A stretch of 36,639 bases of DNA, taken from assembly GCF_000188195.1 (NCBI RefSeq), contig NZ_GL830968.1, forward strand, positions 1 through 36,639, read 5' to 3'. Of this stretch, positions 1-36,639 are shown in pieces; the stretch's first letter is position 1; each line of letters opens with the position of its first letter. Source of the stretch: Succinatimonas hippei YIT 12066. Lineage in GTDB: Bacteria > Pseudomonadota > Gammaproteobacteria > Enterobacterales > Succinivibrionaceae. The notes beneath the pieces are model-generated. The model saw nothing but the letters and a program-made list of their open reading frames with translations. It was not told the origin of the DNA and ran no database searches. The translations under genes were made by a program, and so were the position numbers.

Positions 1-32
1 AAAATCATGTCCAACTTTTTGTCCGCACCCCC
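1..32. mobile_element. Terminal end of an IS3/IS150-like insertion sequence (partial)
   Basis: Bases 17-32 (TTTTGTCCGCACCCCC) are the exact reverse complement of bases 36608-36623 at the other end of the window. Just outside the match both ends also share TGGAC (read outward from the chromosome). GGGGGTGCGGACAAAA followed by AGTTGGAC resembles IS150-group termini. The transposase lies outside the window. The rtcB homology begins directly after base 32, as expected if the element inserted into that gene. The family assignment rests on motif resemblance only. Confidence 0.55.
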
Positions 33-414
33 GAGTGTTCATAATTATATAGGTGATGACAACATAATCCGCAAAGGCGCAATTGCGGCTTATAAAGGGC
101 AAAAGTGCATAATTCCGCTTAACATGCGTGACGGGTCCTTAATTTGTGTCGGTAAGGGAAATGAAGATTGGAATTATTCTGCTCCGCATGGCTCAGGACG
201 TATCATGAGTCGTACAGAGGCAATGAAAAAGGTTAATATGGATGATTTTCGAAGATTAATGGAAGGTATATATAGTGAAAGCGTTGCAGATAGCACAAAA
301 GATGAGGCTCCTATGGTGTATAAAAATAAAGAAGAGATCATTTTGAACACAGAAGGGAGTATTTTAATAGAAAAAACTGTTAGACCAATTTTTAATTACA
401 AGCACAAAAAATAG
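7..414 (+). pseudogene. rtcB: C-terminal remnant of an RtcB-family RNA ligase
   Basis: RtcB joins RNA 2',3'-cyclic phosphate (3'-phosphate) ends to 5'-OH ends in RNA repair. This reading frame matches only the last part of the family: HNYI, IIRKGAIAA, IPLNMRDGSL, the guanylation-site region KGNEDWNYSAPHGSGR and the ending DEAPMVYKNKEEI. The matching part starts near residue 10 (SVHNYIGDD). The first residues are translated from the apparent IS end, so the ATG at 7 is probably accidental. Several hundred N-terminal residues with most metal ligands are missing, so it cannot be an active ligase. The frame stays open to the left edge. If the window edge rather than an IS cut the gene, it could be intact outside; the inverted match at the far end argues against that. 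Confidence 0.75.
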
Positions 415-472
415 ATATATAAATGTCTTCTTAAATAAATTTAAAAGATTAACCTTGTAAAGGGATAATAAT

Positions 473-2260
473 ATGCTAAATATTTACGATTATCTGGTGG
501 AAAAAATTGAACAACACTTAAAAGAAAGGAAGATTTTATATAGCATATTTTTCAATATCGGAAAAGCTTGGCTTAAAAATAGGTTTATCTTAATAATTCC
601 TAAAGGAACTCCAGAAGGAGTTCATTTGGAATATATTAATGGTTATTGGGAAATTCATTTTGAATGTGAAACAGATAATAGTGAAGAAGAAGCAATAAGA
701 AGATATTTTATAGATAATTTTAAAACAACTGGTGATGTTAATTGGCATAAATGGTGGCATAGATTAAAGGGACTTTTAAGATTTGAGCACGAGGTAAATA
801 ATGTTGAGGATTTTATTAAATGCTTTGACAGATTGTATGATCTATTCATAGAATTAAAGCAAAAATACGATAAAAATAAATACGTAAATAATGCACAGAA
901 TAATCAAATTGAGAATAACAAAATAGAGATTAAAAATAGTTATTATAAAGAGCCTAAAGTTGAAGTTAAAAGTATTAACAATCTTGAACTTGATAAGTAC
1001 ATAATACCGGTATATCAGCGCTCATACAAATGGTCAGAAAAAGAGATATCACAATTATTAAATGATATTATATTTTTCAAAAGTTATCAAGAATACAGGT
1101 TGGGAACTATAGTCTTATATTATAATAATAGTATAGATAAATTTGAAATAGTTGATGGTCAGCAAAGAATTATTTCTATAGTGTTATTGTTAAAAGCTTT
1201 AAGTGATAATGAATCTATAAAATATAATTTTGATGATATAATATGCGGCTTCTGTGAAAGGAAAATATTTAATGACTTCATAAGTAAAAAAAATTTAATA
1301 AATAATTTATTATTAATAAAAAGACGTATAAGTGAATTAAAATATGAAGATACTATTGATTTTTTGATAAATAAATGTTCATTCGTTGTTATTACTTTAT
1401 ATAATTTATCTGAAGCATTTCAATTCTTTGACTCCCAAAATTCACGAGGAAAAGAATTGGCTCCACATGACCTTTTAAAGGCTTTTCATCTTCGTTGTAT
1501 CAATGAAAAAACAACATTTGATCTAAAAAATATATCAGAATGGGAAAAGCAAACAGAAAATAATTTGGCAAATACTTTTCTTATCTTATTTAGAATAAAA
1601 AGGTGGATTGCGTTGAAGGAGGGAAAAGAGTTTACGAATAAGAAAATTGATGTTTTTAAAGGAATAAATAAGCTTAATGGAATGCTACCATTTCAACGTA
1701 TTTATCAAATGGGGTATTTGTTTTTTAAAAATTATAATTGTAGTTATGAACGAAACATTGATAACAATATTTTACAATTTCCCCATCAAATTGATCAGGT
1801 TATTATAAATGGAAGCTTATTTTTTGATATGATAAATTATTATAACAAACTCAAAGAAAAGATATGCAATGAACGCAAAAATTCAGAAATATTTAAGATT
1901 ATATCAACCTATGAACAACGCAATAGAGCTGGAGATGTTTACATTAAAGAACTTTTTTGGGCTGCTTTAATATATTACTATGATAAATTTGGAAATAACG
2001 GTATAGAAGAAGCAGAAAAAAAGATATTTGCATGGGCATATTTACTAAGATTAAAAAATTTTAGAGTTACTTTAGAAACAATAGATAAATATGCACGTGA
2101 CCCTAATAAAAGTTTATTTTTTTCTATTCATAGCACATATGATATTTCTAGGTTATCAAGCTGGCATGTTGATTATTTACTAAACACTGATATACAGCGC
2201 AATGAGTTAAAAGAAATTATAAAAACTTTGGAGGACTATCATTATGTTATTACAAAATAA
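473..2260 (+). CDS. DUF262-domain protein with an unrecognised N-terminal extension
   Basis: 595 residues. From about residue 168 it carries the DUF262 (GmrS/ParB-like nucleotidase) signature: IPVYQRSYKW at 178-187, GTIVL at 211-215 and VDGQQR at 227-232. DUF262 is the NTP-binding and hydrolysing half of GmrSD type IV restriction enzymes and of SspE-type defence proteins. The first 135 or so residues are rich in Trp and acidic residues; I do not recognise that domain, and a low-complexity Asn/Lys linker separates it from DUF262. I see no C-terminal DUF1524 HNH motif, so this gene alone lacks the usual nuclease half. An SD-like AAAGGGA lies 8 bases before ATG 473. The end overlaps the next DUF262 gene by 17 bases, implying coupled translation. 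The gene is very AT-rich compared with the housekeeping genes downstream. Confidence 0.8.
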   Translation: MLNIYDYLVEKIEQHLKERKILYSIFFNIGKAWLKNRFILIIPKGTPEGVHLEYINGYWEIHFECETDNSEEEAIRRYFIDNFKTTGDVNWHKWWHRLKGLLRFEHEVNNVEDFIKCFDRLYDLFIELKQKYDKNKYVNNAQNNQIENNKIEIKNSYYKEPKVEVKSINNLELDKYIIPVYQRSYKWSEKEISQLLNDIIFFKSYQEYRLGTIVLYYNNSIDKFEIVDGQQRIISIVLLLKALSDNESIKYNFDDIICGFCERKIFNDFISKKNLINNLLLIKRRISELKYEDTIDFLINKCSFVVITLYNLSEAFQFFDSQNSRGKELAPHDLLKAFHLRCINEKTTFDLKNISEWEKQTENNLANTFLILFRIKRWIALKEGKEFTNKKIDVFKGINKLNGMLPFQRIYQMGYLFFKNYNCSYERNIDNNILQFPHQIDQVIINGSLFFDMINYYNKLKEKICNERKNSEIFKIISTYEQRNRAGDVYIKELFWAALIYYYDKFGNNGIEEAEKKIFAWAYLLRLKNFRVTLETIDKYARDPNKSLFFSIHSTYDISRLSSWHVDYLLNTDIQRNELKEIIKTLEDYHYVITK

Positions 2261-4121
2261 AAATTGTAATTTAATCTCATTAAAAGAAATTTTATCCTCC
2301 TCTGAGGAATTTATTATTCCTATGTATCAACGCAATTATGATTGGTCTTTTTCTCATGTTGGACAATTGATTCAAGATATATATGAAAGCGCTAAATATC
2401 CTCATAGTAGTAATTATTATATTGGAACACTGGTTACATATTTAAGAGATGATAATAATTATGAAGTTGTAGATGGTCAACAAAGACTAACCTCTCTGCA
2501 TATTATTATGTGTGCTTTAAAGCATGAAGTTTGTCTTAATAATGTTGACTGTAGCTGGTATAAGAAACTTAATTTAAAATTTGAATATAGAGATAGTTCA
2601 AATAAATCTTTACATTCTCTGTTTGTACATGATTCTATTGATGACTTGTATATTGATAATATACTGGAAGTATACAAAGATCTTGTTGAAAATCTCTTGA
2701 AGCTTGTCAAGGATATAAATTCTTTTTGTGAATTCTTTTTTAATCATGTAAAAATTGCTTTAGTTACCTTACCAAAAGATACTGATCTCAATCATTATTT
2801 TGAAATAATGAATAATAGAGGAGAGCAGTTGGAGAAGCATGAAATTTTAAAGGCCTTATTATTAAGTAAAATTCAGAACGAGGATTCCAAAAAACTTAAA
2901 TTTTTTAAAATTATCTGGGATGCTTGTTCAAATATGAACTCCATGGTACAGACAAATTTTGAAGTTAAGTTACGAAGAAAAATATTTACAGAAAAATTAG
3001 ATGAATTTTATTGGAACAGCTTTGATGATCTATTTAATGCATGTCAAGATTTAATTACTGCAGAAAATACTTCTTATTTTTCAATTGATGATATTTATAA
3101 ACATTGTGTTTTTAATAGTAATGAAAACTCAGTTAATTATATAGAAGAGAAAGAAAAATTTAATTCTGTTATTAATTTTCCTAATTTTTTATTACAGGTT
3201 TTAAAAGTAAAAATTGAAAAAGATATCCCTCTTGATGACAAGCGCCTTTTGGATGTTTTTATTTCTAGTGTTGATTTATCGAGCACATTTGTAAAAGATT
3301 ATATTTTAATCTTATTAAGATTAAGATTTTATTTTGATAAATTTGTTATAAAGAGATTACTGGATAGTGATACTGGTACTATTGGCGAATGGAAAATTTT
3401 GACTATAAAAGAATCCCAGAAGTCTTATGAAACTGTTAATACCTTTAGTGATAATGCTAAAGAACGGCAAAATGTTATGCTTGAGTTAATGTTCCATGTT
3501 TCTTTGCCTAGTCAGAATTATAAGCATTGGCTTACTGCGTTATTATTATTTATTTATAAACAAAACGGTAATGGTGATTATTTAAATTATTATTTAGAAA
3601 ATTTAGCTAAAGCTTATATCTTAGATCATTTTTTAGCTAATGATGCTGTTGATTATTTCCAGATTATTTTTAAAAATGAGGGAAAATGCCAAAATATTTG
3701 CCCTGAAGTGTTACTTTTGCCTAGGTATACTGATGGTATTGATGTTTTTATCTTTAATTATCTAGATTATTGTCTGTGGAAAGATGGAATCCTTCCTGAG
3801 TTTAAATTTACATTCAGAAGTTCAATTGAGCATTTATATCCGCAGCATCCATTAGATGGTGTTGAACCTTTGGAAGAAAAATATTTACATAATTTCGGTA
3901 ATCTTTGTCTTATAAGCAGATCTAAAAATTCTAGATTGAGTAATTTTTCACCAAAGGCTAAAGTAGATTATTATAAAAATAATAATTACGATAGTGTAAA
4001 GCAAAAAATTATGATGGATCTTACTAAAGATAGAGGATGGGATAGTAATACAATTACAAAGCATGAAAAAGATATGATCGAAGTTTTAAAAAAATATTTA
4101 AAACCTACTAATATAAATTAG
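2244..4121 (+). CDS. DUF262 and DUF1524 (HNH-type) protein, GmrSD-like
   Basis: 625 residues. The N-terminal DUF262 domain shows IPMYQRNYDW at 25-34, GTLV at 61-64 and VDGQQR at 76-81. The C-terminal DUF1524 domain shows IEHLYPQHP at about 528-536, then HNFGNL near 550 and a following N/K-rich motif; this is the His-Asn-His-like metal site of the family. Proteins with this architecture (GmrSD, SspE and relatives) use nucleotide hydrolysis to license DNA cleavage or nicking of modified or foreign DNA. It starts inside the upstream DUF262 gene, which lacks the HNH half, so the pair probably forms one complex. A restriction or anti-phage role is inferred from the family and from the WYL regulator and toxin-antitoxin neighbours. 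The substrate is unknown. Confidence 0.85.
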   Translation: MLLQNKNCNLISLKEILSSSEEFIIPMYQRNYDWSFSHVGQLIQDIYESAKYPHSSNYYIGTLVTYLRDDNNYEVVDGQQRLTSLHIIMCALKHEVCLNNVDCSWYKKLNLKFEYRDSSNKSLHSLFVHDSIDDLYIDNILEVYKDLVENLLKLVKDINSFCEFFFNHVKIALVTLPKDTDLNHYFEIMNNRGEQLEKHEILKALLLSKIQNEDSKKLKFFKIIWDACSNMNSMVQTNFEVKLRRKIFTEKLDEFYWNSFDDLFNACQDLITAENTSYFSIDDIYKHCVFNSNENSVNYIEEKEKFNSVINFPNFLLQVLKVKIEKDIPLDDKRLLDVFISSVDLSSTFVKDYILILLRLRFYFDKFVIKRLLDSDTGTIGEWKILTIKESQKSYETVNTFSDNAKERQNVMLELMFHVSLPSQNYKHWLTALLLFIYKQNGNGDYLNYYLENLAKAYILDHFLANDAVDYFQIIFKNEGKCQNICPEVLLLPRYTDGIDVFIFNYLDYCLWKDGILPEFKFTFRSSIEHLYPQHPLDGVEPLEEKYLHNFGNLCLISRSKNSRLSNFSPKAKVDYYKNNNYDSVKQKIMMDLTKDRGWDSNTITKHEKDMIEVLKKYLKPTNIN

Positions 4122-4152
4122 CATTTTTTGTTTAAGAAAGTTTTATTATTAA

Positions 4153-5022
4153 TTAAATAAAATTTTTATTAAAATATTTTAAGATCTCAGTATTATTTAA
4201 AGCCAAATAATACTGAGGATCTTTTATTGAATGATCTGCTGTACAATCGACGTTCCAAATTCTAAGAAGGTATGTAGCTAATGCTGCCCTGACATCTAAT
4301 AGTAAATGTCCGTCTTTCATTCCGTAGTCCCTTTCTATTGCTTCTTTATAAGTAATATTGGGATGGACGATAAGGTCGAGAAGCAGCATTCGGTTCCACA
4401 TCGTATCTTTATCAATTGTCTCCACTCCATCTTCTACGTCGTCTTCGGATGACATTTGTGCTGTTTCAAATCTTGTCAGCACGAAATCTCTAAAGTCGTT
4501 GTGATTGCGGTCATACGCTCTGACGTGCCACCGTAGGCCTCCGTCAACCAATGTATGCGGCACGATTTCTCTTTCACTTTTACCTGTATACAGCGAAATG
4601 TAGGTGGTCTTTATGGCTCTTTTGCGATAAATAGCCTCGGTAATGCTTGCTAAGATATTAAGATCCGGTTTTCTTAAGCGGTAATGGGTTTCGCAGTGAA
4701 TCGGCAGATTTTTTTTACCTGCAATATTATCTCCGAAACCTTCGCTTAGGATGGTTAGAGTCTTTTCTACGTCATAATCAAAGAGCGGTTTAAAGTTCTT
4801 TGATCGTAGATGAATTCTTTTATTGCGATCATATAGGATGTTTTGCGGAGCAAGATTTTTATAGCGGGCAAAGTCCTTTGTGGCTACAGAAGGTGCAATG
4901 CCGAATCTGGAAGTTAAAAATTCACGAGTGGCTTCACCTTTGAACATTAAATTAAAGTCGATAAAGGCAAGGCGTTCTTGTCGTGCAAAGGTAAGATCTT
5001 CTGCCTCTAATAATGTAGACAT
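4153..5022 (-). CDS. WYL-domain transcriptional regulator (BrxR/CapW-like)
   Basis: 289 residues from ATG 5022. I prefer this start over the in-frame upstream ATG at 5067 because AGGA sits six bases before it and the upstream one has no SD. The N-terminal third looks like a winged helix-turn-helix (LTSRFGIAPSVATKDFARYK). The middle holds a WYL domain, recognised by PHTLVDGGLRWHVRAYDR followed by FRDFVLTRF; this block matches the WYL ligand-binding core of BrxR/CapW repressors. Such proteins usually repress defence operons and are thought to respond to a nucleic-acid or nucleotide ligand. It is convergent to the DUF262 pair and divergent from the AAA+ operon. The shared AT-rich region at 5023-5381 is therefore the likeliest target. 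Identity as a WYL regulator is clear; its target and ligand are inference. Confidence 0.85.
   Translation of the reverse strand: MSTLLEAEDLTFARQERLAFIDFNLMFKGEATREFLTSRFGIAPSVATKDFARYKNLAPQNILYDRNKRIHLRSKNFKPLFDYDVEKTLTILSEGFGDNIAGKKNLPIHCETHYRLRKPDLNILASITEAIYRKRAIKTTYISLYTGKSEREIVPHTLVDGGLRWHVRAYDRNHNDFRDFVLTRFETAQMSSEDDVEDGVETIDKDTMWNRMLLLDLIVHPNITYKEAIERDYGMKDGHLLLDVRAALATYLLRIWNVDCTADHSIKDPQYYLALNNTEILKYFNKNFI
4181..4228 (+). terminator. Long hairpin inside the convergent WYL gene, likely terminator of the DUF262 operon
   Basis: Left arm AAGATCTCAGTATTATTT and right arm AAATAATACTGAGGATCTT pair over 18 positions with one bulged base and a six-base loop, followed by TTTTATT on the plus strand. 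It lies about 60 bases after the DUF262 stop but within the last 25 codons of the convergent WYL gene, so the same DNA encodes protein on one strand and a terminator on the other. Confidence 0.65.
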
Positions 5023-5317
5023 TTTGGTTCCTGCTAAAAAGCTTAAGCGACTTCGCAAGCAAAACATTAATATAAATATATGTTTTAGATTTTAACTTGA
5101 TCCTAGAAGTAAGAAAACAATTTTCTTAAATTTAGATAAATTTATATAAATTCTATAAATTATTATTTGATTAATATAATTAATACTAACTTAAAGTTTA
5201 TTTTTTCGAAAACAGCCTCTTCTTTCATTTATTATTCTTTCAAGCGACAGAATTTTTTTATTTATCAAAAAGATATAAATAATTTTTAGTTTTGCAAAAT
5301 ATGATTAATTAAATTAC

Positions 5318-5355
5318 TTTACATAATTAAAAAGATTATATATACTATCAGTATA
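5318..5355 (+). promoter_or_regulatory. Sigma70-like promoter with a palindrome over the -10, ahead of the AAA+ operon
   Basis: TTTACA (5318-5323), a 17-base spacer and TATACT (5341-5346) form a good promoter 36 bases before the first gene. TATACTATCAGTATA (5341-5355) is a perfect inverted repeat (TATACT/AGTATA, 3-base centre) covering the -10 and probable start site, a typical repressor position. The rest of the 359-base gap 5023-5381 is very AT-rich, with no other gene that I can support; it must also hold the promoter of the divergent WYL gene. Confidence 0.55.
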
Positions 5356-5381
5356 AAATTTATACATAAAAGGTGGTTAAA

Positions 5382-5585
5382 ATGGCTGCTGTTAATTTGT
5401 ATCAATTTAATAAAAAAACACTAAGAGGAAAGTTCGGACTCGAAGTACGGAAATTTAATAACGTACCTAATGATGAAATTTTTAAGATGTATAGACATAC
5501 TTTTGAAAATCTGCAGGAGTTGAAAAGGAAAATTCTAAGCGAAGATCATATCTTTTTTAAAAACATTTTTTCTAAAAATATCTGA
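5382..5585 (+). CDS. Small protein of unknown function, first gene of the AAA+ operon
   Basis: 67 residues from ATG 5382, preceded by AAAGGTGG with five bases between. An in-frame GTG at 5373 lies inside that SD and is unlikely to be used. The sequence is basic and soluble-looking: N-terminus MAAVNLYQFNKKTLRGKFG, then a helix-prone stretch FENLQELKRKILSED. There is no signal peptide, membrane segment or motif I recognise. It lies 45 bases before the AAA+ ATPase on the same strand and behind a good promoter, so co-expression is likely. By position it could be an adaptor, a substrate or a regulatory subunit of the ATPase, but nothing in the sequence decides among these. Confidence 0.6.
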   Translation: MAAVNLYQFNKKTLRGKFGLEVRKFNNVPNDEIFKMYRHTFENLQELKRKILSEDHIFFKNIFSKNI

Positions 5586-5630
5586 TAGTTAATTTGTTGT
5601 AAGTTTTGTTTTGAATGTCGGTGAAGGGAA

Positions 5631-7289
5631 ATGAAAAAAACTAAGCTAAATTTGTTGCAGCATTTAAGCAGGGTTGCAGACGGTGCGGAAAAGTCCAAAT
5701 TGGAAAATGATTATTTTGCTGAATATGCAGATGATTTTTCTTTTTTAACCAAACATCTTGAACTTACTAAAGAACAGATAGCTCTTTTTTCAATAATTTT
5801 AGGTTTGAGTTTAACCAGACGCGCCGATATTTCTGAGATTATTGATTATCTTGGTTGTAAGTCATTGCAGTTTTTGATGTTTTCGAAAGATATTGAAGCT
5901 CTGGTTGATAAGGAATTTATTTTAAAATTAAATAATGATGAAAGGGTGTATTCTCCTTACTATATTGTTCCGGCAAAAGTGGTAAAAAACTTAGAGACTG
6001 ATTTTTTGCCTGTTGTCGTAGAAAAGAAAATATCATCTGATGAAGATCTGATTGAAGAGCTTAATGACTTGTTTTCTTTATGTGATGATATTGCTCCTGA
6101 GGAGCTTCAACATAAAATATCATTTCTTTTAAAGCAAAACGATCAGATTGTATTGTCTCAGACGGTAGTCAGTTTTGAGCTTGGTTTTGAGATATACATA
6201 TTGTTGTATATGTGTGTAAATTATGTAATAAATGACAACAATTGTTTTGCGTTGAGTGAGTTCAGGGACTTTTATGACAGAAGTGATTTTTTTAAGTTAA
6301 AAAAGCTGTTTAATAAAAAACAAAGCGCCTTGCAAAAATTGAATTTGATTGAGAAAACCGATGACGGTCCCATGTTTAGAAGAAACGATGAAACTTATTA
6401 TGCATTAACTGATACCGCATTCATTAAGCTTTTATCAGATTTTAATTTTAGGGAAAGGCGATCTTTTGAACACGACAGAAGATTTATCTCGTATGAAAAA
6501 ACCTCTGTAAAGCAACTTATTTATGATGCAGATCTAAAACAGCAATTAAACGGTTTTGTCTCTCTTTTGGAGGAGAAAAAATTTAATGAAGTAGTTGAAA
6601 AACTTAAAGATAGAGGTATGCGCTCCGGTTTTACCTGTATTTTTTACGGCTATCCCGGAACCGGTAAAACGGAAAGCGTATTGCAGATTGCCAAGCTGAC
6701 AAAACGTAATATTTGGAAAGTTGATATTGCAAATATTTTTGATAAATACGTTGGTGAAAGTGAGAAAAATATAAGAAAGATTTTTGATGATTATAGGGAA
6801 TTGTTAAAAAAATCTAAAACAGCTCCGATTTTGCTGTTTAATGAAGCAGACGCTGTCATCGGCAAACGTATTGAGAATGTGTCTCAATCGGTTGATCAAA
6901 TGCAAAATACGGTTCAAAACATTATTTTGGAAGAGCTTGAAAACTTTGAAGGCATATTAATTGCCACCACCAATTTAACCGTAAATTTGGATAAAGCATT
7001 TGAGCGGCGTTTTTTGTATAAGGTAAAATTTGAAAAACCTTCAAATGAGATTTCAGAACAAATTTGGAAGGGGTTTATTGATAATCTTTCTGACAAAGAT
7101 GCTAAGACTTTGGCAAAAGAGTATTCATTAAGTCCAGGACAAATTGAGAATGTTTCGCGTAAATATACTATTGATAATATTTTGTTTGACAGTAAAGAAG
7201 ATCTTTTTACGCAATTAACTCGCTATTGCAAAGAAGAATTTTTTAATGACGCATATAATCAAAAATCAAGCAGAAGGATAGGTTTCTAA
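5631..7289 (+). CDS. AAA+ ATPase with a large unassigned N-terminal region
   Basis: 552 residues. The C-terminal part is a classical AAA module: Walker A GYPGTGKT at 340-347, GESEKNIRKIF near 375-385, Walker B ILLFNEADA at 400-408, sensor-1 ATTN at 445-448 and an FERR arginine-finger position near 458-460. The first Walker B acid (normally D) is Asn while the catalytic Glu is kept, so Mg handling may differ but hydrolysis is still plausible. Residues 1-300 show no domain I can name; they are helical and charged, with stretches that could form winged-helix repeats (residues 45-110 and 185-270). The next genes encode a 74-residue and a 27-residue membrane protein. This suggests an ATPase acting at or signalling to the membrane. 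A defence role is inferred from the island only. Confidence 0.85.
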   Translation: MKKTKLNLLQHLSRVADGAEKSKLENDYFAEYADDFSFLTKHLELTKEQIALFSIILGLSLTRRADISEIIDYLGCKSLQFLMFSKDIEALVDKEFILKLNNDERVYSPYYIVPAKVVKNLETDFLPVVVEKKISSDEDLIEELNDLFSLCDDIAPEELQHKISFLLKQNDQIVLSQTVVSFELGFEIYILLYMCVNYVINDNNCFALSEFRDFYDRSDFFKLKKLFNKKQSALQKLNLIEKTDDGPMFRRNDETYYALTDTAFIKLLSDFNFRERRSFEHDRRFISYEKTSVKQLIYDADLKQQLNGFVSLLEEKKFNEVVEKLKDRGMRSGFTCIFYGYPGTGKTESVLQIAKLTKRNIWKVDIANIFDKYVGESEKNIRKIFDDYRELLKKSKTAPILLFNEADAVIGKRIENVSQSVDQMQNTVQNIILEELENFEGILIATTNLTVNLDKAFERRFLYKVKFEKPSNEISEQIWKGFIDNLSDKDAKTLAKEYSLSPGQIENVSRKYTIDNILFDSKEDLFTQLTRYCKEEFFNDAYNQKSSRRIGF

Positions 7290-7367
7290 CATTAAAAATC
7301 GCTTTAGGTGTTGATCGTGAAGCTGTTGCTTAAGGTGGTGATAGAGCAGATTAAAAAGGAATAAGTG

Positions 7368-7589
7368 GTGGACAATAAATATAAAGATTGGATAGATATA
7401 ATCAAAAATGCTGCAAGCACTTTATTTGTTGCATTTTTAGCGCAAATTGCAAATATTTTTTATTTTAAGGGCGATTTGGTTGTTAAAATATATCTATATT
7501 TAGGGGCGTTTTTAACCGTTGCGTGTTGGCTTTTTAGTTTTTATGTTATAAGTTACTTGCGCAAAAAGGGGGCTAAAAATGTTAATTAA
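7368..7589 (+). CDS. Small two-helix membrane protein
   Basis: About 73 residues. Two GTG codons (7365 and 7368) can start it; AAAAAGGA at 7353-7360 favours 7368 by spacing. After a short polar head (DNKYKDWIDIIKNA) there are two hydrophobic segments, about residues 16-31 (ASTLFVAFLAQIANIFYF) and 40-60 (YLYLGAFLTVACWLFSFYVI), and then a basic tail (RKKGAKN). No signal cleavage site is evident. It follows the AAA+ ATPase by about 78 bases and overlaps the next tiny reading frame by 11 bases. An 18-codon frame beginning GTG near 7308 ends exactly at 7364, directly before this start, and may be a leader for translational coupling. The function is unknown. Confidence 0.55.
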   Translation: MDNKYKDWIDIIKNAASTLFVAFLAQIANIFYFKGDLVVKIYLYLGAFLTVACWLFSFYVISYLRKKGAKNVN

Positions 7590-7662
7590 TATATTAATGG
7601 GATTATCGTTTTTTTTGATGTTTATAGGTGCCATGTTGTGGATCATGCATCAAGCAAAATAA
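7579..7662 (+). CDS. 27-residue single-helix membrane peptide
   Basis: ATG 7579 lies inside the end of the 74-residue membrane gene and has a strong SD (AAAAAGGGGG, about four bases before). It encodes 27 residues ending at TAA 7660-7662: MLINILMGLSFFLMFIGAML and then a short WIMHQAK tail. It is nearly all hydrophobic, enough for one membrane span. Its overlap with the upstream gene and its good ribosome site argue that it is translated. Similar tiny membrane peptides accompany some membrane-acting ATPase or toxin systems, but no homologue is recognised. Confidence 0.45.
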   Translation: MLINILMGLSFFLMFIGAMLWIMHQAK

Positions 7663-7795
7663 CTTTAAAAATTTCAATAAGTGATAAACTTGAAAAATCT
7701 TTTTAAGGATATCGTTAGATGGAATTTTAAAAATAACAGAGTTGAAAAAAGCATCAATCTTATCAATAATAAGAAAATATTATTTAGCAAAGAAG

Positions 7796-8182
7796 TCATA
7801 AAAAGTGCTTTGTATGCTGTTTGAGTATAAGAGATAGCTTCTGTTCGTCTGCTTTACCTGTTGAAATGTCCATAGTTATGTCATAAAGCTCATCATTTGA
7901 AATGATCAATTCAGTGTTGTTTAGATTTAGCAAAAATTCCATAGTTGCGATGCCCGTTCGTTTATTTCCGTCATTGAAAGGGTGATTTTTAATGATGGAA
8001 AATGCGATTTTAGCTATTTTTTCAAGAGTGGTTTTGTATAATTCAATATCGCCGAAACCTGCGAATCCGCTGCTAAGGCAAGCTTCGAGCAAGTTATAGT
8101 TTTTAATGCCTCCAAGACCGCCATAATGTTTTATTATTTCGTCATGTAAGAAGACTATTGTTTGCGTGTCGTATTTTTTCAT
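7796..8182 (-). CDS. doc: Doc-family (Fic fold) toxin
   Basis: 128 residues, normal Doc size. The Fic/Doc active-site motif is HPFNDGNKRTG at 67-77, with the catalytic His and the phosphate-binding DGNKR loop intact. The N-terminal FLHDEIIKHYGGLGGIKN matches Doc proteins. Doc phosphorylates EF-Tu at a conserved Thr and halts translation; the Lys of GNKR instead of GNGR is the Doc form rather than the AMP-transferring Fic form. It sits five bases after the upstream antitoxin gene, as in a type II module. All key residues are present, so it appears functional. Confidence 0.88.
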   Translation of the reverse strand: MKKYDTQTIVFLHDEIIKHYGGLGGIKNYNLLEACLSSGFAGFGDIELYKTTLEKIAKIAFSIIKNHPFNDGNKRTGIATMEFLLNLNNTELIISNDELYDITMDISTGKADEQKLSLILKQHTKHFL

Positions 8183-8187
8183 ATTAA

Positions 8188-8418
8188 TTAACTTAACCTT
8201 TTGTAAAGCTCATCTCTTTTTGCAAAAATTTTTGTACACAAGCTTCTCACTTCTTGATTTGTCAAAGCTACAGTTTCATGTTCATTGTCGAAATTGTTAG
8301 CTATATGAGACAGAAGTAAATTCTTGATATACTGGTTTATGTCTATATTTCGGCTGTCAACAAGCTGTTGCAGTTTATCGTATTGTTTAGCGTTAAGTTC
8401 TATAGTTATTTTACTCAT
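8188..8418 (-). CDS. Ribbon-helix-helix-type antitoxin of the Doc pair
   Basis: 76 residues. The N-terminal strand KITIELNAKQYDKLQQLVD and the helix DINQYIKNLLLSHI have the pattern of a ribbon-helix-helix DNA-binding domain. The C-terminal tail (ALTNQEVRSLCTKIFAKRDE) is helical and charged and would bind and block the toxin. It precedes doc by five bases. No SD is visible before ATG 8418; TATAAA lies seven bases upstream of the ATG on this strand, so the transcript may be leaderless. Autoregulation by the antitoxin is usual for the family. Confidence 0.75.
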   Translation of the reverse strand: MSKITIELNAKQYDKLQQLVDSRNIDINQYIKNLLLSHIANNFDNEHETVALTNQEVRSLCTKIFAKRDELYKRLS

Positions 8419-8546
8419 AACGGTTTTTATAATTTAACAAAAAGATGACCGGCTTCAAAACATTTTAATGTCTTTATTTTAAACAACAAAAAGCTCTTTA
8501 AAACTTAGAAAGCAGTCCCATTTTTAAAAATCAAAAAGTTGTTTAA

Positions 8547-8591
8547 TTGACAGAGCGGTTATTCTTGTCTGTTAGCTAAACAAGAATAGCC
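8547..8591 (+). promoter_or_regulatory. Promoter and inverted-repeat operator of the tct operon
   Basis: A consensus -35 TTGACA lies at 8547-8552. An inverted repeat GGTTATTCTTG (8557-8567) and CAAGAATAGCC (8581-8591), one wobble and 13-base centre, brackets the expected -10 region, which is itself weak (TGTTAG at 17-base spacing). A weak -10 inside a dyad suggests an activator or repressor site. As RNA it would also form a leader hairpin 21 bases before the SD. Confidence 0.5.
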
Positions 8592-8624
8592 TTGCACATT
8601 AATTGTAAATATAAGGAGATTCCC

Positions 8625-9602
8625 ATGAAAATAAAAGGACTGATTGCCGGACTTGCTTTAGCCACTATGAGTGTCATGAGTGTCGGAGCTGCTCAGGCAG
8701 ATGAATATCCTTCACGCTCAATCACTATGATTTGCGCATGGGGTGCAGGCGGCGGTTCTGACGCTGTTGCCAGAATGATCGCAGGCATTATGGAAAAAGA
8801 TTTAGGTCAGCCGATTAAGGTCGTAAACCAAACCGGTGGCGGCGGTACCATTGCATTCTCCAGCCTTTCAAGAGCAAAACCCGACGGCTATACGATTGGC
8901 CAGGTCACCGCAGAGCTTGCCATGAACCATTGGCAGAATCCCGCTGTTCAGATCACTTATAAAGATTTTGAGCCTCTTGCATTGGTTAATGTCGATCCTG
9001 CCAGCGTTACATTAAGCGCAACCGCTCCTTATAAGACTTATGATGAGTTTGTTGAATACGTTAAGGCAAACCCGGGTAAAGTCAGAGCCTCTGCTACTGC
9101 CGTAGGCGGTATTTGGCACATCGCAATGGGACAGTGGTTGACTGCTTTAGGTCTTCCGGTTAATGCCATTAAGTGGATTCCGACATCAGGTGCCGGCGAG
9201 ACTTATAAGGAAATGGCCGCTGGCGGTATCGATGCAGGCTTTAACCAGCTTTCCGAAGGCTCAACCATGTATCAGGCCGGAAAAGCAATTCCTGTTGCCG
9301 TAATGGCTGATGAACGCGATCCTAAATACCCTGACGTTCCTACTTTAAAAGAAAAGGGAATTGATGTTTCAATCGGTACTTGGCGCGGATTCTGTGTTCC
9401 TAAGGGCACTCCTCAGGACATTAAAGACAGACTTAATGCCGCTATCAAGAAAGCCGTTAATGACCCTCAGTTCGTTCAGTTCATGAATGATCGCGGCTTT
9501 GGTATTCAGTATCTGGAAGGAGAAGACTTCTATAAGTTTATGGAAAAATCAGATGCTGATTTAGGCGCTTCCATTGAAGCTTTAGGCCTTGCCCGTAAAT
9601 AA
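8625..9602 (+). CDS. tctC: TTT transporter periplasmic binding protein (TctC/Bug family)
   Basis: 325 residues from ATG 8625, chosen because AAGGAG lies six bases upstream and a clean signal peptide follows (basic KIK, hydrophobic core, cleavage after AQA before DEYP). The mature N-terminus YPSRSITMICAWGAGGGSD and the VNQTGGGGTIAFSSLSRAKPDGYT segment are hallmarks of the Bug family, which binds a carboxylate between two lobes. It presents the substrate to TctA/TctB encoded immediately downstream. The specific ligand (citrate, tartrate, aromatic acid or other) cannot be read from sequence. A stem-loop just after its stop probably raises its level over the membrane subunits. Confidence 0.93.
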   Translation: MKIKGLIAGLALATMSVMSVGAAQADEYPSRSITMICAWGAGGGSDAVARMIAGIMEKDLGQPIKVVNQTGGGGTIAFSSLSRAKPDGYTIGQVTAELAMNHWQNPAVQITYKDFEPLALVNVDPASVTLSATAPYKTYDEFVEYVKANPGKVRASATAVGGIWHIAMGQWLTALGLPVNAIKWIPTSGAGETYKEMAAGGIDAGFNQLSEGSTMYQAGKAIPVAVMADERDPKYPDVPTLKEKGIDVSIGTWRGFCVPKGTPQDIKDRLNAAIKKAVNDPQFVQFMNDRGFGIQYLEGEDFYKFMEKSDADLGASIEALGLARK

Positions 9603-9616
9603 TCCGTAATAAAAAT

Positions 9617-9632
9617 GGCCCCGTAAGGGGCC
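9617..9632 (+). terminator. GC-rich stem-loop between tctC and tctB
   Basis: GGCCCC-GTAA-GGGGCC forms a perfect 6-bp stem with a GNRA-type GUAA loop, 14 bases after the tctC stop. There is no U-tract, so it more likely protects the tctC 3' end or attenuates weakly than fully terminates. Confidence 0.5.
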
Positions 9633-9646
9633 TTAAGGATAATGCA

Positions 9647-10102
9647 ATGCGTGTCCATGACAGTCTTATAGGACTAATTATTTTTATTGGCGGTATTTGC
9701 ATCTGCATTACCGCTTCCTCATTTCCTTCGCAGATGGACGGCAGCCCGGGACCTGCGTTGTTCCCGATGGTTTTATCCGGTTTATTTTCTATTTGCGGAG
9801 CCGTGTTATTTATTAAAAACTTTAAAACCATCAGTGCCTCGAATTTATTTGTAAGAAATCTCTCTTTGGGCGGTTTGATTAATATCCTTATCGTAATCGC
9901 TTTAATTATTTTTTATGGTTTGGCCGTTGAAACTTTGGGCTTTTTACTGTGTATGGAAGTAGTTTTGCTGGCTTTAATGCTGATGTTAAAGACTACCTTC
10001 GTAAAAGCTCTTATTGTTTCAATCTGCGCTACGATAGTTATTTATTTGATTTTTGCCAAAGGTTTGCTGGTTCCGTTGCCGGTAGGACTGTTTGCCTTCT
10101 AA
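9647..10102 (+). CDS. tctB: TTT transporter small membrane subunit TctB
   Basis: 151 residues with about four membrane helices. The start LIGLIIFIGGICICITASSFP and the following PGPALFPMVLSG match the TctB family: a helix, then the conserved proline-rich turn. TctB works with TctA as the inner-membrane permease of a three-part, ion-gradient-driven carboxylate uptake system. AAGGAT ends six bases before ATG 9647. It sits between tctC and tctA, and its stop overlaps the tctA ribosome site, so expression is coupled. Confidence 0.9.
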   Translation: MRVHDSLIGLIIFIGGICICITASSFPSQMDGSPGPALFPMVLSGLFSICGAVLFIKNFKTISASNLFVRNLSLGGLINILIVIALIIFYGLAVETLGFLLCMEVVLLALMLMLKTTFVKALIVSICATIVIYLIFAKGLLVPLPVGLFAF

Positions 10103-10112
10103 GGAGATAAAT

Positions 10113-11618
10113 ATGTTTGATTCTTCCGTAGTATCGGCAGGTCTTGATCTACTGCTTGATTGGCAAGTCTTAATAGTGATGATTTGCTCAAGCTTATACG
10201 GTTTGTTTATCGGTGCCATGCCGGGACTTACCGCAACTATGGCAGTAGCTTTGCTGATCCCCATTACTTTTTATATGCCGCCGATTCCGGCTATTGCCTC
10301 CATCATCACTATGTCGGCAATGGCAATTTTCGCAGGTGATATTCCCGGTACTTTAGTGCATATTCCGGGCACTCCGTCATCAGCTGCTTATTGTGATGAT
10401 TCATATTCATTAGCCAAAAAAGGTAAAGCTGCCGTTGTTTTAGGCACCAACGTCACTTTGTCAGTATTAGGCGGTTTATGCGGATCTTTAATTCTTACCT
10501 CTATGGCTCCGATACTTGCCGAAGTGGCGATGCAGTTCTCGTCATTTGAGTTTTTCTGGCTGGTGTGCATCGGTCTGTCTTGTGCGGTATTGATTTCGGC
10601 TGCATCTCCGCTTAAGGGATTTATTTCATTACTGGTAGGCCTGCTGATTACTTGTATCGGACTTGATATCACTTTAGGCTTCCCGCGGTTTACTTTCGAT
10701 CGCCCTGAGCTTTTTGAAGGCTTCTCGTTTATTCCTGCCATGATCGGTATGTTCGGTATGGCCGAGATCTTCAAAAATGTATCGGAAAAGCAATCGGCGC
10801 TTGAAAAAGTAACGATTCAGAGCATGAATATTTTCTCCGGAATGCTCGGTAGAATTCGCGGTTGGTGGAAGCAAATTTTCCGTTCCGGAATTTTAGGCAC
10901 TTTGGTCGGTGTATTGCCGGGAGCCGGTGCCGATATCGCCGCCTGGATTTGTTATGGCGTAGCCAAAAAATTCTCAAAGCATCCTGAAGAATACGGCAAA
11001 GGATCTCTTGAGGGTATCGCAAACTCTGCTGCAGCAAATAATGCGGCACTAAGCGGTGCGTTTATTCCGGCATTGGTATTCGGTATTCCCGGAGACTCCA
11101 TTACAGCTATCGTAATCGGAGTGCTCTTTATGAAAGGCTTGGAGCCGGGACCTAATTTGTTCCAGAATTCACCGGAATTCTTATTTGCCATTTACATGGT
11201 ATTCATTTTGGCAAACTTGCTGATGTTGCCTTTAGGCTATCTGGCTATTCGCTTGGCAACTAAAGTCATGTATGTTCCTACCAATCTCCTGCATCCTATC
11301 ATTGTAGGTTTCTGTGTAGTCGGTGCTTTTGCCATCAACAATACCAACTTTGACGTTATGGCAATGTTAGGCTTCGGTGTTCTTGCTTACTTTATGATTG
11401 CAAACGGCTTCCCGGTAGCGCCTGCGATATTAGGCTTGGTTTTGGGCAAAATGCTTGAAAATACTTTCATGCAGTCAATGCTTAAATCCGAATGGGATTT
11501 AACTGCATTCTTTGATCGCCCGATTTCCGCAACTTTAGGCGTTATTACCTTTGCCTTATGGTTGTCGCCGTTCTTTATGAAGATGATTAAAAAAGCAATT
11601 GCTAAGAGAATTGCTTAA
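10113..11618 (+). CDS. tctA: TTT transporter large permease subunit TctA
   Basis: 501 residues from ATG 10113, which has AAGGAG at 10101-10106; the longer in-frame start at 10092 overlaps tctB. Family signatures include GAMPGLTATMAVALLIPITF near the start, GDIPGTLVHIPGTPSSAAYCDD around residues 78-99 and GVLPGAGADIAAWICYG in the middle, which are the two duplicated PG-rich repeats of TctA. There are about ten to twelve membrane helices. It is the transport channel for the TctC ligand. The operon ends at a stem-loop terminator about 25 bases downstream. Confidence 0.94.
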   Translation: MFDSSVVSAGLDLLLDWQVLIVMICSSLYGLFIGAMPGLTATMAVALLIPITFYMPPIPAIASIITMSAMAIFAGDIPGTLVHIPGTPSSAAYCDDSYSLAKKGKAAVVLGTNVTLSVLGGLCGSLILTSMAPILAEVAMQFSSFEFFWLVCIGLSCAVLISAASPLKGFISLLVGLLITCIGLDITLGFPRFTFDRPELFEGFSFIPAMIGMFGMAEIFKNVSEKQSALEKVTIQSMNIFSGMLGRIRGWWKQIFRSGILGTLVGVLPGAGADIAAWICYGVAKKFSKHPEEYGKGSLEGIANSAAANNAALSGAFIPALVFGIPGDSITAIVIGVLFMKGLEPGPNLFQNSPEFLFAIYMVFILANLLMLPLGYLAIRLATKVMYVPTNLLHPIIVGFCVVGAFAINNTNFDVMAMLGFGVLAYFMIANGFPVAPAILGLVLGKMLENTFMQSMLKSEWDLTAFFDRPISATLGVITFALWLSPFFMKMIKKAIAKRIA

Positions 11619-11643
11619 TTAACGTTTTTTCAATAGTTAAATG

Positions 11644-11676
11644 AAGCCTCAGGATAAATTGTCTTGAGGCTTTTTC
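11644..11676. terminator. Bidirectional terminator between tctA and the MFS gene
   Basis: AAGCCTCAGGA and TCTTGAGGCTT pair over about 11 positions around a short loop, with TTTTTC after the plus-strand arm. It separates the convergent tctA and MFS genes and can serve both. Confidence 0.75.
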
Positions 11677-11681
11677 TATTT

Positions 11682-12899
11682 CTATCTGGATATACTGCGT
11701 CTTAGCAGCGGACGCTTGAGCGGGTGATTTTTACCGTGAAGCAGATAGTACAAGAATGCTGTTATAAATGTTATTGCACTTAAAGCCAGGAACATTCCGG
11801 TAAAACCGTAGCTTACTGCAATGAATCCGAAAAGATAAGGTCCTACACCGATACCGAAGTCAAAAGCGATAAAGAAAGTGGAAGTGGCTTGAGGGAAGCG
11901 GTATTTTTTTACCAAGCGTAAGGCTATTGCTTGTCCTGCCGATTGGAAGTTGCCAAAACCGATACCGTTGATAACGCCGGCAAGCAGCAAAATAAAAGAA
12001 GAATGCGTGTAGGCGATAAGCAGCATTGCGATAGCTGATAAAATGATGCACGGATAAATAATGAGGTTTTCTCCGTACTTATCGAATAATCGTCCGGATA
12101 TCGGACGAGTTGCGATAGTCGTACCGGCAGCAAATAGGAAGAATAAACTTGCAGCCCCTTCTATTCCGCGGTCGGCGGCAAGGTTTGAGATATAAGCACT
12201 GATGCAGCCATAACTTAACGGCATTAAGAATACGACAACGGCAAATTTGAGCACACGGACATCTATGAAATTAGAAAGTTTCAAAAATGATTTGCTTGCC
12301 GTTTTTATTTCAGGCGGATTTTTGAGTAAAAAAGCGCAAATCAAAGCAAAAGTGCTTAAGGCAATAATATCAGTTTTAAGAATCTCATAGCCGAGAAAAT
12401 GAGTAATGCTTATACCTAAAAATGGTCCAAGGGCTAAAGCCAGAGCCGTACTTAAAGAGAAAATACTTACGCCAAGACCTTGTACTGCGTAAGGAACGCA
12501 GTAAGCCATAATAGTACCTGTTGCTGTACCGATAACACCGACACCGAAACCTGTGACAAAGCGCTGAATAAATAAAAGCAATAGAGATCCGGAAATAAAC
12601 GAGCTTAAAGCTATGGCAAGATAAAGAAGGGTGCCTGCAATAAGAACGCTTCTGCATCCGCAGCGGGATAAAAGATTTCCGGTGAAAAAGCGTCCGATTA
12701 AACATCCTATAACCATGATCCCGGCAGTAGAGCCTGCGGTACTTAGTGATACGTCAAAATGTTCTTGTGCGTAAAAAGCAGACGTTACGAAAATTTGGTA
12801 GTAAGCAATCATTACAATAAAGTTAACGAGAGTTACCACGTTGAAATTACGATTAAAAATACTTTTAATTGAACTTTGAGCGAATCTTTCTTTGTCCAT
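11682..12899 (-). CDS. Major facilitator superfamily permease
   Basis: 405 residues with twelve predicted hydrophobic segments. The first-half motif A region GRFFTGNLLSRCGCRSVLIAG and the second-half copy TRPISGRLFDKYGENLIIYP are typical of the MFS, arguing for 6+6 helices. The overall pattern resembles drug or sugar efflux permeases of the YfcJ/YhhS type, but the substrate cannot be deduced. AAGGCG lies eight to ten bases before ATG 12899. It is a single gene converging on the tct operon; its promoter lies inside an inverted repeat. Confidence 0.85.
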   Translation of the reverse strand: MDKERFAQSSIKSIFNRNFNVVTLVNFIVMIAYYQIFVTSAFYAQEHFDVSLSTAGSTAGIMVIGCLIGRFFTGNLLSRCGCRSVLIAGTLLYLAIALSSFISGSLLLLFIQRFVTGFGVGVIGTATGTIMAYCVPYAVQGLGVSIFSLSTALALALGPFLGISITHFLGYEILKTDIIALSTFALICAFLLKNPPEIKTASKSFLKLSNFIDVRVLKFAVVVFLMPLSYGCISAYISNLAADRGIEGAASLFFLFAAGTTIATRPISGRLFDKYGENLIIYPCIILSAIAMLLIAYTHSSFILLLAGVINGIGFGNFQSAGQAIALRLVKKYRFPQATSTFFIAFDFGIGVGPYLFGFIAVSYGFTGMFLALSAITFITAFLYYLLHGKNHPLKRPLLRRSISR

Positions 12900-12904
12900 G
12901 GAAA

Positions 12905-12955
12905 TACGCCTTAAGGGATATTTTTAGAGTTTGCATTATAGATCTTTAAGGCGTT
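12905..12955 (-). promoter_or_regulatory. MFS gene promoter within an inverted repeat
   Basis: On the minus strand a perfect TATAAT (12935-12940) lies about 35 bases before the start codon. ACGCCTTAAGG (12906-12916) and CTTTAAGGCGT (12944-12954) are inverted copies with one mismatch. One lies upstream of the -10 and the other covers the SD. This could be a two-half operator or a leader fold hiding the ribosome site. Confidence 0.45.
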
Positions 12956-13051
12956 TAAGAATCGGGCAAAAAATTTTAATCAGGTTTATTAAAAAATTAG
13001 AGGAAAGTAAAGCGCGTCTTACAGTAGTAACCTATAACTAACTATCTTGAG

Positions 13052-13075
13052 ATAAAAAATGGCCTTATAGGCCTG
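13052..13075 (-). terminator. tRNA-Val terminator
   Basis: GGCCTTATAGGCC (13061-13073) forms a short perfect hairpin; on the minus strand it is followed by ATTTTTTATC. It lies directly downstream of the tRNA 3' end. Confidence 0.65.
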
Positions 13076-13082
13076 CTTTAAA

Positions 13083-13159
13083 TGGTGCGCCCTAGTGGAC
13101 TCGAACCACCGACCCCCACCATGTCAAGGTGATGCTCTAACCAACTGAGCTAAGGGCGC
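13083..13159 (-). tRNA. tRNA-Val(GAC)
   Basis: Read on the minus strand, a 77-base cloverleaf: acceptor stem GCGCCCT/AGGGCGC, discriminator A, encoded CCA, D arm with AGCTCAGTTGGTTAGAGC, anticodon stem CACC/GGTG with loop TTGACAT (anticodon GAC) and T arm with GGTTCGAGTCC. Anticodon GAC reads valine codons GUC and GUU. All arms pair well. Confidence 0.95.
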
Positions 13160-13283
13160 AACGAGAAAGTGATGAGCATTATAGCAACAAAAATATTTAA
13201 AGCAAGGATTTTTTAAAATTTTTTAATTTTTTCGTTAAATCTAATATCAAAAGAAGAAATCTAAGAAAAAGAGATGCACTATT

Positions 13284-13314
13284 TTGTGCCTGATATCGTA
13301 AGTAAGAGTATACT
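13284..13314 (+). promoter_or_regulatory. Possible thrS promoter
   Basis: TTGTGC (13284-13289) and TATACT (13309-13314) with a 19-base spacer lie about 135 bases before thrS. This leaves a long leader that contains the operator described separately. The spacing is on the long side, so this is tentative. Confidence 0.35.
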
Positions 13315-13408
13315 AGTTGCGTTCTTAAATTGCAGAACAAAGCACAAAAGACCCAACGGGTTAGTTGGCATTCTGTTGTTTAAACTCTGCACGATTGTTA
13401 CTTTTATG

Positions 13409-13449
13409 GAGACCTTAAGGTGTGTCGTAAGCACCGTTGGTTTTAAATT
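13409..13449 (+). promoter_or_regulatory. thrS translational operator with a tRNA-Thr anticodon-arm mimic
   Basis: GGTGT (13419-13423) and GCACC (13431-13435) pair to enclose a seven-base loop GTCGTAA. Numbered like an anticodon loop, it has U33, anticodon C34-G35-U36 and A37, i.e. a tRNA-Thr(CGU) loop. CC at 13413-13414 and GG at 13439-13440 can extend the stem. Folding would then place GGAG (13409-13412) about nine bases from ATG 13450, which otherwise lacks a nearby SD. Known biology: E. coli ThrRS represses its own mRNA by binding such an anticodon-like arm at a split ribosome site. Confidence 0.7.
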
Positions 13450-15384
13450 ATGATTAAGATTACCCTTCCTGATGGCGCGATCAAAGAATTCGATCACGCA
13501 GTTTCCATTGCAGATGTTGCCTCAAGTATCGGCCCCGGTTTAGCCCGTAACTGCGTAGCAGGACGTATTGACGGAGTTCTGCACGATGCATGTGATTTAA
13601 TTGAGCATGATGCAAAAGTTGAAATCGTCACTCCTAAAGATAAAGACGGTATAGAGATTATTCGTCACTCCTGTGCTCATTTGCTCGGTCATGCCATTAA
13701 GGAGTTGTGGCCTGAAACCAAGATGGCTATCGGTCCTGTCATTGATAACGGTTTTTATTATGACGTCGATTTAGATCACAAGCTTACTGCTGAGGATATG
13801 GAAACTCTTGATGCCAAGATGCATGAGCTTGCCAAGACCGATTATAAAGTCATTAAAGAAGTTGTTGATTGGGATACGGCTTATAAGGTATTTGATGAAC
13901 GTAATGAGCCTTACAAGAAATTGATTCTTGAAGAGAATATCGATAAGGCTGATCATCCTGCTTTATATCATCACCTTGAGTACACTGATATGTGCCGCGG
14001 TCCTCATGTTCCGCGCATGGGTTTTTGCCAGAATTTCAAATTGACCCATTTTGCCGGTGCGTATTGGCGCGGCAACTCCAAAAACAAGATGCTGCAGCGT
14101 ATTTACGGTACCGCATGGGCAACCAAAGATGAGCTCAAGGCTTATCTTAAAAAGCGTGAAGAAGCAGCCAAGCGTGATCACCGTGTTTTGGGCAAAAAGC
14201 TTGATTTGTTCCACTTCCAGCAGGAAGCTCCGGGCATGGTGTTCTGGCATAACGACGGCTGGACCATTTATCGCGTAATTGAAAACTTTATGCGCGAAAT
14301 GCTGCATAAGTATCATTACATTGAAGTTAAGACTCCGCAGATTATGGACAGAGTCTTATGGGAGAGATCCGGACATTGGGATAAGTATGCAGAAAACATG
14401 TTCACGACTTCATCTGAAAATCGCGATTATGCGATTAAGCCGATGAACTGCCCTGGTGCTATTCAGATCTTCAATTCACGTACCCGCTCTTATCGTGACC
14501 TTCCGATCCGCATGGCCGAGTTCGGTAATTGCCATCGCAACGAGCCGTCAGGATCCTTGCACGGTTTGCTTCGTGTTCGTGCTTTTGAGCAGGATGACGC
14601 CCATATTTTCTGTACCGAAGATCAGATTATGACCGAAGTAAGTGACTGCATTCGTATGGTTTACGATACTTACAGCAATTTCGGTTTTACTAAGGTTGAC
14701 GTTAAATTATCCACCCGTCCTGAAAAGCGTATCGGCTCTGATGAAATTTGGGATAAAGCAGAAGCCGATTTGGTTGAAGCTTTAAAGCTCAATAATCTTG
14801 AGTATGAGCTGCAGCCAGGAGAAGGAGCTTTCTATGGACCTAAAATTGAGTTTACTTTGCATGACTCATTAGACAGAGCATGGCAGTGCGGAACTGTTCA
14901 GCTTGACTTCTCCTTGCCTGCACGTTTGGACGCTCATTATATCGGTGAAGATAATCAGGAGCATACTCCGGTTATGATTCACCGCGCGATGCTCGGATCA
15001 ATTGAACGTTTCTTAGGCGTTTTAACTGAAGAATTTGCCGGCAGCTTCCCGACCTGGCTTGCTCCGATTCAGGCTGTGGTGATGAACATTACCGACGGAC
15101 AGGTCGATTATGTGAAGCAGGTAGCTCAAAAGCTTGATGAAGCAGGTATTCGCGTTAAATCAGATTTGCGCAATGACAAGGTAGGTTTCAAAATCCGTGA
15201 ACATACTTTAATGCATGTTCCTTACATGCTGGTTTGCGGAGATCGTGAAGCTGAGTCGGGTATGGTCGCTGTCCGCACACGAAAGGGACAAGATTTAGGT
15301 GCGATGAAGCTTGATGACTTGATAAAAATGATTAAATCAGATATCATATCGCGCAATCTTGTGCCCACTGAGGGTAAAGAATAG
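13450..15384 (+). CDS. thrS: Threonyl-tRNA synthetase
   Basis: 644 residues, the normal bacterial length. It charges tRNA-Thr with threonine. In order: a TGS domain (1-62), the editing domain with HSCAH at 73-77 (Zn-type HxxxH), class II motifs including FRHRNE-like [11 protein letters not shown] and [16 protein letters not shown], Zn-site MNCPG, and the C-terminal anticodon-binding domain. Motif 3 is represented by [13 protein letters not shown]. The start at ATG 13450 fits the TGS N-terminus ([14 protein letters not shown]). It heads the classical thrS-infC-rpmI-rplT operon and has an apparent autoregulatory operator in its leader. Confidence 0.98.
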
Positions 15385-15440
15385 GTAAGAGTCACTTAAC
15401 CTATTTGGTTTTTGTAAAGTCCGGAATTTGTTTCGGACTT
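15380..15440 (+). other. Two stem-loops between thrS and infC
   Basis: AATAGGT/ACCTATT (15380-15405) overlaps the thrS stop and is followed by TGGTTTTTG. AAGTCCG/CGGACTT (15417-15440) follows directly. They could attenuate transcription into infC or act as processing sites that let infC-rpmI-rplT be expressed apart from thrS. Confidence 0.45.
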
Positions 15441-15485
15441 TGTTTGTGATTCTTTTTGTGATTTCTTTAGTAAGAGGATAATGCT

Positions 15486-16028
15486 ATAAACAACATCAAG
15501 AAGACCGGTAAGCCTCAGCTTAAGAACCGGGTTAACGGTGACATCAGATGCCGTGAAGTGCGTCTTTTGAACCAGGAGAATGAAGTGATCGGGGTTATGC
15601 CCACGGTTGAAGCTCTGCGTATGGCTGAAGATGCCGGCGTAGATCTGGTTGAAATCAGCCCTAATGCTGATCCTCCTGTATGCCGCTTGATCGAGTACGG
15701 TAAGTACCTCTACGAAAAGAGCAAAGATCAGAAAAAGAAGAAGCAAAAGGTTGTCCAGGTCAAGGAAATTAAATTCCGTCCTGGCACCGATGAAGGCGAT
15801 TATCAGGTTAAACTACGCAACCTGATTCGCTTCCTTGAGGACGGCAATAAGGCTAAAGTAACATTGCGTTTTCGCGGACGTGAATTGGCGCATCAGCACT
15901 TAGGCCTTGATGTTCTCAAGCGTGTAGAGAATGATCTCTGCACTGAACGCGGTCTGGCTACCGTAGAGTCGGCTTCTCGAGTAGAAGGCCGTCAGGCTAC
16001 GATGGTTCTGGCCCCTAAAAAGAAATAG
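15486..16028 (+). CDS. infC: Translation initiation factor IF-3 with an AUA start
   Basis: 180 residues if started at ATA 15486. IF-3 binds the 30S subunit and rejects non-canonical start codons and wrong initiator pairing. Conserved features: [35 protein letters not shown], linker [37 protein letters not shown] and C-terminal [14 protein letters not shown]. The conserved N-terminus lies upstream of the first in-frame GTG (15558). Between the in-frame stop TAA at 15471 and that GTG there is no ATG, GTG or TTG. AAGAGGA (15472-15478) sits seven bases before ATA. IF-3 genes are known to use AUU-type starts for self-repression, so AUA is the best reading; ATC at 15495 is a weaker alternative. Confidence 0.93.
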
Positions 16029-16030
16029 TT

Positions 16031-16061
16031 GCAGGGTATAAAATCTCGTAAGAGTTCCTGC
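16031..16061 (+). other. infC-rpmI intergenic hairpin, possible L20 control site
   Basis: GCAGG/CCTGC closes an irregular stem whose tip is CTC-GTAA-GAG, a GNRA tetraloop. It lies between infC and rpmI, the area where E. coli L20 binds mRNA to repress rpmI-rplT. Location and shape fit; there is no direct evidence of binding. Confidence 0.35.
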
Positions 16062-16095
16062 TGCTTCATTTAACTCAATAATGCGGAGTATTTAA

Positions 16096-16308
16096 ATGGC
16101 TGGTAAAGTCAAGGTCAAAATGAAGACCGACAGAGGCGTTGCAAAGCGCTTCAAGAAAACCGGTAGCGGACATTTTAAGTGCCGTCACCAGAACTTGCGT
16201 CACATCCTCACCAAGAAGACCCGTAAGCGCAAGCGTGCATTACGCAAGATGACTTATGTTCATTCTTCAAACATTCGCGCAATCGTGCGCCAGTTACCTT
16301 ACGCTTAG
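16096..16308 (+). CDS. rpmI: 50S ribosomal protein L35 (bL35)
   Basis: 70 residues, highly basic. The sequence [20 protein letters not shown], the [16 protein letters not shown] core and the VRQLPYA ending are diagnostic of bL35, a component of the large subunit. GGAG lies eight bases before ATG 16096. It sits between infC and rplT in the conserved order, 13 bases ahead of rplT. Confidence 0.97.
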
Positions 16309-16321
16309 GAGGATTTGACAA

Positions 16322-16681
16322 ATGGCTAGAGTTAAGCGCGGTGTAACCGCACGTGCCCGTCATAAGAAGGTTCTGAAGGCCGCTAAAGGCTATTACGGTG
16401 CTCGTTCACGTACTTATCGTGTTGCAGTCCAGGCTGTTACTAAAGCCGGTCAATATGCATATCGTGATCGTCGCCAGAAGAAGCGTCAGTTCCGTGAACT
16501 GTGGATTGTTCGTATCAACGCTGCTGCCCGTCAGCACGATTTGAGCTACAGCCAGTTCATGAACGGTTTGAAGAAAGCCAATATCGAAATTGACCGTAAG
16601 GTTCTTTCCGAGCTTGCAATCAATGATAAGGCAGCATTCAAGGCAATTGCCGATCAGGCTCGTGCAGCTTTAAATGCTTAA
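16322..16681 (+). CDS. rplT: 50S ribosomal protein L20 (bL20)
   Basis: 119 residues. The N-terminus [19 protein letters not shown] and the following [15 protein letters not shown] are family signatures, as is [18 protein letters not shown]. bL20 is an early assembly protein that binds 23S rRNA and in gammaproteobacteria also represses rpmI-rplT translation. AGGAGG lies eight bases before the start. A strong terminator follows, so pheST, often next in other species, is not part of this operon. Confidence 0.98.
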
Positions 16682-16707
16682 TAGATAAAATTTAAAGTTT
16701 GCAATAA

Positions 16708-16745
16708 GAAAGCGCGGATCTTAAAAAATTCGCGCTTTTTTTTAT
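16708..16745 (+). terminator. Terminator of the thrS-rplT operon
   Basis: AAAGCGCG and CGCGCTTT pair around a short AT-rich loop, directly followed by TTTTTTTTATTTT. This is a textbook intrinsic terminator 27 bases after the rplT stop. Confidence 0.9.
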
Positions 16746-16784
16746 TTTAATAATTATGCCGCTTTGTGCGGCATAATTATTAAA
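16746..16784. terminator. Perfect 17-bp hairpin at the end of glgA
   Basis: TTTAATAATTATGCCGC (16746-16762), loop TTTGT, then the exact reverse complement up to 16784, one base before the glgA stop. There is no clear U-run on the glgA strand beyond the AT-rich arm, so it may terminate weakly or protect the mRNA 3' end. Confidence 0.6.
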
Positions 16785-18239
16785 TTACCACCATTTTGGC
16801 TTTTGAGCCGCGTCGGCGTAGAGGGCTTCGTATTTCTTACAAGAATCCTCCCAACTAAAACGCATATTCATTGCATTACGTTTAATACGCTGCATTTCAT
16901 TTTGATCTTCGTAGTAGAAAATCAAAGTACGTCTTAAGCAGGACAAAAGCTCTTCAGGACTCGGCTCTTCGAAAATAAATCCGGTGCCGTTTTTATTGTC
17001 GGAATCGTAATCTATAACTGTGTCTTTAAGACCGCCTACACCGCGTACGATAGGTAGAGTACCGTAAGCTAAAGAGTAGATCTGATTTAAGCCGCAGGGC
17101 TCGAAGATTGACGGCATTAAGAAGAAGTCAGCACCGGCCTCGATTTGGTGCGCAAGTTCATTGTCGTAAACTCCTTTAAACACCATTTTACCGGGGTGTC
17201 TCTTGGCGATTTCTGTCATTTGACGTTCAAAGTTAGGATCACCGGTTCCTTCAATGATTAATTGGACGTTATGACACAGGAATTTATCCAAAATCGGAAT
17301 TAGGATGCCGACTCCTTTTTGATCGGTAAGGCGAGCGACCATACCGTACAAAGGAATATCTCCCATTTGCAGACCGATTTTACGCTGTAGCAGATACTTA
17401 CCGAGGATTTTTTCTTCCATGGTATTAACGTCATAACGCACGGTAATGTGAGGATCAACTTTAGGATCCCAATCTCCGTAGTCACAACCGTTTACAATGC
17501 CGCAAAGATCAGCAGCTCTGGCCTGATAGTTTTGCGCCATGCCGTGACCGCCTAAGTAAGTGGTAAGCTCTGAAGCGTAGCCCGGACTTACGGTATTGAT
17601 TTTGTCAGCGTAGAAAACACCGCATTTTAAAAAGTTTATATAAGAGCCGTTGACAATCATGTCGTTGTAGACATGAAATATTTCCGGAACATATCTTATC
17701 TGATTGCGATCAAAAGCGCCTTGGAATGCACCGTTGTGAATAGTCAGGACGGAACGGGTCTTGTCAAAGAATTTATCTCCGCCGTATTTTATTCTTAAAA
17801 TCATCGGAGCAATGGCAGTGTGCCAGTCATTACAGTGAACGATGTCCGGTGAGAAATTCAGAACTTTGGCTGCATCCAATGCGGCAGATGCCAGGAAAGC
17901 AAAGCGTTCTCCGTTATCCCAATACGCCTGATTGTTATCTCCGTAGATGCTCGTGCGCTCGTAGTAACGGCGGTAATCAAGCATCCAAACTTCAACACCG
18001 TCAGAGGTGAAGGTTTGGCGGATTGCGTAATCCATTTGCAAGGATGAGCCGGGATTCAATGTTCCTGTGCCGATGATTTTATTGTCAAAAGATCCTTTGA
18101 TTACGCTGTAGCACGGCATCACAATACGGACATCATGCCCATTGGCCTTAAGCTGTGCCGGCAGGGATTTTGCCACGTCGGCCAGACCTCCGGTTTTGAT
18201 TAAACCGGCAACTTCGGAAGCTAAGAATAGTACTTTCAA
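16785..18239 (-). CDS. glgA: Glycogen synthase (ADP-glucose type), TTG start
   Basis: 484 residues from TTG 18239. The encoded N-terminus is then MKVLFLASEVAGLIKTGGLA, exactly the family start, with AGAGGAAA six to seven bases upstream; an in-frame ATG at 18260 gives a seven-residue extension without support. GlgA is a GT5-family, GT-B-fold enzyme that adds glucose from ADP-glucose to glycogen. KTGGL at 15-19 is the ADP-glucose-binding motif. The later region EPCGLNQIYSLAYGTLPIVR, with the catalytic acid and phosphate contacts, is intact. It lies 71 bases after glgC, which makes its substrate. Confidence 0.95.
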   Translation of the reverse strand: MKVLFLASEVAGLIKTGGLADVAKSLPAQLKANGHDVRIVMPCYSVIKGSFDNKIIGTGTLNPGSSLQMDYAIRQTFTSDGVEVWMLDYRRYYERTSIYGDNNQAYWDNGERFAFLASAALDAAKVLNFSPDIVHCNDWHTAIAPMILRIKYGGDKFFDKTRSVLTIHNGAFQGAFDRNQIRYVPEIFHVYNDMIVNGSYINFLKCGVFYADKINTVSPGYASELTTYLGGHGMAQNYQARAADLCGIVNGCDYGDWDPKVDPHITVRYDVNTMEEKILGKYLLQRKIGLQMGDIPLYGMVARLTDQKGVGILIPILDKFLCHNVQLIIEGTGDPNFERQMTEIAKRHPGKMVFKGVYDNELAHQIEAGADFFLMPSIFEPCGLNQIYSLAYGTLPIVRGVGGLKDTVIDYDSDNKNGTGFIFEEPSPEELLSCLRRTLIFYYEDQNEMQRIKRNAMNMRFSWEDSCKKYEALYADAAQKPKWW

Positions 18240-18310
18240 AATATTTCCTCTTAAATCCAACGGCGCTAACTGCGCATATGAGTGATTGTAACAAAAACTT
18301 TAGTAATTAT

Positions 18311-19555
18311 TTAAAACCCCAGTCGCATTCCTTTAGGTATTACGATGATTCCTCCATGGGAAAGGGTGGGCCCCGATTTATTATTAGGATCTATAAGTTT
18401 TGCATCAGCTTTGGGGTCTATGCCCAAAGAGAAACCGTCGGCAATTGTGACATCGCGATCGATTATTGCGCGGTGAATGCGACAGTTTTTCCCGATGGTA
18501 ACGTCTCCTATAAGAACGCTTTGACTTATTCTGGTTCCGTCATCGGCAAAGCATCTAAAGCCTAAGATTGATTGAACAATGTTTGCTCCTTTTAAGTAGC
18601 ATCCCGCTGAGATCATCGATTTTGCAACCAATGAGTGGTTGTTTGCCGTTTCATTAAACGAGGCCGGCGGTAAAGGCGGGTAGAAAGTGTGAAGCGGCCA
18701 TTTAAGGTTAAAAAGAGAAAATTCCGGATTGTCCGCAAGCAAGTCCATGTGTGCATTCCAATAGGCATCAATGCTTCCTACATCGCGCCAGTATGCACTG
18801 TGAGTTTCTCCGCTTATTTTGTTGTTTGAAAGAGAATAAACAAAAACTTTTCCCTTAGGAAACATTTTGGGAATGATGTCTTTGCCGAAGTCGTGTGATG
18901 ACTTTGGGTTTAGTGCATCATCTTGCAATTCGTCACAAAGAACTTTACTTTTGAAGATGTAATTGCCCATTGAAATAAGACTGAATCCTGGTTCTCCCGG
19001 GATTTCTTTGGGGTGATTAGGTTTTTCCTCAAAACTAATCATACGACCGTTTTCATCTACCTCTATAATGCCGAAGCGTCCGGCGGCATCTTCTGACGGC
19101 ATACGGATTGCGGCTACTGTCAGATCCGCCTTATTTACAGTATGAAAATGGAGCATTTGTCTAATGTCCATTTTATAAATATGATCAGAGCCGAACACGC
19201 ACACGTCATCAGGGAATTGTTCTTCTATGAAGGTTAAATTCTGGTATATGGCGTCGGCAGTGCCTTTGTACCAGTCTTTGCCTGTTCTCATCTGGGCCGG
19301 AATCGGATCGATAAAGCAATTGGGAATGCCAGATACCGACCAGCCGTTTTTAAGATGCATGTACAGAGATTGGGATTTGTATTGAGTAATGACGTAAATG
19401 CGGATAATGCCTGAGTTAACAAAGTTATTTAAAACAAAGTCAATAAGCCTGTAACTGCCGGCAAATGGAACGGATGGCTTACTGCGGGATTTGGTCAAGG
19501 GCATTAGACGAGTGCCCTCTCCGCCGGCCAGCACCATAGCTAAAACACCGGACAT
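18311..19555 (-). CDS. glgC: Glucose-1-phosphate adenylyltransferase (ADP-glucose pyrophosphorylase)
   Basis: 414 residues. It makes ADP-glucose from glucose-1-phosphate and ATP, the committed step of glycogen synthesis. The nucleotide-binding GGEGTRLMPLT at 11-21, KPSVPFAGSYRLIDFVLNN, the YKGTADAIYQN substrate loop and the FEEKPNHP motif are present. The C-terminal left-handed beta-helix has the usual hexapeptide character (IGKNCRIHRAIIDRDVTIAD). AGGTAAGG precedes ATG 19555. It forms an operon with glgA; no branching or debranching enzyme is within the window. Confidence 0.96.
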   Translation of the reverse strand: MSGVLAMVLAGGEGTRLMPLTKSRSKPSVPFAGSYRLIDFVLNNFVNSGIIRIYVITQYKSQSLYMHLKNGWSVSGIPNCFIDPIPAQMRTGKDWYKGTADAIYQNLTFIEEQFPDDVCVFGSDHIYKMDIRQMLHFHTVNKADLTVAAIRMPSEDAAGRFGIIEVDENGRMISFEEKPNHPKEIPGEPGFSLISMGNYIFKSKVLCDELQDDALNPKSSHDFGKDIIPKMFPKGKVFVYSLSNNKISGETHSAYWRDVGSIDAYWNAHMDLLADNPEFSLFNLKWPLHTFYPPLPPASFNETANNHSLVAKSMISAGCYLKGANIVQSILGFRCFADDGTRISQSVLIGDVTIGKNCRIHRAIIDRDVTIADGFSLGIDPKADAKLIDPNNKSGPTLSHGGIIVIPKGMRLGF

Positions 19556-19746
19556 AGCCTTACCTCGCTGAAAAATTTACACCATATACATATAAAAGTT
19601 TAATTGCTTATAAAAAATTATCTATGATTTAAGTTTTATTTTAAAAATAAAGATCATATCTCTCGTTTAAAACTTGATATGCGTAAATGTTTGCGAAAAA
19701 AAGCATTAAAAAATGTGAAATGGTCTATGTATTAGTAAAAAGTAGC

Positions 19747-19775
19747 TTGAGTCAAAAGATCTGATCTTTCATAAT
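19747..19775 (+). promoter_or_regulatory. dctP promoter with a palindrome in the spacer
   Basis: TTGAGT (19747-19752), a 17-base spacer and CATAAT (19770-19775) lie 31 bases before the dctP start. The spacer contains the perfect 15-base palindrome AAAGATC-T-GATCTTT (19755-19769), an ideal operator position between -35 and -10. Confidence 0.55.
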
Positions 19776-19806
19776 TGTCCCATCTTAAATTATGGAGGCT
19801 TTATTT

Positions 19807-20649
19807 ATGAAAAAATTTGGTGTATTGGCAGCTACTGCCGTTGCAACCGCTGCTTTGTTTGCAACTGCACCTGCATCAGCTGATGTTATGAATCTTGCAT
19901 TCAACCAGCCTGAAGATCACCCGGAGTATCGTTCTATCGCTCAGTTCTCCGATAAGCTCAAGGAAGCTACCGGCGGCGAGTGGTCAATCGAGATTTTCCC
20001 TAACGAGTTGTTAGGCTCTCAGAAAGAAACTATCGAAATGGTTCAGAACGGCGCTCTTCCTTTCTCCCTCGTAGCAGGCTCTCTGCTTGAGAACTGGAAC
20101 CCTGATTTTGCCGTGTTTAACCTTCCGTACGTTTTCAAAGATTACAAGCATTTACAGCGCGTAGTTAAAGATAAGACTGTTGTCGGCGATCTCTTTAAGT
20201 CTCTGGAAAACCAGGGCATCACCGTTTTGTGCGCAATGTACTCCGGAACCCGTAACGTTTACACCAAGAACAAAGAAGTCAGAACCCCTGCTGATTTGTC
20301 CGGCCTTAAGATCCGCGTAATGCAGTCCGACACCATGGTTAAGATGTTGAACTACATGGGCGGTACCGGTACCCCTATGGGACAGGGCGAAGTTTACACC
20401 GCTATTCAGACCGGCGTTTTGGACGGTGCTGAGAACAACGAAGTTACTTACTATGCATTAAAGCAGCATGAAGTCGGCCCGATCTACAACTTGACCGGCC
20501 ATTTGATGATGCCTGATTACATTGTTACCAACACCGCTTACTTCAACAGTCTGCCTGACAATGTCAAGCAGTTCTTTGCTGACAACATCGATGCTTTGGT
20601 TGATACCGAGTTTGAAATGTTCCAGCAGGAAGTTTCCAAGTCTTTATAG
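19807..20649 (+). CDS. dctP: TRAP transporter binding protein DctP, cut short by an in-frame TAG
   Basis: 280 residues from ATG 19807 to TAG 20647. The in-frame ATG at 19792 is rejected because it overlaps the GGAGG ribosome site and the signal peptide starts at MKKFGVLAAT with cleavage after ASA. DctP captures a carboxylate in the periplasm. Features: SIAQFSDKLKEATGGEWSIEIFPN, LLGSQKETIEMVQNG, and PADLSGLKIRVMQSD with the substrate-salt-bridge Arg. The family is usually about 320-340 residues. Translation past the TAG continues in the same frame for 47 codons of typical DctP C-terminus, giving 328 in total. The stop therefore removes the terminal helices. A single C-to-T change of CAG would explain it. 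Confidence 0.9.
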   Translation: MKKFGVLAATAVATAALFATAPASADVMNLAFNQPEDHPEYRSIAQFSDKLKEATGGEWSIEIFPNELLGSQKETIEMVQNGALPFSLVAGSLLENWNPDFAVFNLPYVFKDYKHLQRVVKDKTVVGDLFKSLENQGITVLCAMYSGTRNVYTKNKEVRTPADLSGLKIRVMQSDTMVKMLNYMGGTGTPMGQGEVYTAIQTGVLDGAENNEVTYYALKQHEVGPIYNLTGHLMMPDYIVTNTAYFNSLPDNVKQFFADNIDALVDTEFEMFQQEVSKSL

Positions 20650-20793
20650 AAAGCCAAGAAAGAGGGCACCAAGGTTATCGAAGCTGATAAGGATGCCTTC
20701 AAGAAAGCCGTACAGCCTCTTATCGATGAGAAGGTTTCAACCGACTCTGCTAAGAAACTCTATGAGGCAGTTCAGAAATCCCGCGACCTCTAA
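20650..20793 (+). pseudogene. dctP: In-frame remainder of dctP after the amber codon
   Basis: 47 sense codons directly after TAG 20647-20649, ending at TAA 20791: KAKKEGTKVIEADKDAFKKA, then an AVQPLIDEK-type helix and KSRDL. This is the normal DctP C-terminal helical region in the same frame as the upstream part. No other stop or frameshift is present, so the interruption is recent, an assembly error, or read through. Confidence 0.8.
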
Positions 20794-20813
20794 TTTTGAA
20801 CTGTAAATGACTT

Positions 20814-20842
20814 AAAAAAGGGGGTCAAAAGCCCCCTTTTTG
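20814..20842 (+). terminator. Strong stem-loop between dctP and dctQ
   Basis: AAAAAGGGGG-TCAAAAG-CCCCCTTTTT has a G5/C5 stem flanked by A/T runs and a U-tract, an intrinsic terminator in all respects. Since dctQ and dctM follow immediately, it probably acts as a partial terminator that keeps the binding protein in excess. Confidence 0.8.
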
Positions 20843-20867
20843 TTGAATAACGTCAAGGATAAAAATT

Positions 20868-21377
20868 ATGGAATTTTTAACCAAGATAAAGCGCTTTTTG
20901 GACAATATATTAAAAGTCCTCTGCATCTTTTTGTGCGGCGCTATGGTAGTTTTGGTTTCATGGCAGGTTTTTTCCCGCTTTGTTTTGCAGGATCCGAGCG
21001 CAATTTCTGAAGAGTTGGCTAATATTTGTTTCGTGTGGACGGCAATGCTCGGCTCCGCTTTGCTTTATGGCGAAAAGGGCCACATGAATATTAATTTTAT
21101 TCCTGAAAAGTTAGGCCCTTACTGGTCAAATATTCTTGTCATTATCAGTGAGCTTTTTACTTTAGGAATGGCTTTGCTGGTTTTGACCTACGGCGGTTAT
21201 CACATCGCTCAGAACGCTATGTCCCAGACCAATGCCGCAATGCTGTGGCTTAAGATCGGTCAGATTTATTCAGTAGTTCCTATTGCCGGTGCTTTCATTG
21301 TTTTTTATGCAATATATAACGTATTGTCTTCAATAAAAGTGTTGCTTGCCGGTAAAGATGCTTTGAAGGCTCAATAG
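20868..21377 (+). CDS. dctQ: TRAP transporter small membrane subunit DctQ
   Basis: 169 residues with four hydrophobic helices. SWQVFSRFVL, SEELANICFVWTAMLGSALL and YGEKGHMNINFIPEKL match the DctQ family. It pairs with DctM as the membrane part of a Na+-driven TRAP uptake system for dicarboxylates, sialic acid or related acids. AAGGAT stands eight bases before ATG 20868. The stop TAG is 12 bases ahead of dctM. Confidence 0.92.
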   Translation: MEFLTKIKRFLDNILKVLCIFLCGAMVVLVSWQVFSRFVLQDPSAISEELANICFVWTAMLGSALLYGEKGHMNINFIPEKLGPYWSNILVIISELFTLGMALLVLTYGGYHIAQNAMSQTNAAMLWLKIGQIYSVVPIAGAFIVFYAIYNVLSSIKVLLAGKDALKAQ

Positions 21378-21389
21378 GGAGTAAGAGAT

Positions 21390-22703
21390 ATGTCCGCAAC
21401 TGCAGATATTTTTATTTATCTTTTGGTACTTACTCCGATCTTGTTGATTATCGGATGCCCTATCGGTACCAGTATTTGTGTAGGTTCCGTTTTGTCGATG
21501 GGTGCCATTTTAGGCATGAATGCGACTTTGGTTTCTGCAACACGTATTTACTCAGGTATGAATAGCTTTGCGCTTATTGCCATTCCGTTCTTCGTCTTAG
21601 CAGGCGTTATTATGAACACCGGTGGTATCGCGCAAAAGCTGATTAATTTGGCTAAAGTATTCATCGGCTTTATTCCGGGCGCTTTAGCTCATACCAACAC
21701 CGTAGCTAATATGATGTTCGGCGCTATTTCCGGATCCGGTGTAGCCGCAGCAGCTGCTATCGGATCTGTCATGCTCCCGATTGAGAAGAAGGAAGGTTAC
21801 GAGCCGCGTTTGTCCGCAGCCGTTAACATCGCTTCCGCTCCGTCAGGCATGATTATTCCTCCGTCCAACATCTTCATTATTTATTCCTTGGCATCTGGCG
21901 GTGTTTCCGTTGCCGCATTGTTCGTTGCAGGCTATTTGCCGGGAATTTTGTGGGGCCTTGCAGTTATTATCGTAACTGCCTACTATGCTTGGAAATTGAA
22001 GTATAAGGCACAACCGATTAGCGGCTGGGGAACCCGTTTGCAGATATTGATTGAAGCTATTCCTGCAATATTGCTTATTATCATCATTATCGGCGGTATT
22101 ATTTCAGGTTGGTTTACTCCGACGGAAGCATCGTGCGTCGCGGTGGTGTACTCGGCTATTTTGTCAGGCTTCTATCGTTCATTCCACTGGAAGGATGTTC
22201 CGGCAATGCTGCTCAGCACCGCTAAGACCACTGCTCTTATTGTGTTCCTTATCGGTGTTTCCGCAATTTTAGGCTGGGTTTTGGCTTATGCCAAGATCCC
22301 GAACATGATTGCAACGGCTCTTATTAATTTTGCCGATACTCCGTCAGTAATTCTGCTCGGTATGATGGTTATCATGCTGCTTGTAGGATGCGTCATGGAT
22401 CCGGCTCCTGCCGTACTCATTTTTACTCCGATCTTCTTGCCGGTTGCCATGCAGCTTGGTGTACATCCGGTTCATTTCGGTGTAATGATGGTATTTAACT
22501 TGTCATTAGGTGCTATTACTCCTCCGGTAGGACCGATTCTGTTTACCGGATGTCGAGTGGCAGGTGAGACTATTGAATCCGTATTTACCAGATTGTTGCC
22601 GTTCTTCTTTGCTCTTATCGTGGCTTTGGTTCTCGTAACTTTGGTTCCGTGGTTCTCCTTGTATCTGCCGGAATCCGCAGGCCTTATCAGTCCGGTAAAT
22701 TAA
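21390..22703 (+). CDS. dctM: TRAP transporter large permease subunit DctM
   Basis: 437 residues with about twelve membrane helices. Family motifs include IPFFVLAGVIMNTGGIAQKL, FGAISGSGVAAAAAIGSVM, APSGMIIPPSNIFIIYS and, in the second half, LGAITPPVGPILF, which mark the two inverted repeats with hairpins carrying Na+ sites. It is the transport channel fed by DctP. GGAG lies ahead of ATG 21390. Two hairpins follow the stop, the second a clear terminator. Because dctP carries an amber codon, the whole transporter may be impaired although DctQ and DctM are intact. Confidence 0.94.
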   Translation: MSATADIFIYLLVLTPILLIIGCPIGTSICVGSVLSMGAILGMNATLVSATRIYSGMNSFALIAIPFFVLAGVIMNTGGIAQKLINLAKVFIGFIPGALAHTNTVANMMFGAISGSGVAAAAAIGSVMLPIEKKEGYEPRLSAAVNIASAPSGMIIPPSNIFIIYSLASGGVSVAALFVAGYLPGILWGLAVIIVTAYYAWKLKYKAQPISGWGTRLQILIEAIPAILLIIIIIGGIISGWFTPTEASCVAVVYSAILSGFYRSFHWKDVPAMLLSTAKTTALIVFLIGVSAILGWVLAYAKIPNMIATALINFADTPSVILLGMMVIMLLVGCVMDPAPAVLIFTPIFLPVAMQLGVHPVHFGVMMVFNLSLGAITPPVGPILFTGCRVAGETIESVFTRLLPFFFALIVALVLVTLVPWFSLYLPESAGLISPVN

Positions 22704-22730
22704 TATTTGCCTTTAATTAAGGTAAATAAT

Positions 22731-22776
22731 AAAAAACCTCGCAATATCATTGTAGTGACATTGTGAGGTTTTTATT
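22731..22776 (+). terminator. Terminator of the TRAP operon
   Basis: AAAAACCTCGCAATATCA pairs with TGACATTGTGAGGTTTTT with two mismatches around a six-base loop, ending in TTTTTATTTT. A smaller hairpin (ATTTGCCTT/AAGGTAAAT, 22705-22727) precedes it. Confidence 0.85.
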
Positions 22777-22925
22777 TTGGGTAAGGTTTATAAGTTTGCA
22801 GCCTTTTAAAAATCTGTAAATCATTCAGGAATTGTTAATATCAAAGCCTACTCAAGAGAAAGTCTTGCCGGAATTTTTCTTTTTAAGTGAAAAAATTAAT
22901 CCGTACTTTAGTCAAATATCCTTTT

Positions 22926-23543
22926 CTAAAGGAATCTTATTAATTCTTGTAATTCATTTACAAAATGACCGACATGAAAGCTATCGCATACGGCGTGATG
23001 AACCTGAATCGTTAAAGGAATGAGAGTATGCCCGTTTCCTTCATAATATTTTTCCATGGTGAAAATTAGTTTTAAATAGTCATATCCTTTTTGCAGGTTT
23101 AAGTTAAATCCTTCAAACGTCGCCCTCGGTATCATTGAGACACAGAAGTTATTGCTTGGTAGATTTGGTTTTGCCAACATTTCTTTTTGTTTTCCGTAGC
23201 ACAAAATATCGTTTTCGTATTCTGCTCAAAATTTTTCAATATTTGACGAGTAAACAGTCCATAGATTAGAAAATGTTTCAGCGTCTTTATGAAAGATCGT
23301 ATAGCAGGGGCCTCATGTCACTGTAGACGCCTAATTTATTGTTCTCGTCAAAAAAGATGTTCTAAATTCCGCATGACGATTCATGATGGTAGTAATGTAA
23401 TAGAGTATAGCCGGGTACAATTTAATTTTTTGCTTTCTTATGTTTGTGATGTCTAATTTGACGGTCATGCTGTAAGTATAGGGAATATTGGAGAAAAAAT
23501 GCTTTTCGTGCAAGGTATTCAAATTAATTTTTTCAAATTGCAT
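22926..23543 (-). pseudogene. cat: Decayed chloramphenicol O-acetyltransferase gene (CatP-like)
   Basis: The reverse strand encodes, piece by piece, a full CAT: N-terminus MQFEKINLNTLHEKHFF, YTYSMTVKLDITNI, LYPAILYYITTIMNRHAEFRT, then after frame changes LGVYSDMRP, CYTIFHKDAETFSNLWT, VSMIP, FEGFNLNLQKGYDYL and the active-site HHAVCDSFH, ending FVNELQELIRFL. Three lesions: a missing base in the A-run 23350-23355, an extra base in the G-run 23307-23310 and a nonsense TGA (23226-23228) where the family has Trp. The conserved MIPW is MIPR here. CAT would inactivate chloramphenicol; this copy cannot make intact enzyme. The family is normally mobile, so this is probably an acquired, lost resistance gene. 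Confidence 0.88.
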
Positions 23544-23683
23544 TTTTCTTATTTACTCAATTTTTGCCGAAGATATTTATTAAAGAAATATAATAAAAAA
23601 TTTGGCTGATCGTGGTATTAATTTTGTTAAAGGATCGAGCAGAAAGTTGTCAATTTTAGTAGTTATAGATTAAGGGCGTTCAT

Positions 23684-24304
23684 ATGGCAAATAAATCGCA
23701 TCAAGAGTCTTCTGAGGTAAAAGAAAGAATTTTAAAGGCGGCATTCAAGCTGTTTTCAGAACGCGGATTCGATTCTACTGGAGTTGCACATATTGCCAAG
23801 TTGGCAAAAGTTTCGCGAAGTTCAATATATTGGCACTTTTTTAATAAAGAAACACTGCTTTGTGAACTTTGTTCATATCTTTCGGAACGAGGATCGGTCT
23901 TTACGCTGCTAAAGCAGGCAGCCGAACCAACCACTCAAGATCCTATGTCTTTAATAAAACAGTGGGTTTTATTACATACTCAAAATGAGGTTTTAGAGCT
24001 AATGGAAAAAAAGGTGTTTCGTTTTGTTGAATCTGCAGCATTGCAGTTTGATTCGAATGAAACACTTAGACAAGAATTTGCTGCTTTAATTGCGTTAAGG
24101 CATGAGAGATTAAAGTCTGCGCTTAAAAATGCAGTAATAAAAGGACAGCTTCCAGACAAGATCAATTTGAATGTCGCCGCTTCTTATATTAATACCTTAC
24201 TTTTTGGCTATATTGATTTTGTCAGATTGGGAAATAAAACCCATCCGTTTTTAAATGAAGAGAAGGCCTGTGACGTAATTTTTGAGAGTCTAAAAAATTT
24301 TTAA
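23684..24304 (+). CDS. TetR/AcrR-family transcriptional regulator
   Basis: 206 residues. The N-terminal DNA-binding domain is typical: RILKAAFKLFSERGFDSTGV, then the helix-turn-helix IAKLAKVSRSSIYWHFFNKE at about 37-56, and LL. The C-terminal two thirds are helical and variable, as expected for a ligand-binding domain, and resemble AcrR/TtgR efflux-pump repressors in length and layout. AAGGGCG lies seven bases before ATG 23684. It is divergent from the cat remnant and upstream of a small secreted protein gene; no efflux pump is adjacent, so its target may be elsewhere. Confidence 0.88.
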   Translation: MANKSHQESSEVKERILKAAFKLFSERGFDSTGVAHIAKLAKVSRSSIYWHFFNKETLLCELCSYLSERGSVFTLLKQAAEPTTQDPMSLIKQWVLLHTQNEVLELMEKKVFRFVESAALQFDSNETLRQEFAALIALRHERLKSALKNAVIKGQLPDKINLNVAASYINTLLFGYIDFVRLGNKTHPFLNEEKACDVIFESLKNF

Positions 24305-24414
24305 AATTTAAAGTGATGTCTTTTTATTTTGACACATTTGGTCTTTGTGTTCTTTGCCGTAAACGTTTGTTTTTACAATGAAAGCATCGTTAATGCATTA
24401 AAGGAGGAAAAACG

Positions 24415-24801
24415 ATGCATTTAAAGAAACTGTTAATTCTTTGCGGCGGCATCTCTTTAGCGTTATCTTCAGGTTTAACCATGGCCGATGAGTTAAAAGT
24501 AGTAGATATCAATGCTGTGAATTTGCAGGATCTGGCGGCTGACGGTTATGTACTTATAGAAAATAAGACTTTTAAACGTAGAGAGCCTAATTTGTTCCCT
24601 ACATCAGACAAAGTTAAAATAGAAAGTTTAGGTCATAAACTTAATGCAGATTTAGCTGTATTAAATACTACTTATAAATATACGGTAAAAGCTATTCGTG
24701 ACAAGAAAAGTTCAACGCATGAAGATATGTCTAACATTAAATCTTTTATAGATTATAAAGTATATGATGTGAGTGTATCTTATTATAAAAAAGTATCCTA
24801 A
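24415..24801 (+). CDS. Small secreted protein of unknown function
   Basis: 128 residues. A signal peptide is clear: basic HLKK, hydrophobic LLILCGGISLALSSGL and probable cleavage after TMA before DELK. The mature part (about 104 residues) is polar and lysine-rich, with alternating strands such as YTVKAIRDK and YKVYDVSVSYYKK, which suggests a small beta or alpha-beta domain. No cysteines remain in the mature part, so no disulfides. AAAGGAGG precedes ATG 24415 closely and is near-consensus, suggesting high expression. It is followed by a strong terminator and is probably monocistronic. I do not recognise the family; periplasmic location is the only firm inference. Confidence 0.7.
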   Translation: MHLKKLLILCGGISLALSSGLTMADELKVVDINAVNLQDLAADGYVLIENKTFKRREPNLFPTSDKVKIESLGHKLNADLAVLNTTYKYTVKAIRDKKSSTHEDMSNIKSFIDYKVYDVSVSYYKKVS

Positions 24802-24815
24802 GTTTAAGTAAAAAG

Positions 24816-24841
24816 ACAGGCACCTGACAAAAGGTGCCTGA
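24816..24841. terminator. Terminator between the secreted protein and rsmC
   Basis: CAGGCACCT-GACAAA-AGGTGCCTG forms a perfect 9-bp stem, followed by ATTATTAATTT on the plus strand. It sits between convergent genes and could serve both. Confidence 0.7.
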
Positions 24842-24844
24842 TTA

Positions 24845-25906
24845 TTAATTTGATGCTTTAAATACGCTAAAGCGTTTATTGCTTTCAATCACTGTTACTT
24901 TTTCAAAAGCCTCTTCAAGTGTCGGTCCGTAATTTAAAAAGCTATTGCCTACAAGATATAAAGCACCTCCCTTGTTAAGATGATTGGGGGCTTCTTTTAT
25001 CATTTCCAGAGTGACTTTCTCGGCTTTTTTGATACCTTCATGAAAAGGCGGGTTAGTGGCGATAACATCAAAGCCAGGCGCGTCATCAAGCATGAAAGAT
25101 GCTTTAAACTCGCAGCTTTCTTTAAGATCGTTTTCTTTGGCATTCAACTCAGCCAAAAACAAAGCTTCGGCACTTATATCACTAAAGGTGACATTTGCAC
25201 CTTTTTTAGCAAGATACAGACCGATAATGCCGCAGCCGCAGCCTAAATCAAGAGCTTTTAATCCGTTTAAATTCTGCGGAAGGTTTTTAAGCAGCAGCGA
25301 AGTTCCTTCATCGACGCGGCCTTGTGAGAACACTCCGTACTTTTGCTTTAATTGCAAATTTTCATAGCAAATATCGGGACATGCTTTTAAGGGTGAAAAG
25401 GGGGAAGCAGGTTTTACTGCAAAAAGGGTGCATTTACGTGCGGTGTCAACTTTATAAGGCTCTCCGCATTCTTTTAAAAGTCCGTCAGCACTTTTGCCGC
25501 CGCCGTCATTACTCCCGGCAATAAGGATAAGGCTCTCTTGTTCAAGTTTGGGAGCTAACGATCTTAAAATTTCAGCACTTTTTTGTTTGGCTTTACTTAA
25601 AAACAGAGTAAGACAAGAAAATTTTGTGATTTTTTCTGCAGCTAAGGTAAGGGGAGCAAAAATTACAGAGATAAAACCTACGGTGACGCTTTGATTTATT
25701 TCATGATTGAGAGTTTTGCCGAGAGCGGCGGCGCACTGGCAGGCAATTGCATAATTATCAATGATAAATACTGCGCTTTTACAACCTTTTGCAAGGTGCA
25801 GAACTTGCATGGAATCGATGTCACCTGCAAAAACGACATCTTTTCCCTGCAGCAGATCATGGTTTCTTAAATAAAGCTCGGTAAGCGGATGATTAATATT
25901 TGCCAT
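24845..25906 (-). CDS. rsmC: 16S rRNA (guanine(1207)-N2)-methyltransferase
   Basis: 353 residues, as in RsmC. The N-terminal half is a degenerate methyltransferase-like domain; the C-terminal half is catalytic, with SAM motif I ALDLGCGCGIIGLYL at about 218-232 and NPPFH at 285-289 near the active site. RsmC methylates G1207 of 16S rRNA in the assembled 30S subunit. VFSQGRVDEGTSLLL before motif I matches the family. It starts three bases after rsmA ends, so the last two genes of this operon both modify 16S rRNA. In E. coli rsmC lies elsewhere and apaGH follows rsmA. Confidence 0.92.
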   Translation of the reverse strand: MANINHPLTELYLRNHDLLQGKDVVFAGDIDSMQVLHLAKGCKSAVFIIDNYAIACQCAAALGKTLNHEINQSVTVGFISVIFAPLTLAAEKITKFSCLTLFLSKAKQKSAEILRSLAPKLEQESLILIAGSNDGGGKSADGLLKECGEPYKVDTARKCTLFAVKPASPFSPLKACPDICYENLQLKQKYGVFSQGRVDEGTSLLLKNLPQNLNGLKALDLGCGCGIIGLYLAKKGANVTFSDISAEALFLAELNAKENDLKESCEFKASFMLDDAPGFDVIATNPPFHEGIKKAEKVTLEMIKEAPNHLNKGGALYLVGNSFLNYGPTLEEAFEKVTVIESNKRFSVFKASN

Positions 25907-25909
25907 TAA

Positions 25910-26719
25910 TTATATCGTTTCCTCATTTAGCTTTTTATCACGCAAAGCTTTGGCTAAAACGACGAAAGACGCAAGATTTAAATCTTCTGCACGTAAGGTG
26001 GTATCAATATTAAGATCCTGCATTTCTTCGGTGCAAAATAACGTTGATAAGGAATTACGCAAAGTCTTTCTTCGGGTATTAAATGCGTTTAATGCAACAG
26101 TGTTGAGAAAAGGAGCTAAAGCACGTTCGTCATCAGTCAAATTCTTAGGTTTAAGTCTTACTACGGCAGAATTTACTTTAGGGCGCGGACGAAAAGCTTC
26201 CGGAGGAACATCCAAAACAGGAATTACTTCGGCATGATATTGAACCATGACGGTAAGACGACCGTAATCGCGACAATGAGGACCCGCGCATAATCTGTCA
26301 ACTACCTCTTTTTGCAGCATGAAGTGCATGTCTTTGATTCCGCGCTGTGACAACAGGTGGAAAATAATAGGAGAGGTAATGTTATAGGGAAGGTTACCGA
26401 AAACCCGCAGATCTCCGGATCCAGGCAATGCTTCGAAATTTACTTTCAAAGCGTCTGCTTCAATTAACGTAAGTCCTTTTAAAAAAGGGTCGGAACGCAG
26501 AATCGCTGCTAAATCCCTATCAAGTTCAATTGCAGTAAGGGCTTTGGCTCGTTCAAGTACAGGACGGGTCAAGGCTGCATGTCCGGGACCGATTTCAACT
26601 AAATAATCGCCTTCTTTAGGGTTAATGGCATCGACAATAGCGCCGATAATAAAATCGTCAACAAGAAAGTTTTGCCCGAAGCGTTTGCGGGCTTTAAGAT
26701 GGGGCGGTGGTAGAGCCAT
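25910..26719 (-). CDS. rsmA: 16S rRNA (adenine(1518)/(1519)-N6)-dimethyltransferase
   Basis: 269 residues. RsmA (KsgA) dimethylates two adenines in helix 45 of 16S rRNA late in 30S assembly. KARKRFGQNFLVD near the start, motif I VEIGPGHAALT at 41-51, ELDRDLA, and the catalytic NLPYNI at 109-114 are all intact, as is FRPRPKVNSAVVRL. The start overlaps the pdxA stop (TAATG), so it is translationally coupled to pdxA. Confidence 0.96.
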   Translation of the reverse strand: MALPPPHLKARKRFGQNFLVDDFIIGAIVDAINPKEGDYLVEIGPGHAALTRPVLERAKALTAIELDRDLAAILRSDPFLKGLTLIEADALKVNFEALPGSGDLRVFGNLPYNITSPIIFHLLSQRGIKDMHFMLQKEVVDRLCAGPHCRDYGRLTVMVQYHAEVIPVLDVPPEAFRPRPKVNSAVVRLKPKNLTDDERALAPFLNTVALNAFNTRRKTLRNSLSTLFCTEEMQDLNIDTTLRAEDLNLASFVVLAKALRDKKLNEETI

Positions 26720-27705
26720 TATTTTCTCCGAGCGCGAGCCATGAAAGAAGCAAGATCTACGGCAGCATAAAGCGAGCCCGGATCTGCCTTACCGGTTCCG
26801 GCAAGATCCAAAGCTGTTCCGTGATCGACAGAAGTCCTTATATAAGGTAAACCTAAGGTGGTGTTGTAGCCGTGATCGAATGCTGCGTATTTTAAAACAG
26901 GCAGTCCCTGATCGTGATACATGGTTAAAAAAGCTGCGGCATTTTTTAAATACTTAGGCTGAAAAAGAGTGTCGGCAGGGTAAGGGCCTTCAAGTTTCAT
27001 TCCCTGCTTACGCAATTCGTTTAAAACAGGAATGATGGTGGTAATTTCTTCAGTGCCGAGGTGTCCGTTTTCACCTGCATGAGGGTTTAGCCCTGCAACA
27101 TAAATTAAAGGATCTTCAAAGCCGAATTTTTCTTTAAGATCGTGATGCAAAATAGAAATAACTTCAGTAAGCGATTCTTTGGTGATGGCTTTGCTGACTT
27201 CATTTAAAGGTAAATGGGTTGTGGCCAAAGCAACGCGCAGTTCACGGCTGCCAAGGAGCATGACGACTTTTTTTACCTGAGATTTCTGCTGCAGATATTC
27301 GGTATGTCCGGTAAAGTGCAATGAGCCGGAATCCAAAACAGCTTTGGAAACCGGACCGGTTACAAGCGCCTGTGCGTTATCGGTTATGCAGAGATCGTTA
27401 GCGATATCAAGGCATTTTAAAACATAAGAAGCGTTTTTAGGATCGAGCTTTCCGGGAACTGACGGAACGGCAAGATCAACATTTAAGACGGTAAGTTCTC
27501 CTTTTGGTGATGGAGAAGGCTTGGTATCTTTATCAAAGTCTTTAAATGCAACTTTAAGATTAAGAGCGTCAAAACGTTCTTTTAGTAAAGACTTTGAACC
27601 GATAATGACGATTTGGTCATCAAAGTCTTTTTGAGCAAGATGATACATCAGCTCCGGGCCGACGCCTGCAGGCTCGCCCGGAGTAATTACAATACGATTA
27701 GCCAT
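26719..27705 (-). CDS. pdxA: 4-hydroxythreonine-4-phosphate dehydrogenase
   Basis: 328 residues. PdxA oxidises 4-phosphohydroxy-threonine with NAD in the DXP-dependent pathway to pyridoxal 5'-phosphate. ITPGEPAGVGPEL at the N-terminus, GHTEYL at 133-138, NPHAGE at 208-213 and YHDQG at 263-267 contain the metal-binding His residues. SVDHGTALDLAGTGKADPGS closes the cofactor site. It overlaps surA by eight bases at its start and rsmA by one base at its end, matching the widespread surA-pdxA-rsmA order. Confidence 0.96.
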   Translation of the reverse strand: MANRIVITPGEPAGVGPELMYHLAQKDFDDQIVIIGSKSLLKERFDALNLKVAFKDFDKDTKPSPSPKGELTVLNVDLAVPSVPGKLDPKNASYVLKCLDIANDLCITDNAQALVTGPVSKAVLDSGSLHFTGHTEYLQQKSQVKKVVMLLGSRELRVALATTHLPLNEVSKAITKESLTEVISILHHDLKEKFGFEDPLIYVAGLNPHAGENGHLGTEEITTIIPVLNELRKQGMKLEGPYPADTLFQPKYLKNAAAFLTMYHDQGLPVLKYAAFDHGYNTTLGLPYIRTSVDHGTALDLAGTGKADPGSLYAAVDLASFMARARRK

Positions 27706-29035
27706 TATTTGAAGAAGTGTTTTGTTCCTGATCGATATCGATTCCGGCGTTTAACAGAGTCGGATCGGAGACATGTATATATGCGGTATCGCGCAACTCT
27801 CTTTCCCAGGCGATTGATTCTTCTCTGAACAAGCGTTCGAAGATAAGATTACGCGCTTGATCTTCATAGGAAGCGTCTGAATCAAGATCGGTCTTAATAT
27901 CGTTTAATTTGATTAAATGATAGCCGAATGAGGAGCGGACGGGCTCACTGATTTCCCCCGGTTTTAAGCGCACCATAGCAGCGGCGAAAGCCGGATCGTA
28001 TCTGTCGGGAGTAGCGTAGCCTAAATCTCCGCCGTTAATGGCCGATCCAGGATCTTCAGAGAAGTTTTTGGCGGCGTCGGAAAAACTTATTGCACCTTTT
28101 AAAATCTCATCACGTAAGAGGTTAAGCTCTTTAACGGCTGTTTCATCGGGATAAACAATAGAGGTTGTAAGCAGAATATGGCTTGCGTCATACATCGTAA
28201 TTGTTTTGACGGCGCCGTCGGTTACGCCTACGTATTTAATAAGGTGCAGTCCGTAAGGTGAGCGAATCGGACCGATAACGGCACCGGGTTTGGATTTTAA
28301 AAGAGAAGGTAAAAAAGGAACAGGTACACGGCTTTCGGGAATATATCCGAGATCTCCGCCTTGGGCGGCAAGTGAACCTTGGGTATAAAGAGCGGCTAAA
28401 TCATTAAAGTCTGCACCTTTTCTCAGATCCGCTTTGATTTTGTCAACGGTATTTACTGCTCTTTGGACTTGAGCTGAAGTTGCGTTTGCAGCAAGAGGGA
28501 CAATAAGCTGCGACAGATGGTAGCTCGGCTCTACAGATCCTAATTGCTTAAGATTTTTAGCAAGAAGTTTTACTTCACTATCAGAGATTTTAATGCGGTT
28601 TCTTACCTGATTGCGGCGGACTTCGCCTATAATCAAATCTTCACGGAATCTTTCACGCTGCGCAGCTTCGCTAAGACCGGGGCCCATTTGATCTAAGAGC
28701 GTCTTGACGCTGACGCCGTTACGTGCGGCAAACTGTTCCAGGGCTTGATCAAGCTGCATATCATTAAGATTTAAGCCGTGAGTTCTAGCTTGCTGCAAAA
28801 TGAGACTTTTAGTGATAAGCTGCTCAAGCGCTGCTTTTCTTGCATTAACCGGACTTACCTGCTGTCCGCGGGAGGCGAAATTTGCGGCCATTTCTTTTTG
28901 CATGGCATCAAGTTCGCTGGTCAGAATAATATCGTTATTTACGACGGCAGCAGTCGTATCTAAAGTTTGAGCATTGGCGTTAAAGGCAATTCCTAAAGCA
29001 GCGGTTAACGCAAGAGCTATTCTTTTGCCGAACAT
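27698..29035 (-). CDS. surA: Periplasmic peptidyl-prolyl isomerase and chaperone SurA
   Basis: 445 residues from ATG 29035, which has AAGGA six bases upstream and a clean signal peptide MFGKRIALALTAALGIA with cleavage after NA-NA before QTLD; a longer in-frame start at 29074 would bury it. Layout: N-terminal SurA_N chaperone domain (VVNNDIILTSELDAMQ), two parvulin domains (near 176-280, with GGDLGYIPESRVP, and 290-390, with GGDLGYATPDRYDPAF), and a C-terminal helix. SurA escorts unfolded outer-membrane beta-barrels. It lies directly after lptD, whose product it helps to fold. Confidence 0.95.
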   Translation of the reverse strand: MFGKRIALALTAALGIAFNANAQTLDTTAAVVNNDIILTSELDAMQKEMAANFASRGQQVSPVNARKAALEQLITKSLILQQARTHGLNLNDMQLDQALEQFAARNGVSVKTLLDQMGPGLSEAAQRERFREDLIIGEVRRNQVRNRIKISDSEVKLLAKNLKQLGSVEPSYHLSQLIVPLAANATSAQVQRAVNTVDKIKADLRKGADFNDLAALYTQGSLAAQGGDLGYIPESRVPVPFLPSLLKSKPGAVIGPIRSPYGLHLIKYVGVTDGAVKTITMYDASHILLTTSIVYPDETAVKELNLLRDEILKGAISFSDAAKNFSEDPGSAINGGDLGYATPDRYDPAFAAAMVRLKPGEISEPVRSSFGYHLIKLNDIKTDLDSDASYEDQARNLIFERLFREESIAWERELRDTAYIHVSDPTLLNAGIDIDQEQNTSSNNG

Positions 29036-29084
29036 GTTGAATCCTTTTTTACTTTTTACTAAATATACCATCAAAATACCGTTT

Positions 29085-31673
29085 TTAACGATTAAGGTTA
29101 GTCGGATTAAACGGATCGATTAAGTACGTATCGGTACTTGCAGGATTGTCATCTCCGCTAACGTTGATAGTGGCAAATCCTTTTAACTCGATTTGAATGC
29201 CGAAGCGTTTTTCATGCTCGCGCGTCAAATCGCTCCAATCAGGAGTGTTGTAGTCTTCGTACATGAAAGTAAGGGCATAGCAGCAGTCCTCGTAGCGCAG
29301 GGCAATTTTACGATCGATATTTTCCGCCTGCTCCAGATCACGGTACATTGCCCCGATGATCTTAAAGTCAGGAGTAATCGGATAAACAAGCTGCAGACCG
29401 ATTTGTTTTAAATCGACATAACGACTGTCGAGCGTACGGTTGCCGTCTTGTGCAAATCGATAGCTTATTTGGGCTTTGAATCCGTCGCGGGTGGCATATT
29501 CACTCATTGCGTTCCAAGCGGTAACTTCATTAGTTTCATTATCGTAAGAAGCCATGGCGTGCATGGTTAAAGGTTCAATAGGACTTGCGTCAATGCTTAC
29601 TGATAAAGGCGAACTCGGGTAGCGATTTATCGGATCACTTGGATTTAGAGTGACTCTTGTCGGCACGAAACTGTAGGTTTGGCTTAAAGCCACACGGTAC
29701 ATTTCACGATCGTGCGGATCAAGAATACGGCTGGTTACGCCGACCGTAATTGCATTGGTATCGGCGATGCGGTCAATGCCGGCAAAGTGACGGAACGAGA
29801 AGTTTGAGTAATAGTCCTCAAGACGATCGGTAGTATCGTACAGACCGATGTGATCCTGATTTTTATAAGGAATATAGCGATATTGAATTTCAGGCTCAAA
29901 AGTCTGAGTATGTCTTAAGTCAAATACTTTACGTTCAAAGGTGGTTTTACCGCGCACTTCAATAAGGTATAAAGCACGGTTTACCGAGTCATCAAAAGAA
30001 GTAAAGCCTAATTGATTACGGTAGCGGCTTGGTAAATCATTAAGATCTCCTTGCTCATAATGAGTAAGGAACAGACGGCCGCCTGCGGACAATTCCGTAC
30101 CGCGGTTATTGTAAATAAGATATTTTGCCGACGGTTCCAGATGAAAACGAGAAGCTCCGAAATTATGATATTGGTTTTCATTGGGCGCGTTAAAGTAAGT
30201 AAACTCTCCGTCGGTTCTTAAAAACAGATTTCCGTAGGTGTCGTAATAAGATGCCTTAAGCTGCGGCAACATAGAGAACGGCTTAATTACTGAAGCGTAA
30301 TCAGGCAAAAGGCTTTGATATTTGCGCAGTTCAAGCGAGACATCATATTTTTCTTTATTGTAGGCACTGCGGAAAGTTTGTACTAAATGATTATCGGTGA
30401 CGTGGGCATTATCGGAGCCGATATCGGAAAGATAATCATAATCGTGAGGCTTAACGCGCTTATAGTCGATATTAAAAGTTAAATCGTTATTTAAAAAGCC
30501 TGAAAAATGTTTGATGCCGAACATCCAGCGCTGATGATTATCTCCGGCAAGATCCCAGCGTCTGTCGTTTGGCAGAAAATCAAAAGTTATTTCGCCGCGG
30601 GTTCCGGCAAACGGCATGTAGCGGAACTCATTTTGCAGCATCGCCCCGCGAAAACCCATGACGCGAGGTGTGAAAGTATAGTCATAGTTCGGCGCTATAT
30701 TAAAATAAATAGGCTGAGCATAATCAAATCCTTTTGATGAGGAATAAGACATGCTCGGGTACAAAAGACCGCTTTTGCGCTTATTTGATATCGGGAAATT
30801 AATATAAGGAGTCCAAAAAACGGGTACGCCTTTGACTCTTAATGTCGCATTGTGCGCTTCGCCGAAAGATTCTCCTTGGATAAGTTCTACATCACCGGCC
30901 GTAACTTCCCATACCTTATCGTCAGGCGGACATCCGGTAAAGGTAAATCCGTCAATATTCGCCGTTTTGTTGGCGTCATCGATTTGCAAGTGTTCAGCAG
31001 TCCCGCTTCCTACAGAGCCGTTTAGTATGTAGCCGGCATTTTGTACGGTTGTAATGTTTGATGACAGATTGGATGTTACCTGTTTTTTTGTTGAAAGAGT
31101 GTAGGTCGGGGCTTTATATAAAACATTGCCTGTGGACGTTAAAGTCGTACTGTTTTGGTCATATTCGGTCGAATCGGCGTTTAAGGTCACATCGGCCTGC
31201 GTGATTACGACGTTGCCCTTATAAAGCAGATTTTGATCGATGGTTCCTTGAAGCGTATCTGCTGTGACGTTAATCGGGGTGGTGTTGACGTCATAATCCT
31301 GAGGAACTCTATATGACGGAACTCCGTAAAAACATTCCAGATCCCGTTCTAAAATCGGCATGAAAGGTGCCGGGCGCCAGGGATTTTTTTCAAGTTTGGC
31401 AAATAAGCGTAAAGGAAAAGTGGCACTGTCGCCAAAATGGCGGTTTTGCAGGTACTTTTGTGAGCTGTTTTCCTGCATAACCATTATAGTGTCGGTAGCA
31501 AGACTGCTTGTAAGACGCAGATGTCTTTGTGCCGTGGTTTCTTTAACTTCGGTTTTTACGTTGAAACTTTCGGTATCGTCGTTTGCAAAAGAGTGGCACG
31601 GGGCATATAGCGCAAGAGCTACCGCTGCTGCGACAGCACTTAAAACGACAGATTTTCTTTTGATGCGTGCCAA
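29085..31673 (-). CDS. lptD: LPS-assembly protein LptD
   Basis: 862 residues. LptD with LptE forms the outer-membrane machine that inserts LPS into the outer leaflet. After a signal peptide (KRKSVVLSAVAAAVALALYA, cleavage after SFA) comes an OstA-type beta-jellyroll (INVTADTLQGTIDQNLLYKG, VTLNADSTEYD), then the large C-terminal barrel with alternating aromatic strands and the LptD core (GVPVFWTPYINFPISNKRKS). Two adjacent Cys (about CCYAL) and a Cys in the FTGCPPDD region suit its conserved disulfides. It starts nine bases after yacG. Its presence proves a Gram-negative envelope. Confidence 0.95.
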   Translation of the reverse strand: MARIKRKSVVLSAVAAAVALALYAPCHSFANDDTESFNVKTEVKETTAQRHLRLTSSLATDTIMVMQENSSQKYLQNRHFGDSATFPLRLFAKLEKNPWRPAPFMPILERDLECFYGVPSYRVPQDYDVNTTPINVTADTLQGTIDQNLLYKGNVVITQADVTLNADSTEYDQNSTTLTSTGNVLYKAPTYTLSTKKQVTSNLSSNITTVQNAGYILNGSVGSGTAEHLQIDDANKTANIDGFTFTGCPPDDKVWEVTAGDVELIQGESFGEAHNATLRVKGVPVFWTPYINFPISNKRKSGLLYPSMSYSSSKGFDYAQPIYFNIAPNYDYTFTPRVMGFRGAMLQNEFRYMPFAGTRGEITFDFLPNDRRWDLAGDNHQRWMFGIKHFSGFLNNDLTFNIDYKRVKPHDYDYLSDIGSDNAHVTDNHLVQTFRSAYNKEKYDVSLELRKYQSLLPDYASVIKPFSMLPQLKASYYDTYGNLFLRTDGEFTYFNAPNENQYHNFGASRFHLEPSAKYLIYNNRGTELSAGGRLFLTHYEQGDLNDLPSRYRNQLGFTSFDDSVNRALYLIEVRGKTTFERKVFDLRHTQTFEPEIQYRYIPYKNQDHIGLYDTTDRLEDYYSNFSFRHFAGIDRIADTNAITVGVTSRILDPHDREMYRVALSQTYSFVPTRVTLNPSDPINRYPSSPLSVSIDASPIEPLTMHAMASYDNETNEVTAWNAMSEYATRDGFKAQISYRFAQDGNRTLDSRYVDLKQIGLQLVYPITPDFKIIGAMYRDLEQAENIDRKIALRYEDCCYALTFMYEDYNTPDWSDLTREHEKRFGIQIELKGFATINVSGDDNPASTDTYLIDPFNPTNLNR

Positions 31674-31682
31674 GGTTAATCC

Positions 31683-32003
31683 TTAAAAAAGTTGCTTATC
31701 TTCTTTATCAAAACGTTTAGGCAAATTCGGATCGTTTAACAGATCGGCGTCTTCGTCTTCGTTAACCGTGCGTCCGGCTACGGTACGCTCTTCATTTGCC
31801 CAAGCACCTAAATCAATTAGTTTACACCGTTCGGAACAAAACGGACGGAACGGATTATCTTTTGAATAGATAATTTCTTTACCGCAGATAGGGCATTTTA
31901 CTTTTAAAGTATCGCCGTCAAAGCGGGATGTCTGTTTATGGTGTTTGACCTCTGATTCTATTTCATCAAAGGTACCGGGCGGCAGTAAATCTTTTAAGCT
32001 CAC
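31683..32003 (-). CDS. yacG: DNA gyrase inhibitor YacG with extended ends
   Basis: 106 residues. The core VKCPICGKEIIYSKDNPFRP and FCSERCKLIDLGAWANEE is characteristic; Cys 37, 40, 56 and 60 form the zinc site. YacG binds GyrB and blocks its activity in E. coli. Most YacG proteins are about 60-70 residues; here about 33 residues precede the zinc knuckle (SLKDLLPPGTFDEIESEVKH) and an acidic tail follows (EDEDADLLNDPNLP). The start overlaps the zapD stop (ATGA) by four bases, so it is translationally coupled. Confidence 0.9.
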   Translation of the reverse strand: MSLKDLLPPGTFDEIESEVKHHKQTSRFDGDTLKVKCPICGKEIIYSKDNPFRPFCSERCKLIDLGAWANEERTVAGRTVNEDEDADLLNDPNLPKRFDKEDKQLF

Positions 32004-32746
32004 AAGAGTGCTCCTTTAATGAAAGTCAATTCAAATTCGATATCGCCGCAGCGTTGTCCTTTATCATAAGGAATAAACCGGACATTGATGCTTGATTGGA
32101 AACCGCTTACTACAGGATAGGCGCGTACGGTTTTAGGATATTTTATTTCAATAAATTCGCAGTTATCTCCTGATTCCTGCATAAATCCTTTTTTGGCGAT
32201 GCGTTTTTGCGGTTCAGAGCAAAGACGCCACATTTTTAAAATGGTGGTTATCGGAGTGCGCAGAATATCAAGCTCATGAAGCCATTTGCTGATGGTCTCA
32301 AGTTTTTCGGTTTTAGGCAGATTTTGCCAAAACAAAAAAAGCGGGGTATCGAAATTATTAACTCCGCACGGAGTTAAAAAGCGCGGTTTAATGCCTTCTA
32401 AAATAAGATCGTTTTTAAGAACGGTACGCTGTCTTGAAAACTGATCGATTGTACTGCGCGCTGCGGCAAGCTGTTTGCGCAGATCTTTAATTAAAGCGGT
32501 ATTTACCTCAGGCTCCTGCTCCCATTGCTTGAATTTGCTGTCCATTCTGTCGATATCTTTTAAAATTTCGATTTTAATGGTACCGGATCCGTCAAGCATA
32601 TCCATAAAATCAATAACGCCGCGGGTAATGCACAAAATTTCTGCTTCAGAATCAAGATTCTTACAGTTTTCAATACGTTTAAATAACGTTTCGAATTTTA
32701 AATAAATACGTGATTTTGAGCTTAAGGGGAAATCATAAGTCAACAT
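32000..32746 (-). CDS. zapD: Cell division protein ZapD
   Basis: 248 residues from ATG 32746, four bases after the coaE stop; the alternative TTG at 32770 lies inside coaE, and the E. coli protein aligns with the later start. ZapD binds the FtsZ tail and bundles protofilaments at the septum. The N-terminal YDFPLSSKSRIYLKFETLFK and the helical bundle around LKDIDRMDSKFKQWE fit, as does the C-terminal beta domain starting near FLTPCGVNNFDTPLFLFW. The gene order coaE-zapD-yacG is the typical gammaproteobacterial arrangement. Confidence 0.9.
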   Translation of the reverse strand: MLTYDFPLSSKSRIYLKFETLFKRIENCKNLDSEAEILCITRGVIDFMDMLDGSGTIKIEILKDIDRMDSKFKQWEQEPEVNTALIKDLRKQLAAARSTIDQFSRQRTVLKNDLILEGIKPRFLTPCGVNNFDTPLFLFWQNLPKTEKLETISKWLHELDILRTPITTILKMWRLCSEPQKRIAKKGFMQESGDNCEFIEIKYPKTVRAYPVVSGFQSSINVRFIPYDKGQRCGDIEFELTFIKGALL

Positions 32747-32750
32747 AAAA

Positions 32751-33386
32751 TCAGTTTCTCTTTGCGGCAAGTTTTAAGTATTTTTTATGTAAGTTTAACA
32801 CGAGCTCTTTTAATTCACTAAGAGAGAGACCGTCGGTTTCTATGAGATCGTCAGCAAGTTCGCGCCTTTTTTCGCGGCTTACCTGATTCTTAAGAATTTC
32901 TAAGGCGATTTCTCGTGACGAGCCGTCCCGTTTCATAACGCGCTCAATTTGCGTTTCTTCTTTAACGTCAAGTACTAAGATACGATCGACAAAGTTTTCA
33001 AGATGATGCTCAAAAAGTAAAGGAATAACAAGAACCGTATATGCAGATGAGGCTTTATCGGCCTGTTTTTCAAGTTCTGCATGAATTGCAGGATGAATAA
33101 GAGCATTTAAGGAGGCTAAAGCTTTAGGGTCGGAAAAAACGATTTCTCTTAAACGCTTACGGTTTAAAAAACCGTCGTCAGTAAGAAGTTCTTTACCGAA
33201 AGTGTCAATAAGTTTAGGTAAGAGTTTTGATCCCGGCTCCACCACCTTACGCGCGATGATATCTGAATCAATGACGGTTATCCCCAGATCTTTGAAAACG
33301 CTTGATGCCGCAGTCTTACCGCAGGCAATGCCTCCCGTAATTCCGATACGCAAAGGATGATGTAAAAGTTTACTGTTTGCTGACAT
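32751..33386 (-). CDS. coaE: Dephospho-CoA kinase
   Basis: 211 residues. CoaE phosphorylates the 3'-OH of dephospho-CoA in the last step of coenzyme A synthesis. The P-loop IGITGGIACGKT lies at 14-25; VIDSDIIARKVVEPGS and IHPAIHAELE are the CoA-binding and lid regions. VPLLFE-type VIPLLFEHHLENFVDRILVLD is typical. The start at 33386 has only a weak SD. It opens the eight-gene minus-strand run ending in rsmC. Confidence 0.94.
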   Translation of the reverse strand: MSANSKLLHHPLRIGITGGIACGKTAASSVFKDLGITVIDSDIIARKVVEPGSKLLPKLIDTFGKELLTDDGFLNRKRLREIVFSDPKALASLNALIHPAIHAELEKQADKASSAYTVLVIPLLFEHHLENFVDRILVLDVKEETQIERVMKRDGSSREIALEILKNQVSREKRRELADDLIETDGLSLSELKELVLNLHKKYLKLAAKRN

Positions 33387-33632
33387 GGCTTATCTCGGGA
33401 GCTTTCCGTATTGATTTTTAAAGATACGCTTTTAGCGTTTGCTGACTGTTTATTATAGCCGTTTGTTGGGTTTTCATGGATAGGTTTTAAATTATTATTC
33501 GGCAGTTAATTTAAGTTGCTTGATATAAAGCGTTAAAGTTAATGTCTTGTAAATTTGTCAGAAAATTGCTGAAATTTTTGTTGACTGTTGTGTAATACAA
33601 TACTTTATGTTGTCGTGTACTGAATAAGGATT

Positions 33633-33841
33633 TTATCTAAAAAGATCAGCGGATAAAGCCCAGTCCTTCAAGGTGGAGATTATCGCGGGAAGATCCTCGT
33701 GTTTTAATCCGGTGCTTTATGCTGCTCAATATTTTGCAGGATAATAGATATCGGATCTCCTGTGCATGAGGAAGCAAATTTTAAAAGAGTATTGTCATAG
33801 TCAAGTCCTGCAGCAGAAAGTAATGGATTTATATGAGGCGT
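33633..33841 (-). pseudogene. Probable decayed gene end (minus strand)
   Basis: Two adjacent minus-strand frames read like protein. One gives PLLSAAGLDYDNTLLKFASS, continuing through CTGDPISIILQNIEQHKAPD to a stop near 33706; the other gives HEDLPAIISTLKDWALSADL and ends at TAA 33635. A one-base shift near 33700-33707 would join them. There is no start codon and a stop lies just upstream, so it would be a C-terminal remnant. I do not recognise the family. A plus-strand 35-codon frame (33766-33873) overlaps it and is an alternative reading. Confidence 0.35.
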
Positions 33842-33889
33842 TTAAAAAGTTCTTTAAAGGGCAGGTATCCTAAGTTTAAATAAAAAATC

Positions 33890-33916
33890 AATGCAAGCTT
33901 AGTGCATTAATTTTTA
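33890..33916. terminator. Hairpin with U-tract in the gene-poor stretch
   Basis: AATGCA (33890-33895) and TGCATT (33903-33908) with a seven-base loop, followed by AATTTTT. It is preceded by GTATCCTAAGTTTAA, also found at 24793 before the terminator of the small secreted protein gene, so it may be the end of a lost gene. Confidence 0.45.
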
Positions 33917-34276
33917 AGATTCGGCAATGATAGTGATTTGCTTGCTCCTATCATGATATTAAATTCTAATTTAAGACAATCAAACGGTACGATTTGCGCG
34001 ATTGCATATTCCAAGGGGGGCGCAAAAAAGCAGCAGTCTGTTTAAAAATAATGTGTAAAGTTAATTTGCTGTTTTTAAGTATAAACTTTCATACAGGAAT
34101 AGGTTGCCTATAGTTAAGATCCGTATTTTTGCTGCAGGTAAAAAATTAAACAGAAAAATTAAAATATCGGTGGACTGCTATGGTTGTTTTTAAGATCAAA
34201 GAATAAAGCATAAGACCGGTTAGAGGTGCTTACATCAGATAACTTTTGCCCTATAATTGAGGAAAAGGAGATAAAT

Positions 34277-34780
34277 GTGAAAAGTACTGTTTTAGCTTCG
34301 ATCTTTGCTATGACAGCTGCAATGCTGTCGGCCTGCAGCTCGGTTTCCGGTCCTGATTTAATTTCCGTAAATGCCATGAAAATAAACGGAAAGGATATTT
34401 ATTTGCGCGGTGAAATGAACGACTATGCTGCGATTTCGTCAAATCGTCTTATAAAGCGTGATGAGGGTATGTATTGTACGCTTGCAGCATTGCGCTCGGA
34501 CTGGACTCCGTACCGTTTTAAATTTGCCGATGACAATTGGTCGCAAGGCAGTAACTTCGGTTATGCTTACCCTCCGGGGGTTATGAGGGCGGGATCTGCT
34601 CCCATGAAGTTAAATCCTAATTCTCAATTTGAAGAGTTGCGTTATTTCCCTAAGGAAGATGCTGTTTATCAGTTCTGTATTATTCAAGACGATGATGAAT
34701 ATTTTGCCACGGTGGAAAAAGCTTCAGACAAAGAAGTAGGTTTCTTTAATGACTTTTTCAGGCGTCTTGAGGAACTTTAA
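34277..34780 (+). CDS. Lipoprotein with a CBM-like beta-sandwich (pullulanase/SusE-type)
   Basis: 167 residues from GTG 34277, chosen because AAGGAG lies six bases before it and a lipoprotein signal follows directly; an upstream in-frame ATG at 34226 gives an unlikely polar leader. The lipobox is LSAC with Cys 20 as the lipidated residue. The mature part has the spacing of carbohydrate-binding sandwich domains next to pullulanases and in Sus proteins: YLRGEMNDY, then MYCTLAALRSDWTPYRFKFA, DDNWSQGSNFGYAYP and a closing VYQFCIIQDDDEYFATV. Binding of starch or glycogen-like glucan is inference. Ser after the Cys would favour outer-membrane sorting. It overlaps xerD (TAATG), an unusual partner. 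Confidence 0.7.
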   Translation: MKSTVLASIFAMTAAMLSACSSVSGPDLISVNAMKINGKDIYLRGEMNDYAAISSNRLIKRDEGMYCTLAALRSDWTPYRFKFADDNWSQGSNFGYAYPPGVMRAGSAPMKLNPNSQFEELRYFPKEDAVYQFCIIQDDDEYFATVEKASDKEVGFFNDFFRRLEEL

Positions 34781-35673
34781 TGTCTGAAAATAACAGACTG
34801 AGCTTGGATTTTACAGATTATCTTTTATTAGAGCGCGGTCTTTTGCCTAAATCCATTACCGCTTATTTAAGTGATTTGCATCAGTTCTTTTGTTATTTAG
34901 ATTCAGTAGGCGTAGAGCCTGCCAAGTTTTCAAGTAAGGATATTGAAGGTTTTTTAGCATCGGCAAAAGATCGGCTGTCTGCTCGGTCAACGGCCCGCTT
35001 TTTATGTTCTATGCGTGCGTTTTCAGCTTTTTTAAAGCTAGAGAACTATCGTGATGACGATCCTTTGTCTCTTATAGATAATCCCAAGCTTCCTCAAAGT
35101 TTGCCTAAAATAATGAGCGAAGCAACGGTGGATGAGTTTATTAACGCAATTACTACCGATACGGATGTCGGACTTAGAGATCGGGCGATGTTTGAGACGG
35201 TTTATTCCTGCGGTTTGCGAGTAAGCGAGCTTGTTAATCTTACTTTTGATTCTTTAAATCTTGTTGACGGTTATCTTATTATTCGCGGTAAGGGAGATAA
35301 GGAACGACTGGTTCCGCTTGGCGATAATGCCGTATGGTGGATAAAACGCTATTTGGCGGAAGGCAGGATAAGCAAAGATCCTAAGAATCAATGTCCTTAT
35401 GTTTTTTTGTCGGGAAAAGGAGTCGGTCCGCTATCTCGAGAGGGCTTCTGGTATCGGGTTAAATATTATGCGTCTAAGATCGGACTGTCTAAGGCTCCAT
35501 CTCCCCATACTTTTCGTCATGCTTTTGCTACGCACCTGTTAAATCATGATGCCGATTTGCGATCCGTACAGCTTTTGCTCGGACACAGCTCGCTTACTAC
35601 TACACAGATTTATACCCATGTAGCAACAGCTCGAATGCATGAGATTTATAAAAAAGCTCATCGTCGTGCTTAA
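34780..35673 (+). CDS. xerD: Site-specific tyrosine recombinase XerD
   Basis: 297 residues. With XerC it resolves chromosome dimers at dif under FtsK control. The N-terminal SAM-like core-binding domain covers 5-90. The catalytic domain has R147 in GLRVSEL, a beta-hairpin Lys in RGKGDKERLVPLG, H243-x-x-R246 in SPHTFRHAFATHLLNH, H269 in LLLGHSS and nucleophile Y278 in TTTQIYTHVA; all are present. DADLRSVQLLLGHSSLTTTQ is closer to XerD than XerC. Its start overlaps the lipoprotein stop, and its stop shares four bases with the convergent EamA gene. Confidence 0.92.
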   Translation: MSENNRLSLDFTDYLLLERGLLPKSITAYLSDLHQFFCYLDSVGVEPAKFSSKDIEGFLASAKDRLSARSTARFLCSMRAFSAFLKLENYRDDDPLSLIDNPKLPQSLPKIMSEATVDEFINAITTDTDVGLRDRAMFETVYSCGLRVSELVNLTFDSLNLVDGYLIIRGKGDKERLVPLGDNAVWWIKRYLAEGRISKDPKNQCPYVFLSGKGVGPLSREGFWYRVKYYASKIGLSKAPSPHTFRHAFATHLLNHDADLRSVQLLLGHSSLTTTQIYTHVATARMHEIYKKAHRRA

Positions 35674-36536
35674 AGATAGAAAGAAGCGACTGCAAGAGTC
35701 ATTAAAATCGAGATTGTAATTTTAAGCTGCCATCTTGCTCCGTGATCTGCCATTTCGTTACGGAAAAACAGCAAAGCGATGATAATGCCGAAGGCTCCGC
35801 GCAAAGATTGAATAATAGTGCCGGACACTAAACCGCTTAAATTAAAGCCCATTACGATGAGCGTTACGGAAATGATCCAGGATAACGCCACATATTTACA
35901 GTTATATACGTCTTTAACTTTTACTTTCTTTATAAAAGCACAAGGCAGGAAGAAGAGGGCTCCTGCTATATAGTTAAAGCAATTGGCTATCATTACTTGT
36001 TCAATAGGATGAACGGCAAATTTTTTAGCATAGTTGGTTATGGCAATATCCGAAAGTACATAACAGGAACTTGCCAAAAAAACAAAAATCAGAGCCTTGA
36101 TCTTTATTTGTCCTGATAAAGATGAAAAATACCAGGATAAAAGCAGGATTGCTGCAATGGCAAGATATTGATGGATTGCATAACTGTCTTTAAATAAAAC
36201 TATGGAAATTGCGGCAAGCACCGGGATCTTGAGCACTAAAAGAGGAGAAACGATAGAAGCATCACTGACTCTTATGGACTGCATCATAAAATATTGGGCA
36301 AACAAAAAAGGCAGATTGATTTTAAACAAATCAATTAAATGTTCCCACTCAAAATAAGTATAGTAAGAACAAAAGATAAACGGCCATAACAAAATAAAAC
36401 CCATCCCGATATGGGCACCTATGAGCATCCTGAAACCGTATATATGGTATTTTTCCTGACAGTCTTTAGTTAAAGCGCAATTCAGTGCCTGTCCTATCGC
36501 CGCAAAAATGCTGGCGATGATACCGATTAAAACCAT
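35670..36536 (-). CDS. EamA-type (DMT superfamily) membrane permease
   Basis: 288 residues and about ten hydrophobic helices, the usual 5+5 EamA plan. The N-terminal GIIASIFAAIGQALNCALTK, the sixth-helix area FVFLASSCYVLSDIAITNY and the closing GTIIQSLRGAFGIIIALLFF with FRNEM fit the drug/metabolite transporter superfamily. The substrate cannot be told. There is no clear SD before ATG 36536. The IS end lies about 71 bases upstream of the start, so insertion may have altered its promoter. It ends on the shared TTAA with convergent xerD. Confidence 0.8.
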   Translation of the reverse strand: MVLIGIIASIFAAIGQALNCALTKDCQEKYHIYGFRMLIGAHIGMGFILLWPFIFCSYYTYFEWEHLIDLFKINLPFLFAQYFMMQSIRVSDASIVSPLLVLKIPVLAAISIVLFKDSYAIHQYLAIAAILLLSWYFSSLSGQIKIKALIFVFLASSCYVLSDIAITNYAKKFAVHPIEQVMIANCFNYIAGALFFLPCAFIKKVKVKDVYNCKYVALSWIISVTLIVMGFNLSGLVSGTIIQSLRGAFGIIIALLFFRNEMADHGARWQLKITISILMTLAVASFYL

Positions 36537-36607
36537 AAAAAAGCCGTATAAATTTTAAAGTAGTTGATTTTAGGCGTATTGTAAGAGAAGTTTGAAGATT
36601 AAAGCAA

Positions 36608-36639
36608 GGGGGTGCGGACAAAATCCTGGACTAAAACCG
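36608..36639. mobile_element. Opposite terminal end of the IS3/IS150-like element (partial)
   Basis: GGGGGTGCGGACAAAA at 36608-36623 is the exact reverse complement of 17-32, followed by TCCTGGAC where the left copy has AGTTGGAC in the same orientation. The two ends therefore look like the left and right inverted repeats of one element type. Nothing of the transposase is in the window. Confidence 0.55.

Follow-up and report, generated by a model that had tools for sequence, protein, structure and literature searches.

Does an amber codon inside a TRAP transporter gene mark a broken gene, a codon read as sense, a leaky stop or a flaw in the assembly? The question is raised by dctP of Succinatimonas hippei YIT 12066 (19807-20793, forward strand), which lies in the window, the whole 36,639-nucleotide stretch that we analysed; the window is one contig (C30) of a draft assembly of 2.31 Mb in 141 contigs, 98.06% complete. 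Translation agrees with the initial annotation, which had placed an in-frame TAG 47 codons ahead of the natural end of the gene. The TAG is codon 281 (20647-20649), and the remainder of dctP (20650-20793) consists of 47 more sense codons in the same frame and the original TAA at 20791-20793. As encoded, the open frame (19807-20649) holds 280 residues upstream of the TAG, so that about the final seventh of DctP is lost. The start is most likely at 19807 on the sequence, because the alternative ATG at 19792 overlaps a GGAGG site suited to 19807.

The sequence around the stop had also been described as DctP coding sequence, and family scores and orthologue identity bear this out. The read-through frame scored 215 bits against the dctP model TIGR00787 and 203.7 bits against NF037995, while the part before the stop alone scored 212.2 and 190.2 bits, respectively, such that both versions exceed the curated TIGR00787 cut-off of 175.05 bits. 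In the 47 post-stop codons, 32-39 of 46-47 residues were identical to each of eight close orthologues, compared to 30-36 of 47 in the 47 codons immediately upstream of the TAG. The identity past the stop indicates that these codons are real, or formerly real, DctP coding sequence for a normal C-terminus, rather than an open frame arisen by chance.

The gene belongs to a TRAP operon in the order dctP-dctQ-dctM (19807-22703, forward strand), in which dctQ and dctM are open and adjacent. The large permease gene dctM (21390-22703) matched TIGR00786 with 401.1 bits (cut-off 268.45), and dctQ, the small permease gene (20868-21377), was assigned from its position between dctP and dctM and a weak YiaM match of 34.4 bits, below the cut-off of 260. 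The stretch separating dctP from dctQ holds a G+C-rich hairpin with a T run behind it (20815-20841, forward strand), which, read by eye, resembles an intercistronic terminator. A hairpin 3' of dctP was likewise read by eye in all eight close orthologues, those of L019 and L022 running beyond the 75 bases folded and the T run being short or broken in L017, L019 and L023; the stretch from the distant relative L024 ended ahead of its stop codon in this comparison. The hairpin probably keeps dctP expressed above dctQM, and thereby determines how much binding protein is made per permease, and the 144 bases newly left untranslated ahead of it could exert polarity on dctQM.

Elsewhere in the window, no stop interrupts the infC frame just ahead of its first listed ATG, GTG or TTG (~15480-15560; GTG at 15558), and the IF3_N match begins at the second residue of the listed infC, at profile position 11. 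Because the match begins that far into the profile and the frame is open upstream, the sequence places the true infC start upstream of 15558, perhaps at an unusual start codon, for which infC is known. An AAA-type ATPase is encoded at 5631-7289, with the anti-phage ATPase IteA as its best NCBIfam match (96.8 bits, far under the cut-off of 510), and the larger ORFs at 8592-9602 and 10092-11618 had no NCBIfam match at E ≤ 0.001.

We assessed whether UAG could be sense in this genome from its release factor and from stops inside other genes. The gene for release factor 1, prfA, is present (531.7 bits, cut-off 423.25). Genome-wide, dctP had 20 matches, 18 of them above the cut-off, and the window dctP was the only one of these 18 with an internal stop; the other 17 had none within their matched stretches. 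Internal stops were also absent from the matches to DctM (0 of 18), ABC_tran, the ABC-ATPase model (0 of 48, 42 of them above the cut-off), AMP-binding (0 of 2) and the prfA model (0 of 2, one above the cut-off). Together with the 17 dctP matches these make 87 stop-free stretches, a count of matches to which some genes contribute two and which excludes the pieces of a decayed dctP copy on contig C19. That copy (L090, ~16773-17179, minus strand, near the contig end) is matched in two pieces, one of which holds two TGA and one TAA, and it is an older dctP pseudogene within this genome. The 18 dctP matches, the window gene included, and 18 dctM matches above family cut-offs amount to many TRAP systems for a 2.3-Mb genome.

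Stop codon usage was further examined in a sample of the window plus 20 stretches (386,425 bases), a non-random choice made mostly for tRNA genes, dctP copies or prfA. Of the 309 sampled ORFs with 120 codons or more, 53 ended in TAG, the window dctP included. A coding-like stretch beyond the stop was found for 1 of 55 TAG-ended ORFs, namely the window dctP, and for 0 of 219 TAA-ended and 0 of 47 TGA-ended ORFs (321 ORFs of at least 100 codons), under a rule devised after seeing the case (at least 25 codons before the first ATG, a score above 5 and little overlap with another ORF). A looser test (any positively scoring extension of 30 or more codons, on the 309 ORFs) returned 7 of 53 for TAG, 24 of 211 for TAA and 2 of 45 for TGA; at least one of these extensions, that of dctQ in the window, simply reads on into the neighbouring in-frame gene dctM. 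UAG within many genes and a lost RF1, the marks of a reassigned UAG code, were thus not what we found. A code change or general amber tolerance was rejected given prfA, the absence of internal stops from the other matches and the single TAG-ended ORF with a tail. The initial annotation had taken UAG for a normal stop here and argued against a code change, and both points hold.

The origin of the stop was traced in relatives from a search of 56 Succinivibrionaceae genomes, our own included, at a match threshold of E ≤ 1e-60. The window dctP had a match in 10 of the 55 other genomes (7 of 41 when the less complete ones are set aside and our own is counted), with identities of 77-85% in eight relatives and 53% and 39% in the remaining two. 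Relatives found by protein came from metagenome assemblies named Succinivibrio, Succinatimonas, Succinivibrionaceae or Aeromonadales; seven loci from that search coincide with seven of the ten relatives and are not additional. The codon equivalent to the TAG encodes Glu in 9 of 10 relatives, as GAG in five (L018, L019, L021, L022 and L023) and GAA in four (L016, L020, L024 and L025), and Asp (GAT) in L017. None of the ten, all of which belong to genera other than that of our genome, has a stop at the site, and a scan of viral contigs for sister strains with this dctP returned nothing. The stop had first been ascribed to a change from CAG, a codon found in none of the ten relatives, and that route was rejected as a candidate for the simplest one. 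The underlying idea that a single-base change can account for the stop stands, since with Glu at the site in nine of ten relatives one substitution is enough, and a G-to-T transversion from GAG (Glu) to TAG is the simplest origin.

We modelled the read-through DctP from an alignment of 11 sequences (mean pLDDT 83.9, pTM 0.82) and located what the truncation removes. The model comprises a long helix at residues 251-285, a strand at 289-292 and helices at 295-309 and 313-324; the stop takes away the final turn of the long helix and everything beyond it, and the lost strand and helices were modelled at high confidence (block means ~89-95). The product as encoded therefore lacks the complete C-terminal elements of DctP. 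Across residues 25-328 the model matched TRAP binding proteins, with 4n91 as its best solved relative (Z 35.9, rmsd 2.2, 296 residues aligned, 31% identity). The available part of a review, PMC5812351, describes a long helix that spans both domains of TRAP binding proteins and kinks upon ligand binding, and helix 251-285 of DctP would correspond to it.

No DctP ending near the position of the TAG was seen among 8 close orthologues, 17 paralogues from the same genome and 60 solved chains. All eight close orthologues have the full C-terminal tail, and the 17 paralogues all extend 42-60 residues beyond the equivalent point, as extrapolated from local alignments. At least 44 residues lie beyond that point in 60 distinct solved sequences, the best 60 of 94 matched, for which tail lengths were extrapolated from the ends of local alignments, tags may be included and several chains are variants of one protein. 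Because all examined relatives extend 42 or more residues further, the 280-residue product is probably defective, being either unstable or inactive.

We next considered the age of the stop and selection on the tail. At positions invariant in eight relatives (a count made without L024 and L025), the window was changed at 0 of 19 after the stop and at 2 of 165 before it. Leave-one-out tests on the intact relatives gave 0-4 changes among 19-23 invariant positions, and because intact relatives themselves vary to this degree, 0 of 19 has little power and suggests only that no decay can be seen. Against L017, the ratio of codon differences that alter the amino acid to silent ones (compared without L025) was 13:19 after the stop and 26:115 before it, a tilt towards relaxed selection in either sequence over a stretch too short to be decisive. 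The ratio was similar or slightly higher after the stop against L016 (7:16 versus 38:91) and L018 (8:17 versus 36:107). An undecayed tail is predicted alike by a recent mutation, by read-through and by an assembly error.

A recent nonsense mutation, either fixed or at strain level, that inactivates one of about 18 TRAP systems is probably the correct explanation. dctP would have gained a single nonsense substitution at codon 281, most simply GAG to TAG, recently enough to leave the rest of the gene, dctQ, dctM and the operon layout intact. RF1 is expected to terminate translation at UAG, and the 280-residue precursor so released, whose long helix is one turn short and which has neither the strand nor the two C-terminal helices that follow, should fail to fold properly in the periplasm or be broken down there. 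TRAP systems with DctQM in place but without a binding protein should not transport, and DctQM left alone in this way would make one of the ~18 systems inactive. The data show the stop itself, the residue that relatives carry there, its isolation within the sample, the prfA gene and the open neighbouring genes; we infer the instability of the product and the loss of transport, and likewise whether the stop is fixed, strain-level or a matter of the assembly consensus.

The stop is single, isolated in the sample and shared with no relative, the gene is patchy, 17 other dctP genes exist and RF1 is present, which together point to a recent mutation or a consensus error. dctP also looks dispensable within the family, judging from sequence matches, because 10 of 55 other genomes have one. 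Set against a recent mutation are the lack of decay past the stop, which read-through or assembly error would also explain, and the absence of a close paralogue that might cover the loss, the nearest by sequence being 32% identical. The options offered in the initial annotation were fair ones, of which loss of function and strain variation are favoured by the evidence and read-through is unsupported.

An assembly error ranks as the next likely explanation, albeit an unlikely one: dctP would be intact in the population, and the T at 20647 would be an artefact of sequencing, library damage or strain mixture that entered the consensus as an error or minority allele. The draft state of the assembly, with its 141 contigs, is compatible with this, as are the otherwise intact operon and post-stop codons. 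G to T is a change typical of oxidised guanine, and the substitution proposed here is of that type, although such changes arise in cells as well as in libraries. Visible errors of this sort nevertheless seem to be rare in the assembly, because no comparable case occurred elsewhere in the 321 sampled ORFs (under the post hoc rule) or in the 87 other matched stretches.

Functional read-through or suppression is improbable. UAG 281 would then be read by a suppressor or near-cognate tRNA, either giving short and long forms of DctP or rescuing the gene. The undecayed tail (0 of 19 invariant positions changed) fits this reading, yet carries little weight when intact relatives show 0-4 changes themselves. 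A candidate suppressor was sought among 42 tRNA genes above the Rfam cut-off, with anticodons assigned by ARAGORN (30 plus another 12); none had a CTA anticodon, in a list that is incomplete and holds no Gln, Glu, Asp or Ile gene, a gap that leaves some room for read-through. A loose pattern for a CTA anticodon loop matched five places, none of them a tRNA by ARAGORN, compared to 24 matches of a reversed control pattern. Separately, a weak tRNA-like match of 46 bases was seen on contig C71 (23.6 bits). The presence of prfA, the lack of TAG inside any other gene checked and the absence of this TAG from all ten relatives, each of another genus, further oppose read-through.

The argument in print is a general one: the available part of Belinky et al. 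2021 (PMC7918605) reports in-frame stops to be widespread in bacterial genes, many with dN/dS < 1, but also finds many detected events short-lived and likely deleterious in the long term, and it offers nothing specific to the dctP locus, for which read-through is possible but unsupported. It is a long shot that the cell retains UAG 281 and decodes it in part with a natural suppressor or near-cognate tRNA absent from the draft, so that full-length DctP is made in small, adjustable quantity and the stop serves as a dial on one transporter; if true, the gene would illustrate how a leaky stop codon can tune nutrient uptake. That the 280-residue DctP works as a naturally shortened binding protein is barely credible, since, for all that the truncated part scores above the TIGR00787 cut-off and most of DctP, presumably with the ligand-binding cleft, lies upstream of the stop, the lost elements are confidently modelled and the solved chains, paralogues and close orthologues all continue past this point.

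A recent nonsense mutation, as it stands, means little: yet another transporter gene seems to have been broken recently, in a genome rich in similar transporters, an ordinary event that calls for caution when transport abilities are inferred from an assembled genome. The open-access library that we searched yielded no report of a premature stop in DctP of TRAP transporters and none on TRAP transporters in Succinivibrionaceae. Compared with suspected read-through stops in the available part of PMC7918605, such as TAG/CAG in a Paenibacillus sulfotransferase family, the window dctP is alike in its in-frame TAG with a conserved downstream frame and unlike in that those stops are shared by several species. 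The gene resembles DctP/SiaP-type substrate-binding proteins of TRAP systems (TIGR00787) in fold, family score and dctP-dctQ-dctM order; it differs from every relative examined in that its product ends 47 residues early, or 48 with the position of the stop codon. It resembles recent nonsense, or incipient, pseudogenes of bacteria in having a single premature stop, absent from its orthologues (0 of 10), no visible decay elsewhere in gene or operon, a patchy distribution across its family and many paralogues.
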